DNA from: Methylobacterium mesophilicum SR1.6/6
Lineage (GTDB): Bacteria > Pseudomonadota > Alphaproteobacteria > Rhizobiales > Beijerinckiaceae
DNA: 64,000 nt
Direction of reading: 5' to 3'
NCBI RefSeq assembly: GCF_000364445.2
Contig: NZ_CP043538.1
Location: 6,491,180-6,555,179, forward strand
A program made the position numbers and the translations under genes. Below are positions 1 through 64,000 of the stretch, piece after piece. The notes below the pieces were generated by a model that saw only the letters and a list, made by a program, of their open reading frames with translations, did not search any database and was not told the DNA's origin. Position 1 is the stretch's first letter; every line of letters begins with the position of its first letter.

Positions 1-851
1 GACAGGCGCACGTTGGTCCGCACGATCTCGACGGGCGAGCGGTCGACCCAGGGGATCTCGGCGCGCAGGCCCCGCCAGTACTTCGTCAGCCGCCACAGGT
101 GGGCCGGCAGCCACGTCCAGCCCGATTCGAGCAGCACGACCTTCAGGTCCGGGTACTTCGAGAACACGCCCTCGCAGATCAGGCTCGTGAGCTGCGTCTG
201 GAAGGCCTGGGCCTGCGCGACGTAATCCTCGGTGTAGTAGCTCGGCCAGCCGACGGCGGTCGGCGGGTTGTGATAGTTGCTGCCGGCGTGGATGCCGACG
301 GCCAGGCCGTGGCGCGCGGCCGCCGCGTAGATCGGCCAGTACAGCCGCTTGCCCAGCGGGTGATCGCCGCCGGCGAGCAGCAGCACCTGCACGAAGCGCG
401 GGTCGGCCGCGCAGCGCTCGATCTCGTCGACGGCGAACTCGACGCTCTGGACCGGCACCACGATGCTGGCGCGCAGGCGCGGCTCGCGGTCGAGCCACTC
501 GCGGGCGATCCAGTCGTTCACTGCGCGCGCGTAGCCCGCCGCCATGTCCTCGCTGAACAGGAGCTGCACGCCGTAGAGGCAGTTCAGGATCGCCGTCCCC
601 GACCCGAAGGCGTCCAGGCACTGCGCGCGGACCTGCTCCAGGGTGGCGGCCGGCTTGCCCGTCCCGGGCCGCCAGTCGGCGCGCGCGCTCAGCGGCGAGC
701 CGGCCGGGTAGCTGATGGAGTTGAGGTCGTCCATGCCGCGCGTCTCGACGACGGCGCGCCAGTGCTCCTCCATGTAAGGCCGGAGCGCGGCGAGGTTCGG
801 CACGGACGGATGGATGTCGCAGTCGATCGACGACGCGGGGCTCCACGACAT
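1..851 (-). CDS. Amidohydrolase-2 family (TIM-barrel) hydrolase/decarboxylase, C-terminus cut by window edge
   Basis: This gene reads from an ATG at 851 off the left edge of the window. The protein begins [17 protein letters not shown]; the D-x-H in DCDIHP is the usual first metal-ligand pair of the amidohydrolase_2 family. Further on [13 protein letters not shown] supplies a later metal histidine region, and [18 protein letters not shown] matches the helix that follows it. The family includes metal-dependent decarboxylases and hydrolases of aromatic acids (LigW, gamma-resorcylate decarboxylase, ACMSD), so a ring-acid substrate is likely but not proven. It is transcribed divergently from the MFS gene and resembles the second amidohydrolase at 2437-3582, so the two probably belong to one catabolic cluster. 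The final catalytic Asp lies beyond the window. Confidence 0.85.
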
Positions 852-944
852 GGCCCTGACCTCCCTCAGTCCTGCTTTCTTGGCACCCGCCTCTGCGGGC
901 GGTGTGGCCAGCGACCGCCGACCGCAGGCATCATGCCCCAGGAA

Positions 945-960
945 AGTTGTTTCGACAACT
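945..960. promoter_or_regulatory. Perfect inverted repeat, probable operator of the divergent catabolic promoters
   Basis: AGTTGTTTCGACAACT is a perfect palindrome with 6-bp arms and a 4-bp centre. It lies in the 175-bp gap between the amidohydrolase (start 851, minus) and the MFS gene (start 1027, plus). The position and size suit a dimeric MarR-type regulator, and one is encoded at 4006-4602. The link to that regulator is inferred. Confidence 0.5.
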
Positions 961-1026
961 GGTTTGCATCAGCCCCGCGTTCGGGTCTACTCTGCGCTCA
1001 GAACAAGACGGCCACGGGTGGAGACG

Positions 1027-2346
1027 ATGGGCACGGACCGGTCGCCGGCGTTCCGCCGGATGCAGTGGGTCGCGGTCGCGATGTGCACGTTCGCGATCGC
1101 CCTGAACTACATCGATCGCTCGACGCTCGCGATCGGCAACCTGAAGATCCGCGAGGAGTTCGGCATCTCGGCTACGGGGATCGGCGCGCTCCAGTCGGCG
1201 TGGTCGATCGCCTTCGCGCTGGCCCAGATCCCGGTCGGCCTGATGATCGACCGCGTCGGCCCGCGCCGGCTCCTCGGCTGGGCGCTCGTCCTGTGGTCGC
1301 TCGCCCAGGCGGCCGGCGGCGCGATGGCGGGCTACATGGGCTTCCTGTGCTCGCGCGTTGCGCTTGGGGTCTTCGAGTCGCCCGCGTTCCCGAGCGCGGT
1401 CCGCACGGTGGCGAACTGGTTCGCGATCCGCGACCGCGGCCGCCCGACCGGCGTCTACACGATCGGCGGCGACCTCGGCCGCCTGATCGGGACGCCGCTG
1501 CTCACGGCGCTCATGCTCGCCTTCGGCTGGCGCACGATGTTCGTCGTGATGGGCGTCGTCGGCCTGCTCGGGGCGCTCGCGTGGTTTGCGCTCTACCGCG
1601 ACCCGAGGTTCGACGGAATGGCGGCGGCGGACCGGGCCTATCTCGCGCAGAACGGCGTGGGCGCCCGCGGGCCCGTCACGCTGGCGAGCTGGAAGCGATT
1701 GTTCCGCTTCCGCTCGATGTGGGGGATGATCCTAGCGGCCTTCTGCTCGGGCTACGCCCTGTGGATGTACGGCACGTGGCTGCCCGGCTACCTGGAAATG
1801 GAGCACCACGTCAGCATCGCCCGGACCGGCGTGCTGGCTATGATCCCGCTGGCCTGCTCCATCATCGGCTCGATCGTGGGCGGCTGGCTGACCGATCGCC
1901 TCGCCCATGGCACCATGGGGATCGTGGAGAGCCGCAAGCTCCCGGCGGCGCTCGGCTACGTCGCGGCGTCGGTGTTCTGCGGGCTGGCCGCCTCCGCCGC
2001 CTCAATGGAGTGGGCGCTCGCCGCCATCTCAGCCTCGATGTTCTTCATGGCGATCGCCCAGTCCGGCAAGTGGACACTGATCACCGCGATCGCCCCGCAA
2101 TCCTACGCGGCCTCGGCCTCCTCCATCCAGAACTTCGGGTCCTACCTCGGCGGCACGCTCTCGCCGATCGTGACGGGGATGGTCGTGGACTCGACGGGCT
2201 CGTTCGTGCTCGCGCTGGCGCTCGGCGCGTCCGTGATGATGGCCGCGGCCGCGTTCTTCTACTTCGGCGTCGGCGAGCCGATCACGATCGAGGCGCTCGG
2301 CGGGGAGCCCGACGCCCCGGTCGCGCGGCCGCTCGGCGCCGCCTAG
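1027..2346 (+). CDS. MFS transporter, ACS (anion:cation symporter) type
   Basis: The 439-residue protein has the size and hydrophobic pattern of a 12-helix major facilitator. The motif IALNYIDRSTL in helix 1 and PVGLMIDRVGPRRLLGW after helix 2 (MFS motif A) are typical of the anion:cation symporter family, which imports organic acids such as aromatic carboxylates, glucarate and tartrate. The ATG at 1027 is preferred over an upstream in-frame start because GGTGGAG lies just before it and the first helix follows directly. It is divergent from one amidohydrolase and upstream of another plus a Rieske ferredoxin, so it probably imports the substrate of those enzymes. The substrate cannot be read from the sequence. 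Confidence 0.9.
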   Translation: MGTDRSPAFRRMQWVAVAMCTFAIALNYIDRSTLAIGNLKIREEFGISATGIGALQSAWSIAFALAQIPVGLMIDRVGPRRLLGWALVLWSLAQAAGGAMAGYMGFLCSRVALGVFESPAFPSAVRTVANWFAIRDRGRPTGVYTIGGDLGRLIGTPLLTALMLAFGWRTMFVVMGVVGLLGALAWFALYRDPRFDGMAAADRAYLAQNGVGARGPVTLASWKRLFRFRSMWGMILAAFCSGYALWMYGTWLPGYLEMEHHVSIARTGVLAMIPLACSIIGSIVGGWLTDRLAHGTMGIVESRKLPAALGYVAASVFCGLAASAASMEWALAAISASMFFMAIAQSGKWTLITAIAPQSYAASASSIQNFGSYLGGTLSPIVTGMVVDSTGSFVLALALGASVMMAAAAFFYFGVGEPITIEALGGEPDAPVARPLGAA

Positions 2347-2368
2347 TCGGTCCGACTGGAGAGCATCG

Positions 2369-2396
2369 CGGACGGTGATGGGCAGGGCACCGTCCG
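2369..2396 (+). terminator. Intercistronic hairpin
   Basis: CGGACGGTG at 2369-2377 pairs perfectly with CACCGTCCG at 2388-2396 across a 10-nt loop, between the MFS stop codon and the next amidohydrolase. There is no T tract, so it may attenuate, stabilise or process the message rather than terminate it. Confidence 0.4.
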
Positions 2397-2436
2397 AGTG
2401 TCATGGACGACGCGTCCTTCGCATTAGGAGACGAGC

Positions 2437-3582
2437 ATGAACGTCGAACTTCGCCCGCGCCCCGCCGCCGCCGCCGCGCAGCGACTCGGGATCGCCGACT
2501 GCGACATCCACCACAGCCCGCGCGACTTCCGGATGCTCTACGCCTACCTCCCGAAGAAGTGGCGCGACCATCTCGACATGTTCGGCCAGCGGCCCCGGCA
2601 GGGTCCCGCGGCCGGGCCGCAATTCCCCAAGAGCCAGCCCGACGCGTCGCGGCGCGACGCGTGGCCCCCGGTCGGCGGGCGGCCGGGCAGCGACCTCGAC
2701 TTCATGCGCACCCACCACCTAGACGCGAACGGGATCGAGCTCGGCATCCTAGCGATGATCCGCCCGCATCCCGGCGGCATGCAGAACCTCGACCTCTCCG
2801 GCGCGCTCGCGGCCGCGATCAACGACTGGCAGGTCGCCGAGTGGACGGGGCGCGAGCGGCGCTTCAAGGCCTCGATCGTCGTGCCCTACGAGGACGCAGC
2901 GGCCTCGGTCGCCGAGATCGAGCGCTGGGCCGGGCACGCAGACATGGTCCAGGTGCTCCTGCTGTCGCGCACCGTCGAGCCGCTGGGCCATCGGCGCTAC
3001 TGGCCGATCTTTGAGGCGGCCTCGCGCGCCGGGCTGCCGGTCGGGATCCACGCCTTCGGCAACGGCGGCCAGCCGACCACCGGCACCGGGTGGCCCAGCT
3101 ACTACGCGGAGGACATGATCGGCCATTCGCAGTCGTGCCAGGCGATGGTGAGCAGCATGGTGCTCGGCGGTTTGTTTGCGCACGTCCCGGATCTGCGCGT
3201 TGTGCTGATCGAGGCAGGCTTCGCCTGGCTCCCGCCGCTCGCCTGGCGCCTCGACCAGGCATGGCGGACCTTGCGGAGCGAGACGCCCGCCGTGACCCGG
3301 CCTCCGAGCGCCATCATTCGCGATCACTTCTGGCTCACGACCCAGCCGATGGAGGAGCCGGACGAGACCGCGCATCTCTCCGACACGATCGGGTGGATCG
3401 GCTGGGACAGGCTGCTGTTCGCCACCGATTACCCGCACTGGGATTACGACGACCCGCGCCACGCCCTGAAGCTCGCGCCGACGCCCGCGCAGCGCGAGGC
3501 ATTCTTCATCGGCAACGCGCGGTCGCTCTACATCCGACAGGACATGATCCGCCTGGACATGGCAGGGAGTGACGCGCGGTGA
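2437..3582 (+). CDS. Amidohydrolase-2 family metal-dependent hydrolase/decarboxylase
   Basis: This 381-residue TIM-barrel protein has the family's metal and catalytic signatures in order: D23-x-H25 in DCDIHHS, H205 in VGIHAFGNG, and D331 in FATDYPHWDYDDP near the C-terminus. Length is normal for the family. It resembles the protein encoded at 1-851 in several blocks (ASIVVP, WPIF/WPIY, WPSYY), so they are paralogues or two subunits of one pathway. AGGAG six bases before the ATG fixes the start. The 3' end overlaps the Rieske gene by four bases (GTGA), which points to translational coupling. A decarboxylase or C-C hydrolase acting on an aromatic or ring-cleavage acid is the best guess; the exact reaction is unknown. 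Confidence 0.88.
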   Translation: MNVELRPRPAAAAAQRLGIADCDIHHSPRDFRMLYAYLPKKWRDHLDMFGQRPRQGPAAGPQFPKSQPDASRRDAWPPVGGRPGSDLDFMRTHHLDANGIELGILAMIRPHPGGMQNLDLSGALAAAINDWQVAEWTGRERRFKASIVVPYEDAAASVAEIERWAGHADMVQVLLLSRTVEPLGHRRYWPIFEAASRAGLPVGIHAFGNGGQPTTGTGWPSYYAEDMIGHSQSCQAMVSSMVLGGLFAHVPDLRVVLIEAGFAWLPPLAWRLDQAWRTLRSETPAVTRPPSAIIRDHFWLTTQPMEEPDETAHLSDTIGWIGWDRLLFATDYPHWDYDDPRHALKLAPTPAQREAFFIGNARSLYIRQDMIRLDMAGSDAR

Positions 3583-3908
3583 GCGAGGACACGGTGGACG
3601 GCAACTGGACGCGGATCGCCGGGACGGGCGACGTCGGCGAGGGGGAGGCCGTGCCGGTCGAGGTCGCGGGCCTGAGCCTCGCCCTCTTCCGCGTCGACGG
3701 GGCGTGGTACTGCACGGACAACGTCTGCACGCACGCCTACGCGTTGCTGACCGACGGCTGGCTGGAGGGCTGCCTGATCGAGTGCCCGCTGCACAACGGC
3801 CAGTTCGACGTCCGCACCGGCGAGGGGCAGGGCGCCCCAATCATCGAGGATCTACGGACCTACCCGGTCCGCGTCGAGGGGGACGCGGTTCTCGTCGCCC
3901 TCCCCTGA
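3579..3908 (+). CDS. Rieske [2Fe-2S] ferredoxin, ring-oxygenase type
   Basis: The 109-residue protein carries the Rieske pair C50-T-H52 and C69-P-L-H72, which bind a [2Fe-2S] cluster through two cysteines and two histidines. The length matches stand-alone Rieske ferredoxins that pass electrons from a reductase to an aromatic ring-hydroxylating oxygenase. It starts with GTG inside the stop codon of the amidohydrolase. No oxygenase alpha subunit or dedicated reductase is visible within the window on this side; they could lie beyond the left edge or elsewhere. The ferredoxin reductase at 13326-14603 is a possible but unproven partner. Confidence 0.9.
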   Translation: MSEDTVDGNWTRIAGTGDVGEGEAVPVEVAGLSLALFRVDGAWYCTDNVCTHAYALLTDGWLEGCLIECPLHNGQFDVRTGEGQGAPIIEDLRTYPVRVEGDAVLVALP

Positions 3909-4005
3909 GCCCCGCGGGCGGTCCTCCCGCCGCGGGCCGGTTGCGTTTTTCCTCTCAGGTTGTGAGACTCCGGTGCCGCCTCGCCTCTCGGAGGATCCCT
4001 GCCGC

Positions 4006-4602
4006 ATGGGTGACGTCCCCAAGCTCGTCCGGCCGCTGCCCCGCGGCGAGTACCGCCTGCTAGACAACATTACCTTCAACATCGGCCGGCTAGCCAGCAG
4101 CTACAACAGGAGCGCGGTCCGCTACTACCTGCGCCATTTCGACCTGAGCGTCGCCGAGGTCCACGTCCTGAACGTGATCGGCCACTACGAGCCCGTCCTC
4201 GCCGTCGACGTCGCCGGGACCGCGCTCATGGACAAGGGGCTCGTCTCGCGCGCCGTGGCCAAGCTGACCGAGGTCGGCCTCGTCGCCAGGAGCGCCGATG
4301 CCGCCGATGGTCGACGTCAGATCCTCACGCTGACCAGATCCGGGCGCGTCACCTGGTCCGGGGTCTGGGGCGCCAAGCAGCGCCGGCACCACCGCTTCCT
4401 GGAGACGCTGACGGAGGCCGAGACCGAGCAGTTGTTTGGTATCCTGGCGCGCCTCCAGGACAATGCGGACCGGGTCGAGCGGGAGGAGGCGGCGGAGGGG
4501 GGAGAGGCGCGGGTCGCCGTCCGCGGGCGCGCTCCGGGGGCGCCGGTCGATCTGGCGCCGTTCGTTCCGGACGGTGAACGGCGGCAGAGGGGGCGTAGCT
4601 GA
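4006..4602 (+). CDS. MarR-family transcriptional regulator
   Basis: The protein has the MarR layout: a dimerisation helix with YNRSAVRYYLRHFDLSVAEV, then a winged helix with LMDKGLVSRAVAKLTEVGLV (recognition helix) and the wing ADAADGRRQILTLT. From the ATG at 4006 it is 198 residues; GGAGG lies about 11 bases upstream. A GTG at 3973 would extend it without a clear ribosome site. The C-terminal 30 residues are rich in Gly, Ala and Arg and are atypical. It lies just after the amidohydrolase-Rieske pair and probably controls the cluster, perhaps by binding the palindrome at 945-960 with a substrate-like aromatic acid as inducer (inferred). Confidence 0.88.
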   Translation: MGDVPKLVRPLPRGEYRLLDNITFNIGRLASSYNRSAVRYYLRHFDLSVAEVHVLNVIGHYEPVLAVDVAGTALMDKGLVSRAVAKLTEVGLVARSADAADGRRQILTLTRSGRVTWSGVWGAKQRRHHRFLETLTEAETEQLFGILARLQDNADRVEREEAAEGGEARVAVRGRAPGAPVDLAPFVPDGERRQRGRS

Positions 4603-4704
4603 ACCCCGACGCACCGCGCCTGCGCGCCGGCAGTTCGGCTCAGGCTGGCAGTTCGCTCCGCACATCCCGCATCCTCCGGCGCGCCGCGACCGTTGACCGA
4701 GCCG

Positions 4705-4818
4705 TCACGGTCCTCCGGCGACGCAGGCCGCATTCGAGATCGGGAAGAATTTGGTCTCATAGATGCGTCGGGCGCTCTCGACGTGCTTAACGGCCAGTCC
4801 GTCCAAGGCTTCCGGCAT
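4705..4818 (-). CDS. 37-residue peptide of unknown function with a strong ribosome site
   Basis: This reading frame begins at an ATG (4818) preceded by GGGAGGGGGCA, one of the best Shine-Dalgarno sequences in the window. It encodes MPEALDGLAVKHVESARRIY followed by a segment rich in Phe, Ser and Asn with a single Cys near the C-terminus (NAACVAGGP). There is no signal peptide or transmembrane helix. I do not recognise a family. The charged leader and short hydrophobic Cys-containing tail could fit a modified-peptide precursor, but no modifying enzyme is adjacent. It is next to broken iron/haem ABC-transporter remnants. Confidence 0.45.
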   Translation of the reverse strand: MPEALDGLAVKHVESARRIYETKFFPISNAACVAGGP

Positions 4819-4888
4819 TGCCCCCTCCCAGGACCTCGCTCGCCCGACCCCTAGACGCCGGCGATCAGCGACGCGAATATCGATACGA

Positions 4889-5251
4889 TCAACCATCTCC
4901 TTGCCGGACGGGCCCCGGGCGGCTCCAGGGCAGGAGGTAGGGTGTGCCGTCAGCGCACGTCCCGCGCTCGACACTGAGGCCGAACACGCGCGCCAGCAGC
5001 GCGTTGTCCAGCACGGTCACGGGCGGTCCGTCGGCGGGGACCTTGCCGTCGAGGACGATCACCCGGTCGCAGAACCGGGCGGCCAGCATCAGGTCGTGCA
5101 GAACGCCGCCGCCGCCGACCCTCTTGCGGCTGACGGCGTGCAGCAGCGCCATCGCGTCGAGCTGATGGCCGGGATCGAGCGCAGTGATCGGCCCATCGGC
5201 CAGGAGCCACGCGGCCTCGACGGCGAGCGCCCGGGCCAGCAGCATTCGCAT
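4889..5251 (-). pseudogene. Remnant of a haem/iron ABC transporter ATPase (HmuV-like), C-terminal half
   Basis: Reading leftwards from about 5251 the frame gives MRMLLARALAVEAAWLLADG, then ITALDPGHQLDAMALLHAV, VLHDLMLAARFCDRVIVLDG and VFGLSV. These match the region after the ABC signature, Walker B, the D-loop, the H-loop His and the C-terminal part of haem/iron importer ATPases. The Walker A and signature half is missing. Walker B reads LLADGPITALD where the family has LL-DEPT-ALD, so the catalytic Glu is replaced by Gly. The fragment begins within 15 bases of the start of another ABC-ATPase remnant on the opposite strand. It is non-functional as an ATPase. Confidence 0.75.
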
Positions 5252-5263
5252 GCCCCCGTCCCC

Positions 5264-5604
5264 GACAGCGTGTCGGCGCTGCGCACGGTGTCGGGGGGCG
5301 AGCGCCAGCGCGCCTAGCTTGCCATGCTGGTGGCCTAGGATGCCGAGTGCCTGCTCCTCGATGAGCCGATCTCGTTGCTCGACGTCGGCCATCAGGTCGA
5401 GGGGCTGGCCCTCCTGCGGCGCTTGTCGGCCGAGCGCGGCCTCGGAGTCGTCGTGCTGCACTACGTCAACATGGCCGTGTGCTTCTGCGACGAGATCCTG
5501 GCGCTGGATACCGGCCGGCTGATCGCCCGCGGCCCCCAGCCGGGATCATGACCGCCGACCGCCTGCGGGCGATCTACGGCCTCGCCATGGGCGTCATCCT
5601 CTAA
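5264..5604 (+). pseudogene. Remnant of a siderophore/iron ABC transporter ATPase (FepC-like), C-terminal half
   Basis: The translation runs ...TVSGGERQRA, stop, LAMLVA, stop, DAECLLLDEPISLLDVGHQ, then GVVVLHYVNMAVCFCDEIL. After a one-base frameshift near 5543 it ends IMTADRLRAIYGLAMGV at 5604. These are the ABC signature, an intact Walker B, D-loop, H-loop His and the C-terminal helix of FepC-type ATPases. Two in-frame TAG codons (5315-5317 and 5336-5338) and the frameshift show it is dead. The Walker A half is absent. It abuts the HmuV-like remnant on the opposite strand. Confidence 0.78.
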
Positions 5605-5742
5605 CCCCGACACTGGCCGGCCCATCAGCTTCGTCCGCTGACCGCGGTCAGGCCGACTTTGGGCTCCAACCGGGTTAAACGCTTCATCTCGCTGATCGCG
5701 CGTCCGCTTCGGGGCATCGCATTGGCGCCGCTGTATGACCGG

Positions 5743-5772
5743 GATGGGCGCAGAGCCGAACGGCGGCTTTTG
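5743..5772. repeat. Dispersed intergenic repeat, type 1 copy
   Basis: A 30-base unit beginning GATGGGCGCAGAGCCGAACG is found again, with a few changes, at 49144-49173. It contains a small self-complementary core (AGCCG...CGGCT). Both copies lie outside recognisable genes. Confidence 0.55.
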
Positions 5773-5790
5773 CGCTCATCGACAATCCAG

Positions 5791-5854
5791 CGTGGCGTAG
5801 TCTGGCCGAAAGCAGCAAGTCTGCTTCCGGGCAGAAAGGCTGACGAAGCGGACT
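5791..5854. repeat. Dispersed intergenic repeat, type 2, copy A
   Basis: The unit contains GTCTGGCCGAAAGCAGC followed by a Cys-like tract with GAAGCGGAC. Similar units lie at 36115-36183 and 38146-38213. All copies contain TCTGGCCGAAAGC(A/C)GC and a downstream (G)AAGCRGAC block, with a short inverted CCGCTTCG/CGAAGCGG motif preserved in copy B. Confidence 0.6.
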
Positions 5855-5861
5855 AACGGCC

Positions 5862-5928
5862 TTGCACGTGAAGCTCGCCGCCTGGATCGAGGAGAAGCCG
5901 CGATCCAGGCGGCGAGCTTCACGTGCAA
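5862..5928. repeat. Perfect 28-bp-arm inverted repeat with 11-nt spacer
   Basis: Bases 5862-5889 are exactly the reverse complement of 5901-5928; the spacer is AGGAGAAGCCG. The arms contain CACGTGAAGCTCGCCGCC. It lies directly after the stop codon of the C45-type hydrolase (which ends at 5961 on the minus strand). It could therefore form a very stable hairpin at the 3' end of that message, although there is no T tract. Perfect identity of the arms suggests a recent inverted duplication or selection for the hairpin. Confidence 0.9.
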
Positions 5929-5960
5929 GAAGCGAGCAACTACGTACGCCTCACCCGCGG

Positions 5961-6926
5961 TCACCGCTCGAGATCGCCATAGTCGTGCTTGTACGCCCCA
6001 GGTACGAAACACTCGAATGTCTGGCTCCAACGCTGCCCGGGCCAGAGATAATCGACGCGCTTTTCTGCAGGTCGGTACACGGCTGTGTAGGCTGTGGTGA
6101 ACGCGACTTTCCGCGAGTACAGCGGCGGCTCGAAGAAGAGTGCCGTCAGCCCCGTTAACGTGCTGGAAGGATCACCCAGAGCATCGTCGAGCACGCTCTG
6201 GCGTAGGAACGACCCTGACGCAGGTGACGCCCGCTCTTGATGGTTCGTGCATGTCCTCAGCCACGTCACAGTGGGCTCACGCCTGGGTCCGAGGAAGAGC
6301 GTGGCATGCTCGCCCGTCCCGTCGAGTAGCGTGACGTTGTGGAGTTGGGTGACCGGGATGCGGCACAAGGCGGCGACGGCCTCGCCGACCGACCCGCACG
6401 TCTCAAGCACGTAGCGGAGCATCAGGATGATGGCGAAGCCCAGCCCGCGCCTGGCCATACCGCCGAGCGTACAGCTGGCGACCAGTCCATCGTCGTTCAT
6501 CCCATCCAGGCAGCCGCCCCAGGGTCGTTGCGCCATCGCGATCACGCGCCGCTGGGACCACGCGGTGAGTTCGATGCGCCCGGTGATGATGGGGAGGGGA
6601 TAATCGTAGTTGCGAACCAGAGCTGGACCTTCGTCGCCCAGCCACACGGCTTGGCTGCAACCCTGCGGGCGAGGTGCCGGGCGATAGTGGCTGAGGATGC
6701 GGTGAGCCAGGTCGTCGTCTCCAACCAGCCCGCACACGTGATCGTAGTGCGGGACAAGTTCCGGCATGTGCCGCAGCAGGGCGGCACGGCACTCGGAAGC
6801 CGATGGGCGTTCGGCGTTCCCCTCTCCGAAATACCACCGCTCGGCTTCGTCCCGCCCCGCCCGGAAGCGTTCGAGCCACGCTGTGCCAGGGCGATCCTCG
6901 CGTTGGGCGGTGAACGTCTTCTCCAT
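5961..6926 (-). CDS. C45 / acyl-CoA:6-aminopenicillanate acyltransferase-like Ntn hydrolase
   Basis: The protein (321 residues from the ATG at 6926) resembles linear-amide hydrolases and C45 autoproteolytic acyltransferases. The segment PQGCSQAVWLGDEGPALVRN around residue 90 fits the maturation site: cleavage before C90 would expose it as the N-terminal nucleophile, and RNYDYP just after is a family signature. WGGCLDGMNDDGLVAS and CTNHQE further on are also family-like. This implies an approximately 89-residue pro-segment. An upstream GTG at 6935 would add three residues, but AGG sits better for the ATG. The likely reaction is hydrolysis of, or acyl transfer to, an amide; the substrate is unknown. 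There are no operon neighbours, and a perfect inverted repeat follows the stop. Confidence 0.75.
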   Translation of the reverse strand: MEKTFTAQREDRPGTAWLERFRAGRDEAERWYFGEGNAERPSASECRAALLRHMPELVPHYDHVCGLVGDDDLAHRILSHYRPAPRPQGCSQAVWLGDEGPALVRNYDYPLPIITGRIELTAWSQRRVIAMAQRPWGGCLDGMNDDGLVASCTLGGMARRGLGFAIILMLRYVLETCGSVGEAVAALCRIPVTQLHNVTLLDGTGEHATLFLGPRREPTVTWLRTCTNHQERASPASGSFLRQSVLDDALGDPSSTLTGLTALFFEPPLYSRKVAFTTAYTAVYRPAEKRVDYLWPGQRWSQTFECFVPGAYKHDYGDLER

Positions 6927-7246
6927 GCGATACACCTGCTTACGAGGGAATCTAAGCTGACGCGCACATACGGCGACTATGTAGGCGCCTCGGGTTTGTG
7001 GTGAGCGGTCGACCGCTAAGCTGATCTCCCGCGGGCGATAGTCTTACTGGTTGCGGTCGAGAATGATCGCTCCAACACCAAATCGGCTACCCCAAACGGT
7101 CGCGCGAGGAGGCTTGGAGCAGGCAGTGGGCCTTGTCACGGCCGGATCGCCGCTCGGCCGGGGTGTGCGGTTAAGTCCACGTTGAGCCGAAGGGTTTATT
7201 CCCTGGTCGAACCGTTGGTGTGGTCTGAGGCGGTCGGACGAGGTCG
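6927..7246. other. Divergent intergenic region with a 14-bp palindrome
   Basis: This 320-base gap separates the C45-type hydrolase (minus) from the DUF2252 gene (plus). It holds a perfect palindrome AGCGGTCGACCGCT at 7004-7017, placed to act on either promoter. I see no other gene or repeat in it. Confidence 0.4.
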
Positions 7247-8743
7247 ATGGAACGGTCAGCGCATCCCACGGATACCTCGGCGGCGGTCGATGAGCATGAG
7301 GCGGTGATCGAAGCTGCCGAAGAGGCGGTCCTCGAACCCCTGGCGGACTTCCCACACATCGACCTGCGCTCGGGCGTGGAGCCGTGGGAGAAGCGCCGCG
7401 CCAGCGGTAAGATCCTGCGCTTGGAACTGCCGCACTCAACTCAGGCCGCGTTTGATCTCGCCCGCGACCGTCCCGACCCGGTCGCGCTCATCGAGGCGGC
7501 CCACCAGGGGCGGCAGTCGCACCTGATCCCGCTGCGGGTCGCCCGCATGGCATCCTCGCCGTTCGCCTTCCTGCGTGGGGCCGCACAGGTCATGGCCTGG
7601 GATCTCGCACAGGGACCGCGCGGCGCCATCGACGTGGTGATGAACGGCGATGCCCATATCTCGAACTTCGGCCTGTTTGGCTCACCCCAGGGCGAGGTGG
7701 TGCTCGACCTCAACGACTTCGACGAGGTCACGGTCGGGCCGTGGGAGTGGGACCTGAAGCGCCTGTGCGCGAGCATCGAGGTCGCCGCGCGGGATGCCGA
7801 TGTCCCGCCGGCCGAACGGCGCCAGGCCGCGCTGAGCGCGGTGGCGGGTTATCAGCACACGATGGACGACCTCGCCCCGCGCGGTTCGCTCGACGTCTGG
7901 CAGCGCGCGGCGCGCGCCGAGGACCTCGCGTTCGCCGGCATCGAGATCGACGCGCGTTCGCGAGCCGTGGTGCGCAAGGCCGTCGAGAAGGCGCGGCGGA
8001 AGAACAACACCAGCTTGCTCGATCGGGTGGGCGAGCGGCGCACGGACGGCGGCTGGCGCTTCCGCGAGGAATCGCCGATCCTCGTCCGCGTCGACGAGGC
8101 CACGCGCGAGGCCGTCACCACCGGCCTGGAGCGTTACGCCGAGACGCTGCCGCGCGAGCGGCGGTTCATGCTCAGCCGCTATCACGTGGTCGACGTCGCG
8201 CACCGCGTCGTCGGCGTCGGCAGCGTCGGCACCCGCGCCTACGTCGCGCTGTTGTGCGGCAACTCGGATCAGGACGCGCTCTTCCTCCAGGTCAAGGAAG
8301 CCGTGCGACCGGCCCACGCGCCGTACGTGCGTGGCATGCCCAAGCCCTATGCCGATCACGAGGGCGAGCGCGTGATCTACGGCCAGCGCCTGCTACAGGC
8401 GGTAGGCGATCCGTTGCTGGGCTGGACGAAGATCGAGGGTCGGCCGTTCTACGTGCGGCAGATGAAGAACATGAAGGGCGAGATCCCGGTCGCGCGCATG
8501 ACGGGTCGGTCGCTGTTGTACTTCTCGCACGCCTACGGCGCGCTGCTGGCCAAGGCCCACGCGCGGACCGGGGATGCGGCGGCGATCGCGGGCTATTGCG
8601 GTCATGACGACCGCGCCGACCTGCGGGTGGCCCTGGCCGATTGGGCGATGGCCTACGGCGATCGGAACGAGGCGGACTATCAGGCGTTCCGGACGGCCAT
8701 CGCCGCGGGCAAGCTCCGAGCGGCCGACGATCCGCATCTTTGA
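7247..8743 (+). CDS. DUF2252 domain protein
   Basis: The 498-residue protein matches the DUF2252 family over its whole length: WEKRRASGKILRLELP near the N-terminus, FLRGAAQVMAWDLA, the conserved MNGDAHISNFGLFG, VVLDLNDFDEVTVGPWEWDL, and GQRLLQAVGDPLLGW with YVRQMKNMKG in the C-terminal half. The GDAHxxNFG and D-N-DFD blocks recall the catalytic loop and metal-binding Asp of kinase-like folds, so a phosphotransferase-type role has been proposed for the family; the activity is not established. It is cytoplasmic with no signal peptide. It is monocistronic, convergent with the hybrid kinase on its right. Confidence 0.88.
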   Translation: MERSAHPTDTSAAVDEHEAVIEAAEEAVLEPLADFPHIDLRSGVEPWEKRRASGKILRLELPHSTQAAFDLARDRPDPVALIEAAHQGRQSHLIPLRVARMASSPFAFLRGAAQVMAWDLAQGPRGAIDVVMNGDAHISNFGLFGSPQGEVVLDLNDFDEVTVGPWEWDLKRLCASIEVAARDADVPPAERRQAALSAVAGYQHTMDDLAPRGSLDVWQRAARAEDLAFAGIEIDARSRAVVRKAVEKARRKNNTSLLDRVGERRTDGGWRFREESPILVRVDEATREAVTTGLERYAETLPRERRFMLSRYHVVDVAHRVVGVGSVGTRAYVALLCGNSDQDALFLQVKEAVRPAHAPYVRGMPKPYADHEGERVIYGQRLLQAVGDPLLGWTKIEGRPFYVRQMKNMKGEIPVARMTGRSLLYFSHAYGALLAKAHARTGDAAAIAGYCGHDDRADLRVALADWAMAYGDRNEADYQAFRTAIAAGKLRAADDPHL

Positions 8744-8785
8744 TCCGGTGGATGCGCCGACAAGCCGATCACTCGGACGTCGTGG

Positions 8786-9647
8786 TCATTCGGTCCCATC
8801 GGCCTGATCCGACCCCGGCCCACCGAGCTGATGCTCGGTGGGATCGGCTCCGTAGAGCGTTTTCAGCAGCGCCGAGAGGTCGGAGAAGGACAATCCGGCC
8901 TTCTGAACCACGCGGTCGGCCTGCCCGGCCAACTGGCGGAAGTCGTCCGCCGTGACGTCCTTGGCCGTTAGCACGACGACGGGGATGTCGTACCACTCCG
9001 GGCGGGTACGCAGCAGGCGCAGGAAGCCGAAGCCATCCAGTTCCGGCATCATCAGATCGAGCAGGATCAACCGCGGCCGGTGCTCGCCGACCGCCGTCAG
9101 GCCGGCCCGACCGTCGGCCACCGTGACCACCTGCCAGCCGTCCCGGGTCAGCTGCGAGGCAATCAACGCGCGCAGGTCGGCGTCGTCGTCCACGATCAGC
9201 ACCGGCCCGGCGTGGGGTTTTGGCCGGAACCGTTCCATCGCTTCCTTCAACTGCGTCCAGTCGACCGGCTTTTGCAGGTAGTCGGTCGCCCCGAGCGAGA
9301 ACGCGAGGTTCTGCTCGTCGAGCACTGTGACCATGATCACCGGCAGATCGCCGAGCTCCGGGTCGGCGCGCAGGGTGCGCAGCACGGTCCATCCGTCCAT
9401 GCGCGGCATGGTCACGTCGAGCAGGATCACGCGCGGACGCCGCGTGCGCGCCTGTTCGAGCCCGGCCAGTCCGTCACCCGCCGTCGCGACGTGGAAGCCT
9501 TCTCGGGCCAGAAAACGCGCGAGCAGGTCGCGGGTGGCCTGATCGTCGTCGATGACCAAGACCTCACTGCCCGCTATCGACTCGGCCGAGGGTTGCGGCG
9601 CCCGCGGGGATCTCGCCTGCGCCTGTTTCTCCTCGCCCTCGGCCACG
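8786..9647 (-). CDS. Dual receiver (CheY-like) module, frameshifted off the adjacent hybrid kinase
   Basis: The frame encodes two receivers in tandem. The first starts SEVLVIDDDQATRDLL and has the phosphoacceptor in VILLDVTMPRMDGW and Lys in YLQKP. The second starts PVLIVDDDADLRALI with LILLDLMMPELDGFG, but its usual switch Lys appears as VVQKAG. A linker rich in Glu, Gln and Pro (VAEGEEKQAQ...) joins it to the kinase frame upstream. No ribosome site or good start codon exists at the junction. Most likely this is the C-terminal part of the kinase at 9574-11820, separated by loss of one base near 9648-9656. The boundary given is the first codon that reads sensibly. Confidence 0.8.
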
Positions 9648-11820
9648 CTCGCAGCAGCGTCAGGGTGAAGGTCGTGCCAGCGCCCTCGCGGCTCTCGACA
9701 GCGATGTCGCCGCCGAGCATGTGCGCGAACGCCCGGGTGATCGCCAAGCCCAGCCCCGTGCCGCCGAAGCGCCGTGTGGTCGAGGCGTCGGCCTGGCTGA
9801 AGCGCTGAAACAAGCGTGACGCCTGCTCCTCGCTCATGCCGATGCCGGTGTCGGTTACCGCGAACACCAGCCGATCGCCCTCGGCGTCGGTCTGCCGGCG
9901 TGCCGTCAGCGTAATTTGCCCGCCGTCCGTGAACTTTGCCGCGTTGCTCAGCAGGTTGATCAGGCACTGGCGCAGCTTGGTCGCGTCCGTGTACGCGCTG
10001 CCGAGCCCGTCCGCGATGTCGAGGACCAGGGCGTTGCCCTTCTTCTCCACCAAAGCTTCCACCGTGGCGGCGACGTCGCGCACGGTCGCGGCGACGTCGA
10101 GGCTCTCCGGGTACACCTCCATGCGCTCGGCCTCGATCTTCGACAGATCGAGCACGTCATTGATTAACCCGAGCAGGTGGCGCGCGTTCGCCTCGATCTT
10201 CTTCATGTCGGGCAGCAGGTCCGCCTGGCCGGCGTCCTCCATCTCCTCCTGCAGCATCTCCGAGTAGCCGATCACCGCCGACAGCGGGGTGCGGAGCTCA
10301 TGGCTCATGTTGGCCAGAAACTCGGACTTGGCGCGATTGGCCTCCTCGGCGGCGTCCTTCGCCGCCGCGAGGACGTGCTCCGAGCGCTTGCGCGCGTCGA
10401 TGTCGGACACCACCACGACAGCACCGACGAGCGCGCCGTCGGCCGCCCGCATCGGCGCGCCGGCGAAGCCGATCCAGGCGCGGGCACCATCGCCGCGCTG
10501 ATAGTCAACTTCCAGCTCGGACTGCGGCTCGCCGGCGCGCACCACTTGGATCAGCGGCCACTCGCTCGGCTCGACCGGCCGGCCATCCTCGTGGAAGCCG
10601 ACCCAGCGCTCAGGCTCGTCGCCGGGTTGCGCGGGCAGTACCCCGTGCCCGAGGATCGTCTCGGCGCGGGCGTTGTGGCCGGTGATCCGTCCGGATCGTG
10701 CCTCGGCGATGAGCACGCCCACCGGCAGTGTGTCGAGAACAGTCCGGAGTAACGCCTCGCCCGCGCGGACTTGGGCTTCGGACTGGACGGCCATGGTCAC
10801 GTCCGCCACCACGAGGCCGACGCCGGTGGCCACCGCCGACCCTTCATCCTGGCTCAGCGGGTAGAAGCTCATGCGGAAATGGCGCGTCCCGCCCGGCGCG
10901 CTCTCGCTCGGTACACTCACCGGCACGTCGGCGCTGACGAGGCCGTGGTCGCGCGCCGCCTCCAGTAGCGGGGTGAGCTGGTCTTCCAGCCTCGGGAGAA
11001 GCGTCCAGATCGGTGCGCCGAGATCTGCGCCGAAGCCGCGCTCGCTCATCGTCGCCAGCGCGCGGTTCATGTGGCGGATGTTGAACCCGCCGTCGAGGAA
11101 GCCGAGCCCGACCGGGGCATTGGCGAGCACGCCCTCGAACAGTCCGCTGCTGCGCTGGCTTTCGCGGCGCCGAACCATCGCGAGGCGGCCCAGAAGCACG
11201 ATCGCGAGGGTCGCGCACAGCAAGCTGAACGCCGTCAGGGCTGTGTAGCGCAGGTTGTCGCGACGGTCGTTCTCCGCCAACGCCTCTCCGGCGGATCGGT
11301 TGGCCGTCGCGGTGGCGGCACGGATCGCGTCCATCAGGCGCTTGCCCGCGCCAGTCTCGATCAGGGCTTCTGCGCTGTCGAACCCCTGGTCACGCCGTGC
11401 AGTGACGACCCTGTCGGAGAACACCGTCTCATCGCCGATCAGCTTGCGCACGGTGGCAAGTGCTGCGATCGCAGGATCGGAAGAGCCACCGTCGAGGGTG
11501 TCGAGGAAGGCGCCCTCACTGGGGATGCGACCCAGCGCATCGGCATAGGGCTCGAGGTACTCGGGCTTGCCGGTGAGCGCGTAGCCGCGCATGCCGGTCT
11601 CCAAATCCTTCATCGTCGAGAGCAAGCGCTCGCTGTGGCTGATCAACTCCCTGCGGTGCAGCCCTTCGCGACGTGCGGCGTCGCCGGCCACGAAGTTCCA
11701 CCCGACCGCCGTCAAGGCTACGGCGAGCAGGGCGTAAGCGAGCGGCGAACTGGGCAGCCCGGCGAGCGGACGCGCGCCCCGCAGACCTGGACGCTGGATC
11801 AGGGGATGGGTGTCGGGCAT
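9574..11820 (-). CDS. Membrane hybrid sensor histidine kinase (CHASE3-PAS-HisKA-HATPase), frameshifted at 3' end
   Basis: The domain order is readable. A first membrane helix spans about residues 25-45. A CHASE3 sensor follows with MKDLETGMRGYALTGKPEYL, then a second helix (ALTAFSLLCATLAIVLLGR) and two PAS-like segments (FEGVLANAPVGLGFLDGGF and LRTVLDTLPVGVLIAEARS). The HisKA box FLANMSHELRTPLSAVIGYS has phosphoacceptor H507, and the HATPase has an N box (LINLLSNAAKF) and G boxes (DTGIGM, GGTGLGLAI). After GTTFTLTLL the frame becomes Arg-rich and stops at 9574; the neighbouring frame continues into two receivers. One missing base near 9650 explains this, either as a true mutation or a sequencing error. 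Confidence 0.85.
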   Translation of the reverse strand: MPDTHPLIQRPGLRGARPLAGLPSSPLAYALLAVALTAVGWNFVAGDAARREGLHRRELISHSERLLSTMKDLETGMRGYALTGKPEYLEPYADALGRIPSEGAFLDTLDGGSSDPAIAALATVRKLIGDETVFSDRVVTARRDQGFDSAEALIETGAGKRLMDAIRAATATANRSAGEALAENDRRDNLRYTALTAFSLLCATLAIVLLGRLAMVRRRESQRSSGLFEGVLANAPVGLGFLDGGFNIRHMNRALATMSERGFGADLGAPIWTLLPRLEDQLTPLLEAARDHGLVSADVPVSVPSESAPGGTRHFRMSFYPLSQDEGSAVATGVGLVVADVTMAVQSEAQVRAGEALLRTVLDTLPVGVLIAEARSGRITGHNARAETILGHGVLPAQPGDEPERWVGFHEDGRPVEPSEWPLIQVVRAGEPQSELEVDYQRGDGARAWIGFAGAPMRAADGALVGAVVVVSDIDARKRSEHVLAAAKDAAEEANRAKSEFLANMSHELRTPLSAVIGYSEMLQEEMEDAGQADLLPDMKKIEANARHLLGLINDVLDLSKIEAERMEVYPESLDVAATVRDVAATVEALVEKKGNALVLDIADGLGSAYTDATKLRQCLINLLSNAAKFTDGGQITLTARRQTDAEGDRLVFAVTDTGIGMSEEQASRLFQRFSQADASTTRRFGGTGLGLAITRAFAHMLGGDIAVESREGAGTTFTLTLLRAWPRARRNRRRRDPRGRRNPRPSR

Positions 11821-12024
11821 GCCAGCTACCTACGCCCGCCACGATCGAGCTTGAGCAACTCGTAGCCGGGTTCACACCTGAAGCGCGAGCCCTGGTTTCG
11901 AGCCAAAGCCTCTACTTCGATGATCCCGCAAGAGAGCCTGCAAGACCTCGTCGCATCTAGACCCATGGTCGGCGTGGGTGCGAGGCACCCGGTTGAGACT
12001 CGTGCTGTCAGGCGCTGAAGCAGG

Positions 12025-13305
12025 CTAGAGGATCCCCTCGACAGCCACCCGCAGACGCTCCGGTCCGCGCAGGGTCGCCGGGCGACGATAGGGCGGCGGA
12101 TCCTCGATCAGGTGCGGGGCCTTCAGCCGGCGCGCCAGCGCAGTCAGCGCGGCCTCCGCCTCGAACCGGCCGAGGGGCGCGCCGACGCAGTAGTGCAGGC
12201 CGCCGCCGAAACCGAGATGGCGCGTGCCGGTGCGATCGGGATCGAACCGGTCCGGGTCAGGGAACGAGGCCGGATCACGGTTGCCGGCGGCCATCATCAG
12301 GATGAGCGTCTCATCGGCGGGGATCGTGATACCGGCGATGTCGATGGCGCTGAGCGTCTTGCGGGTGACGAGTTGCACCGGAGGATCGTAGCGCATCACC
12401 TCCTCGACCACGCGCGGGGCGCGACTCGGATCGGCGCGCAGGCGCGCCAGCTCGTCCGGGTGGCGCAGCAGTGTGAGCCAAGCGTTGGCGATCAGGTTCA
12501 CCGCGGTTTCGTGGCCGGCGACCAGGATCAGGATCGCCGTGGAGATCAGATCGAAGTCGCCCATCCGATAGCCATCCTGAGTGACCTGGTTGGCCAACCC
12601 CGAGAGCAGGTCGTCGCGCGGTCGCTTGCGTTTCTCGGCGATGAGATCGGAGAGGTAGTCCGAGATGCCATCGAAGGCCCGGGCGTTGTCCATGCGGGCC
12701 TCGTCGCTGACCACGACACCGGGTTCGACCGCTGTGGCGAGCTGGCTCGACCAATCGCTAAACCGGGCCTCGTCCCCGTCCGGCACCCCGAACAGTTCGC
12801 AGATCACCGCGACCGGCAGCGGGTAGGCGACGTCGTCGACGACGTCGATCACGCGCGCACCGATTTTGCGGTCGAGCATCTCGCCGACCAGCCGCTCCGA
12901 GCGGGCTCGCATCGCGTGGACCCGCTCGGGGGCGAACTGGCGCACGGTGGCGGCGCGCAGGAGATCGTGCGCGGGCGGGTCGCGGAACAGGAACGGCTGG
13001 TGTCGGTCGGTGATCCGGTCCTTGATCGGGTTGACGAGGTAGTCGGTCACCGGGTTGCCGGTGGACGGGCGCTTGGTCGGCGGCTGGGTCTCGACGCTCA
13101 GGCGGGGGTCGTTCTGCAGTCGCGTGATGGCAGCGTGGCTCGCTGCCACCCAAACGCTGCGCGCTACTTCGCCCGGAGCCTCACTCTCCTCGCCCACTTC
13201 ATCCTGGCGCGAGACCGGGCTCCGACGCAGGCGAGCGTAGAGTGGGTATGGGTCGGCGCGGTTGGCGTAGTCTTTGATCTGCCCGAGGAGGTTGGCGTCG
13301 GCCAT
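12025..13305 (-). CDS. Cytochrome P450 (class I bacterial type)
   Basis: The protein from the ATG at 13305 is 426 residues, normal for soluble bacterial P450s. It has the I-helix oxygen-activation motif AGHETAVNL, the K-helix ExxR in EEVMRYDPP, and the haem loop HLGFGGGLHYCVGAPLGR, whose Cys is the axial ligand. It is third in an operon after a ferredoxin-like protein and an NAD(P)H-dependent ferredoxin reductase, 20 bases downstream of the latter. This is a complete-looking class I P450 set, so it should hydroxylate a small hydrophobic substrate in the cytoplasm using electrons from that chain. The substrate cannot be inferred. Confidence 0.93.
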   Translation of the reverse strand: MADANLLGQIKDYANRADPYPLYARLRRSPVSRQDEVGEESEAPGEVARSVWVAASHAAITRLQNDPRLSVETQPPTKRPSTGNPVTDYLVNPIKDRITDRHQPFLFRDPPAHDLLRAATVRQFAPERVHAMRARSERLVGEMLDRKIGARVIDVVDDVAYPLPVAVICELFGVPDGDEARFSDWSSQLATAVEPGVVVSDEARMDNARAFDGISDYLSDLIAEKRKRPRDDLLSGLANQVTQDGYRMGDFDLISTAILILVAGHETAVNLIANAWLTLLRHPDELARLRADPSRAPRVVEEVMRYDPPVQLVTRKTLSAIDIAGITIPADETLILMMAAGNRDPASFPDPDRFDPDRTGTRHLGFGGGLHYCVGAPLGRFEAEAALTALARRLKAPHLIEDPPPYRRPATLRGPERLRVAVEGIL

Positions 13306-13325
13306 GGCATGTCCGCGAACGGGCG

Positions 13326-14603
13326 TCAGGTCAGGCCAGACGCGAGGATCTTGAGTGGGCCGGCCCGATCGGTCGCGGCCCCCTTTGGTGGAAACGGCGC
13401 GTTCTCGGCGATGAGTGCGGCGTAGGCCGGCAGCCAGCGCCCACAATCCACCGACACGGCGGCGATGCACCGTCCCGCCCGACCGTAGAGGGCGAGGAAG
13501 CGCCCTGCGGCTGGATCGCCGTGCGCGATCGTCATGGCGTCCGCACCGTCGGTCAAGCCGACCGACTTGATCGTCACGCCCGCTTGCCCGGACCAGAAGG
13601 CGGGCAATGCGGCGTAGCCCCGTTCGGGCTTGTCCCCGGCGAGCACACGTCCGGCATGCACGCCCTGCGCGACCGCGTGCCCCCAATGCTCCACGGCGAT
13701 GCGGCGCCCGCCGTAGAGCGGGTGCGGGAAGCGGGCGACGTCGCCCGCCGCCGCGATCGCGAGATCGGGCCGCCCATCCACGTCCAGCGCATGACCGTCC
13801 GCGTCACAGTCGACGCCCCCCGCGTCGAACGACAGACCGGATCCCGCGAGCCATTCGGTGTTGCGTACCGCGCCGAGCGCCGTCACCGCCACGTCGGCCT
13901 CGATCGCGGTGCCGTCGGCGAGGTGCGCGCGCACGAGCCGGCCGTCCGCATCCTCCAACCATTCGACCTCGGCGCCGAGTCGCAGTTCGACACCACGAAC
14001 CTTATGCATGGCGCCGATGATCTCGCCGATATACCGGCCGAGCGCGCGCCCGAGCGGTGCCGGGCCGGGCTGAACCAGGGTCACCGGCAAGCCGAGGTGC
14101 CGGCAGGCGCTCGCGACCTCGCAGCCGATCAGGCCGCCGCCGATCACCAGAACGCGCTTCGGCCTGGCGACGAGCGCTGCGCGCAAGGCGACCGCATCGT
14201 CCCGGCACCGCAGGGAATGGACACCGGCGAGCTTGCGCTCGTGCGGGTTCGGCCAAGGCCGGGCGCGGGTGCCGGTGGCGATCAGCAGGCGGTCGTAGGA
14301 CAGGGCCGATCCGTCGGCGAGGTGGACCACCTGTGCCGCACGATCGAGGCGCGCAGCCGGACTGCCGAGGCGCCAGTCGACATCACCATCGAGGCTGCTC
14401 GGCAGGGTCGTCGCGTCTGCGGAGATGTGACCGGTCAGGACGTGCTTGGAGAGCGACGGTCGATCGTAAGGGCGGTAGGACTCGTCCCCAATGATCGTGA
14501 GCGAACCCGTATAGCCGGCTTGGCGCATAGCCTCGGCCCCACGCAGGGCCGCGAGGCCTGCTCCGACCACCACGACAGCACGTACGGGCGAGTTAGATCC
14601 CAT
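13326..14603 (-). CDS. FAD-dependent ferredoxin reductase (putidaredoxin reductase-like)
   Basis: The 425-residue protein has two Rossmann motifs: VVVVGAGLAALRGAEAMRQ near the N-terminus for FAD, and VLVIGGGLIGCEVAS in the middle for NAD(P)H. It also has the FAD-domain ATG motif (LLIATGTRARP) and AAAGDVARFP, the usual FAD-binding Asp region. YRPYDRPSLSKHVLTG is typical of reductases that serve ferredoxins of P450 and dioxygenase systems. The ATG at 14603 overlaps the ferredoxin-like gene by 11 bases. It should carry electrons from NAD(P)H to the ferredoxin-like protein and then to the P450 at 12025-13305. Confidence 0.92.
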   Translation of the reverse strand: MGSNSPVRAVVVVGAGLAALRGAEAMRQAGYTGSLTIIGDESYRPYDRPSLSKHVLTGHISADATTLPSSLDGDVDWRLGSPAARLDRAAQVVHLADGSALSYDRLLIATGTRARPWPNPHERKLAGVHSLRCRDDAVALRAALVARPKRVLVIGGGLIGCEVASACRHLGLPVTLVQPGPAPLGRALGRYIGEIIGAMHKVRGVELRLGAEVEWLEDADGRLVRAHLADGTAIEADVAVTALGAVRNTEWLAGSGLSFDAGGVDCDADGHALDVDGRPDLAIAAAGDVARFPHPLYGGRRIAVEHWGHAVAQGVHAGRVLAGDKPERGYAALPAFWSGQAGVTIKSVGLTDGADAMTIAHGDPAAGRFLALYGRAGRCIAAVSVDCGRWLPAYAALIAENAPFPPKGAATDRAGPLKILASGLT

Positions 14604-14838
14604 CGTAGATGCCCTCGTAGTCGTAGCTCCCGACCCGGATTGCCAGAACCGTGCAGGCGACGCGAGCACGCTCGATGTCGGCTTGAGACGCGGCGGCGGT
14701 GGCGGGATCGTAGAAGAGGGCCTCACGCCCCTCGACGCGGACGTGCCTTGGGTCCGCATAGCAGCACCGGACGTGAGCTTGGCTGGTGTCGACGTCTCCA
14801 ATGACCCGACGACTGATTTGCGGGGCGCCTATGGCCAT
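14593..14838 (-). CDS. Small ferredoxin-like protein with an incomplete cysteine set
   Basis: The 81-residue protein heads the P450 operon, where a [3Fe-4S] or [4Fe-4S] ferredoxin is expected. The layout is ferredoxin-like: RVIGDVDTSQAHVRCC at the N-terminus, an acidic middle, and ACTVLAIRV at the end like the usual ACPxxAI. Only three cysteines are present (C25, C26, C62) and the normal C-x5-C spacing is missing, as is the Pro after the last Cys. It may bind an atypical cluster, have lost the cluster, or be a different small protein. The 11-base overlap with the reductase gene argues that it belongs to the same electron-transfer unit. Confidence 0.6.
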   Translation of the reverse strand: MAIGAPQISRRVIGDVDTSQAHVRCCYADPRHVRVEGREALFYDPATAAASQADIERARVACTVLAIRVGSYDYEGIYDGI

Positions 14839-15200
14839 GCCATGCCAACCGCAGCCGATTGAGCGAGTTCCTCTGATCGCTAACGAAGGGAGTCACTGGT
14901 CGCGAACTTCGGTTTATTAGTAGCGACTAGCTCGACATGTTCGTTGCGATGTTTCCTCGGCCCAGGTGGCTGCCCTTGGCCGAAACCCACCAGTCCGCTT
15001 CGGAATGCCGCCCGAAATGCAGACATTCTTCGCCCTGCTGAACCGCAACCCACTGCCACGTGGGGGCATGCGAGAATGTGGCCCGTAGGCAAAGGACAGC
15101 TTCGGAGCTTCTGGACCAGATAGGTCGTACTCTCTGCGGCCGGCTTGATCACAACAACGCTTCAGATGCCGTCGGCCGAGACGGCGTCGGGAATCCTCCG
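14839..15200. other. Intergenic region with degenerate repeat sequence
   Basis: This 360-base stretch separates the P450 operon from the glycosyltransferase island. It contains TTGGCCGAAACCCACCAGTC and GAAATGCAGACATTC near 14978-15028, resembling the type 2 dispersed repeats. I see no convincing gene in it. Confidence 0.4.
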
Positions 15201-15845
15201 TCAGCTACGCATCCACGCAGCATACACGGCCCCAGTCGCCGTATCGGGCTTCGCCGCTCCGATGAAGATCACGACCGGGCCATGGGAGTCGCGCCGGGGA
15301 TCATAGAAATCGAGCAGGCCGGGATGGAGGCGCTGGATGAAATGCGGTTGCCGGCCGCTCCGGCGCAGCAGGTGGTCGATGACGACCTGATCGCCATGCA
15401 CGGCGTTCGGCACGGGGCCGCAGGACCCCGGGCTTATCCAGCGGTCGGGGTCGGCCGCGAAGGTCGTGTAGAGCGATGCGAGCTCGTCCCCGGACCAGCG
15501 CAGCAACGCACTGGAGAGGCGACCCGAGTGGAAATAGTCCTCCATTGCGGCGAAGCCGGGCTCGGCCAGGACATCGGCCGGGCCGGTCAGCACCGTATCG
15601 AGGTCGCACAGGAGGGTCGGACCCGTGCTGAGACCCGGCCGGAACGCCTCCATCTTAGCCCACCAAGCCGACCAAGCGTGCCGGAGCGGGATCGTCTCCA
15701 CGCCCGGGACGGCCACTGGCAGGTCCGTAAGACAGACGATCCGTTCGAAAGCCGGGGCATGGCGGCGGATGCCGCCTGCGAGACGGGCGACCCAGGTGGC
15801 GTCGTAGCGCCCGCCGCCCTTCAGGACGGTGATCAGCGTGGTCAT
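15201..15845 (-). CDS. Glycosyltransferase family 8-like protein
   Basis: The 214-residue protein begins MTTLITVLKGGGRYDATWVA and has a D-x-D motif in TLLCDLDTVLTGP, as expected for a GT-A fold enzyme that binds a nucleotide sugar through a metal. VHGDQVVIDHLLRR and a late FIGAAKP resemble the acceptor and C-terminal segments of small GT8-like proteins. The start at 15845 is chosen because an earlier in-frame extension would overlap the upstream gene. It lies five bases after the GT29-like gene, so they form a two-gene operon pointing away from the rest of the glycosyltransferase island. Confidence 0.65.
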   Translation of the reverse strand: MTTLITVLKGGGRYDATWVARLAGGIRRHAPAFERIVCLTDLPVAVPGVETIPLRHAWSAWWAKMEAFRPGLSTGPTLLCDLDTVLTGPADVLAEPGFAAMEDYFHSGRLSSALLRWSGDELASLYTTFAADPDRWISPGSCGPVPNAVHGDQVVIDHLLRRSGRQPHFIQRLHPGLLDFYDPRRDSHGPVVIFIGAAKPDTATGAVYAAWMRS

Positions 15846-15849
15846 GACG

Positions 15850-16491
15850 TTATTGCTCGGTCGGAGATGGCGGATGCACACGGATGCGTCCGGCCGCCTC
15901 GGCCTCGGCGAACCACGCGCGCTCGGCCGCCCAGGGATGACCGGGCCATCCGTCGAACCCGAAGCCGAAGGCCTGCGCCGGTCTGGCACTCGCCGGGCGG
16001 CCGAGTAGCAGCGCGAGCGTCACGAGGAAGCCGGTGCTCGGGTTCGGGCGTCCCGCCGTGCGGGGGGTGAGCAGGGTGTGAGCCTGCTGGTGAAGCGTCT
16101 CAGGCAGGAGGAGAACCGGGCGGCCCGACGGTTGCAGCAGCGCTAGAAGCTCGCGGGTCCAGCAGATCGGCTCAGGGACGTTGTGCTCCGCCGGCAGCAT
16201 CGGGAAGGGCAGGATGAAGGCCTGCGCGGCGCGGACCACCGGACGCTCGAGGAAGTTCCGGTCCGCCAGCCATTCCCGCGTCTGGCCGCCGCGGTTGACC
16301 AGTGCGAGATGCGTGATGCGGCGGCCGGCGGCGCCGAAACCGGGCGCATTGTTGAAGCGGACCACGCTGTCGGCCGCATCGATCGCGGCTCCCCATGCAC
16401 CCGTCCCGGAAGAGTTGCCCACGATGGCGAGGGACCCGTCGGCGGGCAGGCCGGCGCGTCCGGCGAAGAGGGGGTCGACGTCTGGGAGCAC
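15850..16491 (-). CDS. Glycosyltransferase family 29 (sialyltransferase-like) domain protein
   Basis: The 213-residue protein has the L-sialylmotif-like start SLAIVGNSSGTGAWGAAIDA followed by DSVVRFNNAPGFGAAG, matching bacterial GT29-like proteins. RPNPSTGFLVTLALLLGRP near residue 150 corresponds to the S-motif region. True sialyl transfer is not implied; bacterial members of this fold act on various surface glycans. The GTG at 16491 is the best start available but lacks a clear ribosome site. It is upstream of, and probably coupled to, the GT8-like gene. Confidence 0.65.
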   Translation of the reverse strand: MLPDVDPLFAGRAGLPADGSLAIVGNSSGTGAWGAAIDAADSVVRFNNAPGFGAAGRRITHLALVNRGGQTREWLADRNFLERPVVRAAQAFILPFPMLPAEHNVPEPICWTRELLALLQPSGRPVLLLPETLHQQAHTLLTPRTAGRPNPSTGFLVTLALLLGRPASARPAQAFGFGFDGWPGHPWAAERAWFAEAEAAGRIRVHPPSPTEQ

Positions 16492-16584
16492 GTGCGGCAG
16501 GGGTTATGTGAACCGCGAAGGTAAGGCGCGGGCCGGACGCATCCAGGCCTCTCCTGCCTGATCGCGGGCGCGGGAGAGGAGATC

Positions 16585-17568
16585 ATGCGGCGGTGTTTCG
16601 TCTGTGCGGCCGCCACGATCGGGCCGAGTGACCGGACCCTGTCCTATCCGGATGGTGAGCGCCGCGCCTTCCCGCTGGCCTGCAACGCCTGCGGGGTCCT
16701 GCTCGTGGAGAATGGGGATGCAGAGGCGTGCCGCGCGCATCTGGCCCGAGGCCTCGCCGGTCCCGTCTTCGCGCCGGACCGGGAAGCGCCCTACGGCCTC
16801 GACCTCTACACCCTGCGTAGCGCCGCGACCCGTTGGCGGCTCGGCGCCTGTCCCCGCGACGAGGCCGGCCGCGCGGAGCTCCGGCACCCCCACGGTACCC
16901 GGGCGGCCGAAGCTGAGCTGTTCGCCCTTGAAGCCGCCGACGGACGCCCGGTGTCCCTTGGCCTTATCTGCCGTCCGGCGGACCGGGACGCGGTCCTGGC
17001 CTCGCTGCCGGTGCAGGCTGACTGGACGGACGACGTCGTGATCCTGATCGACGAGCCGGCGCAGGCGGCGGAGTCGGTCATGGTCGCGGGCTTCGCCGCG
17101 GGGGCGGTGCGCGTGGCCGCCCGACCCCTGAACGGGGATTTCGCCGCGCAGCGCAATGCCCTCCAGGGCTTCGCCCGCCACGGCTGGATGCTGCAGCTCG
17201 ACGCCGACGAGGCGCTCGACCCGGCGACCGGCCGCTTGCTACCCCCCTTGGCGGCCCTCGCCGAGGCGGAAGGCGTGGTCTCCGTTGGCCTCGCCCGGGC
17301 GAACCGGGTTGACGGTGTCCTCTCGAACGTCTTCCCAGATGTCCAGTATCGGTTGAATCGCACCAGTCTGCTGTACGCCGGTCGCGTCCACGAGCGCCCT
17401 GTTCTCGACGGCGGCTGGCCCGGGAGTCTCATCGCCCTGCACGGTTGGATCGAGCACCGCCTCAGTTCGGCCCATGTGCGGGCACGTTCGCGACGCTACG
17501 AGGCGCTCGATCCCGGTCGCGGACGTTTGGAGGAGGAGGCCGCGCTGCTGCGTCCCTACACAGACTGA
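16585..17568 (+). CDS. Glycosyltransferase family 2-like enzyme with N-terminal zinc ribbon
   Basis: The first 40 residues carry two CxxC pairs (C4-FV-C7 and C33-NA-C36), a likely zinc ribbon similar to those on sugar-modifying methyltransferases. The rest resembles a GT2-type GT-A domain: RPLNGDFAAQRNALQGFARH followed by WMLQLDADEALD with the D206-A-D208 metal motif, then an acceptor part ending near WIEHR. The total of 327 residues is short for a full GT2 plus zinc domain. It is monocistronic, between the GT29/GT8 pair and the convergent GT4 pair. Its substrate is unknown. Confidence 0.7.
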   Translation: MRRCFVCAAATIGPSDRTLSYPDGERRAFPLACNACGVLLVENGDAEACRAHLARGLAGPVFAPDREAPYGLDLYTLRSAATRWRLGACPRDEAGRAELRHPHGTRAAEAELFALEAADGRPVSLGLICRPADRDAVLASLPVQADWTDDVVILIDEPAQAAESVMVAGFAAGAVRVAARPLNGDFAAQRNALQGFARHGWMLQLDADEALDPATGRLLPPLAALAEAEGVVSVGLARANRVDGVLSNVFPDVQYRLNRTSLLYAGRVHERPVLDGGWPGSLIALHGWIEHRLSSAHVRARSRRYEALDPGRGRLEEEAALLRPYTD

Positions 17569-17590
17569 CGGGTCGGAGCAGGCCGGATCC

Positions 17591-17616
17591 GCGGCGGCTG
17601 CACGATCAGCCGCCGC
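17591..17616. terminator. Bidirectional terminator-like hairpin
   Basis: GCGGCGGCTG (17591-17600) pairs with CAGCCGCCGC (17607-17616) over a 6-nt loop, between two convergent glycosyltransferase genes and overlapping the last codons of the minus-strand one. There is no T tract. Confidence 0.5.
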
Positions 17617-18790
17617 GCGCCGCCGCGATCGCCCGTTCGTAGAGCGCCAGGGTCTCGCGCCCGAGGCTCGCCCGGCTGAAGCGCCCGGCCGCCGCCAGGG
17701 CGCGGGTGCGATAGGCGCGGCGCAGGTTCGGATCGGTGAGGAGCGGGCGCAGGGCATCGGCGAGGGCCGGTCCGGTCGCTGCCGAGGCCAAGGGACCGGC
17801 GCCGGGCGCGCCGACGAAGGCGCGGGCGCTCGCATCCTCGGCGCAGGCCACGACCGGTCGGCCGTAGGCGAGCGCCTCCTGGTAGACGAGTCCGAAGCTC
17901 TCGTAGCGTGAGGGCGCGAGCACCGCATGGGCCTCGGCATAGGCCTCTGACAGCGATAGGCCGTCGATTCGACCTCTAGCCTGTATGTGCCGCCGCGCAG
18001 CCTCGGGCAGATCGGTCGGGAGATCGTCTGGCGGGACCCCGACGAGGTCAAGCCGAAAGGCGGGCAGCGCGCCCTGCGCATGCTCGGCACCGAGGATCGC
18101 GGCCGCGCCGAGAAGGGCGCAGAACCCTTTCCGCGCCTCCGCCCGCCCGACGAAGAGCAGGCGGACCGGTTCCGCCGCCTGGGGATAGGGGGCGCTGCGC
18201 GCGGCAGCGGTGACTTCGGGGGAAAGGCTGAGACCGATCACCGCTTCGGGCTGCCGTCCGGTCAGGCCGTAGGCTCGAGCGACCGCCGCCCCGTGCGCCG
18301 CCGTGTTGGCGATGAGCCCGGCGCTTCCCGCGGCCTGTCGGCGCTCCAGGCCGTCGGCCATCCAGCCATCGAGGCGGTTCCGCAAGCTGCCGGCCGGGTC
18401 GCGTGTGAAGGTGGCCGGCGTCGAGCTGCGGGTTACCAGCGGCAGATCTCGACGGCCGGCCAGCAACGCGGCCGGCGCGTACCAGTTCGTCGCCTCGACG
18501 ACGTCGAACGGCGCCTCGTCGTGGGCGGCGAGGACGGCGCGCCGGAAGGCGAGCGGGGCGGCGAGATGACCGGCCGAGCCCCAGAGGCGCAGGCGCGCCA
18601 GGGGACTTCCGGGCGCCAGGGCGAGGCCCGACACTGCGACGCCGCCCGTCTGTTCATGTCCGGTCCGGTCGAGGGTGAAGACCGTCACCGCCGCGCCGGC
18701 CTCCCCAAGGCTCTCGGCGATCTCCCGGGCCGCGGTCGACAGGCCGCTCGGGGATGGCGGGTAGTCCCAGGTCAAAAGGGCTGTGCGCAT
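17606..18790 (-). CDS. Glycosyltransferase family 4
   Basis: The 394-residue GT-B enzyme has an N-terminal Gly-rich start (DYPPSPSGLSTAAREIAESL) and the GT4 donor-binding segment APSRYESFGLVYQEALAYGR with the E-x7-E pair, followed by PVVACAEDAS. It should transfer a sugar from a nucleotide sugar with retention. The ATG at 18790 overlaps the stop of the upstream GT4 gene by one base (TGATG), so the two are translationally coupled. They form the leftward arm of the divergent glycosyltransferase island. Confidence 0.85.
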   Translation of the reverse strand: MRTALLTWDYPPSPSGLSTAAREIAESLGEAGAAVTVFTLDRTGHEQTGGVAVSGLALAPGSPLARLRLWGSAGHLAAPLAFRRAVLAAHDEAPFDVVEATNWYAPAALLAGRRDLPLVTRSSTPATFTRDPAGSLRNRLDGWMADGLERRQAAGSAGLIANTAAHGAAVARAYGLTGRQPEAVIGLSLSPEVTAAARSAPYPQAAEPVRLLFVGRAEARKGFCALLGAAAILGAEHAQGALPAFRLDLVGVPPDDLPTDLPEAARRHIQARGRIDGLSLSEAYAEAHAVLAPSRYESFGLVYQEALAYGRPVVACAEDASARAFVGAPGAGPLASAATGPALADALRPLLTDPNLRRAYRTRALAAAGRFSRASLGRETLALYERAIAAARGG

Positions 18791-19830
18791 CAGGCGGCGA
18801 GCAGGCGCTGGTAGAGGGCCAGGTAATCCCGCGCCATGCGCTCGGCGGTGAACCGTTCCTCGAATCGGCGGCGGACTGTTGCGCGGTCGAGCTGCCCGAT
18901 GCGGGCGAGGGCTGCGACCGCCTCGGCCTCGGTGGAGACGATAAAGCCCGTGACCCCGTCCTCGACGATCTCGGGGACCGAGCCTCGGTTCCAGGCGACC
19001 ACCGGTGTCCCGCAGGCCATCGCCTCGATCATCACGAGGCCGAAGGGCTCGGGCCAGTCAATCGGGAACAGAAGCGCCCGGGCCGCCCCCAGGAGCTCGC
19101 CCTTCCGAGCATCGTCGACGGGCCCGAGATAGGTCGCATCGGTGCCGAGTAGGGGCCGCACCCGCTGATCGAAATAGTCCGGGTTGCCGACATCGATCGT
19201 GCCGCCGAGCCGGATCGGCAGGCCGGCGGCGCGGGCGACGCGGATCGCCACGTCGGGCCGCTTCTGGTCGGTCATGCGGCCGACGAAGGCGACATGGTCG
19301 TCCGGTACGCCGCGAAGGCTGTAGCGGGTCCGGTCAATGCCGTGATGCACGATGCCGGCCCGGTTGGAGGCCGGGATGCCGGCGGCCTGCGCGGCCGAAA
19401 TCGCCGCCACGGGAAGGTCGGGGAAGCCCTGAAAGAAAAGCGCCCGGTCGAGTTCGTCCACCCGCCAGTGGATGGTGGTCAGGCTGTGCCGGCGACGCGC
19501 GCCCAGGAGAGCCGCATGCGCAAATTCGCCATGGCAATGAACGATGTCGAACGCGTCCAGCCGCCGGCAAAGGGCCTCCAGCTGCAGGGCGTCCAGGGAA
19601 GCCGGTACCCCGGGTGCGACGCGCCCGTATTGACGTTCCAGAGCGGCGAGGCTCGGATAGTCGCCGACGCGCGGCAAGTCTGTCGCACTGTCCGAAGAAG
19701 CAAACAATGTTAGTTCCACGCCCAAGCTTCGTAGCGCTGTGCTGAGATCGTGCACAACCCGCTCGGTGCCGCCGTGATGGCCTGGGGGAACGGGAAAAAT
19801 GTTTGGAGCGACCTGCGCGACGCGAAGCAC
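18790..19830 (-). CDS. Glycosyltransferase family 4
   Basis: Read from a GTG at 19830 (AGAGG six bases upstream) the protein is 346 residues. It begins VLRVAQVAPNIFPVPPGHHG, where the Gly-rich loop binds substrate phosphate. IVHCHGEFAHAALL, VAFVGRMTDQKRPDVAI and PIDWPEPFGLVMIEAMACG (E-x7-E) are GT4 hallmarks. Much longer upstream reading frames exist but run through the divergent promoter and were rejected. It is the first gene of the leftward arm, and its promoter region shares two direct repeats with the rightward operon. It is related to the GT4 at 24973-26031. Confidence 0.87.
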   Translation of the reverse strand: MLRVAQVAPNIFPVPPGHHGGTERVVHDLSTALRSLGVELTLFASSDSATDLPRVGDYPSLAALERQYGRVAPGVPASLDALQLEALCRRLDAFDIVHCHGEFAHAALLGARRRHSLTTIHWRVDELDRALFFQGFPDLPVAAISAAQAAGIPASNRAGIVHHGIDRTRYSLRGVPDDHVAFVGRMTDQKRPDVAIRVARAAGLPIRLGGTIDVGNPDYFDQRVRPLLGTDATYLGPVDDARKGELLGAARALLFPIDWPEPFGLVMIEAMACGTPVVAWNRGSVPEIVEDGVTGFIVSTEAEAVAALARIGQLDRATVRRRFEERFTAERMARDYLALYQRLLAA

Positions 19831-19839
19831 GGCAACCTC

Positions 19840-19887
19840 TTTACATATGTTAAGCCGGGGCGCGGCGATCGCTTTACATAAGTTAAG
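19840..19887. promoter_or_regulatory. Two near-palindromic direct repeats in the divergent glycosyltransferase promoter
   Basis: TTTACATATGTTAAG at 19840-19854 and TTTACATAAGTTAAG at 19873-19887 differ at one base and are 33 bp apart, about three helical turns. The core ACATATGT is palindromic. They sit between the GTG of the leftward GT4 operon and the ATG of the rightward operon, and are markedly AT-rich against the surroundings. They look like tandem operator sites for a dimeric regulator that controls both arms; the regulator is not identified. Confidence 0.6.
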
Positions 19888-19923
19888 TGTCCAGGGTCGC
19901 TCGAGAGCCGCAGCGCACGCCTG

Positions 19924-21975
19924 ATGTTCGTCCTGCACATCGCCCTGCAGGGCTGCCTGCGCGGTGACGGCGTCGTCTACGGGCTTACCGCCGACACCGG
20001 CGGCCATATCCGCTACCTGCTCGATCTGGTTTCGGCCGCGGTGCAGGATCGCGATCTCACTCGAATCGTGGTGGCGACCCGTCTGTTTCGTGGCTCCCTC
20101 GGTGACGCCTACGCCGTGCCTGAAGAGCCGATCGCCGACAAGGTCACGCTCGTGCGGCTCGCGAGCGCGTCCCCGGACTACTGCGCCAAGGAGGCGATGC
20201 ACGCCGAGGTCGCGTCCTTCGCCGAGAACCTCATCGGCTGGATCGCCGCCCAGGACCGGGCGCCGGATCTCATTCACGCGCACTACGCGGACGCGGCGAC
20301 GGTGGCGACCCTGGTGGAGGATCGCCTTGGCATCCCCTTCGTGTTTACGGCCCATTCCCTGGGACGCGTGAAGGCGACGATGCTGGGCACGGTCCCCGTC
20401 CAGCCCGACCTCGCGCGCCGAATCGCCGCCGAGGAGGAGGCGTTGGCGCGGGCCCAACTCGTGATCGCCTCCTCGCGGGACGAGGCCGAGGTGCAGTACG
20501 CCGGTTATGCGGCCTACGATCCCGGGCACGTCCGCGTCCTACCTCCGGGAAGCGACCTCGCTCGCTTCGCCGCGGCCAAGCCGCATCCCCGGGTCGACGC
20601 CGTGATCGACCGCTTCTTGGAGGATCCGGCCAAGCCGGCGGTCCTGGCGCTCGCCCGGCCGGTGGCGCGCAAGAATCTCGCGGCGCTGGTGCGCGCCTAC
20701 GGCGAGAGTCGTGCGCTCCAGGCCCGCGCCAATCTCGTGATCGTCGCCGGGACCCGCGACGACATCGACACCCTCGACGGCGACATGGCCGCGACGATGC
20801 GCGACCTCCTGGTCCTGATCGACCGTTATGACCTCTACGGGCGTGTCGCCTACCCCAAGACCCATCGTCCGGAGGATGTGCCGGCGATCTACGCCTATGC
20901 TCGGGCCCGGGGCGGCCTGTTCGTCAACCCGGCCCTCAACGAGCCGTTCGGCCTGACGCTGCTGGAGGCCTCGGCCGCCGGCTTGCCGCTGGTCGCCACC
21001 GACAGCGGCGGCCCCAACGACATCGTCGAGACCTGCGGCAACGGGCTCTTGGTCGATCCCCGGGCCCACGGGGCGATCGCGGAAGCGTGCCTGCGGATCC
21101 TGGGCGATCCGGCCCTCTACGCGCGCTGCGTGGCTGGCGGCGCCCGGGCAGCGGCGGCCTACGACTGGGATCGGCACGCCGCCCGCTATCACGTCCTACT
21201 GCGCGCGCTGCTGGCCGCGGAACCGCCCGCCTCGGCTCCTCGGCAATTGCTCGTCTGCGACATCGACAACACGCTGGTCGGCTGCGACGCAGCGATGGGA
21301 ATCTTCCGCCGGTGGCGCAGCCGGCAGGCGGGGCTGGCTTTCGGCGTCGCCACCGGCCGGTCCTTTCACAGCGCCATGGCGGTGCTGGAGCAGCAGGACA
21401 GCCCCCGGCCCCAGGTGATGATCACCTCGGTGGGGTCCGAAATCTACCACCTCGACGCCAACGGCGTGACCTACACGGCGGACGCCGCGTGGCGCCAGAT
21501 CATCGCGCCCGGCTGGGATCGGCCCGCCGTGCGGGCGGCGCTCGACGAGCTCGACGGGCTGAGCCCCCAGGGTCCTCTGGAGCAGCGGGTCCTGAAGCTG
21601 AGCTATTTCGGTGATACCGCGGCCGAACGGCGCGTCCGCGCGCGCTTGGCAGAGGCCGGTATCGCCGCGCGCGTGATCCACAGTCATGGACGGTATCTCG
21701 ACGTCCTGCCGGAGGCCGCCTCGAAGGGTACCGCGGTCGATCACGTCCGAGCCCTGTACGACCTACCGGAGCACGCCGTGTTCGTGGCTGGCGATTCCGG
21801 CAACGACATCGAGATGCTGGGCGCTCGGGTGCACGCGATCATCGTGGCGAACTATTCGGATGACCTCGCAAGCCATGCCGCCCTGAAGCACTCCTACGTG
21901 TCCCGCCGGACCCACGCCCGGGGCATCATCGAAGGGGTCTCGCACTTCCGCCGGATGCTCGCCGATGTCGGATGA
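19924..21975 (+). CDS. Bifunctional sucrose-phosphate-synthase-like GT4 fused to sucrose-phosphatase-like HAD domain
   Basis: Residues 1-430 resemble sucrose-phosphate and mannosylfructose-phosphate synthases. TADTGGHIRYLLDL is close to the glycine-rich N-terminal motif, HAHYADAATVA and FTAHSLGRVK are typical SPS blocks, and NEPFGLTLLEASAAGLP gives the E340/E348 pair. Residues 440-683 are an HAD phosphatase of the sucrose-phosphatase type: VCDIDNTL with D446/D448, VMITSVGSEIY, and FVAGDSGNDIEML with D624 and D628. Fusion suggests a one-protein route from a nucleotide sugar and a hexose phosphate to a free non-reducing disaccharide, sucrose or mannosylfructose, a possible osmoprotectant. Acceptor choice cannot be read. 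It leads the rightward operon and overlaps the next gene by 11 bases. Confidence 0.87.
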   Translation: MFVLHIALQGCLRGDGVVYGLTADTGGHIRYLLDLVSAAVQDRDLTRIVVATRLFRGSLGDAYAVPEEPIADKVTLVRLASASPDYCAKEAMHAEVASFAENLIGWIAAQDRAPDLIHAHYADAATVATLVEDRLGIPFVFTAHSLGRVKATMLGTVPVQPDLARRIAAEEEALARAQLVIASSRDEAEVQYAGYAAYDPGHVRVLPPGSDLARFAAAKPHPRVDAVIDRFLEDPAKPAVLALARPVARKNLAALVRAYGESRALQARANLVIVAGTRDDIDTLDGDMAATMRDLLVLIDRYDLYGRVAYPKTHRPEDVPAIYAYARARGGLFVNPALNEPFGLTLLEASAAGLPLVATDSGGPNDIVETCGNGLLVDPRAHGAIAEACLRILGDPALYARCVAGGARAAAAYDWDRHAARYHVLLRALLAAEPPASAPRQLLVCDIDNTLVGCDAAMGIFRRWRSRQAGLAFGVATGRSFHSAMAVLEQQDSPRPQVMITSVGSEIYHLDANGVTYTADAAWRQIIAPGWDRPAVRAALDELDGLSPQGPLEQRVLKLSYFGDTAAERRVRARLAEAGIAARVIHSHGRYLDVLPEAASKGTAVDHVRALYDLPEHAVFVAGDSGNDIEMLGARVHAIIVANYSDDLASHAALKHSYVSRRTHARGIIEGVSHFRRMLADVG

Positions 21976-22849
21976 GCACGGGGGGGAGCCGGCTCCCAGC
22001 GTCCTGACCCTGGTCCGCGGCCGGACCGACCGCCTGCGCAACCTGATGCAGGGTCTCGCCCGCCAGACGCTGCCCCCGCGGGAACTGGTCATCGCCTGGA
22101 TGCAGCCGGAGCGTGCACCGGATCTACCCGATCCCGGCTGCCCGGTGCGGCATATCCACGTGTCGGGCGAGCCGATGCCGCTCGCCGCCGCCCGCAACCG
22201 GGCCGCCGAGGCGGCCACGGCGGATCTCCTGCTTTTCCTCGACGTGGATTGCATCCCCTCGCCCGGTCTGGTGGCGGCCTATGCGGGGGCGGCCCGGACG
22301 ACGCGGGGACTGTTCCTCGGCGAAGTCCTCTACCTGCCGCCCCGGGCGCTCGAACACGATCCCGATCCCACGGTGCTGGACCGCCTGGGCCGGCCCCATC
22401 CGGCCCGGCCCGCCCTGCCCGAAACCGGTCTGCGGCCGGAACCCGATGCCGGCCAGCTCTGGGGCCTGTCCTTCGCCCTGCCGTCCGCGGCTTGGCGCGC
22501 GGCCGGCGGCATGGACGAGGCCTTCGTGGGCTACGGCGGTGAGGAGACGGACTTCGCCGCCCGGCTCGCCGCATCTGGGCTGCCGACCTTCTGGGTCGCG
22601 GGCGCCCGCGCCTACCACCAGCACCATCCGGTCCACGTGCCGCCCCTCCAGCACTTCGCGCCGATCCTCGCGAACGCGGCGCGGTTCCGGGCGCGGCACG
22701 GACGCTGGTGCATGACCTACTGGCTCGACCAGTTCCGCGCGGCCGGGCTGATCGACTGGCACGCCGACGCCCCCGCGATCCGCCTGATCCGGCCGCCGAC
22801 CGGACCCGAGATCGCCGCCGCCCTGCGGCCCAACGCCCTGTTCTCCTGA
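21965..22849 (+). CDS. Glycosyltransferase family 2 with galactosyltransferase-like C-terminal motif
   Basis: The 294-residue GT-A enzyme has the nucleotide-sugar DxD at D93-V-D95 (LLFLDVDCIPSPG). The C-terminal block GGMDEAFVGYGGEETDFAAR is characteristic of GT2/GT7-type chain-elongating transferases. AYHQHHPVHVPPLQHF follows. It shares this layout with the protein at 24008-24976, so the operon contains a paralogous pair. The start lies 11 bases inside the SPS-SPP gene. The likely role is adding one sugar to a cell-surface or small-molecule acceptor. Confidence 0.85.
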   Translation: MSDEHGGEPAPSVLTLVRGRTDRLRNLMQGLARQTLPPRELVIAWMQPERAPDLPDPGCPVRHIHVSGEPMPLAAARNRAAEAATADLLLFLDVDCIPSPGLVAAYAGAARTTRGLFLGEVLYLPPRALEHDPDPTVLDRLGRPHPARPALPETGLRPEPDAGQLWGLSFALPSAAWRAAGGMDEAFVGYGGEETDFAARLAASGLPTFWVAGARAYHQHHPVHVPPLQHFAPILANAARFRARHGRWCMTYWLDQFRAAGLIDWHADAPAIRLIRPPTGPEIAAALRPNALFS

Positions 22850-22865
22850 GATCGAGCCTCCCGCC

Positions 22866-24011
22866 ATGAAGAAGCCGATCGCGTTCTTCGTCCATCACCA
22901 GGGCCGCGGCCACGCCAACCGCACGATGGCGGTGGCCGCCGAGTTTGCCCGAGACCGGGCCGTCTCGGTGCTGACCGCTGATCCGCACCTGTTCGACAGC
23001 TTCGGCCGTGACATCGAGATCGTGGCGCTGCCCAACATGATCGGCGCCGCTGTGCCGACGGCGCGCCTCTACGCCGAGCCGACGCCCCAAGTAATGCACT
23101 GCGTCCCCCTGGGTCTCGACGCGATGCGCCGGACCATGCGGGCTATCCTCGACCATCTCGACGAGCGCGGAATCGGCCTGTTCGTGGTCGATGTCTCGGC
23201 GGAGATCGCGCTGCTCGCGCGCATCGCCAGCGTGCCGGCGGTGCAGATCCGCATGCACGGCGACCGCTCCGATATCGGCCATGTCGGTGCCTACGAAGCC
23301 TGCGTCGGGATGCTCGCCCCCTTCGACGAGCGCTTGGAGCAGGACGAGTACCCGGCGCACCTGCGCGCCAAGACCTTCTACAGTGGCGGCCTGTGCACCA
23401 GCGTCGACCGGGTGCCGGAGCGCGCGGAGGCTCGCGCCAAGCTTGGCCTTGACCCTCAGCGCGAGATCGTCGTGGCGGTGACCGGCGGCGGCGGCAGCGG
23501 CACGCCCTACGCGCCACTCACAGTCGCAGCCCGCGCCGAACCCAATGCCCTGTGGCTCACGCTCGGGCCGACCCATCGCGAGGGCCACGAGACCGATTTC
23601 TCCAATCTGCGCGAACTTGGCTGGGTGCCGTCTGTGACGGACTACCTCGCCGCCGCCGACATCGTGATTGCCTCGGCGGGCGACAACACGGTCCATGAGG
23701 TCGCCCGTGTCGGCGGTCGCCTGATCGTCATGCCGGAATGGCGCTACTTCGCCGAGCAGACCCGCAAGGCCGAGGCGCTGGTCCGCCTCGGGGCCGCCGT
23801 GCAAGCCCCCATCTGGCCCGGCGATCTCCAGAGTTGGCGCGACCTCCTCGCCCGAGCCCGCGCCCTGGATGGGACCACCCTGCGCGGCCTCTATGCCCCC
23901 GAAGCCGCCGCCCGCGCCGCCGGCTGGCTCGAAGAGCTGACCGACGCGCTCTGGGACCTTGGACCCGCCGGGGTCGAACCCAGCTCGTTTCAGAACCTCG
24001 CGGCCGAATGA
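22866..24011 (+). CDS. GT1/GT28-like glycosyltransferase (GT-B fold)
   Basis: The 381-residue protein starts MKKPIAFFVHHQGRGHANRT, the Gly/His loop of MurG/UGT-like enzymes. VVAVTGGGGSGTPYAPLT marks the start of the second Rossmann domain. ADIVIASAGDNTVHEVARVG resembles the donor-binding motif, followed by PEWRYFAEQTRKAEAL. It starts 16 bases after the GT2 gene and overlaps the next GT2 by four bases, so it is part of the same transcript. The inferred function is transfer of a sugar to a lipid or small acceptor. Confidence 0.8.
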   Translation: MKKPIAFFVHHQGRGHANRTMAVAAEFARDRAVSVLTADPHLFDSFGRDIEIVALPNMIGAAVPTARLYAEPTPQVMHCVPLGLDAMRRTMRAILDHLDERGIGLFVVDVSAEIALLARIASVPAVQIRMHGDRSDIGHVGAYEACVGMLAPFDERLEQDEYPAHLRAKTFYSGGLCTSVDRVPERAEARAKLGLDPQREIVVAVTGGGGSGTPYAPLTVAARAEPNALWLTLGPTHREGHETDFSNLRELGWVPSVTDYLAAADIVIASAGDNTVHEVARVGGRLIVMPEWRYFAEQTRKAEALVRLGAAVQAPIWPGDLQSWRDLLARARALDGTTLRGLYAPEAAARAAGWLEELTDALWDLGPAGVEPSSFQNLAAE

Positions 24012-24976
24012 ACGCCCACCTCCCCCCGCGACGACCGGAGCCCGCCGCCCGCATGTCCACCGTCTCCGTCGTGACCCTCGCGAAGGGCCGGCCGGCCCAT
24101 CTGCGCAACGTGCTCCTTGGCCTGGAGCGCCAGACGCAGGCCCCCGTCGAGTTCATCGTCGCGGTGATGCAGGACACGCCCTACGACCTGCCCGCGGTCG
24201 ATTTCCCCATGCGCCAGATCCTCGTGCCGGGCCGCGAATTGCCGCTCGCGGCCGCGCGCAACCGCGGCGTGGCGGCGGCATCCGGCGATGCTGTGGTCTT
24301 CCTCGACGTCGATTGCATCCCGGCGCCCGAACTCGTCGCCGATTACGCGCGGGGCCTCTCCGAGCTCGACGGGTTGCTGATGGGCGAGGTGCTGCACCTG
24401 CCCGAGCGCGCCACGACGGAAGCCTGGGACTACGCCGGGCTTGACGCCGTGGCGGAGAAGCATTCCGACCGCCGGGGCCCTCCTGCTTCCGGCATCGAGA
24501 TCTGTAACGATTACCGCTGCTTCTGGTCGCTCAACTTCGCGATCCAGCGGGCCACCTTCCTGGCGACCGGCGGCTTCGACGAGCGCTACACCGGCTATGG
24601 CGGCGAGGACACCGACTTCGGCAAGCTCCTCGACCGGAGCGGCATCCCAATCGCCTGGATGAAGGGCGCGCGCGCCTATCACCAGTACCACCCGCACCAC
24701 ATGCCGCCGGTCCATCACCTCGAGAGCGTGGTGCGCAACGCCGAGCTGTTCGAGGCCAAGTGGGGCTACCGCACGATGGGCCACTGGCTCTACGCCTTCA
24801 AGGTGATGGGCCTGATCGACGACACGCCCGACCGGCCGATCCGCATCCTGCGCCGGCCCGACGCCGCCGATCTTGCGCTGACCGGCCAGCAGGGCCACCA
24901 GCCCTACACCAACTCAGCTTCGGTGATCCGTGCCATCGAGGCCCGGGCGGGCGAGCCCGCGCCGGTGACGGCGTGA
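24008..24976 (+). CDS. Glycosyltransferase family 2, paralogue of the 21965-22849 enzyme
   Basis: The 322-residue protein has TVSVVTLAKGRPAHLRNVLL at the N-terminus of the GT-A fold, the DxD at D100-V-D102 (VFLDVDCIPAPE), and GGFDERYTGYGGEDTDFGK at the C-terminal acceptor/elongation motif. AYHQYHPHHMPPVHHLESVV is also present. It aligns well with the GT2 three genes upstream and is a duplicate within the operon. The ATG at 24008 overlaps the previous stop (ATGA); an internal ATG at 24053 is a possible alternative. It overlaps the next GT4 by four bases. Confidence 0.86.
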   Translation: MNAHLPPRRPEPAARMSTVSVVTLAKGRPAHLRNVLLGLERQTQAPVEFIVAVMQDTPYDLPAVDFPMRQILVPGRELPLAAARNRGVAAASGDAVVFLDVDCIPAPELVADYARGLSELDGLLMGEVLHLPERATTEAWDYAGLDAVAEKHSDRRGPPASGIEICNDYRCFWSLNFAIQRATFLATGGFDERYTGYGGEDTDFGKLLDRSGIPIAWMKGARAYHQYHPHHMPPVHHLESVVRNAELFEAKWGYRTMGHWLYAFKVMGLIDDTPDRPIRILRRPDAADLALTGQQGHQPYTNSASVIRAIEARAGEPAPVTA

Positions 24977-26031
24977 GGATCGCGCTCCTCGCTCATCTCC
25001 GCCACCCGATCGCCCCGCCCTTCGCGGGCGGCCTTGAAGCCTACACCTGGAGCCTCGCGGACGGACTCGCCGCCCGCGGCCACGCGGTCACGCTGTTCGC
25101 TTCCGGTGATAGCGACGCGCGCTTCGCCCTGGATCCTGTGATCCCGATCCATCACGAACGGAGCCATGCCGGCCTGGAGCACCGGAGCGATGTGGGGCTG
25201 AAGAGTCATCTCGACAGCGGCTACACCGCCGCCTGCGACCGGATCGCGGCCGGAGGCTTCGACGTGCTCCACAACAACAGCCTGAGCCGATTGCCCCTGG
25301 AGAAGCGGCGTACCGCTGCGACGCCGACCGTCACGTCGCTGCACGTGCCGCCCTACGATGCCCTCCGCTGGTTCGTGCAGGCGAGCCCCGCCCCGGGACA
25401 CCGGATCACCGCGACGTCCCGGGCGCAGCTGGATGCGTGGTGGCCGGACGGGGGGCCCCCGGAGGCATCGGTGCTCCACAACGGCATCGATCCTGCCGCC
25501 TGGCCCTACCGACCGCGCGGCGACGGCAGCGCGGTCTGGTGCGCGCGGATCACGCCGGACAAGGGCGCGCCGCACGCGATCGCGGCGGCGCGTCGGGCCG
25601 GGCTTCCGCTGACCCTGTTCGGCCCGATCGAGGAGCCCGGATATTGGGAGGGGCAGGTCGCGCCGTTGCTCGGAGGATCGATCCGCTACGGCGGTCAACT
25701 CAGCGGTGCGGATCTGGCTGCGGAGGTCGGCCGCGCCTCCGTGTTCCTGGCCACCCCGTGCTGGGACGAGCCGTTCGGGCTGGCGGCGATCGAGGCGATG
25801 GCCTGTGGCCTGCCGGTCGCCGGCTTCGCCCGGGGCGCCGTCCCGGAGGTCGTTGGCGAATCTGGATCCCTCGCTGCGCCGGGGGACGAGGAGAGTCTTG
25901 CCCGCGCTATCGGCGAGGCGATCGCGATCCCGCGGCCGGTCCCGCGCGGGCGTGTCCTGCGCCTGTTCACCCGCGCACGGTGGCTCGACCGATGCGAGGC
26001 GCTCTACGCGCAGGCCTGCGCCGTCGGGTGA
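24973..26031 (+). CDS. Glycosyltransferase family 4
   Basis: The GTG at 24973 lies inside the preceding stop (GTGA). The 352-residue protein reads VRIALLAHLRHPIAPPFAGG at the N-terminus, with PFAGGLEAYTWSLADGLA as the Gly-rich acceptor loop. WCARITPDKGAPHAIAAARR and TPCWDEPFGLAAIEAMACG provide the donor domain with E-x7-E. It is clearly related to the GT4 at 18790-19830 (both have PEPFGL/DEPFGL, IEAMACG and a similar VPE(I/V)V end). It is the last glycosyltransferase of the rightward operon. Confidence 0.86.
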   Translation: MRIALLAHLRHPIAPPFAGGLEAYTWSLADGLAARGHAVTLFASGDSDARFALDPVIPIHHERSHAGLEHRSDVGLKSHLDSGYTAACDRIAAGGFDVLHNNSLSRLPLEKRRTAATPTVTSLHVPPYDALRWFVQASPAPGHRITATSRAQLDAWWPDGGPPEASVLHNGIDPAAWPYRPRGDGSAVWCARITPDKGAPHAIAAARRAGLPLTLFGPIEEPGYWEGQVAPLLGGSIRYGGQLSGADLAAEVGRASVFLATPCWDEPFGLAAIEAMACGLPVAGFARGAVPEVVGESGSLAAPGDEESLARAIGEAIAIPRPVPRGRVLRLFTRARWLDRCEALYAQACAVG

Positions 26032-26096
26032 CCCCACCGCTCTTCCCGCATGGCTGCCCCTCCTGCGCCTTCTCAACAGCCTAAAATCAGAGTGAC

Positions 26097-26765
26097 ATGA
26101 CCCGTCAGGAACTGATCGCCGCCCTGTGGCACGGTTGCGACCCCTTCGCGGATCCCCCGACGGACCTACGCGCCGGCGACCTTCAAGGCTGGCGCAGCAT
26201 CCATCCCTACCTCGAGGAGGCGGTGATCGAGTTCCGGCCACGCGTGGTCGTCGAAATTGGGACTTGGAAGGGAGCTAGCGCGCTCTTTCTTGCGCGATCC
26301 ATGGCCGAGCACAACGTCGCCGGCACCGTGATCGCGGTCGATACGTGGCTCGGAGCCGTCGATCATTGGGCGGACGAGACGCTTTTCGCGGAACTCGCCA
26401 CCGAGCATGGCTATCCGAGCCTCTACCGAACCTTCCTGGCCAATGTGCTGCGCGAAGGCATGACGGACCACATCGTGCCGTTACCGCTCGACTCGGTGAA
26501 TGCCGCGGAACTTCTGCGTCTGCGCGGCGTGACCGCCGATGTCATTCATCTCGATGCCGGGCACGAGGAGGCGTCCGTCGCGGCGGACCTGCGCGCCTGG
26601 TGGCCGGTCCTGCGACCTGGAGGCCTCCTGATCGCCGACGATTACGACCGCCTGGGCGGCCGCTTCCCGGGTGTTACCCGGGCGGTCGATACGTTCTGCG
26701 CCGAGGCAGGGGCGCGGGGACCGTGGTCACTGCGGGGCAAGTGCAAGTTCATCAAGCCGGATTAG
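26097..26765 (+). CDS. Class I SAM-dependent methyltransferase (Methyltransf_24 / CmcI-like)
   Basis: The 222-residue protein has the SAM-binding motif VVVEIGTWKGASALFLARS, the motif II acid in GTVIAVDTWLGAVDHW, DVIHLDAGHEEASVAADLRAW and GGLLIADDYDRLG. This pattern is seen in O-methyltransferases that cap polysaccharides and in CmcI-like proteins. It lies 65 bases after the GT4 gene and on the same strand, so methylation of a glycan or glycoside made by the island is a sensible guess. It ends about 110 bases before the left end of the transposed segment. Confidence 0.8.
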   Translation: MTRQELIAALWHGCDPFADPPTDLRAGDLQGWRSIHPYLEEAVIEFRPRVVVEIGTWKGASALFLARSMAEHNVAGTVIAVDTWLGAVDHWADETLFAELATEHGYPSLYRTFLANVLREGMTDHIVPLPLDSVNAAELLRLRGVTADVIHLDAGHEEASVAADLRAWWPVLRPGGLLIADDYDRLGGRFPGVTRAVDTFCAEAGARGPWSLRGKCKFIKPD

Positions 26766-26874
26766 GGTTAATCAAGTGCTTTGCCTGTAGGCCGGCGACT
26801 CCGTCTGCGGTAGGCCTCCCTCGACTTGGCGGCAGCGAAACCAATCCAGAGTTGATGTCTGCTTTCGAGATGTC

Positions 26875-26882
26875 GGCGGCAC
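26875..26882. repeat. Left copy of 8-bp target-site duplication
   Basis: GGCGGCAC lies immediately outside the left inverted repeat, and the same eight bases lie immediately outside the right inverted repeat at 36044-36051. Eight base pairs is the duplication length made by IS66-family transposition. Confidence 0.85.
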
Positions 26883-27003
26883 GTAATTACCCACGGGGTA
26901 GCTTGGTCGTCGGTTGAACGCCCGCGGCTGCGCTCCTGCCGAGCCAAGCTTGCCTCTTGCGCGGGTCGTCTCTTGCGCGGGGCGAATTTCGCTGATTCCT
27001 TCG

Positions 27004-27123
27004 TGGGAGGTGGCCTGAGCGGCGTGCCCAGAACCCGATCCCATCTCGAACTCGGCCGTTAAACACGCCAGCGCCCATGGTACTGTGTCTCAAGACACGG
27101 GAGAGTCGGTCGCCGCCAGGCCT
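27004..27123 (+). rRNA. rrf: Orphan 5S rRNA-like gene, possibly degenerate
   Basis: The sequence contains the 5S core CCCGATCCCATCTCGAACTC followed by GGCCGTTAAAC, then GGTACTGTGTCTCAAGACAC and GGTCGCCGCCAGGCC. Helix II (GGCGTG/CACGCC), helix IV (GTGTCT/AGACAC) and an inner helix I (GGTGGC/GCCGCC) can form. Two bases in the loop E region differ from the usual sequence: GCCCATGG instead of GCCGATGG, and GAGTCGG instead of GAGTAGG. The outer helix I strand on the 5' side is shortened. No 23S or 16S precedes it. It may be a pseudogene or a divergent orphan copy; the ends are approximate. Confidence 0.72.
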
Positions 27124-27178
27124 GCCCATCGCAATTGCCGGACACACCTCCAACCATTCCCTCATCGCGAGACACGAC

Positions 27179-27214
27179 GCGAAAAGGCCGCTCCTTCCGG
27201 GGCGGCCTTTTCGC
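27179..27214 (+). terminator. Strong intrinsic terminator-like hairpin after the 5S-like gene
   Basis: GCGAAAAGGCCGC (27179-27191) pairs perfectly with GCGGCCTTTTCGC (27202-27214) across a 10-nt loop. The run of T in the descending arm fits an rRNA operon terminator. Its survival suggests the 5S unit was moved with its own 3' signal. Confidence 0.8.
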
Positions 27215-27523
27215 GTTTGGACCGTGGCCCTCACGGAGCTTGCCTTACCGCGAAGTCATCTCGCCGCGAGCGTCCCGTAATCGGCAGCGCGCGATGGTGC
27301 CGGAGCCGCCGATCCGCTCCTCGGATCGCGCGGACGAAGCCGCGGCGAACCTCGCGCCCTCCGAGGACCCTCAATGCCGCTTCGGAACGGGTCGGGATTC
27401 GCGCCCCGCGGACCCGGCCCGTTCATCCGATCGGCTCATGGGGCGATAGGGGAGGGGATCGGCTTGACCATGCTGACCGAGACACGTTCCCCCGCATTGC
27501 GTGGCACGCTATGGACCAGTTCC
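27215..27523. other. Intergenic leader of the two-component operon
   Basis: About 310 bases between the 5S terminator and the response regulator. It contains GGGGAGGGG at 27449-27457, 12 bases before an alternative in-frame ATG at 27470. I see no separate gene here. Confidence 0.35.
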
Positions 27524-28219
27524 ATGCGACTGCTCATCATCGAGGACGATCGGGAGGCGGCGGCCTACCTGGTCAAGGCGTTCCGCGAGACCGGGCATGT
27601 CGCCGACAGCGCCCATGATGGCCTCGACGGGTACGCCCTGGCGCGCGAAGGCGCCTACGACGTGCTGATCGTCGACCGCATGCTGCCCAAGCTCGACGGC
27701 CTCTCGCTGATCCGCTCGCTCCGCGAGCAGAAGGTGGCGACGCCCGTGCTGATCCTCTCGGCGCTGGGGCAGGTCGACGACCGGGTGAAGGGTCTTCGTG
27801 CCGGCGGCGACGACTACCTCCCGAAGCCCTACGCGTTCTCCGAGTTGCTCGCCCGTACGGAGGCCCTGGCCCGGCGGCAGTTCGGCACCGGGGCCGCGGA
27901 GGAGACGCGCTACCGGATCGGCGACCTGGAGCTTGACCGCCTTTCACATCGTGTGACCCGCGCCGGGCGCGAGATCCTGCTGCAGCCGCGGGAGTTCCGC
28001 CTCCTCGAGTACCTGATGCGCCATGCCGGGCAGGTCGTGACGCGCACCATGCTGCTGGAGCATGTCTGGGACTATCACTTCGATCCGCAGACCAACGTGA
28101 TCGACGTCCACGTTTCGCGCCTTCGCGGCAAGCTCGACAAGGGTTTTCCCACCCCGATCATCCACACGGTCCGGGGCGCGGGCTACGTGCTGCGCGTCGA
28201 TGAGGGCAGCTCCGGGTGA
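27524..28219 (+). CDS. OmpR/PhoB-family response regulator
   Basis: The 231-residue protein has an N-terminal receiver (MRLLIIEDDREAAAYLV; phosphoacceptor D51 in LIVDRMLPKLDG; Lys in LPKPYAF). A C-terminal winged helix follows with LLQPREFRLLEYLMRHAGQV and HTVRGAGYVLRV, typical of the OmpR group. An in-frame ATG at 27470 with a nearby GGAGGGG could add 18 residues; the 27524 start is preferred because the domain begins there. The gene overlaps the kinase gene by four bases. It resembles regulators of metal or envelope stress, but the signal is unknown. Confidence 0.92.
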   Translation: MRLLIIEDDREAAAYLVKAFRETGHVADSAHDGLDGYALAREGAYDVLIVDRMLPKLDGLSLIRSLREQKVATPVLILSALGQVDDRVKGLRAGGDDYLPKPYAFSELLARTEALARRQFGTGAAEETRYRIGDLELDRLSHRVTRAGREILLQPREFRLLEYLMRHAGQVVTRTMLLEHVWDYHFDPQTNVIDVHVSRLRGKLDKGFPTPIIHTVRGAGYVLRVDEGSSG

Positions 28220-29724
28220 ACACGCCACGGGCCGACGCCGCGCTCCCGCCAGAGACGAGCGGCGCGCGCTTCCAGAAGCTGTTCCGCACCACCGCGTTCA
28301 AGCTGTCGCTGGCCTATCTCGCTATCTTCGCACTCTGCGCCTTCCTGGCGTTGGGCTACGTCGCGTGGAACGCCCGCGCGGTGCTCGACGACCAGATCGT
28401 CTCGACCATCGACGCCGAGATCAACGGCCTGTCGGAACAGTACAATGCCGGCGGTTTGCGCCGGCTGATCACCGTGGTGGAGCGGCGCTCGCGCGAGCCG
28501 GGGGCCTCGCTCTACCTCGTGACCACGGCCGGGGGCGACCACGTCGTCGGCAATGTCGGCTACGTCCCCGCCGCCGTGCTGGCGACCCCCGGCCAGAGCG
28601 AGACACGCTACGGCCGCAACGACTCGGATGCCGAGGCGCACCGGGCGATCGTGCGGGTCTTCACCCTGCCGGGCGGATTCCGGCTCCTCGTGGGGCGCGA
28701 CACCGAGGAGCGCGACCGCCTGCGCGCGGTGATCGGGCGGGCCTTCGTCACCTCGCTGGCCGCCGTGGTGCTCCTGGGCGTAATCGGCGGCTGGCTCGCG
28801 GCGAGCCGCGTCCTGCGGCGCGTCGATGCCATGACCCAGACCACCCGGGCCATCATGGCGGGTGATCTCGACGACCGGCTCCCCGTTGCCGGCAACGGCG
28901 ACGAGCTCGACCGCCTCGCCTCAAGCCTCAACCTGATGCTGGAGCGTATCGGCGAGCTGATGCGCGGGATGCGTGAGGTCTCCGACAATATCGCCCACGA
29001 CCTCAAGACGCCGCTGACGCGCCTGCGCAACCGCGCCGACGAGGCCCTGCGCCGGTCCTCGACGCCGGACGAGCTGCGTGCCGCGCTCGAGGCGGTGATC
29101 GAGGAGGGGGACGGGCTGATCCGGGTGTTCAACGCGCTCCTGATGATCGCCCGGCTTGAGGCCGGCAGTGCGCGGGAGATCCTGGTGCCGCTGGACATCG
29201 GCCCCGCGGTCAGAGGCGTCGGCGAGCTGTACGAGGCCCTGGCGGAGGATCAGGGACTCGTCCTCGACGTGCGCGCGGAGGAGGGGCTGATCATCGCCGG
29301 CAACCGAGAGCTGATTGGCCAGACCCTGGCCAATCTCGTCGACAACGCCCTGAAATACGGGGCTGCCGCAGAGGGAGGCGCGGCCCGGGTGACCCTCGAG
29401 GCGTGGCGGGCCGAAGACTCGATCCGGCTCGCCGTCTCCGATCACGGACAAGGCATCCCGGAGGCACAGCGCGCCCGCGTCCTCGATCGCTTCGTCCGGC
29501 TGGAGGATGCCCGGTCGAGGCCGGGTTTCGGGCTCGGACTCAGCCTGGTCAACGCCGTGGTGCGCCTGCATCATGGGGTCCTGCACCTCTCCGACAATGC
29601 TCCGGGGCTGCGGGTCGAGATCGCATTTCCGGCCGCGGCGCGCGCCGTGGCGGAGGCCGGTGACATCCGCGACGCGCCGCCATCGGCCGCCTCTGTGCCG
29701 GCGGCGCCTTCACGCGCTAGTTAG
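28216..29724 (+). CDS. Membrane sensor histidine kinase, partner of the OmpR-type regulator
   Basis: GTG inside the regulator's stop codon starts a 502-residue protein. It has a first membrane helix (LSLAYLAIFALCAFLALGYV), a periplasmic domain of about 110 residues, and a second helix (SLAAVVLLGVIGGWLAAS). A HAMP domain follows with VLRRVDAMTQTTRAIMAGDL. The HisKA box is VSDNIAHDLKTPLTRLRNRA with H261, and the HATPase has an N box (LANLVDNALKYG) and G boxes (DHGQGIP, GFGLGLSLV). The layout is the QseC/CusS type. It should sense a periplasmic or envelope signal and phosphorylate the adjacent regulator. Confidence 0.92.
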   Translation: MNTPRADAALPPETSGARFQKLFRTTAFKLSLAYLAIFALCAFLALGYVAWNARAVLDDQIVSTIDAEINGLSEQYNAGGLRRLITVVERRSREPGASLYLVTTAGGDHVVGNVGYVPAAVLATPGQSETRYGRNDSDAEAHRAIVRVFTLPGGFRLLVGRDTEERDRLRAVIGRAFVTSLAAVVLLGVIGGWLAASRVLRRVDAMTQTTRAIMAGDLDDRLPVAGNGDELDRLASSLNLMLERIGELMRGMREVSDNIAHDLKTPLTRLRNRADEALRRSSTPDELRAALEAVIEEGDGLIRVFNALLMIARLEAGSAREILVPLDIGPAVRGVGELYEALAEDQGLVLDVRAEEGLIIAGNRELIGQTLANLVDNALKYGAAAEGGAARVTLEAWRAEDSIRLAVSDHGQGIPEAQRARVLDRFVRLEDARSRPGFGLGLSLVNAVVRLHHGVLHLSDNAPGLRVEIAFPAAARAVAEAGDIRDAPPSAASVPAAPSRAS

Positions 29725-29796
29725 ATCCCCGTTTCGTCCCGCCGCGCTCGCGGCGCCCGTCCCGATCGACGGTGCGTCCGCGTCCCAGGAGGTCCC

Positions 29797-30582
29797 ATGA
29801 CCCTCAAGACCAAGACCGCCCTCGTCACAGGCTCCACCAGCGGCATCGGCCTCGCCATCGCGCGGGCTCTGGCGGCGGAGGGCGCCAACGTCGTGCTGAA
29901 CGGTTTCGGGGACGCGAATGCCATCGAGGAGACCCGCGCGGGGATCGAGGGCGCCTACGGCGTCGAGGCCCGCTACTCGGCCGCCGACATGAGCAAGCCC
30001 GAGGCGATCACCACCATGGTCCGGGAGGCGGAACAGGCGTTCGGATCCGTCGACGTCCTGATCAACAATGCAGGGATTCAGTTCGTCTCGCCGATCGAGG
30101 AATTCCCGGCGGACAAGTGGGAGCAGATCATCGCGATCAACCTGTCCTCGGCCTTCCACGCGATGCACGCCGCGATCCCGGGCATGAAGGCGCGGGGCTG
30201 GGGCCGGATCATCAACACGGCCTCGGCGCACTCGCTGGTCGCCTCGCCGTTCAAGTCGGCTTACGTCGCCGCCAAGCACGGGATCGCCGGCTTGAGCAAG
30301 ACGGCCGCGCTCGAACTCGCGCCTCATAGGATCACGGTGAACTGTATCTCGCCGGGCTACGTCTGGACGCCGCTGGTGGAGGCACAGATCCCCGACACCA
30401 TGAAGGCCCGCGGCCTGACCAAGGAGCAGGTGATCGAGGACGTGCTGCTCAAAGCGCAGCCGACCAAGGAGTTCGTGACGGTCGATCAGGTCGCCGCACT
30501 CGCGGTGTTCCTGTGCTCCGACGCGGCGAGCCAGATCACCGGCGCCAACATCAGCATGGATGGCGGCTGGACGGCGCAGTAG
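29797..30582 (+). CDS. bdhA: 3-hydroxybutyrate dehydrogenase (short-chain dehydrogenase)
   Basis: The 261-residue SDR has the cofactor motif VTGSTSGIGLAIARAL, the NNAG motif, and the catalytic S143-Y156-K160 set (NTASAHS; SAYVAAKHG). GIQFVSPIEEFPADKWEQII and the ending MDGGWTAQ are characteristic of D-3-hydroxybutyrate dehydrogenases, which oxidise 3-hydroxybutyrate to acetoacetate with NAD+ when PHB is broken down. AGGAGGT precedes the ATG. It fits a methylotroph's PHB and ethylmalonyl-CoA-linked metabolism, as does meaB nearby. Confidence 0.9.
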   Translation: MTLKTKTALVTGSTSGIGLAIARALAAEGANVVLNGFGDANAIEETRAGIEGAYGVEARYSAADMSKPEAITTMVREAEQAFGSVDVLINNAGIQFVSPIEEFPADKWEQIIAINLSSAFHAMHAAIPGMKARGWGRIINTASAHSLVASPFKSAYVAAKHGIAGLSKTAALELAPHRITVNCISPGYVWTPLVEAQIPDTMKARGLTKEQVIEDVLLKAQPTKEFVTVDQVAALAVFLCSDAASQITGANISMDGGWTAQ

Positions 30583-30596
30583 CCCTGGAATGGGGG

Positions 30597-30626
30597 GCGG
30601 CCCCGCCCGAGGGCGGACGGGGCCGC
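30597..30626. terminator. Bidirectional terminator hairpin between bdhA and the CsbD-like gene
   Basis: GCGGCCCCG (30597-30605) pairs with CGGGGCCGC (30618-30626) over a 12-nt loop, in the 50-base gap between convergent genes. Confidence 0.65.
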
Positions 30627-30632
30627 GTTCGG

Positions 30633-31010
30633 TCAGCGACGGCTGTGGATCAGCAGCGCGAGGCCGTACCCGACCGCGCCGGCGATCAGCAGCGCCACAA
30701 GCGGGTTCTCCTCCACGCGAGCCCCCACGGCCGCGCGGCCGTCGCGCAGATAGGAACCACCCCGCTCGTAGGCGTCCCCCGCCAGATCCCCGGCGCGATC
30801 GTAGGCATCGCTCGCGTAGTCGCCGGCCCGGTCGGCCATGTCGCGCGCCCTGTCCTTGACCTGCCCATAGACGTTCTGCGCCTGGCCCTGAGCCTCGCGG
30901 AACCGTCCCTCGACCGAGTCGCGGTTCGAACCGACGAAATCGCCGGCCGCACCTTGAACCTTGCCGGCGGCTTCCTTGGCACCGCCGACGATCCGATCCG
31001 TATCAACCAT
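30633..31010 (-). CDS. CsbD-like stress protein with C-terminal membrane helix
   Basis: The 125-residue protein begins MVDTDRIVGGAKEAAGKVQG, the CsbD start, and continues with repeated amphipathic 11-residue-like units (GDYASDAYDRAGDLAGDAYE) as in LEA-type proteins. The C-terminus VEENPLVALLIAGAVGYGLA is a membrane helix, as in DUF883/ElaB-like proteins. GGAGAG precedes the ATG. It is probably induced by stress or stationary phase and associates with membranes; the exact role is unknown. Confidence 0.75.
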   Translation of the reverse strand: MVDTDRIVGGAKEAAGKVQGAAGDFVGSNRDSVEGRFREAQGQAQNVYGQVKDRARDMADRAGDYASDAYDRAGDLAGDAYERGGSYLRDGRAAVGARVEENPLVALLIAGAVGYGLALLIHSRR

Positions 31011-31158
31011 GGCACTCTCCTGGACGTGGGCGCGGCGCCGGGACCGGGCGCCCTCGATACGCCGTCGTCCTCGGAACGCACGAGATCGCGTTTGTGCCCC
31101 CGACCGATCATGAATTTCTGCCGACCTGCGCATTCCGGGGCCGGCGTCCCCGAGCGGT

Positions 31159-32145
31159 TCAGAGTCCGATCAGCTCGGCGATGGCGGTCGCGCCGGCTGC
31201 GGGAGAGGTCTCGCCGCGGGCGACGCCCGCTTCCGCCTCGGCGGTGCGGCGCCGGACCTCCGGGGAGCCGACGAGTCGCTGGTGCAGGCGCTCGTCCACC
31301 AGCGCCCACATCCACTTGACGTCCTGCGTCCGCCGCTTCGCCTGGATCTCGCCGGTGGCGGTGAGCTTCTCCCGGTGGTCGACGATCTTCGCCCACAGGG
31401 CATCGAGCCGTAGGTTGTGAAAGCCCGAGATCGTCACCACCGGTGGCGTCCACGTGGCGAAGGCCGGGGTGAGGATGTGCAGGGCGGCGCGGTATTCCGA
31501 GGCCGCCGCGTTGGCCCGCTGCTCGGCCTCGCCGGCATCGGCCTTGTTGACCGCGATCATGTCGGCGAGTTCGAGGATGCCCTTCTTGATGCCCTGCAGC
31601 TCGTCGCCGGCGCCGGGAAGCATCAGAACGAGGAAGAAGTCGGTCAGGTCGGCCACCGCGGTCTCCGACTGACCGACGCCCACGGTCTCAACCAGGATCA
31701 CGTCGAATCCCGCCGCCTCGCAGAGCAGCATGGTCTCGCGGGTCTTGGCCGCGACTCCGCCCAGCGTACCCGATGACGGCGAGGGGCGGATGAAGGCGTT
31801 CGGATCGTGCGAGAGCCGCGCCATGCGGGTCTTGTCGCCGAGGATCGAGCCGCCGGTGCGGGAGGAGGACGGGTCGACCGCGAGGACCGCCACCTTGTGG
31901 CCGGCCTCCGTCAGGTTCGAGCCGAGGGCATCGATGGTGGTCGACTTGCCGACCCCGGGCACGCCGGTGATCCCCACGCGGATCGCCCTGCCGGTCTCCG
32001 GCAGGACCGAGTCGATCAGGCCGGCCGCGAGCGCCCGGTGATCGGCCCGCTTCGACTCGGCCAGGGTGATGGCCCGGGCCAGGGCGGCGCGGTCGCCGCG
32101 CAGCAGGCGCTCGCGCAGGCTCTCGATGTCGATGGACGGCGTCAT
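31159..32145 (-). CDS. meaB: MeaB-family GTPase, chaperone of methylmalonyl-CoA or related B12 mutases
   Basis: The 328-residue G3E-type GTPase has the P-loop GVPGVGKST at residues 61-69, the Mg/switch region [30 protein letters not shown], and the specificity motif NKAD. The N-terminal helix-rich arm and C-terminal dimerisation arm ([14 protein letters not shown]) are as in MeaB. It protects and reloads adenosylcobalamin in methylmalonyl-CoA or ethylmalonyl-CoA mutase, steps of glyoxylate regeneration in Methylobacterium. It is normally a single chromosomal gene, so its presence inside a segment with transposon ends is notable. Confidence 0.95.
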
Positions 32146-32335
32146 GATCTCTTCATGGCTGTGGCGCGGGCCGCCGTCGAGAGGGTCGGACACGCGATCA
32201 GCCCGCGGCGCCCTGTGGCCGGGGGACCACAAGCCGGGCCTTGCGGGTTCTCCACAACGACCAACAGGCGGCGTGCCCCGCCACGGTCATGATCCTGCGC
32301 GACGAGGGTGCCCCCCGCCCGAGCGTACCCGGATC

Positions 32336-33364
32336 ATGTCGAGCCAGACCGTCTCACGCCGCGTCCTTCTCCGGTTCGGTGCCCTCGCGGGCGCCGCAGG
32401 CCTCGCTCCATCCCTCGGCGCCTGCGTCACCGATGATCTCGGCACCGGTGCGGCGCTGCCCGAGAAGCAGTCGGCCCTCGACGTCATGCCGGTGCTGCTG
32501 GTCGCCACGACCCGCAAGCCCGTGGGTCACCCGCCCCGGCCCCCATACTTCAGCAGCGACCGCGGCCGCGGCCTGAGCTTCGCCGAGGTGCGCCTCTCGC
32601 CTCCCGACCGCTCGCTGCTGGGTAAGGTCTCCTCCGTCATCACCGGCGACTGGACGATCGGGGCCGTGCCGAAATCTGAGACCGGACCGGGCGCCGCTGA
32701 GGCCTTCGCGCAGGCCGCGCTGGGACGCGACGTGCTGATCTACGTCCACGGCTACCGCGAATCGTTCGAATCGGCCGCCGTCAGTGCCGCGCGCCTGTCG
32801 GACGGCATCCGTTTCCGGGGCGTCTCGGGCCTGTTCACGTGGCCTTCGGCGGCCGCAACGCTCGACTACAATTACGATCGCGAGAGCGCGCTCTGGTCGC
32901 GCGATGCCTTCGAGGACCTGCTGAAGGCGCTCGCCGCATCGCCGAGCGGAGGCCGGATCAATATCGTCGCGCATTCCATGGGCACGCTCCTGACCCTCGA
33001 AACTCTCCGGATGCTGCGCGCCGAAGCCGGCGAGGCGGCGATGTCGCGCATCGGCGCCGTGGTGCTGGCGGCCCCCGACATCGATTTCGACCTCTTCTCC
33101 AACGGCGTCGCGCGCCTGGGACCCGACGTCTCGAAGATCACCGTGATCTCCGCCACCAACGACCGCGCCCTCGAGCTCTCGGCGGCCCTGGCGGGCGGGG
33201 TCCGGGCCGGCGCAGTCGACCGCGCGAAGCTGGAGGCGCTGGGCGTGCGCGTCGCCGACGCCTCCGATTACGGCGGCGGCCTGATCAACCACGACCTGTT
33301 CCTGTCGAATCCGGAGGTGCAAGGGGTGGTCAAGCGCGCCATCGCCCGCGGGACCGGGGTCTGA
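32336..33364 (+). CDS. DUF900 alpha/beta hydrolase, Tat-type lipoprotein
   Basis: The N-terminus SRRVLLRFGALAGAAGLAPS has a twin-arginine motif, and LGACV at residues 27-31 is a lipobox, so export and lipid anchoring are predicted. The mature part is an alpha/beta hydrolase of the DUF900 type: VLIYVHGYRESFESAAVSAA, LFTWPSAA, the nucleophile elbow IVAHSMGTLL, and VVLAAPDIDFDLF. Total length is 342 residues. The activity is unknown, probably an esterase or lipase in the periplasm. It is divergent from meaB with a 190-base promoter gap. Confidence 0.85.
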   Translation: MSSQTVSRRVLLRFGALAGAAGLAPSLGACVTDDLGTGAALPEKQSALDVMPVLLVATTRKPVGHPPRPPYFSSDRGRGLSFAEVRLSPPDRSLLGKVSSVITGDWTIGAVPKSETGPGAAEAFAQAALGRDVLIYVHGYRESFESAAVSAARLSDGIRFRGVSGLFTWPSAAATLDYNYDRESALWSRDAFEDLLKALAASPSGGRINIVAHSMGTLLTLETLRMLRAEAGEAAMSRIGAVVLAAPDIDFDLFSNGVARLGPDVSKITVISATNDRALELSAALAGGVRAGAVDRAKLEALGVRVADASDYGGGLINHDLFLSNPEVQGVVKRAIARGTGV

Positions 33365-33567
33365 GGCATCCACGCGGTCACAGGCGGGAGCGCGATTCTT
33401 CGGAGCGGCCGGGCTTGGCGACCGTCGGGTTCATCCCTACAGCATCCGGCGTGGCGCGCAGGACCGCCGGTTGGGACCCGCGGGTCGCCCCGGGGCGGAT
33501 GCGCCGCGTCGGGTGCCGTCCGACCACCCGGGCGCACCAGAGCACGGTTACGAGAGGGATGCCGGCC

Positions 33568-33903
33568 ATGTTCACGCTCGAGATCGACGGCACCGCCGTG
33601 GCGGTGATCAACAGCGACGAGGCGTCCGCCAAGGACCTCTTCACCTGCACGGGCTTCAAGGAAGACATCCGGACGATGACGAGCGAGGGCAAGCCGCTCT
33701 GGAACGGCACCTCGGCGCTCAAGGTCCGTGCGGCGACCGAGGACGAGATCGAGATCTTCGAGGATGCCCTGGCGGAAGACGACGGCGAGGGTGACTTCAC
33801 CGACGATCCGCGCCACGCCGACGCCGATTCGGACGACGAGGACGAGGCGGATATCGTCTTCCTCGTGGATATCGACGAGGACGAGGACGAGGCCGACGCC
33901 TGA
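33568..33903 (+). CDS. Small acidic protein of unknown function
   Basis: The 111-residue protein begins MFTLEIDGTAVAVINSDEAS and ends in a long Asp/Glu tail (EDEADIVFLVDIDEDEDEAD). GAGAGG precedes the second of two possible ATGs. There is no signal peptide or membrane helix. The N-terminal half is compact and beta-rich; the acidic tail suggests binding of metal or basic partners. I do not recognise a characterised family. Confidence 0.7.
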   Translation: MFTLEIDGTAVAVINSDEASAKDLFTCTGFKEDIRTMTSEGKPLWNGTSALKVRAATEDEIEIFEDALAEDDGEGDFTDDPRHADADSDDEDEADIVFLVDIDEDEDEADA

Positions 33904-33972
33904 GCGCGGCTGAACCCGACCGCCTCCCGGGTGGTTTCCGATCCGGTTCGGATCTGATCCCGGGAGGATGGC

Positions 33973-34485
33973 ATGGCTGACAGCAGGCGGATCGTCGACG
34001 CGCTGGTGCGCGCGCGGCGTGGCGGACTCGCCGCGGGCGCCGCCCTCGGCGGACTGGCGCTGATCGGCGGGCTCGCCTACCGGGCCCTGCGCGGCGCGGC
34101 GCCCCCCGAGACGGGTGGTCCGGACTTCACCGACGTCGCCGAGGACGAGGCCAGGCTGATGCTGCGGGCCATGGTGGCGGCCACAACGGCCGACGGGTTG
34201 GTCGACGCCGCTGAGCGCAAGCGCCTCGATGCGGCCGTTGCCGAGGCGGGCCTCGATCCCGACGGGCGATCGTGGCTGGAGCGCGAACTCGCGAGCCCGG
34301 CCGATGTCGACGAGATCGCCGAGCGGGTCGCAGGGCCGGACGCGGCGGCGCGCATCTATGCGGCAGCCCGCCTCGCCATCGACCCCGACACCCTCCAGGA
34401 ACGCCAGTTCCTGAAGATGTTTGCCGAAGCCCTCGACCTGCCCACCGAGGCGGTGGAGCGGGTCGAGCGCGACATCGCGGCCTGA
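33973..34485 (+). CDS. DUF533 / TerB-like protein
   Basis: The 170-residue protein has a Gly/Ala-rich possible membrane helix (residues 17-40, LAAGAALGGLALIGGLAYRA) followed by a TerB-like all-alpha domain: LMLRAMVAATTADGLVDAAE, LASPADVDEIAERV and ERQFLKMFAEALDLPTEAVE. This matches DUF533 (YebE-like) proteins, often membrane-associated. AGGATGGC precedes the ATG. The function is unknown. Confidence 0.78.
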   Translation: MADSRRIVDALVRARRGGLAAGAALGGLALIGGLAYRALRGAAPPETGGPDFTDVAEDEARLMLRAMVAATTADGLVDAAERKRLDAAVAEAGLDPDGRSWLERELASPADVDEIAERVAGPDAAARIYAAARLAIDPDTLQERQFLKMFAEALDLPTEAVERVERDIAA

Positions 34486-34597
34486 TCCTGTCATCGCCGC
34501 GGTCGACCGACATCCCAATATTGCCGCGCTCCATGCTAGGCTCTTCGGTGCTTGAACAGGGCCGGATCGGCCCGAGCGCGGAGGGCCGGGACATTTC

Positions 34598-35662
34598 ATG
34601 GCAGGATCGTCAGTGCCCGCCCCATCGCGCGCCCGGCGAGCCGCCTGCGCGGCGGTCGTGGCCATGCTGATCGGCGGCGGCCCCGCCCGGGCGGCGGATC
34701 CGCCTCCGGGACCGCTGACCATCGCCGAGCAGGGCAGTTTCTTCGTCGGCGGACGCGACGTCGCCTCCGACACGCTCTCGACCCTGCCGGCCTACGCGCC
34801 CTCCGGCACGATCAGCGTCGACCAGATCTATGTCCGCTACCAGGTGCCGGTCTCGGCCGCGCGCCCGCCGCTGGTGCTGATCCACGGCTGCTGCCTCACC
34901 GGCAAGACCTGGGAAACCACGCCGGACGGCCGCATGGGCTGGGACGAGTTCTTCGTGCGCCGCGGCTTCCCCACCTACGTGATCGATCAAGCCTGGCGCG
35001 GGCGCTCGGCGGCGAGCCCGGCGCAGATCAACGCCGTGAAGAGCGGCCACGCGGAGCTGAACTCTCTGCCCACCGTCTTCTCGGCCGGCCGCGAGCCGGC
35101 CTGGGCGATCTTCCGCTTCGGCCCGGAATACCCGAAGGTCTTCCCGGGCATGCAATTCCCCCTGGAGGCCCAGGGCGAGTTCTGGAAGCAGATGGTCCCC
35201 GACTGGTCGGCCTCCCTAGCGGTCCCGAATCCGACCGTGCCGGCCCTGTCGGAACTTGCCAAGCGCCTGAAGGGCGCGGTCCTGGTCTCCCACTCGCAGT
35301 CGGGAATCTACCCGTTCCAGACCGCCGCCCTCGATCGCACGGGGATCCGCGCCCTCGTGGCCATCGAGCCTGCCGCCTGTCCCGATCCGGCCAAGGATGA
35401 CCTCGCCCCCTACAAGGACCTGCCGATCCTCGTCCTGTTCGGCGACTACGTCGATGCCTCGCCCCGCTGGGCGCCGCGGCTGAAGCTTTGCCGCAGCTTC
35501 GTGGCGGCGGCGAACGCGGCAGGCGGCAAGGCCGAGCTGATCCTGCTGCCGGAGATCGGCATCCACGGCAATTCGCACATGCTCATGCAGGACAAGAACA
35601 GCCTCGACATCGCCGACTGGCTGTCGGGCTGGATCGAGAAGCGGGTGTCCGGGAAGTCGTGA
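34598..35662 (+). CDS. Secreted alpha/beta-hydrolase (esterase-like)
   Basis: The 354-residue protein has a cleavable signal peptide (AACAAVVAMLIGGGPARA, cut near residue 32). The alpha/beta hydrolase elements are PPLVLIHGCCLTGKTWETTP (HG oxyanion loop), the nucleophile elbow VLVSHSQSGIYPFQ, VLFGDYVDAS for the acid, and GIHGNSHMLMQD for the catalytic His. It should work in the periplasm on an ester; the substrate is unknown. It is the last intact gene before the right end of the transposed segment. Confidence 0.85.
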   Translation: MAGSSVPAPSRARRAACAAVVAMLIGGGPARAADPPPGPLTIAEQGSFFVGGRDVASDTLSTLPAYAPSGTISVDQIYVRYQVPVSAARPPLVLIHGCCLTGKTWETTPDGRMGWDEFFVRRGFPTYVIDQAWRGRSAASPAQINAVKSGHAELNSLPTVFSAGREPAWAIFRFGPEYPKVFPGMQFPLEAQGEFWKQMVPDWSASLAVPNPTVPALSELAKRLKGAVLVSHSQSGIYPFQTAALDRTGIRALVAIEPAACPDPAKDDLAPYKDLPILVLFGDYVDASPRWAPRLKLCRSFVAAANAAGGKAELILLPEIGIHGNSHMLMQDKNSLDIADWLSGWIEKRVSGKS

Positions 35663-35744
35663 GGCGGGTGCACCGTCTGCCGCAATGGCAAACGGATTCA
35701 CACGTCTCGATCCGGCACCAATGTCCTGAGAAAATTGAGCTTTT

Positions 35745-35765
35745 CCCTCCCCCTTGCGGGGAGGG
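35745..35765. repeat. Hairpin repeat of the CCCTCCCC/GGGGAGGG type
   Basis: CCCTCCCC (35745-35752) pairs with GGGGAGGG (35758-35765), followed by GTAGGGGTGGGG. This is a common intergenic repeat in Rhizobiales and may act as a 3' end signal for the esterase message. Confidence 0.5.
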
Positions 35766-35811
35766 GTAGGGGTGGGGTGTGGCAGAAGGCACGACCTCAT
35801 GAAGCTCGTTC

Positions 35812-35890
35812 CTCGACGAGATCCGTAAGCAGTATGTGCTGACCGCGCGGATGAAGGGCCTGTCCCAGCGGCGGGTGCTCTACGGCCACG
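35812..35890 (+). pseudogene. Fragment of an oligopeptide-type ABC transporter permease
   Basis: The translation LDEIRKQYVLTARMKGLSQR followed by RVLYGHV is the EAA-loop region of dipeptide/oligopeptide permeases (usual form ...YVRTARAKGLSERRVL...HA). Only about 26 codons are present, with no start or downstream helices. It is fused directly to transposase-like sequence, so it marks a recombination joint inside the mobile segment. Confidence 0.7.
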
Positions 35891-35921
35891 TCAACGGCAG
35901 CACGGGCGTTCAGGACCAGCC

Positions 35922-36014
35922 GAGGGCGAGGCCGCCATCCGCACCGTCGTCGACACCGCGCGCCTCACAGGCAGCAGTTCCTTCGACGCCATCCTCAAAA
36001 CCATCGGCGCTTGA
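35922..36014 (+). pseudogene. C-terminal tail of an IS66-type transposase
   Basis: The frame EGEAAIRTVVDTARLTGSSS followed by FDAILKTIGA ends in TGA at 36012-36014, 29 bases before the right terminal repeat. This form (short helix with TVVDTARLTG, then stop close to the inverted repeat) is what an IS66-like tnpC end looks like. The catalytic DDE part and tnpA/tnpB are gone. The family call leans mainly on the GTAA ends and 8-bp duplication. Confidence 0.5.
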
Positions 36015-36043
36015 ACCCTGCCATCAAACGCGTGGGTAATTAC

Positions 36044-36051
36044 GGCGGCAC
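36044..36051. repeat. Right copy of 8-bp target-site duplication
   Basis: GGCGGCAC, identical to 26875-26882, follows directly after the right terminal repeat. Confidence 0.85.
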
Positions 36052-36114
36052 GACCTCTTCGTCAGGATTGGGCGCGAAGTCGAATGTCCGCTCCTGCACG
36101 CAAAGACGATCCGT

Positions 36115-36183
36115 CGTGGCGCAGTCTGGCCGAAAGCCGCTGGTCCGCTTCGAAGCGGAGGCGCTGAAGAAGCGGACGGTCCT
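36115..36183. repeat. Dispersed intergenic repeat, type 2, copy B
   Basis: It contains CAGTCTGGCCGAAAGCCGC, then CCGCTTCGAAGCGG (self-complementary) and GAAGAAGCGGACGGTCCT. It is the best-preserved of three copies (others at 5791-5854 and 38146-38213). The surrounding 36052-36391 stretch shows no gene. Confidence 0.65.
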
Positions 36184-36391
36184 ATAGCGACCCGATGCCT
36201 CCGCTGGAGATCCGTTCAATGCGCTTCGGAAACGGACATCCGTGAACACCTCGCCGGCGGAGGCGTCGACGTCTGCTATCCCCGAGGATGTGGTCTGCAC
36301 GCTGACGGCCTGGGCGTCGATCTCATGGCCGGCGGCTGAACTTCGGGTCGTTCCACCCGGACCTTTCCGTGAGACGTAGCATTGAGGGGAA

Positions 36392-36814
36392 ATGAGCCAC
36401 GCCTCCTCGAACCCTTCGCCCTGTGCTCTCGTTGTCGATGACGACGAAATGGTCCGAATGGCTGCGGTCGACATCCTGGAGGAAGCAGGGTTCACGACTT
36501 TCGAGGCCGCCTCCGGCGATAAGGCTTTGCTCGTGCTTGAGGAACACCACGCGTGCCTAACGCTGCTGTTCACCGACGTGCAGATGCCTGGCGTACACGA
36601 TGGCTTCGCCCTCGCCCGCAAAGTCGCCAGCACCTATCCGCACATCTCGATCGTCGTCGCGTCGGGCCAGATTAAGCCTGGACCGAACGATCTGCCGGAC
36701 GGCGCACACTTCATCGGCAAGCCGTTCAGCGCAAGGATTGTGCATCACCACCTGCACGAGGTTATGCCGGACGAGCAGAAGCCGGATCCCCTGCGCAGGA
36801 AGAACCCCTTCTAA
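36392..36814 (+). CDS. Single-domain response regulator (CheY-like)
   Basis: The 140-residue protein is one receiver domain: CALVVDDDEMVRMAAVDILE with the acidic triad, D62 in LFTDVQMPG, and the switch Lys in HFIGKPFS. No output domain follows. Such stand-alone receivers are common in Methylobacterium and often act in phosphorelays with HWE or hybrid kinases. It resembles the receivers at 38348-38770 and 57790-58158. It is monocistronic. Confidence 0.88.
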   Translation: MSHASSNPSPCALVVDDDEMVRMAAVDILEEAGFTTFEAASGDKALLVLEEHHACLTLLFTDVQMPGVHDGFALARKVASTYPHISIVVASGQIKPGPNDLPDGAHFIGKPFSARIVHHHLHEVMPDEQKPDPLRRKNPF

Positions 36815-37177
36815 GAGATGCGAGCATGTCCGCCGTCAGCACTCGCAGCTAAGCAAGCATTTAAAGTAAATGCCAGCAATCCGAAACGGCCACGGCGGCG
36901 ACATCTGCTTCAATGCATTCGCTTCCGCTAGCAGACCGGCGGAAATCCACTCTTAGACGTGGTGCGGTCGCCAAGTCGTCGCTGCCCTTGCGCTGGCTCC
37001 ACGCCGCCAAGGGTGGCAATTGCCTTGTCGTGTTGACCTGCTCGTCGTCAGCGCAAAGGTACAGCATCCGAGAAGGTGACGGCACACCTCCCAACGACTT
37101 CCTTAACCGGTACATTTGCATCATAACCGTCGTTTGCCGGGCTCCCCATATCGTTAAAAACGACAGGAGCTCCGACT
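36815..37177. other. Intergenic region with a 20-bp shared repeat
   Basis: It contains GCAGACCGGCGGAAATCCAC at 36931-36950, found again with one change at 38096-38115. I see no convincing gene here. Confidence 0.45.
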
Positions 37178-37468
37178 GTGACTCGCCATGTCCCGCCTCG
37201 TCAGCAAGGGAGCGCAGCGTCTATCCGGAACTTGGCTGAGACCGAGGCTCGATCGAACGCAGACGCGACGGTGAAGAGGATTGCTGCCGCGCTCGCCATC
37301 TCAACAACCGCATTTAAGCAAACGGTAGAACCTCACGGCGACAGAGACCGCGTTCTTGCCGAAAATGCCGAAGCCTTAGAAATCTTTGCGAGCATTACTG
37401 ATCGTGATGCTCGACAGCGGGGCCTCGCCTACCTCCGCTGGATCGCCGAGCAGGGTAGCAATCGATAG
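37178..37468 (+). CDS. Small helical protein of unknown function
   Basis: A GTG start with AGGAGC six bases upstream opens a 96-residue frame. It begins MTRHVPPRQQGSAASIRNLA and has charged helical segments (RDRVLAENAEALEIFASITD; RQRGLAYLRWIAEQG). There is no signal peptide or membrane helix. I do not recognise a family; the end resembles helical regions of small phospho-relay or adaptor proteins, without firm support. Confidence 0.55.
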   Translation: MTRHVPPRQQGSAASIRNLAETEARSNADATVKRIAAALAISTTAFKQTVEPHGDRDRVLAENAEALEIFASITDRDARQRGLAYLRWIAEQGSNR

Positions 37469-37678
37469 ACGATCTGAAATTCGCCAACGCAGTTCTGCCT
37501 TATGGCAACGCACGACTTGATGGCGGTGCGGGAAACGAAGTTTGTCTGCGCCCCGGTCTCGAGGAAAATTGTGGATGGCTAGTGGGGTCTCAGCGTTTTC
37601 CCGGGATGCGGTTCAGCGGCGATCATGAAACATTGATCTTACCGGCTCTGCCAGTGCCGACTGTGTCGATGTTTCTTC

Positions 37679-37999
37679 ATGCCCTCGATCCACTGCAGTA
37701 AGCGTCTGCAATTCGAAGCGGCGACCGTTACGTGGTTCCGCTCACATTGGACGGTCTCTCGCGTGTCAGGCTCGCCAACCAGTATTGATGAACCCGACCC
37801 GGGGCCCCGGGCGTACCGAGTGTTCAGCCTCAGCCCCGATGGGAGAGTGGGTGAAAGCCGTGCGATTGAAGCTCGGAGCGATGACGAAGCGAAAGCTATC
37901 GCCGAAATGCTGCCGAACGGCCATGGTATCGATTTGTGGGAACGAGCTCGGTACTTGGCCAGCTACCCCCCTCGAAGCGCAGTATACCCTGAGCGATAG
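37679..37999 (+). CDS. Small protein of the YRV-DGR-GxxIDLWE type, unknown function
   Basis: The C-terminal 60 residues (YRVFSLSPDGRVGESRAIEA, DDEAKAIAEMLPNGHGIDLW) follow a pattern shared with the protein at 48179-48454: a short beta-strand start, an acidic DDxEA helix and a GH-x-(I/T)-(D/E)-LW end. This family is frequent in Methylobacterium-type genomes and uncharacterised. The N-terminal 40 residues look unrelated and the true start may be further in, near 37767. Confidence 0.5.
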   Translation: MPSIHCSKRLQFEAATVTWFRSHWTVSRVSGSPTSIDEPDPGPRAYRVFSLSPDGRVGESRAIEARSDDEAKAIAEMLPNGHGIDLWERARYLASYPPRSAVYPER

Positions 38000-38145
38000 T
38001 TGTCGAGATCCAGCCGTGGTGCTGCACTCGAAGGCCGTCTGAGTTTATAAGCGCGCATCGCGGGGTGTCCGCGTCGACCGCTCTGGCTCCCCGAAGCAGA
38101 CCGGCAGAAATCCACCCAACTCAGTCGCTCATAGGCGTTTGGCCA

Positions 38146-38213
38146 CGTGGCCGGATCTGGCCGAAAGCAGCTGGTCCGCTTCGGAGATTGACCGCTTGAA
38201 AAGCAGACGGTCC
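38146..38213. repeat. Dispersed intergenic repeat, type 2, copy C
   Basis: It contains GGATCTGGCCGAAAGCAGC, TGGTCCGCTTCGGAG and AAAAGCAGACGGTCCT, matching copies at 5791-5854 and 36115-36183. A further GAAAGCAGACATC lies just downstream at about 38260. Confidence 0.6.
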
Positions 38214-38347
38214 TCTGTCGACCCAACCTCGCCATAGCTCTCGGCGTGAGCAGTTCCCGAAAGCAGACATCATGCGGACCGAAGTGCGACATAGCATCTA
38301 CGCCTCCTGCAGCGCTATGATCTGAATGTCTTTGTATGAGCAGGGCG

Positions 38348-38770
38348 TTAAATGGAGCCACTCTTCTGAGACACGAAAGCAAACACGTTGCCAGTAAGTA
38401 AGTTGGGGTCACAAGGCTTTGTGAGGAACCGTGCCCCCTCCGGTAGGTCGCTCACTTTCGGATGGCTTTGACCGGATACGATCAACAGGCCCACCTCCGG
38501 CCACCGCGCAGCAATTGTTTTCGCCAGCTGGAAGCCGTTTTGGCTACCATCACCCATGTCCACATCGGTGATCGTCATGCGCACGTCAGTTCGAGTGGAG
38601 AGCACCTCTAGCGCCTCGTCCGCATTTCGTGCCTCGAACACGACGATGCCGGCATTGGCGAGCAACTGCGCCAAGTCCATCAGGAATAGGGGATTGTCGT
38701 CCACGACCAAGACGCCGACTTCATGCGCAGCCAATGACGCCCTTTGATCCGAGGCAAGCGAAGCGATCAC
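38348..38770 (-). CDS. Single-domain response regulator (CheY-like)
   Basis: The 140-residue receiver reads GVLVVDDNPLFLMDLAQLL, with D69 in TITDVDMGDGSQNGFQLA and the switch Lys in FLTKPCD. It starts with GTG inside the stop codon of the DUF3606 gene (GTGA overlap), so the two are translated together. No DNA-binding domain is present. Partner kinase unknown. Confidence 0.87.
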   Translation of the reverse strand: MIASLASDQRASLAAHEVGVLVVDDNPLFLMDLAQLLANAGIVVFEARNADEALEVLSTRTDVRMTITDVDMGDGSQNGFQLAKTIAARWPEVGLLIVSGQSHPKVSDLPEGARFLTKPCDPNLLTGNVFAFVSQKSGSI

Positions 38771-38955
38771 GATGTGGACGCCATGCGAAGATGGTTTGAG
38801 AGTGTGGTGATCCGCGAACCCACCATCCGCACGGCCTTACGCAACTGCGCGTCGGTCACGCCGTAGCGCTCAGCCCACGCAGCGCGGACGGCGCGATCAT
38901 GGATATCGATATGCGTGATGGTTCGACTCAGGACTGCTGTGGGACTGGAAGACAT
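38767..38955 (-). CDS. DUF3606-type small protein
   Basis: The 62-residue protein has HIDIHDRAVRAAWAERYGVT followed by DAQLRKAVRMVGSRITTLSN, the DUF3606 pattern. The family is a short helix-turn-helix-like fold of unknown function. A second member lies at 63402-63572 with the same RKAVRMVGSR core. Here it is directly upstream of, and coupled to, a single-domain receiver, which hints at a link with phospho-signalling. Confidence 0.75.
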   Translation of the reverse strand: MSSSPTAVLSRTITHIDIHDRAVRAAWAERYGVTDAQLRKAVRMVGSRITTLSNHLRMASTS

Positions 38956-39188
38956 AAGCGATTTCTCGCGACTTCTCACGAAGATCGCGCCTCATTGCAA
39001 CCGATTGAATGGATACTGATGCAACGGACTCGCGGGACTTAGGTTGCATAGGCCGGTGACCGGCTCTCTCAACCGCAGCCTTCCTCGCATTCAAGTAAGG
39101 TTCGCCCGAGCAATGTGAGCTTCTCACGCTGATCGGCACGTTCGTCGAACCTATCCCAATCGTTACGGTCGGAGACGCGGACGAGTTC

Positions 39189-40073
39189 CTATTCGTTGAC
39201 GCTGACCTCCACGGACATGTCCAGGAAAGCGTCCGCGGGCCCTACGAAGCTTCCGACCAATGGCATCGCCTGCCTGACGTCTCGCGCGACCGCGACGGGG
39301 ATCAGGTTCGCGCCCCCGACTTTGCGGTTCGTTGGATCGAAGGTGATCCATCCCGCTCCAGGCAGGAAAACTTCCGCCCACGCATGTGTCGACCCGGCAT
39401 CGGCGGAACCGAGTAACGTTCGTGTCGGGTCGTGGAGATAGCCGGAAACGACCCGGCCTCCGAAGCCGAGACTCCGCACTGCCTCGACGAGCAGGGTTGC
39501 TAGGTCCCGACACGAGCCCATCCCAAGGGCAAGGGTTTCGCTCGGAGCCTGCGTGCCTTCGTCTTCCCGAACTTGATAGGCGATGGCGCTGCCGACTCCG
39601 GTGTTCAGGTCTTTGAGGAGCGATAGGGTGTCGGTCGGGTAGGACGCCACGAACCTCTGCGCCCAAGAGCGTACACTTGGCGTCCCCTCGGGATACTGCA
39701 GAACCGTCAAGCTGCCGAGGTCGGTCCATTCGTCGTCGGTGTACCGGAACGGGAACGTAATGGCGGACGCGGCGATGGCAAAAACCGGATACGCCGCCGC
39801 CGATAGATCGACCCGAGCTATGCTTTCAACGACGAGCCGCTCAGTCGGAGACCTGAACACAGCCGTAGCCACGGCATTGCCGGCGACGTCGTGAGCCCAA
39901 GTGATGGTGGCGTCCGGCGACAGGGTAACCTCGCTCGCTAGCAATCGAAGGTCGCGGCTCTCCCGAGGCCGCATCATGAGCCGGTGCGGTCCGAGATTGA
40001 CCGGCTTGCGATACCGATATGTCGTCCGGTGGTGAATACGCAGGTCGACCAAGGAATTGACCTCTCGATCCAT
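39189..40073 (-). CDS. Transglutaminase-like cysteine peptidase family protein
   Basis: The 294-residue protein has the usual two parts. The N-terminal beta domain contains [20 protein letters not shown] and [10 protein letters not shown]. The transglutaminase core has C188 in [20 protein letters not shown]230 in [13 protein letters not shown] and D246 in WITFDPTN. This Cys-His-Asp triad is intact. There is no signal peptide, so it is cytoplasmic. The family often sits with alpha-E and circularly permuted ATP-grasp genes; none are adjacent here. It is probably an amidase or peptidase; the substrate is unknown. The ATG at 40073 is preferred to the upstream frame. Confidence 0.9.
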
Positions 40074-40485
40074 CAAACCCGCGCGGATGCACAAGCTATC
40101 GCGCTGCAGCCTAGCATGTATTAAGCCATGGGAACGGTGTGCTAGATGGTCTGCTGAGACTACGACCTCGTGGTGGAAAACCTTCTGTGCGAGGTGTTTG
40201 GCTGGCTGCGGATGCGGGATTGAAGGCGACGTTCGCTTCCGTACGTTTCTGCCTCAAAGCGGACAGTCAGGAAATCACCCCGAGCAGTCCTGCCGCTACC
40301 GACCCAATTACATCGTAGAAACCTGTTGGCGCCGTTCCCGGAAGCAGAAATTCGGAGTGCAGCAGTGATAAGCACTCAATTATGCCCACCCCGCCTTGAT
40401 CGCTGACGCGACCTCGTCGACGGACAGGCGCGTCCTCATACTCGGACCGCACGATCGCGACACGGGCGTCCGCACCGTCTGCTCG
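40074..40485. other. Intergenic region with repeat-like DNA and a possible kinase N-terminal scrap
   Basis: About 410 bases. On the plus strand near 40420-40480 the frame TDRRVLILGPHDRDTGVRTV resembles the first strand and helix of the pseudo-receiver that begins many Methylobacterium hybrid kinases; it is broken after 20 residues. Near 40225-40270 GACGTTCGCTTCCG and AAAGCGGACAG recall the dispersed repeats. Nothing else was recognised. Confidence 0.3.
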
Positions 40486-41457
40486 TCAGGCAGCTTCGCG
40501 AACCAGCTCCGATGCTTGGTCGATCGCCGCGATAACCTCTCTCGGTGCCAGATGCTGGATCATGTGGCCCATGCCAGGGACGACAATGAGGTCACTGTTG
40601 GGTAGCTCGCTGTGGAGGCGCTTCGACTGCCGATCGACGTCGGCGATCTGATCGTCCCCGCCTACGATGATCACCACCGGGAGCTTCAGGTCGCGGTAGT
40701 GCTTTTGAAGCTCGATCGTCACCGGCGTCATGAGCGCGGCGTCCTCCGCTGAGGCCCGTAGCTGTAACGGCCGCAGCATCATGGCTTTCGGGAATGTGCG
40801 GTCGAAGCGCTTTGTGACGGCGGCCGGCGCGAACATGGCCTTGATCAGGGCGGGCTGCAGAATACGCCCGAGCACAGGCGAGATCGTGTAGCGCATCACC
40901 TCCCCGAGCACCGGGATGGCAGGTGGGGAGAACAGAACCACATCGGCTCGCACGGTCGGATAGTAATACCCGGAGGCCAGGACGAGGCTACGGACGAGCT
41001 GCGGGGCCTGAAGCGCGAGGGCGACCGCAACCAGTGTCCCCCAGGAGTGCCCGAGCACGACGGCTTGCGTCACGCCGAGCTGCTGAAGCGCGTTCTGGAA
41101 CAGCGTGGCGTGGGCGCGTGGCGTCCAGAGGCCGCGCGGGCGATCGCTGTAGCCGTAACCGGGCCGGTCGATGATGATGACGCGGTAGCGCTTGGCGAGA
41201 TCGTCGACGATGTCGCTGACCAGAAAATCCTGGATCATCATGCCATTGCCGTGGATCAGCACCAGCGGCTCGCCGCGGCCTCGCTCGACATAGTGCAGTC
41301 GCACCCCGTCGACGGTGAGGAACTGGCCGATCGGCGGGGTTTGGCGCTCGGCATCCCGCGTCTTCGAAGCAGCGTAGAACGCAGATGCCGCGAGCGCTGC
41401 GGCGGATCCGAGTAGCGTCGGCCCGAGCCAACGGCCGGTAGAGGAATGGCGTGTCAT
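40486..41457 (-). CDS. Alpha/beta-fold hydrolase, membrane-anchored or exported
   Basis: The 323-residue protein starts with an uncleaved-looking hydrophobic segment (GPTLLGSAAALAASAFYAAS). The hydrolase part follows: GEPLVLIHGNGMMIQDFLVS, the nucleophile elbow VLGHSWG with S138, D268/D269 in IVGGDDQ and H298 in VPGMGHM. RVIIIDRPGYGYSDRP is typical of the epoxide hydrolase/dehalogenase-like group. Length and triad are complete. The substrate is unknown. Confidence 0.87.
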   Translation of the reverse strand: MTRHSSTGRWLGPTLLGSAAALAASAFYAASKTRDAERQTPPIGQFLTVDGVRLHYVERGRGEPLVLIHGNGMMIQDFLVSDIVDDLAKRYRVIIIDRPGYGYSDRPRGLWTPRAHATLFQNALQQLGVTQAVVLGHSWGTLVAVALALQAPQLVRSLVLASGYYYPTVRADVVLFSPPAIPVLGEVMRYTISPVLGRILQPALIKAMFAPAAVTKRFDRTFPKAMMLRPLQLRASAEDAALMTPVTIELQKHYRDLKLPVVIIVGGDDQIADVDRQSKRLHSELPNSDLIVVPGMGHMIQHLAPREVIAAIDQASELVREAA

Positions 41458-41569
41458 GAGGTGATCCTGGTGGATTGCGGGACATGCTCCTCGATCAATC
41501 GGATCGTTCTGAAGGCATGCGGTATAGGCCGCGCGGATTGAACGCCGAGCCGGGAGTTCCTGCGCCGCG

Positions 41570-41932
41570 CTACGGCAGCGCGCCAATCATGCCCTTGGCT
41601 TGGGTCATCGTGTCCTCGCACGCCCGCTGATCACCCTGGCGATCCTCCTCGACGGCTCGGCTCAGAAGCCGACGGGCGTCAGCGACGTGCGCCGGAGTGG
41701 GGATCATCGTGGCGTCGCTGGGGTCGCCAGTTGGAGCCGCTGCGAGAGCCTTCGGCGAATGGCTGCTGCGGATCGCATGGCCGTCCTGAAGACCGGCCAC
41801 GTGAACAGCGCCGGCGCTGTCGAGACGGCGTTCGATCGTCCCGATCTGCTCGGCGCAGGAGCTGGCCCGAGCCGGGAGCTGCGTGAGACCGAGCAGAAGG
41901 GCTGAAGCCGCAAGAGAGAGTTCGACGCGCAT
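41570..41932 (-). CDS. Exported small protein of unknown function
   Basis: From the ATG at 41932 the protein is 120 residues with a signal peptide (LSLAASALLLGLTQLPARAS, cut near residue 24). Three Cys are present, two in CAEQ and ACED contexts that may pair in the periplasm. The C-terminal helix ARRLLSRAVEEDRQGDQRAC is followed by MTQAKGMIGAL. I recognise this only as an uncharacterised alphaproteobacterial periplasmic family. Confidence 0.65.
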   Translation of the reverse strand: MRVELSLAASALLLGLTQLPARASSCAEQIGTIERRLDSAGAVHVAGLQDGHAIRSSHSPKALAAAPTGDPSDATMIPTPAHVADARRLLSRAVEEDRQGDQRACEDTMTQAKGMIGALP

Positions 41933-43620
41933 GAAGAGGTCCTGTGTACCGCGGGCCGTTGATCCACGATTTCCCAGCGCGGCAGGCCGCACGATCCGAG
42001 CGGCAGCGGGATACTCGCGCGGCCGACGGATGATCTCGGGGATGGTTGCGGTGCAACAAGAGAACCCTCGGATGCCGAGAACGATCCCTAGTGGTCGAGG
42101 AAAGATCCGGATTAGGGCGTCTGCACTCGGCGTCCGGGGCAGCGAAGTTTGCGTCGCGGGTCCGCAGTCAGGCTGGACTGCAGATACGAACGCGTCCTAG
42201 TTTTTCCTGGGTTGCTATATACGGCGGCGAAACGCGTCGCTGCGGGATGTAGGGGGTACCCACCTCGATAAAGTCATCCCTAGTCGGGACACGATGTCAG
42301 CTACAACCAGCAGATGGCCTGAAAGCGGAACGTCACTGAACCACCCATCTGAGACGCTCACACGGGTCTGCGTCATGACCGAGGCTGGTCGAAAGCCGCC
42401 GGTCCTGTGTGGATGGCTCCCGCATTGCAAGTGGCGAATTGAGCTTCTGACGAGTTGGTCGGGTGCAGTCTTGTATCCGGCCTGTTGATGCAGTCGTTCA
42501 TGTGACCGCTGGCCCTGATGGTATCCGCGAGCTGAGTCCCACTCTGCTTTGCGGGCTATCACGCCTTGGACTGGCGGCGGGGTGTCCCGGCTCCCGGTCT
42601 GACCGGCTCTCATGCCGAGCACGAAAGGGCGATCGCCGAAGCCGACCGGCGCGCCTTAACCTCCGAATTTAATGACCGGATCATCCGGAATGCCCTGCAG
42701 GCAGTCCAGCGCTCGCGCGAGTTGCTTGAAGCGACCAAGCATCAGGTTCAGCCGCCAAGCCAGCAATATGATCAAGGCGGTCACGGTGCAGCTAACGATC
42801 TACATCCATCAAACCGGCCACGAGCAGAGCCTCCAAAGTTCCGAGAGGGATAGAAGGCGGGTTTAAAGACGACGTCTGCCTCAGTGCCTTGCCGCCCAAA
42901 TTGGAAGGGCTGGAAACCGCCCCAGGCCAGCCATTCCGAGAGGTCCGTCAACGCGACTGAAGCTGGCCGAGAGCGGAACGAAAGCTATAGCCTTGATGCT
43001 GGAGAGACAATCACTTCGTTGCATGTCTATGCTTATACAACGTCTGAGACTAGTCCGCGATGTCAGATCTCAACCGTCTGCTTGTCGCCTTCGTCATCTA
43101 GGTTGGTGTCGGCGGCCTAAAGCGTGAGCGGCGGGGCACGACGCCGCGGGTAGCACCCTTGGTGTGCTTGTGGTGCCTCTGGACCGTTTCGATAACGCAT
43201 CGCTGCTTTATGTCCGCCGAGTGCATCCCAAGCCTCAGCATCTCAACCTATGCCGCTGGCCGCGTCCGAGCAGTCAGCCAAAGTTGCGGACCGACTGATC
43301 TGGGTACGCCGCCGATCGCCGATCTCAGGCAAGAATTACCGGCTAACACCGATGACCTGGCGCAGCAGGAGGTTCGGCGACAGGGCTAGCGGATAGCTCA
43401 TTTCGCACCTCGTCCGGGCTGTCCGCACAAGCGATCTAGACGGTGCTGCAGGATAAATATTTTCCGCGCGGATCGGCATGAATTACATTATTTCGCCACG
43501 CGGTTGTCATCGTCACTGTGATAGCGTACAGATGATTCCTCGATTTTTGGCCAGATATCCGGCCGTATCGCCTCAACAGGGCGAGCGCTCTGCATCTCTC
43601 CCATTTTCGACGACCGGCGA
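41933..43620. other. Long gene-poor stretch with degenerate coding fragments
   Basis: About 1.7 kb. The only part with a protein-like signal is 42566-42853 (listed separately). GGTCGAAAGCCGCCGGTCCT near 42387 and GGCCGAGAGCGGAAC near 42965 are weak type 2 repeat matches. No tRNA, IS or complete gene was recognised. Confidence 0.35.
42566..42853 (+). CDS. Possible degenerate copy of the RSRELLEATKHQV small-protein family
   Basis: The frame contains RAIAEADRRALTSEFNDRII and then RSRELLEATKHQVQPPS, which matches the protein at 54614-54805 (RRIARRDALADYNRGVIRD...RSRELLEATKHQVRPPS). The start is only a TTG without a ribosome site, and about 30 extra residues follow the conserved end, so it may be a pseudogene. 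The function is unknown. Confidence 0.45.
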   Translation: MDWRRGVPAPGLTGSHAEHERAIAEADRRALTSEFNDRIIRNALQAVQRSRELLEATKHQVQPPSQQYDQGGHGAANDLHPSNRPRAEPPKFREG

Positions 43621-43647
43621 CCGGGCGCGTACGATTTATGCGCCCGG
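43621..43647 (+). promoter_or_regulatory. Hairpin in the long 5' leader of cspA
   Basis: CCGGGCGC (43621-43628) pairs with GCGCCCGG (43640-43647) over an 11-nt AT-rich loop, followed by CTTATTGTTTGCC. It is 34 bases before the cspA ATG. It could be part of a temperature-sensitive leader or an attenuator. Confidence 0.5.
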
Positions 43648-43681
43648 CCTTATTGTTTGCCTAACTTGATATGGATTACTT

Positions 43682-43891
43682 ATGACTATCGGCACCGTTA
43701 AATGGTTCAACGACACCAAAGGCTTCGGCTTCATCCAGCCGGATGACGGCGGCAAGGACGTGTTCGTCCACATCTCCGCTGTCGAGCGCGCCGGCATGCA
43801 GGGCCTGAGCGAGGGCCAGAAGGTTTCCTACGAAATGGAGACCGACCGCCGGAGCGGCAAACAGTCAGCGGGCAGCCTGCAGGCCGCTTGA
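43682..43891 (+). CDS. cspA: Cold-shock protein (CspA family)
   Basis: The 69-residue protein is a single cold-shock domain with RNP1 KGFGFIQP and RNP2 [13 protein letters not shown]. It begins [17 protein letters not shown] and ends in a short Ala-rich tail, normal for the family. It binds single-stranded RNA and melts structure at low temperature or on growth resumption. A hairpin leader precedes it and a strong terminator follows. Confidence 0.95.
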
Positions 43892-43920
43892 GCATCGCGC
43901 GTCCGCCTGTGACGCGCTTC

Positions 43921-43948
43921 GAAGCCGTTCCCTTCGCGGAACGGCTTC
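43921..43948 (+). terminator. Intrinsic terminator of cspA
   Basis: GAAGCCGTTCC (43921-43931) pairs with GGAACGGCTTC (43938-43948) over a 6-nt loop, followed by TTCGATTTC. Confidence 0.8.
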
Positions 43949-43997
43949 TTCGATTTCAGGCCCCGGAGCTGAACTCCGGTGTGCCTCAGGAGAATGC

Positions 43998-44360
43998 GTG
44001 AATCCTTTTAAAAGCAACCAACTCGTCGATCGTCTCGAGGCGACAGCCAAAGCGCGGCAGGCCATGCTGGCTCGCTTCCGGGCGCGCCCCGCACCCGATG
44101 ATCCGGCCCTCCTTGTCCGCCAAGCTGCGCGACGCGCGGTTGTTCAGGCGCGGGAAGTGCGGTCGACCGAGCGGGAAGCGGCACGTCTCGCCGCGCAGGC
44201 CGCACGCGAGGCTGAGGTTCTGGCCGCGGAGGCCGATGCCGCCACCGAGCGCGTCCGTCAGGCTGCGGAAAAGGCGGACCGGCAGGCTGCCCTCGCGGCC
44301 GAGCAGAAGGCCGCGCGCGACGCGCGTTTTGCGGCCCGCAAGGCGCGGGCCCGCCGGTAA
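43998..44360 (+). CDS. DUF6481-type Ala/Arg-rich coiled-coil protein
   Basis: A GTG start with AGGAG five bases upstream opens a 120-residue protein. It begins MNPFKSNQLVDRLEATAKAR and is almost entirely one charged helix rich in Ala, Arg and Glu (AARLAAQAAREAEVLAAEAD). This matches an uncharacterised Methylobacterium/Rhizobiales family that often follows cold-shock genes. It is highly basic and may bind nucleic acid. Confidence 0.75.
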   Translation: MNPFKSNQLVDRLEATAKARQAMLARFRARPAPDDPALLVRQAARRAVVQAREVRSTEREAARLAAQAAREAEVLAAEADAATERVRQAAEKADRQAALAAEQKAARDARFAARKARARR

Positions 44361-44402
44361 GTCGGTCCCAGTCTGCAAACGCCATCACCCGGAGGATGCC
44401 GT

Positions 44403-44600
44403 ATGTCTCACAAGTTCAAGATCGGCCAGCAGGTCAGGCAGCTGGGGGTTAGCTATACCGGTGGGAAGAGCATCGTCGACGGCCTCTTCGAAGTGGTTCG
44501 CCTGACGCCGGACGATCGTTCCGGTGAGCCGACGTATCGGATCCGGTCCGCGGGCGGCGAGCGCGCCGTCCGGGAGGGCGAGCTCACACGGGCGACCTAA
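44403..44600 (+). CDS. Small basic beta-rich protein of unknown function
   Basis: GGAGG precedes the ATG of this 65-residue protein (MSHKFKIGQQVRQLGVSYTG; YRIRSAGGERAVREGELTRA). The FKIGQQVR start and the repeated short strands resemble a KOW- or SH3-like barrel. It lies 42 bases after the DUF6481 gene and may share its transcript. Confidence 0.65.
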   Translation: MSHKFKIGQQVRQLGVSYTGGKSIVDGLFEVVRLTPDDRSGEPTYRIRSAGGERAVREGELTRAT

Positions 44601-44722
44601 GTGGTCTCTGCCGACCGGCCCTTCGGACGGAGAGACGCCCCCCTGCAACGTACATCCGCCAAGGTTTTCTGACTGCGCTCAAATGCGAGGTCAGTGCGCG
44701 ATCGAGGTTGTTGAAGCTCGCG

Positions 44723-44995
44723 ATGATGAACACGCCTACTCATTCGGCCGAAGCGGCGATGATCGAACCCAATCAGACCGCCTATATCCTCAAGGTGACG
44801 CGGCCTGATGAGGCGGAACTGTCCGGACAATTGGTGATGTTCTACGTCGCGATCACCACATCCGAAACCGAAGCGTTGACCATCGTGCGCCGCGTGGTGA
44901 AGGAGGACGCGACCGTCGAGCCGACGGGCGTCCGCCTTTCTCAGCAGACAGCCAGCGCCCTCAATCTGGAGGCCGGTCTCGCGCGGGCCCTCTGA
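44723..44995 (+). CDS. Small protein of unknown function
   Basis: About 90 residues, with AYILKVTRPDEAELSGQLVM and VAITTSETEALTIVRRVV, ending RLSQQTASALNLEAGLARAL. The start is uncertain between 44723, 44726 and 44759. It resembles other short Methylobacterium proteins with a two-strand start and a C-terminal LxxETAxxLxLExG helix. There is no signal peptide. Confidence 0.55.
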   Translation: MMNTPTHSAEAAMIEPNQTAYILKVTRPDEAELSGQLVMFYVAITTSETEALTIVRRVVKEDATVEPTGVRLSQQTASALNLEAGLARAL

Positions 44996-45131
44996 CGCAA
45001 CCGCTACGCCCTGTAAGGTAAGACAGCGAAGCTCGGAGAGGAGTCGCGGCTAAAGCTGTTCTCATGGTCGAGCTGGACCTCCGGACAGAGCATCGCGCTG
45101 TGAAAAGGGCAGCGAACGGAGGAGATCGATT

Positions 45132-45350
45132 TTGAACATGGATTGCCTCGCGGAGACCGAGAGTGTCCTTGCCGTTACGGACCGCCTCTGGCGCGCTGAG
45201 ATGCGGCGGGTTTTTGGACCGGACGCGGTTCTGCTCCACGGCTTCGGCGCCGAGCGTCAGGGTGAGCCCGGCACGCGGCTGCGCACGACCTTCGAGGCGC
45301 GACGGAGCGCGATCGCGGCGTGGCGGCATGTGAGACGGCCGGCAGCTTGA
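45132..45350 (+). CDS. Small protein of unknown function, TTG start
   Basis: GGAGGAG lies 7 bases before a TTG (45132) and 13 before an in-frame ATG (45138). The 70-72 residue product MDCLAETESVLAVTDRLWRA continues with EMRRVFGPDAVLLHGFGAE and FEARRSAIAAWRHVRR. It looks like a compact helical protein of a family restricted to this lineage. Confidence 0.55.
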   Translation: MNMDCLAETESVLAVTDRLWRAEMRRVFGPDAVLLHGFGAERQGEPGTRLRTTFEARRSAIAAWRHVRRPAA

Positions 45351-45514
45351 GCCGAGCGTACGGACTAGCCTCGACGTCTACACCCGGCAATTTTCCGGCA
45401 CTCCGCCGCTCGATCGAAGAATTAGCAGTGGTTCTTTGGTTCTAGAAAGCGCATAGCCTCGTACTCCCTCCGCGCAATCCGGTGCCTTGGGCGACGACGC
45501 GAGGAGCGGCAGAC

Positions 45515-45670
45515 ATGGCGCGTGAATTTTCGACCGGCAAAGCTCAGGCGGTCACGCCGGAAGAATTCAACGAGCGAGTGAAGCGACTTCTGGACAACAA
45601 GCCTAAGCCGCTTAAGCCCGAACCGAAGACCCGGAACTTCAGGACCGGCAGGGCTCCGCAGAAGACTTGA
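45515..45670 (+). CDS. 51-residue basic protein, one of a paralogous pair
   Basis: MAREFSTGKAQAVTPEEFNE then RVKRLLDNKPKPLKPEPKTR. It aligns closely with the protein at 55162-55317, also 51 residues. Upstream DNA (45466-45501 against 55117-55152) is nearly identical as well, so gene and leader were duplicated together. GAGGAG precedes the ATG. Highly basic and small; function unknown. Confidence 0.7.
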   Translation: MAREFSTGKAQAVTPEEFNERVKRLLDNKPKPLKPEPKTRNFRTGRAPQKT

Positions 45671-46628
45671 GGGCGGTGCTGGCGGAATCGCGGGCGTCAT
45701 CCGTCCCGCCCTAATCGTCTTCCTGGGGTTGCTCGATCGCGCGGCGAGGGCTGTGGAATGCCTCCGGTGGTCATCCAGCGCTGCGGGCGGGGAGCGGCGC
45801 CTGTAACTGCAGCGGCGTGATAGCGAGGTCAGGCTCATCCCAAGCGAAATACACCTCCGCGGCGGCAGACGAGAGGCGGCCCCGAGGCTTCTCAAGGCCT
45901 CCGTTCTGGATCGATCCTGTGGCTCCTGCACACTGTGTTGTCGTGTTCTGGAGATCCAAGCTCTCGACAAGCCCGCAGGGATTCTGTGCTGGCACAACAC
46001 CGGAACGGGGTGTGGGATCTACCCCGAACGCCCGGACGCCTGCGCCCGGTGGCATTGCCTGTGGCGCAGGATCAGCGTGCTGCCGGACGCGCTCAGGCCC
46101 GATCGATCCGGCGTGATGTTCTCGCTAGATAGCCGATCTCCTGTGGCCGATGGACCAGACTCAGCCTGCATCGTCGGTCGTGCCGTGCACGACGTCGAAG
46201 ACTTCGACCGACCGGATGCGATCGAAGGCTTCGCCATGTTCGTACGCGAGGGATCCTTGCCGGTGTGGAAGGCCTCCGACCGCGGTGCGATCCTGGTGCA
46301 TCCAGGCCCGCAGATTGTGCCGCCGTGACTGCCGGCAGCGTGCTCTGCTGGGATCGTCACGTTCCGTGAAGCGAGGCGCTGTCGCTTGTTTGACAGGCTC
46401 ATTGCTGGCTTCCGGGCTACACAGGCCGCCCCCGTTGCGATGCCCATGCTCATCGCGGCAGAACTTGGCCGTAACGCTGCCAGCCCGATTCCGTTTCCCC
46501 GGTGTCCCTCGCAGAAGGACAAACCGGCGCAGGCTGATCGTATTACATCGCGGAGCCCACAGGGACCGATAGATCGTGCTATTGAAACCGTGTGGGTGCG
46601 TCCGTCGCGACCCGATCAGGAGATCCCA
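45671..46628. other. Gene-poor stretch, one doubtful short frame
   Basis: About 960 bases. A plus-strand frame at 46116-46328 (MFSLDSRSPVADGPDSACIV ... GSLPVWKASDRGAILVHPG) has some protein character but no good ribosome site. The minus-strand frame at 45771-46055 is equally doubtful. No repeat or RNA was recognised. Confidence 0.3.
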
Positions 46629-46997
46629 ATGCCCGTCATCCGGTGGCTGATCTCCAAAACGATCCAGTTTTTTCTTGGCAGCGCTCAGGAGCGCAGGTCC
46701 AATGCGACCGCAAAGCGCAAGGAAGTTGGGACGTTCGAGGGCGCGTCTGCGAGCAAGGATCGGAAGTTCGAGGAAAACTACGCTGCGGCTGCACGTCTCC
46801 TCAGGGCCCGGATCGATAAGGAGTTCCCGGATGCCTACTATGCGAGGCTCAGCTCGGGCCGGAACAGCTCGTACGATTACGGACAGGACCGTGCGCTCGC
46901 CATCGACACCATGTCGATCGCCATAGCCATGGCGCTGCGGAACGGTGCCACCGTTCAACAGGCCGCCACGGCGGGGGCAGCCAGTATCGGTATCTGA
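46629..46997 (+). CDS. Small helical protein of unknown function
   Basis: AGGAG eight bases before the ATG. The 122-residue protein starts MPVIRWLISKTIQFFLGSAQ (amphipathic helix), then a charged linker, and ends with ARLLRARIDKEFPDAYYARL and IDTMSIAIAMALRNGATVQQ. No signal peptide. Family not recognised. Confidence 0.6.
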   Translation: MPVIRWLISKTIQFFLGSAQERRSNATAKRKEVGTFEGASASKDRKFEENYAAAARLLRARIDKEFPDAYYARLSSGRNSSYDYGQDRALAIDTMSIAIAMALRNGATVQQAATAGAASIGI

Positions 46998-47119
46998 TCG
47001 AGACCCAGGAACGCCGGGCTCTGCCGGACTGCTCGCCGCATCCCCGCTCGACGTGGTCGCCCCGACGAGCGGGAAGGGTGCTATGGTCGGTCTCAGCCCC
47101 GCAAACTGCTGCCGCGCTG

Positions 47120-47377
47120 ATGGAGATGTGCTCCGTGAAGCTCGCATTCGGCCGCGTGGGTGATTGGCTCGTCGATCCCCGCGAACTGGCGCCTCGGCTT
47201 GGGGTGAGCACCGCAGATCTGAAGCGCATGGACCGGCAGGGACGGCTCGATGCCCGTGTCGCGTCCAGCGATGGCGACGGCATCTGTCTGACTCGCGTGA
47301 CCGTCCGGCTGCATAACAGGGGCTGGCGCGGCATCTTCGACGAGAACGGTGCGCTCGTCAGCGAAGAGGTGTGGTAA
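47120..47377 (+). CDS. DUF6522-type small protein
   Basis: The 85-residue protein has DWLVDPRELAPRLGVSTADL followed by GRLDARVASSDGDG and TRVTVRLHNRGWRGIFDENG. The pattern (A-RLG-S---L, short basic stretch, TRVTVR, WRGI-D) is typical of an alphaproteobacterial family linked to nitrogen-oxide or copper clusters in some genomes; no such cluster is nearby. The start at 47120 is chosen from three candidates. Confidence 0.65.
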   Translation: MEMCSVKLAFGRVGDWLVDPRELAPRLGVSTADLKRMDRQGRLDARVASSDGDGICLTRVTVRLHNRGWRGIFDENGALVSEEVW

Positions 47378-47548
47378 GCCCGTCTAGGCCAGCTGATCGC
47401 GTAAGGCGCCAAGGCGCGGCTTCCCGGAGATTCGTCCCGCGGCGGACGTCACCCCTTCATCGATCCTGCCGTCTTACGGGCCCGCTGAATCATCGCGAAC
47501 AGCAATATACGGAAAGCGTGCTGCACCCGCGAGCACGCGTCCGCGTCA

Positions 47549-47728
47549 TCATCGCGCCCGAGTTCGGCGAGCGCCGTCGAGGGTCTTCGCCCGTTGTTCC
47601 GCACCGTCCGCGCGCAAGGTGACTTCCAGCAGGATCTCCTGGGCGGCAAGGTCGGCCCGGTCCGCCCGGCTGACGAGCGCGCGAAGGTCGTTCAAGCACG
47701 CCTCGTGCCCGGTCATGCACCAAGCCAT
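47549..47728 (-). CDS. Small helical protein, second gene of a coupled pair
   Basis: The ATG at 47728 overlaps the stop of the upstream small gene (TGATG). The 59-residue product MAWCMTGHEACLNDLRALVS continues with a charged helix ending in Arg. Function unknown; the coupling is the best evidence that it is real. Confidence 0.45.
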   Translation of the reverse strand: MAWCMTGHEACLNDLRALVSRADRADLAAQEILLEVTLRADGAEQRAKTLDGARRTRAR

Positions 47729-47973
47729 CAGTGACCGCGCGGGAGTGGCGTCCTGGGCATGAGGCCCTCGACGCGCAGCTTCAACCGGGTGGCCCGGATT
47801 GCCTCCACGGTCCGCCAAGGAACATCCTTGGCTATGCCCTCAGTCTCGAGCTCCGTGAGCTGATCAATCAGTTGGCCCCGCTCCTGAAGGCCGGGGTGCT
47901 GCGACATGCGGAGGATCATCCCGATCAGCTTCCGCATCACTGGGCACATCAGCGGGCGAACGAACTCTACCAT
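47728..47973 (-). CDS. Small protein, first gene of a coupled pair
   Basis: The 81-residue frame contains MCPVMRKLIGMILRMSQHPG, then ERGQLIDQLTELETEGIAKD and WRTVEAIRATRLKLRVEGL. The start may be the ATG at 47973 or an internal one at 47949. Its stop overlaps the start of the next gene. Family not recognised. Confidence 0.45.
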   Translation of the reverse strand: MVEFVRPLMCPVMRKLIGMILRMSQHPGLQERGQLIDQLTELETEGIAKDVPWRTVEAIRATRLKLRVEGLMPRTPLPRGH

Positions 47974-48003
47974 ACCGTGCAGCCATGAGGGTCGGACATC
48001 GCC

Positions 48004-48135
48004 TCAGCCTCGACCGCTGGTTTTCATGGCAGCCGAGACCGTACCCTTGTTCGAGGGCGCCGCCGCGTTGGTCTTGGGCACGGACTTCTTCGGCTTCTTG
48101 GTCTCGCGATGCCCGCGCTTCTTTTCAGTCGCCAT
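48004..48135 (-). CDS. 43-residue Lys/Ala-rich basic protein
   Basis: AGGAGCAAGACC precedes the ATG. The product MATEKKRGHRETKKPKKSVP continues as KTNAAAPSNKGTVSAAMK. Small proteins starting M-(A/T)-EKKRGxREAKKPKK are very common in Methylobacterium and relatives. They are uncharacterised, strongly basic, and may bind nucleic acid. Confidence 0.65.
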   Translation of the reverse strand: MATEKKRGHRETKKPKKSVPKTNAAAPSNKGTVSAAMKTSGRG

Positions 48136-48178
48136 GGTCTTGCTCCTGGATATGCTGCGAGGCTGGACGGAACCGACT

Positions 48179-48454
48179 TCACCGTCCGATCGTGGGCTGA
48201 TCCGCAGGCTGGATCGCGGTCGCGAGCAAACTCCTGACCGAACCGAAGACGGCGACGAGACGGTTGTTGGCCCAGAGCTCGGTGCGATGGCCGTCGATTA
48301 GCCGCGCCGCCTGCCGTCTGGCGTCACCGTCGTCGCGCGCGGTGATGATGCAGGACCTGAGCACGCCGCCGCCCTGAGCGAACCGATGCACCTGATAGGC
48401 TCGGCGGGCGTGCCGAGAGCGGGGCTTGGTGGAGAACGTGATGATGTCCGCCAT
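48179..48454 (-). CDS. Small protein, same family as 37679-37999
   Basis: The 91-residue protein reads AYQVHRFAQGGGVLRSCIIT, then ARDDGDARRQAARLIDGHRT and ELWANNRLVAVF. The DDxxAxxxA helix followed by G-H-x-x-ELW is the family signature. A signal peptide is absent. Function unknown. Confidence 0.6.
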   Translation of the reverse strand: MADIITFSTKPRSRHARRAYQVHRFAQGGGVLRSCIITARDDGDARRQAARLIDGHRTELWANNRLVAVFGSVRSLLATAIQPADQPTIGR

Positions 48455-49716
48455 GCGCGCCTGTCCGTTGCAGGCGGGGGCATGGACCCTCAGCCACCGG
48501 AGCCTGGATCAACCGATCCGGTGATGTTGGCACCCTGCGCTTTCGCAATCGACAAAGATAGCCCTGACGGGTCCGGGCGTTTCCAAAGACTGCCATAAAC
48601 TCCGATCCGTCGTCGGCATGGCGAGGTCATCGCCGCAATCGACCAGACGTCGGAGCCGGCGCGAAACGCCGCTTGAACAAGCCATGGTAGGGTAGGCGCC
48701 CGGTTCGGGATCTTGCGCGGAGCTCACAACCAGTCGGTTTCGCGTATCAGCGCCGTCGAAAGATGAGGTTTGGCTCGTCCGAAATGCTCTTCAGGGACAA
48801 AGGGCCGTCTGCGCGTCTTCGATTGTCATGCGCTGACCGGACTCGCTTGGCCTGCCGAATGCCGATACGGACGCCCCTCCAGCGTTGCCGAAAATGTCAT
48901 CGAAAGCGCCACTTTTCACGCTCCAGCCCATAATCCTGCTGGTGAACTACGCTCAGCGAGTGCGTGTCTCGCTCCATTGGCTCTGGCAGCATCTGAACCG
49001 ATTGACATGGGGCACGGCTCATCACGACCCCGCCTCAGCCGACTCGAGCTCCATTAGCCTGCGTTATGCGAGTGGCCGGCCATGGCAGCCACCGCGTTAA
49101 ATGTCCGCTCTGGAGCACCACTTCAGGCTCCTTGAATGACTGAGATGGGCGCAAAGCCGAATGGCGGCTTTCGGGCGGCCCGCAATGACGGCTCACCACC
49201 CGCTCTTGGGTTGGGGTGCAAGGGACAAGCGTTTGAGTTCGTTCATTAGAAGGGGAAGCGCGTAAGCCCATTCCCGCAAGGCAGCATGAGGGCGGTGAGG
49301 TGAAACCGTGCTGAGCGGTGGCTTCATCGCCCAGCGAGAAACCGGCGCCCGACGGTTCCTGGCCGTGAGATGCGAGTCCGCGCCATGACGATGCCCCCGC
49401 AAATTGCGGCGAACCTCGATTTTCCAGAAATGAGTCCCCGCCCACCCCGGGTTTTTACCCGACACATGAATTTTTGGCTTCCGGAGGCCGCGCAACGTCC
49501 CAGGATGACCCCGACGTCATCCGCGCATGGTGTTCGGTGTGAGAGATTTTAGCCGACCCACCAAGCCATGCTAATTTTCCGACTCGTTGTTTGAATTTGC
49601 CATTGCTCCAGCCGGCCAATCGGTTCGTCAGCATTCGGTGAACAGCCGCGAGCGGCAGAGGCAACCGGCCTCCTATATGCGACTGAGACGAAATCCGATG
49701 CCAACACCAAAATTCC
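48455..49716. other. Gene-poor stretch with a type 1 dispersed repeat
   Basis: About 1.26 kb with no recognisable gene on either strand. The type 1 repeat at 49144-49173 (GATGGGCGCAAAGCCGAATG) is the only structured element noticed. Confidence 0.4.
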
Positions 49717-49941
49717 GTGCTGCGGATAAGACCAACTCGGAATAACCTGAACCTGAGCGCGTGGGCGGTCGAGGAGTTCGTGGACGGCGCGTGGTCGATT
49801 TACTTGGTGGATTACGTGCCGGTGTTCCGGCCCACGCGTCAGCGGGCGCAGGAGCTGGTGGACATGCTCAACCGTGGCGAGAGCATCGACCACTTGCAGA
49901 AGCGTGTGCCCAGGACCGCGTCGTGGAAGTGCCCGGTCTGA
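49717..49941 (+). CDS. Doubtful small protein
   Basis: The frame SAWAVEEFVDGAWSIYLVDY then FRPTRQRAQELVDMLNRGES has protein-like composition. It begins only with a GTG without a ribosome site. A better start (ATG at 49698, MPTPKFRAADKTNSE) lies in a different frame and stops at once, so the gene may be frameshifted near 49745. Confidence 0.4.
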   Translation: MLRIRPTRNNLNLSAWAVEEFVDGAWSIYLVDYVPVFRPTRQRAQELVDMLNRGESIDHLQKRVPRTASWKCPV

Positions 49942-50327
49942 GGTGCCTCAACTGTGGGGTGAAGCAGCCGGCCGCAACGCACTTCATCATTCTGAGTCAA
50001 CCTGACCGCCCGAGCGATCCTATCAGTCCAGCTTCGTCGCGGCGAGAGAGACTAGGTCCACCGGAGAGATCGGCGCTCCCATGCGCGAGCACGAACGCAC
50101 CGTAGGCGACCCAGACAGATGCTTTATGCCGGACGCTGATCGCAGCACTGCGCCGCGAGGATCGCAATTGTTGAGAAGCGTCACGCTCGATGACGTCTGT
50201 CACAGATATGCCAATTGCTATAAAACTTCCCATCCGTGATAATGCTGCTCGCACGTGATGACGTGCCCCCTGCGTAAGCGCCTTGGGGAAGCCAGCAGTG
50301 CGATCCGCAAAAACAAAGACCGAGCCA

Positions 50328-50573
50328 ATGCCACTCTATCCAAGCGAGGCTCGCATCGTCGCCGAGATCTACGGCTCGGACGCCGTACCAGAAATGACGA
50401 GGGAGTGGGACGGTGTCACCGCTGTGCTTGAACGCGGCGGCTTGCCCAAGCGGGACCCGCTGTTCGGCAACCGCCGGTATTGGCCTGCCGTCGCCGCGCG
50501 GCTGCGACGCCGAAACGGATTAGCTTCGCCGTCGGGCGGATTCGCGCCTGATGGAGAGGAAGACTGGACATGA
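50328..50573 (+). CDS. Small winged-helix-like protein of the phage/island type
   Basis: The 81-residue protein begins MPLYPSEARIVAEIYGSDAV and continues WDGVTAVLERGGLPKRDPLF and YWPAVAARLRRRNGL. The PKxDPxxGxRYWPAVxxxL pattern is seen in small DNA-binding (AlpA/excisionase-like) proteins next to integrases. It overlaps the next frame by ATGA. I infer an island-associated role; homologue identity is not certain. Confidence 0.6.
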   Translation: MPLYPSEARIVAEIYGSDAVPEMTREWDGVTAVLERGGLPKRDPLFGNRRYWPAVAARLRRRNGLASPSGGFAPDGEEDWT

Positions 50574-50722
50574 GAGACAACTACGCGCCGGGCCTCGAAT
50601 GGCGCCCGCGGAAAGGCGGCCGCGTCCCGATCTGGGTCGCGCCTGCCGAGGCCCGCAGACAGGGCTACACCCCGCCGGCCGTGCGGCTCGCCGCGGGAGC
50701 CCATAGCAGTCGCGCCGGATAG
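50570..50722 (+). CDS. Short integrase-type N-terminal fragment
   Basis: The ATG overlaps the previous stop. The 50-residue product MRDNYAPGLEWRPRKGGRVP continues IWVAPAEARRQGYTPPAVRL, like the N-terminal arm of some phage integrase or recombinase proteins. After the TAG at 50720 another frame continues with LALAATCRRLQSW, so a one-base shift has probably truncated a longer gene. Confidence 0.5.
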   Translation: MRDNYAPGLEWRPRKGGRVPIWVAPAEARRQGYTPPAVRLAAGAHSSRAG

Positions 50723-50808
50723 CACCCAGGCGCTTGCCTTGGCTGCGACGTGCCGCCGTCTGCAGTCCTGGCGAACCGGCGGTCACCATCGCGCAGCTCA
50801 ACGCCTTA

Positions 50809-51053
50809 GAGCGCCTAACAGAACGGGCACGGATCGTGTGGTCGGGCGTTGGCTGGGATGGCTCGCCCCCTTCTTCCCAACGATCTGTGGACTGAGATCG
50901 CCCCGCTTCTTCCGCCGCCCCGGCCGCGTCCTCAACCGCTTCCGCCGCCTGCCCATCCGCTACGAGCGGCGCGGCGACATCTACGAGGCCTTCACAACCC
51001 TGGCCGCGAGCCTCATCACCCTCAAGCAGATCAAACGGTTCTGTTAGGCGCTC
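50809..51053 (+). mobile_element. 245-bp internally deleted IS5-family element (MITE-like)
   Basis: The ends are GAGCGCCTAACAGAAC (50809-50824) and its exact complement GTTCTGTTAGGCGCTC (51038-51053). TTA flanks both sides (50806-50808 and 51054-51056), a TNA target duplication as made by the IS427/IS1031 branch of IS5. Inside, the first frame MARPLLPNDLWTEIAPLLPP is the start of an IS5 transposase, and RYERRGDIYEAFTTLAASLI followed by TLKQIKRFC is its C-terminus, in another frame. The catalytic middle is deleted. It could be mobilised by a related transposase elsewhere. Removing it with one TTA reads through in frame in the host sequence. Confidence 0.88.
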
Positions 51054-51267
51054 TTAGTGCAGGCTCTGCGCGCTGACGGCGCCAGCTTCCCGCCGGCCGA
51101 CCTGCCGTGAGGCACCCTTAAAAAGGCGACCCGGTTTTTATTCGGAATAGGGGGCACTCCTCGGGTCCCGCCTCGATTTTCGCGACCTGTAGTAGAATCC
51201 TTATTCGGGGCAAGGAGTTCGGTCGGCGTCGCGACCCGCTACCCCATAGTGCGCCACTTCACGGTTG

Positions 51268-51483
51268 TCACCGCCCTACGCCCACAATCCGTGCGAGTTG
51301 GGCTTCATGTTGCCTATGATTGTCCTCGAGGGTGGCAAGGAGCGTTTCCGCCTCCTCGGTCGAGATACCATCCATTCTCATCCGAGCTATGAGAAATCGT
51401 TGACGGGCAAGATGACCCGCTCCCTCGCGGATATGCCGCCGAACCATCTCAAGCTCGGTTTCTTGCGCGATCGCTGAGGACAT
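51268..51483 (-). CDS. Small helical protein of unknown function
   Basis: The 71-residue protein reads MSSAIAQETELEMVRRHIRE, GAGHLARQRFLIARMRMDGI and AETLLATLEDNHRQHEAQLA. The layout (helix with RHIREGxxHxARQR, short GxST turn, LLxxxExxxxxHxxxL helix) is a widespread uncharacterised Methylobacterium/Bradyrhizobium family. GAGG precedes the ATG. Confidence 0.7.
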   Translation of the reverse strand: MSSAIAQETELEMVRRHIREGAGHLARQRFLIARMRMDGISTEEAETLLATLEDNHRQHEAQLARIVGVGR

Positions 51484-51691
51484 GGCAGACGCCTCGGGAC
51501 GCTGTGCGGATCTCACCCACATTAGCATGTCTGCGGTAGCTGCACGATCAGACAGCGATTGGATCGGGCAACGGGGCTCTCGCTGGACGTATCCGCCTCA
51601 ACTTCTCAGTCTGGCGTCAGGAACAGTGGTAGACGACCTGTGTTGGTCAGCCATGTCGGCCTTCGCCGACCTGTTATGACGCGGAAATCCG

Positions 51692-51871
51692 ATGACCAAC
51701 CGAAGCGTGCAGTCAGCCCTTCTCGCCCTTGCCCTCGTCGTTAGCAGTGCCGGTATGGCTGCGGCGCAGAGCACGCCCAATGGCAGTACCTCAACCTCCG
51801 GCGCGCCCGCCGGCGACAACAGCACGGGTAACGGAGCCACCGGTAGCGGCGCAGCGCCCAGCGGCAAGTAG
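51692..51871 (+). CDS. Exported Gly/Ser/Thr-rich small protein
   Basis: The 59-residue protein has a signal peptide (SALLALALVVSSAGMAAAQS, cut after AAA or AAAQ near residue 25). The mature 34 residues are Ser, Thr, Gly, Asn and Ala only plus Pro (TPNGSTSTSGAPAGDNSTGN). It is likely unstructured in the periplasm. A strong terminator follows. Confidence 0.6.
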   Translation: MTNRSVQSALLALALVVSSAGMAAAQSTPNGSTSTSGAPAGDNSTGNGATGSGAAPSGK

Positions 51872-51893
51872 CTGTCTGGCAGGACGAAATTCT

Positions 51894-51922
51894 AAGCCCG
51901 CCCGGTTCGCCGTGGCGGGCTT
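51894..51922 (+). terminator. Intrinsic terminator
   Basis: AAGCCCGCC (51894-51902) pairs with GGCGGGCTT (51914-51922) over an 11-nt loop, followed by TCTTTG. Confidence 0.8.
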
Positions 51923-51960
51923 CTTTGTGGCCTGCTTTGCTGACACCGAGCAGTCGCGCT

Positions 51961-52311
51961 CTAATTGCAGGTCAACTTCCGGCCTTCCGCCATCCCGACC
52001 TTCCGATAGTGTTCGAGCCCGGACTTGATTGCTCGACCTATGACCGCCCGGCGCACGTCCGGATTGCAGCGCAGATACTCTTCCTCGTTGAAAGCGTAGT
52101 CGCCCCGCCCACCTCTCGAGCCCCGGTCATAGTCGCGGTCGTAATCGCGGCGGTCACGGTCTCCGTAACCTCGATCTCCGTAGCCCCTGTCGCGAGAGCC
52201 GTAGTCGCTGCGGTCGTAGCCATAGTCGCGCCCGCCGTAGGGCTGCGCCAAGGCTGGGCCTACGCCGCTTAGTAGAGCCACTCCGAGGACGGTTGCGGAG
52301 ATCACCTTCAT
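51961..52311 (-). CDS. Exported protein with an Arg/Asp/Tyr/Gly repeat
   Basis: The 116-residue protein has a signal peptide (VISATVLGVALLSGVGPALA). Next comes a low-complexity stretch of about 45 residues (GYGDRGYGDRDRRDYDRDYD). It ends with a small domain LRCNPDVRRAVIGRAIKSGL then EHYRKVGMAEGRKLTC. The CNPDV...GLxHYxxxGxxEGR motif is found repeatedly in alphaproteobacterial surface and periplasmic proteins. The two Cys may form a disulphide. Function unknown. Confidence 0.7.
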   Translation of the reverse strand: MKVISATVLGVALLSGVGPALAQPYGGRDYGYDRSDYGSRDRGYGDRGYGDRDRRDYDRDYDRGSRGGRGDYAFNEEEYLRCNPDVRRAVIGRAIKSGLEHYRKVGMAEGRKLTCN

Positions 52312-52391
52312 GTCGCGTTCCTTGCCGTTGAAGAGTCGGCAACGCGCTCGGCGGTTGATGGTTCGCCGGCACCCAGCGTGTGGAGCACGCT

Positions 52392-52556
52392 TCAATTCAG
52401 GTTGCTGGAGATCGCGGTGAATTTCGTGGCAAGTCGCCCGCCCACGAGCCTTAACGAGGCAATAATGGCGACCGCAATTAGGGCGGCAATCATCCCGTAT
52501 TCAATCGCGGTAGCGCCGGTCTCGTCGCGTATAAACCGCTGTAACAGCTGAGGCAC
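52392..52556 (-). CDS. Flp/Fap-type pilin subunit
   Basis: The protein (54 residues from the GTG at 52556) has FIRDETGATAIEYGMIAALI, the Flp processing site and hydrophobic helix, with cleavage expected before the Ala/Thr-rich EYG segment. It ends TKFTAISSNLN. This is the major subunit of tad-type pili. No tad secretion genes are nearby, so it is an orphan pilin. A TTG at 52574 would add six residues. Confidence 0.85.
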   Translation of the reverse strand: MPQLLQRFIRDETGATAIEYGMIAALIAVAIIASLRLVGGRLATKFTAISSNLN

Positions 52557-52696
52557 CGCACCGACCCATCGCAATACTGGAGCATCACAGCTCTGTGATA
52601 GCGTCGGCGCGTTTACGGTTTGTGAAGAGACACCGATGCCCGGCAGCAGGAGCTCCCCCGCTTCGTGAGCCGTAGATGGTGGCTTCGTGACGACGG

Positions 52697-52948
52697 TCAG
52701 TCGATGGCCCTCGGATGCGGCGATGGCGTTCCGGAATAGGTCGCGACAATCAGCGGGCAGCCGTTGTGCGGCTCGTCGTGCCGCATCACGGGCCGGTGCG
52801 CCCGCAGGTGATGGCTATAGATCCGCACACGTCCGTGGCAGGCGGGGCAGCGCTTCAGGGCGTCACGACACCGATGATGCACCTCGACCACCAATACCGT
52901 TCGCCAAACACCATCGATCTTCGCTTCGCAACTCGGTGGCTTGATCAT
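52697..52948 (-). CDS. Small zinc-ribbon-like protein
   Basis: The 83-residue protein has CEAKIDGVWRTVLVVEV, then KRCPACHGRVRIYSHHLRAH and HDEPHNGCPL. The CPxC pair with a later H...C set suggests one zinc site. The motif order is seen in an uncharacterised family of Methylobacterium. The ATG at 52948 with CAGGA upstream is preferred. Confidence 0.6.
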   Translation of the reverse strand: MIKPPSCEAKIDGVWRTVLVVEVHHRCRDALKRCPACHGRVRIYSHHLRAHRPVMRHDEPHNGCPLIVATYSGTPSPHPRAID

Positions 52949-53155
52949 CGTCCTGCTGATGGCACTGCGCTGCCGTTCGCCGGCACCGGTATGACGCATG
53001 ATCGGTGGAGCAATTCAGCGTCGCTTGCAGTGCACCAGTTGGTGTGGTGGCTGGTCGAGGCCGCTCACCTGCGCAGCTTACCCTTTATGGAGGATGTGGC
53101 GTAGGTTACGGCTACGCTATCAAGAGACTTCCGGAGACCCAGAAAGGGGATCATC

Positions 53156-53275
53156 ATGTCTCTAGCCATAGACGGCGACGGCCGGCCGGCCCGGCGCTGG
53201 TCCAAGCCTGAGCAGTCGCCAGCCTCACGCCGCGGACGCGAACACTGGGTCGTGCGCTGGATCGGCGCTGCCTAG
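53156..53275 (+). CDS. 39-residue protein of unknown function
   Basis: AGGGGA precedes the ATG. The product MSLAIDGDGRPARRWSKPEQ continues SPASRRGREHWVVRWIGAA. It is very short and Arg/Trp-rich. The ribosome site is the main support. Confidence 0.45.
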   Translation: MSLAIDGDGRPARRWSKPEQSPASRRGREHWVVRWIGAA

Positions 53276-53494
53276 CGCCGCGCCACGAAGCTGGTCGAGA
53301 CACCCGCGACCACAGCGCCGAGCGCTCAGGTCATCCAAGTAAGCTGGGCCGACACGTGCGGCCGGCCCGGGGATTTGGCGTTCCTGCACTCTGCTGGAGG
53401 GATCGTGCGGACTGCACCGCTCCTACGCTGAGCGGCGTGCCGCTGGAACGCCGAGGTTAATGGCCTTGGTCCCGCCCAGCGGTGGCCCTCACCT

Positions 53495-53830
53495 TCAAGC
53501 GTCTGGCTGGGCCTCGCTTGGTTCCGGGGACCGGCGCCACCGTGTGCACCCGTTGATATCGAGCCGTTCGGCCCATCCACGTCGATCCAGTTCGTAGAGC
53601 GCAGAGAGGATCGGCGCGATGGGCAGCGCTCTCGACAGCATCCTCCTTGCAACTATCAGTGATGTCGCCCGGATCTTCAGGTGCGCCCTGTCCCTAACGA
53701 CAGTCGTACTCACAAAATCTCTGTCGAGCGCCTCAAACAATGCCTGCTCCAACTCGGTAGGGCACCACTCGTCATTAGGGCACTCGGCCGGATCGGCGGC
53801 CGCAACGGTATGCGGTCCTATACCGTTCAT
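53495..53830 (-). CDS. Hypothetical helical protein
   Basis: The 111-residue protein has CPTELEQALFEALDRDFVST, then a basic helix (LKIRATSLIVARRMLSRALP) and ILSALYELDRRGWAERLDIN. The last part resembles a winged-helix wing. No close family was recognised and no ribosome site is obvious. Confidence 0.45.
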   Translation of the reverse strand: MNGIGPHTVAAADPAECPNDEWCPTELEQALFEALDRDFVSTTVVRDRAHLKIRATSLIVARRMLSRALPIAPILSALYELDRRGWAERLDINGCTRWRRSPEPSEAQPDA

Positions 53831-54074
53831 GGCTCGACCTCCCAGAACTTATTGCACCAATCTCATGCTGGCACAGGGGGGAGGAATGTACGGGCGCTGA
53901 GAAAGTTGCTCCCCGTTGAGCGGCGCAGGTCGCCGAGTTGGGGATCTCTTCGGCCGTGCCGGAGAGCTATGGCGGGGCCCCTGCCCCGTCCACCGCCTCG
54001 TTTGGCATCGGACAGAACTCGCGCCCCAGCCGCAGGTTGCCCGTTTTCGGGTTGGTTTACTACGAGCGTCGAGC

Positions 54075-54341
54075 GTGCCTCGCTTCTTCTTCGACATCCA
54101 CGACCGCGGCTTTCACCGCGATAACGAAGGCAGCGAGTGCGACGATGTCGATGCCGCTCGCGTGTTGGCCATGCAGACGCTGCCCGAGATCGGGCGCTTC
54201 GCCATCCCGAGCGACGGCGACAACCAGGCCTTCATCGTGCTGGTCCGCGATGAGGTCGGAGCGATCGTCTACACGGCGACGCTGACATTTGCCGGTCTTC
54301 GGTTGGACTGCCTCAGCGCGCGCTCTGCCACCGAGCGGTGA
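54075..54341 (+). CDS. DUF6894-type small protein
   Basis: The GTG at 54075 starts an 88-residue protein: MPRFFFDIHDRGFHRDNEGS, then AARVLAMQTLPEIGRFAIPS and VRDEVGAIVYTATLTFAGLR. The start M-PR-(F/Y)-FFD, the 'DxEG' acidic turn and the final 'VRDExGxxVxxATLxF' are the DUF6894 signature, abundant in Methylobacterium and Bradyrhizobium. Unknown function. It overlaps a minus-strand gene at its 3' end by 29 bases. Confidence 0.75.
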   Translation: MPRFFFDIHDRGFHRDNEGSECDDVDAARVLAMQTLPEIGRFAIPSDGDNQAFIVLVRDEVGAIVYTATLTFAGLRLDCLSARSATER

Positions 54342-54513
54342 TCTCCCGAAAGGCCACGTCGCCATCAGCCTCCGACGCGCCTTCCGACCCGAAGGATCGA
54401 ACCGACTGGCGGACGACGACGCCGTCGCGCGCGATCGACCAGTCGAAGCGGCCGGGCTCCTTCGCGGAGGGCGTCACGCGCAGCGCGTGCGGGTTCGGCT
54501 TGAAAACGATCAT
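54313..54513 (-). CDS. Small protein of unknown function
   Basis: AGGTGG precedes the ATG at 54513. The 66-residue product MIVFKPNPHALRVTPSAKEP continues GRFDWSIARDGVVVRQSVRS. The beta-strand pattern (RFxWxIxRxGxxxxxS) and acidic C-terminal helix occur in several lineage-specific small proteins. The 3' end overlaps the convergent DUF6894 gene. Confidence 0.55.
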   Translation of the reverse strand: MIVFKPNPHALRVTPSAKEPGRFDWSIARDGVVVRQSVRSFGSEGASEADGDVAFREITARWQSAR

Positions 54514-54613
54514 CGACACCACCTAGGGGCTGAGAGGACTACTTGTAAGAGAGACGACGGTCTCGGTGGCTTGCAGCACAGGTGACCTGAACCCGCCGCC
54601 ACGGAGACCAGGT

Positions 54614-54805
54614 TCACTCTCCTTCGCTCGGCGGGCGAACCTGATGCTTGGTTGCTTCCAGGAGCTCGCGTGAGCGCCGGATCGCGTCTCGGCTGTCTCG
54701 GATGACCCCTCGGTTGTAGTCGGCCAGGGCGTCGCGCCGAGCGATCCGGCGAAGGGCTTGTTCATACTCGTCTGGAGCGAGCGGTTCGAAGGTCGAAAGC
54801 GGCAT
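54614..54805 (-). CDS. Small helical protein of the RSRELLEATKHQV family
   Basis: The 63-residue protein starts MPLSTFEPLAPDEYEQALRR and ends RSRELLEATKHQVRPPSEGE. It is all helix, with strongly conserved C-terminal 13 residues shared with the degenerate frame at 42566-42853. No known function. Confidence 0.65.
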   Translation of the reverse strand: MPLSTFEPLAPDEYEQALRRIARRDALADYNRGVIRDSRDAIRRSRELLEATKHQVRPPSEGE

Positions 54806-55161
54806 GACGGCGCTCCACGCGATGCAGGCGGGAGCACACGCTACTCTCAGCCACCAGCGCCTACGGGTCTGCGACCGGCTGGTGATCGCAGCATCCTGCG
54901 CCTGTTTGGCCAAGAAGTCTAACAGCGGCTTGATGCGATCCTAAAGCTCAGCCGATGCTACGATCAGACGAGGCCGCGCTTCGCCGCCGCTGAAAATCTC
55001 TTTTGCGCTCCCAAAGAACGATCGTGTCGTGTTTGATGCGTCCACCAGCGGACCAACAGAGCTACAGCAGAGTTCCAGATTGGCGCCTTGCCCATCGAAG
55101 GCCCATATGAGCTTATCCCTCCGCGCAATCCCGTGCCCTGGGTGACGATGCGGAGGCCGAG

Positions 55162-55317
55162 ATGGCACGCGAACTCACGACCGGCAAAGCTCAATCTGTC
55201 ACACCTCAGGACTTCAACGAGCGCGTGAAGCGCCTGCTGGCTAACAAGCCAGACCCGCGCAAAGCTCAGCCGCAGTCCAAAAATTTCAAGGGGCATACGC
55301 CCTTCAGAAAGGCCTGA
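55162..55317 (+). CDS. 51-residue basic protein, paralogue of 45515-45670
   Basis: MARELTTGKAQSVTPQDFNE then RVKRLLANKPDPRKAQPQSK. It matches the 45515-45670 protein at most positions and has the same length. The 36-base block before the gene (55117-55152) is also conserved. GGAGG precedes the ATG. Retention of both copies and leaders suggests selection. Confidence 0.7.
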   Translation: MARELTTGKAQSVTPQDFNERVKRLLANKPDPRKAQPQSKNFKGHTPFRKA

Positions 55318-55506
55318 TACGCGCTCGCCGGGCGGCCATATCATCATGGCTCGCTCGGCTCGCCTGCATCCCGATAAAACCAGCCTCTTTCCTGCCTACG
55401 TTGATCCCCAAGTCCGGACAGGCATAGTGCCAGCAGGGCCAAGCCTGGAGGCAATTCGTGAGGCTGCTCACCGAGTATCTGAAGGCGAAGGGCTATCTGA
55501 AGTCCG

Positions 55507-55686
55507 ATGCCTAAGCTGCCGCACCACGCCCGCGGGCTGCTGACGTCCGCGGCCGATAGGGAAGCCGCCCGTCAGAAACAGGCGGAGCAGGTGCAGCAGG
55601 AACTCGACGCTGAGAAGCGCGCCGTTGAAGAGCGAACGGCCGAGTTGCGGGCGAAGCGACTGGCGCGCGAGAGTGCTGGATCCTGA
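55507..55686 (+). CDS. 59-residue coiled-coil protein
   Basis: MPKLPHHARGLLTSAADREA then a continuous charged helix (RQKQAEQVQQELDAEKRAVE; LRAKRLARESAGS). It resembles the DUF6481-type protein at 43998-44360 in composition. It is 12 bases upstream of the next gene, so the two may be cotranscribed. Function unknown. Confidence 0.55.
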   Translation: MPKLPHHARGLLTSAADREAARQKQAEQVQQELDAEKRAVEERTAELRAKRLARESAGS

Positions 55687-55698
55687 AAGAGGCGCCCA

Positions 55699-55959
55699 AT
55701 GGCCACCATCCCGGATCGAGAGATCGATGACTCATCGCTCGGTGGATCCGTCACGCGTCACGGGTGCACCGTTCAGGTCCACATCTACCGGTTCGCCGGC
55801 ACCGATGACGAGTGGACCCTTGAGGTCGTCGACCACGAGGGTGGCCATACCGTCTGGGACGAGACCTTCTCGGACGATCAAGAGGCCTACGAGGCCTTTG
55901 AGCGAGCCGTCGCTGAAAACGGCATCCAATCGTTCGTCGACTCGCCCGGCCTGCACTGA
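55699..55959 (+). CDS. Acidic small protein of unknown function
   Basis: AGAGG precedes the ATG. The 86-residue product has VTRHGCTVQVHIYRFAGTDD, EWTLEVVDHEGGHTVWDETF and AYEAFERAVAENGIQSFVDS. Similar proteins (strand-rich start, TLEVVDxxxxxTVWDxxF, then a helix) are found across Methylobacterium. It is clearly coding but uncharacterised. Confidence 0.72.
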   Translation: MATIPDREIDDSSLGGSVTRHGCTVQVHIYRFAGTDDEWTLEVVDHEGGHTVWDETFSDDQEAYEAFERAVAENGIQSFVDSPGLH

Positions 55960-56003
55960 CCCCATCCGCCGCCTCGTGGAATAGGCGCTGAAGACTCTTC
56001 AGC

Positions 56004-56252
56004 TCAGGTAACTTTCCGCCCAGCTGCCGCTGCTTCAGCGATCGCGTGGTGCATCGCTGCATCCTGCTTTGCCCGCGCCAAGATGATGCGTGCCGCGGTT
56101 CGCGCGCTCGCGGCGCGGAGGCGGCCCTTAGGCTTCTCGTCCCGCAACGCCTGTGTGGCCATGTTGCGGAACCAGTTTGCGTCAGCGATGGCGACTGCGC
56201 ACCGTTCGGCGAGCGTGCTGTACTTGGCTGGATCTTGGCTCCTGGCCGGCAT
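56004..56252 (-). CDS. Small helical protein of unknown function
   Basis: AGGAGAGG precedes the ATG at 56252. The 82-residue product MPARSQDPAKYSTLAERCAV continues FRNMATQALRDEKPKGRLRA and IILARAKQDAAMHHAIAEAA. Soluble, helical, basic. Family not recognised. Confidence 0.6.
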   Translation of the reverse strand: MPARSQDPAKYSTLAERCAVAIADANWFRNMATQALRDEKPKGRLRAASARTAARIILARAKQDAAMHHAIAEAAAAGRKVT

Positions 56253-56388
56253 GGTGTTGCCTCTCCTGCAAGATCGATCGCACCGAGACTGCAACCGCTA
56301 TACCAGTGGCTGCGGCCTCATCTTCATTGACGAGAACGGCGAGGCGCCTGTGGTGCGGCTAGGGAAGGCAGGGTGCGGCTGAGGCGGT

Positions 56389-56796
56389 TCAACTAACTGC
56401 GTTAGGCTGTACGGTAAATAAATTTCTATAATCTTGTTCGTTCAGCCGAAGAATCGCATATTGTTCCCCCCATTTGGTTGACTTGAATGGCGACACCCTG
56501 CAAATTAAGACAGCGACTGCTCCAGGCATTTTCTGCATAGAGCCCATATTTTGATCAAATATTACAGTTTCATCCGGACCAAAAATCTTCATACCGGCTT
56601 CATAAATGCCCTCGCCACCTTCGATCATGAATACGAAGGTCAGCGCCTGAACGGCATCAGGCTGATCATCTGCAGACCGAGGAAGTGCGACTCCAGATCC
56701 AGGAAAGAAGCCAAGTATAGCCAGCTTGTTCCCCTGCTCGAGACGAACCTCGTCACAGAGCAGCAATCTGACTTCATTTTGAGCAGGCAGACTCAT
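56389..56796 (-). CDS. DUF6941-type protein
   Basis: The 135-residue protein reads VRLLLCDEVRLEQGNKLAIL, GFFPGSGVALP and YAILRLNEQDYRNLF. The pattern of CDEVRxExxxKxxxxGxF near the N-terminus is that of DUF6941, a beta-rich family of unknown function. It is the last of four coupled genes in an AT-rich block; its ATG is 3 bases after the stop of the previous gene. The GC content is lower than the neighbours, suggesting later acquisition. Confidence 0.7.
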   Translation of the reverse strand: MSLPAQNEVRLLLCDEVRLEQGNKLAILGFFPGSGVALPRSADDQPDAVQALTFVFMIEGGEGIYEAGMKIFGPDETVIFDQNMGSMQKMPGAVAVLICRVSPFKSTKWGEQYAILRLNEQDYRNLFTVQPNAVS

Positions 56797-56799
56797 TAA

Positions 56800-57126
56800 T
56801 TACGCCGCCGCTCGTGGTGCGCCATCCGGCGCGCCGTCAAAGACAAGCGTCCCCTCAGACGGAGCGGCAAGTGGGGCGATTTCCAAACCGCCATAAGTCA
56901 CTCCAGCGGCCGAGGTTTGTCGCCAAGCACCGATGATCGTTCCTGCAGAGGCCACGAAGATGATCGGCTTGCTCTTAGCTTGCTGAGGCTCAACCGTTTC
57001 CTTGTAAAATTTGAGCCACCTCGGCGGGCCCTTCACCGCCAAGCGCGCGATCAGAAGCCCGGCCGGCACAGAGACAGCGCAGGCAACCGGTACAGCGATG
57101 AGAGCCGATACAAGGAACTCGTGCAT
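56800..57126 (-). CDS. Small membrane protein of unknown function
   Basis: The 108-residue protein begins with a membrane helix (LVSALIAVPVACAVSVPAGL), then KFYKETVEPQQAKSKPIIFV and a Gly/Ala-rich tail. It lies 2 bases after the 42-residue gene and 3 before DUF6941. Most of it faces one side of the membrane. No family recognised. Confidence 0.6.
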   Translation of the reverse strand: MHEFLVSALIAVPVACAVSVPAGLLIARLAVKGPPRWLKFYKETVEPQQAKSKPIIFVASAGTIIGAWRQTSAAGVTYGGLEIAPLAAPSEGTLVFDGAPDGAPRAAA

Positions 57127-57128
57127 GG

Positions 57129-57257
57129 CTACTCCCCGTAGGCGAATGGCAGGAAATTCAACGTTACCACGGCGACCGACATCACCACAGTACCCAATAT
57201 GGGTCCCGTGATGCCAGGGCGATAGGTGCGGCTCTTGCGATCATAAAACTTATCCAT
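57129..57257 (-). CDS. 42-residue single-helix membrane peptide
   Basis: GAGG four bases before the ATG (57257) supports this short frame. The product MDKFYDRKSRTYRPGITGPI continues LGTVVMSVAVVTLNFLPFAY, so a basic N-terminus is followed by one membrane helix. It overlaps the end of the 57182-57535 gene by 76 bases in another frame and stops two bases before the next ATG. The tight packing argues that it is real. Confidence 0.55.
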   Translation of the reverse strand: MDKFYDRKSRTYRPGITGPILGTVVMSVAVVTLNFLPFAYGE

Positions 57258-57535
57258 TTTTCCTCGATTTTAAATATGGCTACAAACCACATACACAGAT
57301 TAATTAATATTAAACACGCAAATATAGATCCAATATCGCCACGCATTGCGGGCATAATGAACTTTTTGAAATCCTCTGATTGCGATATAACAACAACATC
57401 GAATACAATAATCGTCAGAATAAAGTCTGCTGCGGCGCTTTGGGGCTTACCCAAGCAAATACGGAGCACGCCGTTGACAACGATAGAAAGAAACGGAGCA
57501 ACGATAGCCGCGACCCAGAATGAAATATGCCCCAT
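57182..57535 (-). CDS. Multi-helix membrane protein of unknown function, AT-rich
   Basis: From the ATG at 57535 the protein is 117 residues with about three membrane helices: GHISFWVAAIVAPFLSIVVN, FILTIIVFDVVVISQ and FACLILINLCMWFVAIFKIE. The coding sequence is much richer in A and T than anything else in the window, with many rare codons for this genome, pointing to recent transfer. It heads a four-gene set with a 42-residue peptide, a small membrane protein and DUF6941. Confidence 0.6.
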   Translation of the reverse strand: MGHISFWVAAIVAPFLSIVVNGVLRICLGKPQSAAADFILTIIVFDVVVISQSEDFKKFIMPAMRGDIGSIFACLILINLCMWFVAIFKIEEKWISFMIARAAPIALASRDPYWVLW

Positions 57536-57789
57536 CGAAAGTCGCACCCCGGTGAGCTGGCGACGGTACCTAGAACGACCGGCAGCGATCGCAATGCCTT
57601 GGTTGAGCATTGTGCCTCACCTCTCATACACGTCCATAGCGTCGCGACACCGCCATCCCGGCGGCTATCCCGCCGCCATGGGCACAGCCCTCGCCGCCCT
57701 CGCTCTCGTCGTCGCTGCCGGTGGGGCGTGAGATCGAAAAATCTGCAGCCACGCTGAAACACGCAACGTGCGGCTGCATTCACTAATCC

Positions 57790-58158
57790 ATGTCAGCACC
57801 TCGCCCAATCGCCGTCCTCGCCGAAGATGAGGAATTCGCCCGACTCGTGGCGGCCGACATGCTGACGGCATTGGGCTTCGATGTTCTGGAGGCGGAGCAC
57901 GCACACGGCGCCCTCCAGCACCTAGAGGCCAATGAGCGTGTCGCGCTCCTCTACACCGACGTGAACATGCCTGGCGTGATGGACGGCTGCGATCTGGCCC
58001 ATGCGGTCCGTGCGCGATGGCCGGAGACGCGGATCATCGTCTGCTCGGGTTGCATGCCCCATGAGGCCGCGCTGCTGCCGGACGAGGCCCATTTCATCGC
58101 CAAGCCGTGCGGCGAGCGTTTGGTGCGCAAGGCGCTGCAGGTTCTGCGTCTGCACTGA
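57790..58158 (+). CDS. Single-domain response regulator (CheY-like)
   Basis: The 122-residue receiver reads PIAVLAEDEEFARLVAADML with D57 in YTDVNMPG and the Lys in HFIAKPCG. It closely resembles the receiver at 36392-36814 in length and in the NMPGVMDG-type loop. No output domain follows. It is 30 bases upstream of a small winged-helix gene, which could form a unit with it. Confidence 0.87.
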   Translation: MSAPRPIAVLAEDEEFARLVAADMLTALGFDVLEAEHAHGALQHLEANERVALLYTDVNMPGVMDGCDLAHAVRARWPETRIIVCSGCMPHEAALLPDEAHFIAKPCGERLVRKALQVLRLH

Positions 58159-58188
58159 CGCCAGATATGGCTTCATAGAGCGCAGATC

Positions 58189-58431
58189 ATGCACAAGCTC
58201 GCGCCGGGCAGCCTCTACCGTCTTCGCACGCTCGCTCAGACCGGCGCGCGCTTCTACCAAGTGAGCGTCTACATGCGCCGCATGGAAGTGCTCGGATTGA
58301 TCGAGGCCACCGGTCGAACAGATCCCGAGAAGGACAGCGCCGAGTACAGTATCACTGACGCCGGCCGGGCCGAGTTGGAGGAGCGCTACGGTCCGTCCTC
58401 AACGATGCCCATTGAGAGCGGTCGCTCCTAA
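58189..58431 (+). CDS. Small winged-helix DNA-binding protein
   Basis: The 80-residue protein has SLYRLRTLAQTGARFYQVSV, then MRRMEVLGLIEATGRTDPEK and YSITDAGRAELEERYG, the helix-turn-helix and wing of PadR/MarR-like or phage-type regulators without a dimerisation arm. It follows a single-domain receiver and might act with it. Operator unknown. Confidence 0.65.
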   Translation: MHKLAPGSLYRLRTLAQTGARFYQVSVYMRRMEVLGLIEATGRTDPEKDSAEYSITDAGRAELEERYGPSSTMPIESGRS

Positions 58432-58458
58432 TCCGCCTTCGCCGCCTACCGCCCGTGA

Positions 58459-58641
58459 TCAGGTATCCCCTATCGGCCTGTCGAACGCATCCTCGGTCGG
58501 CGTACCGTCATAGCCCTCAAGCCACGCCTTACGCTCCGGCATGTCTGCGTCGTAGGGGCAGCTATCTTTTGGCAAGCCAATGGCCCGCGCGTGTGCGCCC
58601 TCAGCAATCGCCTCGATGATTGTGGGCTGGCGCGTGTCCAT
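58459..58641 (-). CDS. Ribosome modulation factor / CrpP-like small protein
   Basis: The 60-residue protein has IAEGAHARAIGLPKDSCPYD followed by ERKAWLEGYDG. The G-x-x-A-x-x-x-G-L-P-x-x-x-CPY ... AWLxGY pattern is that of the Rmf/CrpP fold. Rmf dimerises ribosomes in stationary phase; CrpP-like members have other roles. This copy has an acidic C-terminal extension, so the function may differ. Confidence 0.7.
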   Translation of the reverse strand: MDTRQPTIIEAIAEGAHARAIGLPKDSCPYDADMPERKAWLEGYDGTPTEDAFDRPIGDT

Positions 58642-58718
58642 GGCGTCACCGTCTGCTGTCCGTAAAAAATACTTAGGGTAAGATTGCTGGCACTTCCATT
58701 CGGCGGCAGCCGCGACTG

Positions 58719-58940
58719 CTATGCTGTGACGGGTTCCATTCGCCGAGCGGTCCAGACAACCTTACCGGCCTCATCCCTCAGGATCGCAACCCCTGATCGA
58801 CCTGCGAGTAGCTGGGAGAACCAAGCTTCGGAGTCCGCGATCGCATCGGCTTCCGTCGGCGCGTGAATCTGTTCACTCGCGACCGAGATCCCGCTCATAC
58901 AGCGGCGATGGACGGAGCATTCGAGGTGGAACACAGCCAT
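58719..58940 (-). CDS. Small protein of unknown function
   Basis: The 73-residue protein reads MAVFHLECSVHRRCMSGISV, then ADSEAWFSQLLAGRSGVAIL and DEAGKVVWTARRMEPV. The ending 'DExGxVVWTAR' is seen in several lineage-specific small proteins. No ribosome site of note. Confidence 0.5.
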   Translation of the reverse strand: MAVFHLECSVHRRCMSGISVASEQIHAPTEADAIADSEAWFSQLLAGRSGVAILRDEAGKVVWTARRMEPVTA

Positions 58941-59105
58941 CCATTCTCGGAAGCAATCCGCCTGCCATGAAGCGGCGACATTGCACCGTCGTCTTCCCCT
59001 GGCAGACCTTGAGGCGCATCTTACGCAGGCGGCGAGTCATGGCCTTAGCAGTCTGGGGCCGGCTCGTCAGTCGCTAGAGGCTCTCAGCCGGGCAAGGTCA
59101 CCGCC

Positions 59106-59333
59106 ATGCGCATGCAGATCTTGGTTTGGCTGCGCCGTTGGGCGGGTAGGCGCAAACCTGTCCGCCATTCTGGCATCTTGGAGGCTGTAGCAGCCCTACG
59201 TGCAGGCGGGCTCAAAGTGGTGCCGTATCAAGACAGGGACGGCTTTCAGCACTGGCGGATGGGTGATTTCATCATGACGGAGGCTGCGGTCGTCCAGCTT
59301 GCCGTGGGCAGGGGGATGCTCGGCGACCGCTAA
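59106..59333 (+). CDS. Small protein of unknown function
   Basis: The 75-residue frame has a basic N-terminus (MRMQILVWLRRWAGRRKPVR), then AVAALRAGGLKVVPYQDRDG and HWRMGDFIMTEAAVVQLAVG. The second half looks like a small winged helix or zinc-free DNA-binding fold. Weak support. Confidence 0.45.
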   Translation: MRMQILVWLRRWAGRRKPVRHSGILEAVAALRAGGLKVVPYQDRDGFQHWRMGDFIMTEAAVVQLAVGRGMLGDR

Positions 59334-59372
59334 GCACGAATGTTGGGATCGTGATGGCTGTGGGAGGTCGCG

Positions 59373-59576
59373 ATGGCTGATGAACAGAACGGCGCCAAAC
59401 CCTCTTCTACGCAGGACGTCGCTGCCAGCGAGAACGCCAGCAAGACACGACTCGTCGAAGACGGCGGCCCGTCTGAGCAGTCGCAGGTCCCAGACGCCGC
59501 GACCGACGATCAGACGCCTGACACGGTTCCCGAAGCCGAGAAGCCCGGCCTCGTCGACTCGGTAAAGGGGATGTAG
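59373..59576 (+). CDS. Acidic low-complexity protein
   Basis: GGGAGG precedes the ATG. The 67-residue product is rich in Asp, Glu, Pro, Ser and Thr (SSTQDVAASENASKTRLVED; ATDDQTPDTVPEAEKPGLVD) and is probably disordered. Unknown function. Confidence 0.6.
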   Translation: MADEQNGAKPSSTQDVAASENASKTRLVEDGGPSEQSQVPDAATDDQTPDTVPEAEKPGLVDSVKGM

Positions 59577-59747
59577 GCGTTCAGTCCGCCACCCGCCTGC
59601 GTCATCTGCGGCCGGCGGTTTTGCAGGATCTGTTTAAAAGGGCGACGCACCCCGTCAGGAGCGCGCCGCTAGTCGGCCCGCGGTCTCACTGACGAGCCAG
59701 AAACCCTTGGCAATCGGCAGGCCAGACTGGGCGACCCGGGCAACGGA

Positions 59748-59900
59748 TCAGGTCGGCTGCACCTCAGTGTCCTCAACCTCTGGATCGTCTTCTTCCGGCA
59801 CGATGGGCTTTGGCGAGGGCTCGATTTCATCGAGGCGCGAGGGGTCTTCGATCAAAGCGCCAGGATCTTCTCCCGGCATCGGGGTGTCAGCCTGCATCAT
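59748..59900 (-). CDS. 50-residue acidic Pro-rich protein
   Basis: GGAGG precedes two consecutive ATGs at 59900 and 59897. The product MMQADTPMPGEDPGALIEDP continues SRLDEIEPSPKPIVPEEDDP. It is probably disordered. Function unknown. Confidence 0.55.
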   Translation of the reverse strand: MMQADTPMPGEDPGALIEDPSRLDEIEPSPKPIVPEEDDPEVEDTEVQPT

Positions 59901-60304
59901 GGTGTGCGCCTCCGTGCTCTGGAGCCTACGTTCCGCGATCCGCTGCGTTCCCCGGCATAGTCTGAGGTGCGTCCGGACATCACCATCGTCCGATTCCGGC
60001 TCAGACCCCGTCCTTGAACAGGTTGCCGCATAGAAGCTGGCGATTCCGGCCACGTCGCTCCTGTCAGGATTCTCGCGTGGGGGTGGGCGAGCTGTGCTAT
60101 GCGGTGAGAGTCTGCAGCTGATCAACAGGAGGAACGCGCCCGATTCAGGCGAAGCTCGTCGGCTGGGACGAGACTCTGCGGCAGAATATTTGGACCGCCT
60201 GCATAATCGGCGCGCACGAGCGCGATCTTAACCACGCCGAACTGTCGCCGACTCTCAAAAGCTCCGGTCTTGAACTGTCTCTCGCAAAATCCAGTTCTCG
60301 GAGG

Positions 60305-61381
60305 ATGTTGCAGCGTGGTCCCATCTATGTGGGCGACCTGAAGCCCGTTGGCGTGGCCCGGCCCCTCGCGGTCGTAAGGCCCGGTGCTTCTCTGTCATCT
60401 CTGGCTACCATCTCGATTTCCTGCCTCTCTACCCTCACACTGCTCGCCCTGGGCGCAGCTTGGCTTGTCCCCCACAGCGATTGGACTTCGATGATGTCCG
60501 TTCGGCAGCCGGCATCAGTGTCATCTGCTCGGCCACAATCCCCATCCACTTTCCCAACCTGGGTTGAAGTCCCTCACCTGACGGGCCCACTCTCCCAAGC
60601 AAACGATCCAGATGCCTTCTCCGGCGCCGACAGACCCCGCACCTTCCTGGATCCTGATCCTGCGGACGCCGTCGAGCCGCTGGTCCACCTGCCACCACGC
60701 GTCAACCCGCGCCTTCCGCTGATCGGCCGCGCACCGCTCGATGCTGCGCATCTGACACACGAGCGGCCGCCGGCCTGGAACGAACGCCCCGATCGCCAAG
60801 ACATCGCAAAGGCAGCCCCGCCATCGGTGGTGGCAACGCTCGAACCGGACGTGCCGCCACCATCGCAACATCCAGCGGAGACGAGGACGACGCGGACACT
60901 GCCGGCTGATCCAGTGCCGACGTTGATCCTGCCACCGCGATCGACACAGGCGCGGGCCCCGACCGAAGTCATCGTTCGCTCCGCACCGGCGATCACCACC
61001 GCGCCCCCGCTCGGACACGTAGCGACTCTCAGTCCCGATCCTGCGCAGCAGGTGGTGGATCGAGCCAGCACGACCGCGCCGCCGCGAGAAGTGGGCACCG
61101 TCGAGGTGCCGGTCCTGAACCCGGGACCAGCACGGCACGCACGGGCGCTGCGACGGCCAAAATCGGCACCAGCGGCTTCGCGGCCTCGGGTGCCCGGCCG
61201 CGACACCGACCAGACGGCGAGCATCATCAGCCGGCCGACCTCGGCGGCGGGGCGGATCGATGCCGGCGCGGTCGCACAGGCCTCCATGCACCGGGCGCGA
61301 GCCAATCGCCCCACCTCCTCCCCCACTGCCGCACCGTCCTCTCCCTGGACGTTGCCACCCGCCCTCGCGCCGACGGACTAG
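60305..61381 (+). CDS. Membrane-anchored Pro-rich protein
   Basis: The 358-residue protein has one membrane helix (residues about 32-53, LATISISCLSTLTLLALGAA) and then some 300 residues rich in Pro, Ala, Thr and Arg (PPRVNPRLPLIGRAPLD, ATLEPDVPPPSQHPAETRTT). It looks like an extracytoplasmic disordered region. The reading frame is open for about 180 bases upstream of the ATG and carries AGGAGG at 60127-60132 but no standard start there. Opposite-strand frames are also long because of codon bias; the plus frame was preferred for its membrane helix. Confidence 0.55.
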   Translation: MLQRGPIYVGDLKPVGVARPLAVVRPGASLSSLATISISCLSTLTLLALGAAWLVPHSDWTSMMSVRQPASVSSARPQSPSTFPTWVEVPHLTGPLSQANDPDAFSGADRPRTFLDPDPADAVEPLVHLPPRVNPRLPLIGRAPLDAAHLTHERPPAWNERPDRQDIAKAAPPSVVATLEPDVPPPSQHPAETRTTRTLPADPVPTLILPPRSTQARAPTEVIVRSAPAITTAPPLGHVATLSPDPAQQVVDRASTTAPPREVGTVEVPVLNPGPARHARALRRPKSAPAASRPRVPGRDTDQTASIISRPTSAAGRIDAGAVAQASMHRARANRPTSSPTAAPSSPWTLPPALAPTD

Positions 61382-61429
61382 CGCGATGCCGCGGCCCCTC
61401 GTTCACCCCCGCGAAGAAGGAAAGCCGTG

Positions 61430-61969
61430 ATGTCCATACGTTCGATCTGCTGCGCTGCCCTCGTCTCTGCCTTGGCTGGCCCTGCGCTGGCTCAGGATGC
61501 GCCCGCCGCACCGGATACCTCGGCCGCCACATGGCAGATGCCTTGGCAGATCGCGCCGATCGGGGCAGCCTCTATGTCGGCTGGTGAGCAGACCATTCTG
61601 TCGATGGTGCCTGGAACCGGCTTGGTGAAGGGGACAGCCGTGGCCCTTCAATCCATCGGACAGCCTTTGCCGCAGGTGCCGGGCCGCAACCGCACCGTCG
61701 ATACCTGTCGCGCGGTCGTCATGAGCGAAGCTGGCAAAGCCGGCATGAAGCAGGTCGAAGCAGTCTCAATGGGCGCGGACAAGACGGACAAGAAGGGTGA
61801 CTACTTCGCGCCGGTGCTGTTCCGCATCACCTACGACCGGCCGATGATGTACGAGGTGCGCCAGGCGACGATGATCTGCATCGTGAACCGCAAGGGCGCC
61901 ATCGTCGACGCCTACATGCCGGCCGACGAGTCGGTCGTCACACAGTGGACGGCCCTCGGTCGCCGATGA
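61430..61969 (+). CDS. Exported protein of unknown function
   Basis: AGGA precedes the ATG at 61430. The 179-residue protein has a signal peptide (SICCAALVSALAGPALAQDA, cleaved after LAQ). The mature part has TVDTCRAVVMSEAGKAGMKQ, YFAPVLFRITYDRPMMYEVR and MICIVNRKGAIVDAYMPADE. Two Cys could pair. It looks like a compact periplasmic domain of an uncharacterised family. Confidence 0.7.
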   Translation: MSIRSICCAALVSALAGPALAQDAPAAPDTSAATWQMPWQIAPIGAASMSAGEQTILSMVPGTGLVKGTAVALQSIGQPLPQVPGRNRTVDTCRAVVMSEAGKAGMKQVEAVSMGADKTDKKGDYFAPVLFRITYDRPMMYEVRQATMICIVNRKGAIVDAYMPADESVVTQWTALGRR

Positions 61970-62217
61970 GGCGATTGCGTCCATCCCGGGACAGCTTCCG
62001 GCCGACGTCGGTGACGGCCGCCTAACCGAGCATAGGCATGATGCTGTTGGGTCTCGTTGCGTATCGGCCCACCACTGGTGTGATCGGACGCTCCCCCGCC
62101 CCGTGAGCAGATCGGGGCGGGGACGAGCGGCCATGCCTGGCATTCGGTCGCGCAACTGCGCTTGACCTTGAGCGTTGGGAAAGCACGGCCATATAGCCAT
62201 CCCACCAAGGTCTTCAC

Positions 62218-62298
62218 ATGCTGCTTATCTCGTCCCTGGTGGCGGGCACGTTCGTGCTCGCCACATCGTTCTCGCTCATCGCCGTCCTGACCGACTAA
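62218..62298 (+). CDS. 26-residue single-helix membrane peptide
   Basis: AAGG lies eight bases before the ATG. The product MLLISSLVAGTFVLATSFSL then IAVLTD is one hydrophobic helix with an acidic end. It is short but resembles the small membrane peptides (KdpF-, CydX-like in form). Standing alone it may be spurious. Confidence 0.35.
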   Translation: MLLISSLVAGTFVLATSFSLIAVLTD

Positions 62299-62352
62299 CT
62301 CACGGCCGAGCGGCGGCTCACGAGCCGACCCCGCGCCGTCAGAGCAGCCCGT

Positions 62353-62790
62353 ATGGCTTCGGCACCCAACAGCACTGCATCTCTGATGCCTTCGATAGCG
62401 TCGCGGTTTGGGCTGCTCCTCGCACTCATGCTGCCCAGCGTGGCCGTGGCGGAGACCACGCCCCTGAACGTGCCGATCCTGATGCACGGCTCGATCGGCG
62501 ACGATGCTTGTCCTGAGAACGGGCGTATCGTCGAGGTCGGCCCGAAGCCCGAAAGCTTCCTGCCCGTGCAGAGCGGGCCGGGCGAAGCGCCTTTCCGCGA
62601 GATCGGGCGCCTGCACGACGGCGATATGGTTGTGGTCTGCGAGAAGCTTGGGCCATGGGTAGGTGTCGTCTACGGGGCGGCCCTACTCGGCTGCCGGACG
62701 ACGATCCTTGTACCCGTCGAGCAGGCGTACACCGGTCCTTGTGATCACGGCTGGGTCATGGCCCGCAACGTGAACATCGATCCGAAGTAG
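62353..62790 (+). CDS. Exported SH3-like domain protein
   Basis: The frame encodes up to 145 residues with a signal peptide (RFGLLLALMLPSVAVAET) that starts best from the internal ATG at 62386. The mature part has FREIGRLHDGDMVVVCEKLG then WVGVVYG, and GWVMARNVNIDP. The G-x-x-V-x-V-C-E...W-x-x-V-x-Y and 'GWVxxxxV' pattern is a bacterial SH3 domain, which binds peptidoglycan or periplasmic partners. Confidence 0.72.
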   Translation: MASAPNSTASLMPSIASRFGLLLALMLPSVAVAETTPLNVPILMHGSIGDDACPENGRIVEVGPKPESFLPVQSGPGEAPFREIGRLHDGDMVVVCEKLGPWVGVVYGAALLGCRTTILVPVEQAYTGPCDHGWVMARNVNIDPK

Positions 62791-62854
62791 CGCAGCTCTT
62801 TCTCCGAAGCCGTGCGCAAGAGTTCGCTAACGCTGCCGCTCCACGCTAGCGGGC

Positions 62855-63049
62855 ATGTCAAAGCGTACCACCCGCACCCTGCGCGCTTGCCTCTGGGTCG
62901 CCGCCCTCGTGCTGTGCTGCTTCTCCGCGGCCATGCTGGTCGAAGCGAATAGGCCGAAAACAGGGGATCAACGCCTCGTCGGCGATCCTGCTGTCACGGG
63001 GTCGGTCGTGGGCATGCGTTGGTGTGGCGCTGCCTCATGGTGTCGCTGA
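62855..63049 (+). CDS. Small exported or membrane protein
   Basis: The 64-residue protein has a basic start (MSKRTTRTLRACLWVAALVL) and a hydrophobic helix, then NRPKTGDQRLVGDPAVTGSV. A cleavage or anchor at residue 30 is possible. Function unknown. Confidence 0.5.
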   Translation: MSKRTTRTLRACLWVAALVLCCFSAAMLVEANRPKTGDQRLVGDPAVTGSVVGMRWCGAASWCR

Positions 63050-63142
63050 TCATCGACTGTCCCATCGACAAGCCCGTCGATAGGCTTCGCCGCGGCCTTG
63101 ATCGTCGACAAGGCAGCGTTGCTCCGGGCGGTAGCAGCACGG

Positions 63143-63385
63143 CTATGCCAAGTCTGTCTGCGATTTAGGTTCGTGGTCTTCGAGGAGGGCACCGATGAGC
63201 CGCCAAAGCGCGCGGTGCTCCGGGCCACCACGATCGGCTGCTAGGAAGGCGGACAACGCGATGTCGGTGGTATGGCCGCCTGAAGCCGGATTGGCTTCGT
63301 GCCGGACGAAGCTTCGCTCATCGGTGGGATCACGCAGAAGGACCCAGCGATCACCGTTCGAGCTAGCGTAGAGGACCCGACCCAA
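63143..63385 (-). CDS. Small protein with GDxWxLxRD pattern, unknown function
   Basis: The frame has LYASSNGDRWVLLRDPTDER, then HEANPASGGHTTDIALSAFL and GPEHRALWRLIGALL. This pattern (NGDxWxLxRDPxxxxxxVxHxxNxxSGGxxxxIxxxxFL ... GPEHxAL) is a common uncharacterised Rhizobiales family. The start is uncertain; TTG at 63385 is the last in-frame possibility before the conserved part. Confidence 0.6.
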   Translation of the reverse strand: MGRVLYASSNGDRWVLLRDPTDERSFVRHEANPASGGHTTDIALSAFLAADRGGPEHRALWRLIGALLEDHEPKSQTDLA

Positions 63386-63401
63386 GGTCTGCGCCGTTCG
63401 T

Positions 63402-63572
63402 CTAATGGACGGACTGGCCGAGATAGGCTGCGACGCTGGTGGCGCGCGAACCGACCATCCGCACGGCCTTGCGTAAACGCTCCTCGGTGACCCCGAAGCG
63501 CAGCGCCCAATGCTCGCGAGCGGCGCGGTCGAACACGTCGATGTGGGCCTTGTCGTGCATCTCGGTGGGCAT
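63402..63572 (-). CDS. DUF3606-type small protein
   Basis: The 56-residue protein has HIDVFDRAAREHWALRFGVT then EERLRKAVRMVGSRATSVAA. It matches the protein at 38767-38955, including the RKAVRMVGSR core. It lies directly upstream of the minus-strand small gene at 63143-63385 and may be cotranscribed with it. Confidence 0.72.
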   Translation of the reverse strand: MPTEMHDKAHIDVFDRAAREHWALRFGVTEERLRKAVRMVGSRATSVAAYLGQSVH

Positions 63573-63783
63573 CGTCGGATCCAACAGGGTTCTGGCCGCG
63601 TCAGGAGTCCGGCTTCCAACCCCGAAGCGCCATCCTGGTTGCAGGCGTATCTCAGCAATTCACCGCATTCTGGAGCGGGCGGTTCAATCGGGGGATTGAG
63701 CGGCAGGCTGCGGCTGTAAAGTCACGGTTAGCTATCGCGGAGGTTCCGCTGGAACGGCGAGCTTGGCCGTTTGTTCTGCCGGT

Positions 63784-64000
63784 ATGGAACACTATCGATC
63801 CACCCTCGGAACGACGGCGATCGCAGTAGTCGGCCTGCTCGCCGCCGCCCATATCCTGCATCCGGGCAACTATGAGCGATCGGATCGTAGATCGCGGGTC
63901 GTCACGGTGGCTTTTGAGTCGCCGTCTCGGCCTACCATCTGGACCGATCCGCCGACGAAGCTACACGGCAGCGAGCCCGCGATGCTGATGGCCGATAGCG
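63784..64000 (+). CDS. Start of an exported protein, cut by window edge
   Basis: An ATG at 63784 opens a frame that runs off the end of the window. It begins MEHYRSTLGTTAIAVVGLLA with a signal-anchor helix (GTTAIAVVGLLAAAHIL), then NYERSDRRSRVVTVAFESPS. Seventy-two codons are visible. Family not recognisable from this part. Confidence 0.5.
   Translation, partial: MEHYRSTLGTTAIAVVGLLAAAHILHPGNYERSDRRSRVVTVAFESPSRPTIWTDPPTKLHGSEPAMLMADS

Follow-up and report, generated by a model that had tools for sequence, protein, structure and literature searches.

Apparent 9.16-kb IS66-type transposon in a Methylobacterium mesophilicum genome assembly is very probably a misplaced contig between true insertion sequence ends

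The apparent 9.16-kb transposon in the window, i.e., the last 64 kb of a genome represented by one contig of 6,555,179 bp, very probably results from an assembly error. With a probability of roughly 0.94, the 8.9-kb cargo between its two insertion sequence (IS) ends is a contig misplaced by the assembly, and the transposon as such is not real; most likely, the real chromosome carries one ordinary 1435-bp IS66-type element at this site, flanked by GGCGGCAC. The core is regarded as a misplaced contig because its borders lie ~127 bp inside two unrelated repeats and because block X, the stretch adjoining the cargo in relatives, ends at a lone N in this genome. The evidence is indirect and points away from a segment that is continuous in the real chromosome. 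The case implies that a convincing false transposon can arise in a single-contig assembly when a misplaced contig comes to lie between genuine IS ends with a genuine duplication. The features of the region are compiled in Table 1.

Table 1. Features of the apparent transposon and its borders, in window coordinates
Feature	Position	Strand	Basis
Left copy of target duplication, GGCGGCAC	26875..26882		Exact match; present once at the empty site of G101
Left 126 bp of the resident 1435-bp IS66-type element	26883..27008	+	Exact match
Putative misplaced contig; native place in relatives between rRNA operon and block X	27009..35796		Gene order of relatives
Putative contig start, last ~127 bp of the rRNA-operon repeat, with 5S gene	27009..27135	+	Rfam match 27006-27121
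OmpR-type response regulator	27374..28219	+	ORF as listed, true start probably later
Sensor histidine kinase	28216..29724	+	ORF and profile matches
3-Hydroxybutyrate dehydrogenase	29797..30582	+	ORF and profile matches
meaB, methylmalonyl-CoA mutase-associated GTPase	31159..32232	-	ORF and profile matches
Alpha/beta hydrolase, DUF900	32339..33364	+	ORF and profile match
DUF533 protein	33973..34485	+	ORF and profile match
354-aa ORF without Pfam match; last conserved cargo gene	34598..35662	+	ORF and relatives
19 bp common to cargo tail and N-side end of block X (genome position 6405300)	35778..35796	+	Exact
88-bp exact copy of 4421752-4421839, within a permease-like gene	35805..35892	+	Gene label by eye
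26 bp unique in the genome	35893..35918	+	Exact search
Rightmost 125 bp of the IS66-type element, including transposase stop	35919..36043	+	Exact match
Right copy of target duplication, GGCGGCAC	36044..36051		Exact match

Insertion site and resident IS66-type element

The ends of the segment are exact 13-bp inverted repeats (GTAATTACCCACG at 26883-26895 on the plus strand and 36031-36043 on the minus strand) with exact 8-bp repeats immediately outside both of them, just as a sequence-only reading of the window had described. A search of the window for the 13-mer with up to 2 mismatches gave 2 matches, both exact, compared to a mean of 0.41 in shuffled sequence, and 2 matches were reached in 6 of 100 shuffles. 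Genome-wide, 14 exact copies were found and none of the reversed control. The same 13-bp ends bound a 1435-bp element that is present in three full copies, at 170258, 715807, and 5849162. An exact scan of named genomes for 40 bp of the IS end gave no match, although records of the present genome may be missing from that set. This resident element features one ORF of 426 aa with IS66 transposase domains (PF03050, E 1e-33; zf-IS66, E 6e-10; NF033517 above cut-off), and its 13-bp ends are exact, inverted and start with GTAA. GTAA-type inverted ends are a signature of the IS66 family. The earlier assignment of the window termini to this family was borne out, the match to the resident element extending over 126 bp on the left and 125 bp on the right, and what had been noticed as a transposase-like stop at the right end corresponds to the last codons of the element's transposase. 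Equal 8-bp flanks accompany two of the three full copies. The third (5849162-5850596) has the unequal flanks CCATTCAT and GGTTGCGC, which recur beside lone IS ends at 3506936 and 5170178; this could reflect either further misjoins or real recombination between copies.

In the relative G101, the left flank is present at 98% identity and leads through a single GGCGGCAC into ~28 more bases of the right flank before the sequences diverge, i.e., both flanks are joined at an empty site. Because full copies of the element exist in the genome and G101 features this empty site, the comparison of sequences supports a genuine IS66-type insertion with an 8-bp duplication. A chance match of ends and duplication, already judged unlikely from the letters of the window, is ruled out by the 13-mer counts (14 versus 0 in the control), the full IS copies and the empty site. 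The latter fits a plain IS insertion and an IS66-mobilised 9.16-kb transposon equally well. The segment is also absent from G068, where only 2 bp separate the left flank, aligned as far as 26798, from the right flank, aligned from 36284 onward, the bases between these positions and the segment ends lying outside the alignment. An inversion or deletion between IS copies was discarded, as neither would produce identical 8-bp flanks in agreement with an empty site.

Two further observations concern the surroundings of the site. Window positions 24504-26883 match G101 (C167) over 2.4 kb at 98% identity, whereas the cargo reaches only 83-86% in the same genome; judged from sequence identity, the similarity of the flank might possibly reflect a recent exchange. 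Besides, the G+C content drops from ~0.70 to ~0.60 right of the site (window 36000 onward), which suggests a more recent acquisition of that region.

Native place of the cargo

The cargo genes proved to be those named by the sequence-only reading (an OmpR-type regulator with its kinase, 3-hydroxybutyrate dehydrogenase, MeaB and 5S rRNA), and the cargo is single-copy in the genome. It was searched for in 59 genomes of the genus, the own genome included, and long colinear matches were obtained in part of them. Thirteen relative loci were compared: 8 were chosen from the longest of these matches, and 5 came from a later search of 7 closer genomes. In 12 of the 13, block X adjoins the end of the cargo at a distance of 99-304 bp. 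The exception is G106, where the 20 kb examined contained no block X match of 300 bp. An inversion in G017 includes both block X and part of the cargo, which remain adjacent. On the other side, 23S and 5S genes directly precede the cargo in G037, and in four relatives the cargo is preceded by Ns, their records containing N runs of 3.5-5 kb at the expected place of the rRNA operon.

In the present genome, block X is situated at 6397441-6405135, ~0.11 Mb from the cargo, and terminates on the side of the cargo in a lone N at 6405301. No N occurred in a sample of 400,000 bases taken from 20 evenly spaced places of the genome. The bases of block X beside the N begin with TGTGGCAGAAGGCACGACC, the same bases with which the cargo tail ends (35778-35796). 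Thus, the presumed true neighbour of the putative contig, block X, ends in a gap elsewhere, at a lone N and with the shared 19 bp. A 16-bp core of the shared sequence was encountered at only two places in 617,009 own bases (overlaps included), namely the end of block X and the cargo tail, and was absent from another 14 loci of this genome selected for their similarity to the cargo. When both tails are joined at the 19-bp overlap, they form one long hairpin (-43.2 kcal/mol; z -7.3 relative to shuffled sequences, which average -22.5), which is a plausible cause of a contig break. Beyond the lone N, a block Y of ~10.4 kb is followed by 23S pieces (~350 bp) at ~6415700-6416089; block Y gave no match of at least 150 bp in the 10 relative loci compared. 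The N, block Y and the 23S pieces (6405301-6416089) together occupy the place which, from the relatives, would be expected for the cargo and an rRNA operon.

The left end of the cargo, at 27009, lies inside the 5S gene. Further copies of the rRNA operon in relatives match the cargo through its position 126 or 127 and then stop; moreover, matches to these 127 bp at the cargo start are present in three plasmid records, those of four others ending earlier. As the matches of the relatives' operon copies and of the plasmids stop there, the cargo contig starts ~127 bp short of the point where the rRNA repeat ends. The plasmid matches, in 8 of 17 records, suggest a Methylobacterium-like host. A scarcity of rRNA operons in this genome, where one 5S gene and two 23S pieces (~350 bp) were found, was set aside as an argument, since the genome may be masked like the records of the four relatives.

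Cut depths, joins and alternative readings

A constant depth of borders inside repeats, as left by misjoined contigs, was found in both kinds of repeat. Short left IS ends extend over 126 bp in the window, 126 bp at 937485, where a single N follows directly, and 128 bp each at 2239476 and 3882839; short right ends extend over 125 bp in the window, 125 bp at 2239225 and 127 bp at 3506936. A lone left end at 5170178, cut at 389 bp, is the outlier. Accordingly, seven of the eight short IS ends in the genome are cut at 125-128 bp, these being exact-match lengths which may include 1-2 chance bases, and with the diverged partial copy at 1715909 (85% identical) left out of the count. The border in the rRNA repeat lies at 126-127 bp. 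An overlap that stays near 127 bases across unrelated repeats is characteristic of contigs from de Bruijn assembly at k = 127. Since one cut depth recurs in two unrelated repeats, the IS and the rRNA operon, these lengths are best understood as contig overlaps with k near 127. A composite IS66 transposon bounded by two eroded IS copies is disfavoured, both remnants being cut at the depth of most short ends.

Two readings in which the segment is real were weighed against this pattern, and both are very improbable. According to the first, IS66 transposase acted in trans on two ends and carried 8.9 kb from beside the rRNA operon, duplicating 8 bp, the segment itself being devoid of a transposase gene. 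The exact ends, the exact duplication and the empty site in G101 would all agree with such a move, as would a cargo which is single-copy and absent beside block X in this assembly. However, a move of this kind predicts neither the cut depths nor an N with a matching 19 bp, while the ends share their cut depth with others in the genome, the cargo begins ~127 bp inside the rRNA repeat and block X terminates at the lone N with just these bases. If it were true, IS66 ends would be able to move chromosomal housekeeping DNA in trans. The sequence-only reading had proposed either that IS66 machinery moved chromosomal DNA or that such DNA replaced the core of a resident IS66 element. Its IS66 interpretation is supported for the insertion with the 8-bp duplication, given the full copies and G101, and unsupported for both proposals on the 8.9-kb core: core borders ~127 bp inside two repeats and block X at its lone N speak against the former, and the same border depths together with the block X evidence count against the latter.

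The second reading, no more probable than the first, assumes that a genuine 252-bp (MITE-like) element with an internal deletion resided here and that recombination or end-joining later placed the cargo in its centre. A 252-bp form indeed exists at 2239225-2239476, with left and right short IS ends abutted, near-identical inner borders and its own duplication GAAGGGGC. Despite its MITE-like look, it probably represents a full IS of which the assembly retained a pair of contig ends; 127 + 125 = 252 would also be expected from two such ends abutted. Short remnants of IS ends do occur in relatives, yet their lengths vary (~140, 157, 164 bp and more), and no pair of ~127-bp left and right ends was present among the matches listed for 110 other genomes, of which the best candidates per genome were scored. 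The right join would suit error-prone repair: the cargo tail is connected to the right IS end by 8 bases, the 88-bp permease-like copy and the 26 unique bases. Nevertheless, an insertion would be needed at the same junction in several loci, and the N at block X as well as the cut depth in the rRNA repeat would be left unexplained. The patchwork of 88 and 26 bp could also stem from a chimaeric read or an error in gap filling. Next to this join, window positions 35739-35797 are part of a dispersed intergenic, CTCCCCCTTGCGGGGAGGGG-like repeat with at least dozens of partial matches in the genome.

Against the misplacement of a contig stand the joins, neither of which contains an N in the window, the 389-bp end, the 88-bp and 26-bp pieces, and G106 with its missing block X. 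If the contig was misplaced, a short-read assembler at k near 127, a type and k that we infer, would have failed to cross the repeated IS. Then ~127 bp of the element would remain at the end of the left contig and, from its other end, ~127 bp at the start of the right contig. While these flanks would have been ordered correctly, a separate 8.9-kb contig, belonging between the rRNA operon and block X ~0.11 Mb away, would have been scaffolded into the gap between them, a gap which should contain the full 1435-bp IS66 element.

Relation to known systems

The resident element resembles the single-ORF, ISBst12-like group of the IS66 family in its one 426-aa ORF, its GTAA-starting 13-bp ends and its 8-bp duplications. 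According to one published account, ISDge4 is a single-ORF element of the ISBst12 group with an 8-bp direct repeat (PMC12898284). In contrast to this group, the window segment consists of two ends only, without a transposase gene, and differs from IS66 elements in general by an 8.9-kb core which belongs to none of them. With respect to assemblies, misassembled loci with breaks at IS and rRNA-operon repeats are described for genomes marked complete (PMC5771137), and another report refers to scaffolding mistakes during the joining of short-read contigs (PMC5481147). Breaks at IS and rRNA-operon repeats are shared between such repeat-induced misassemblies of single-contig bacterial genomes and the present case. 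For similar structures, the depth of junctions inside repeats offers a general check, as one depth across unrelated repeats indicates contig overlap and not biology. Unlike in the usual repeat-induced misassembly, the putative misplaced contig lies here between true IS ends and a true duplication and in this way imitates a transposon.
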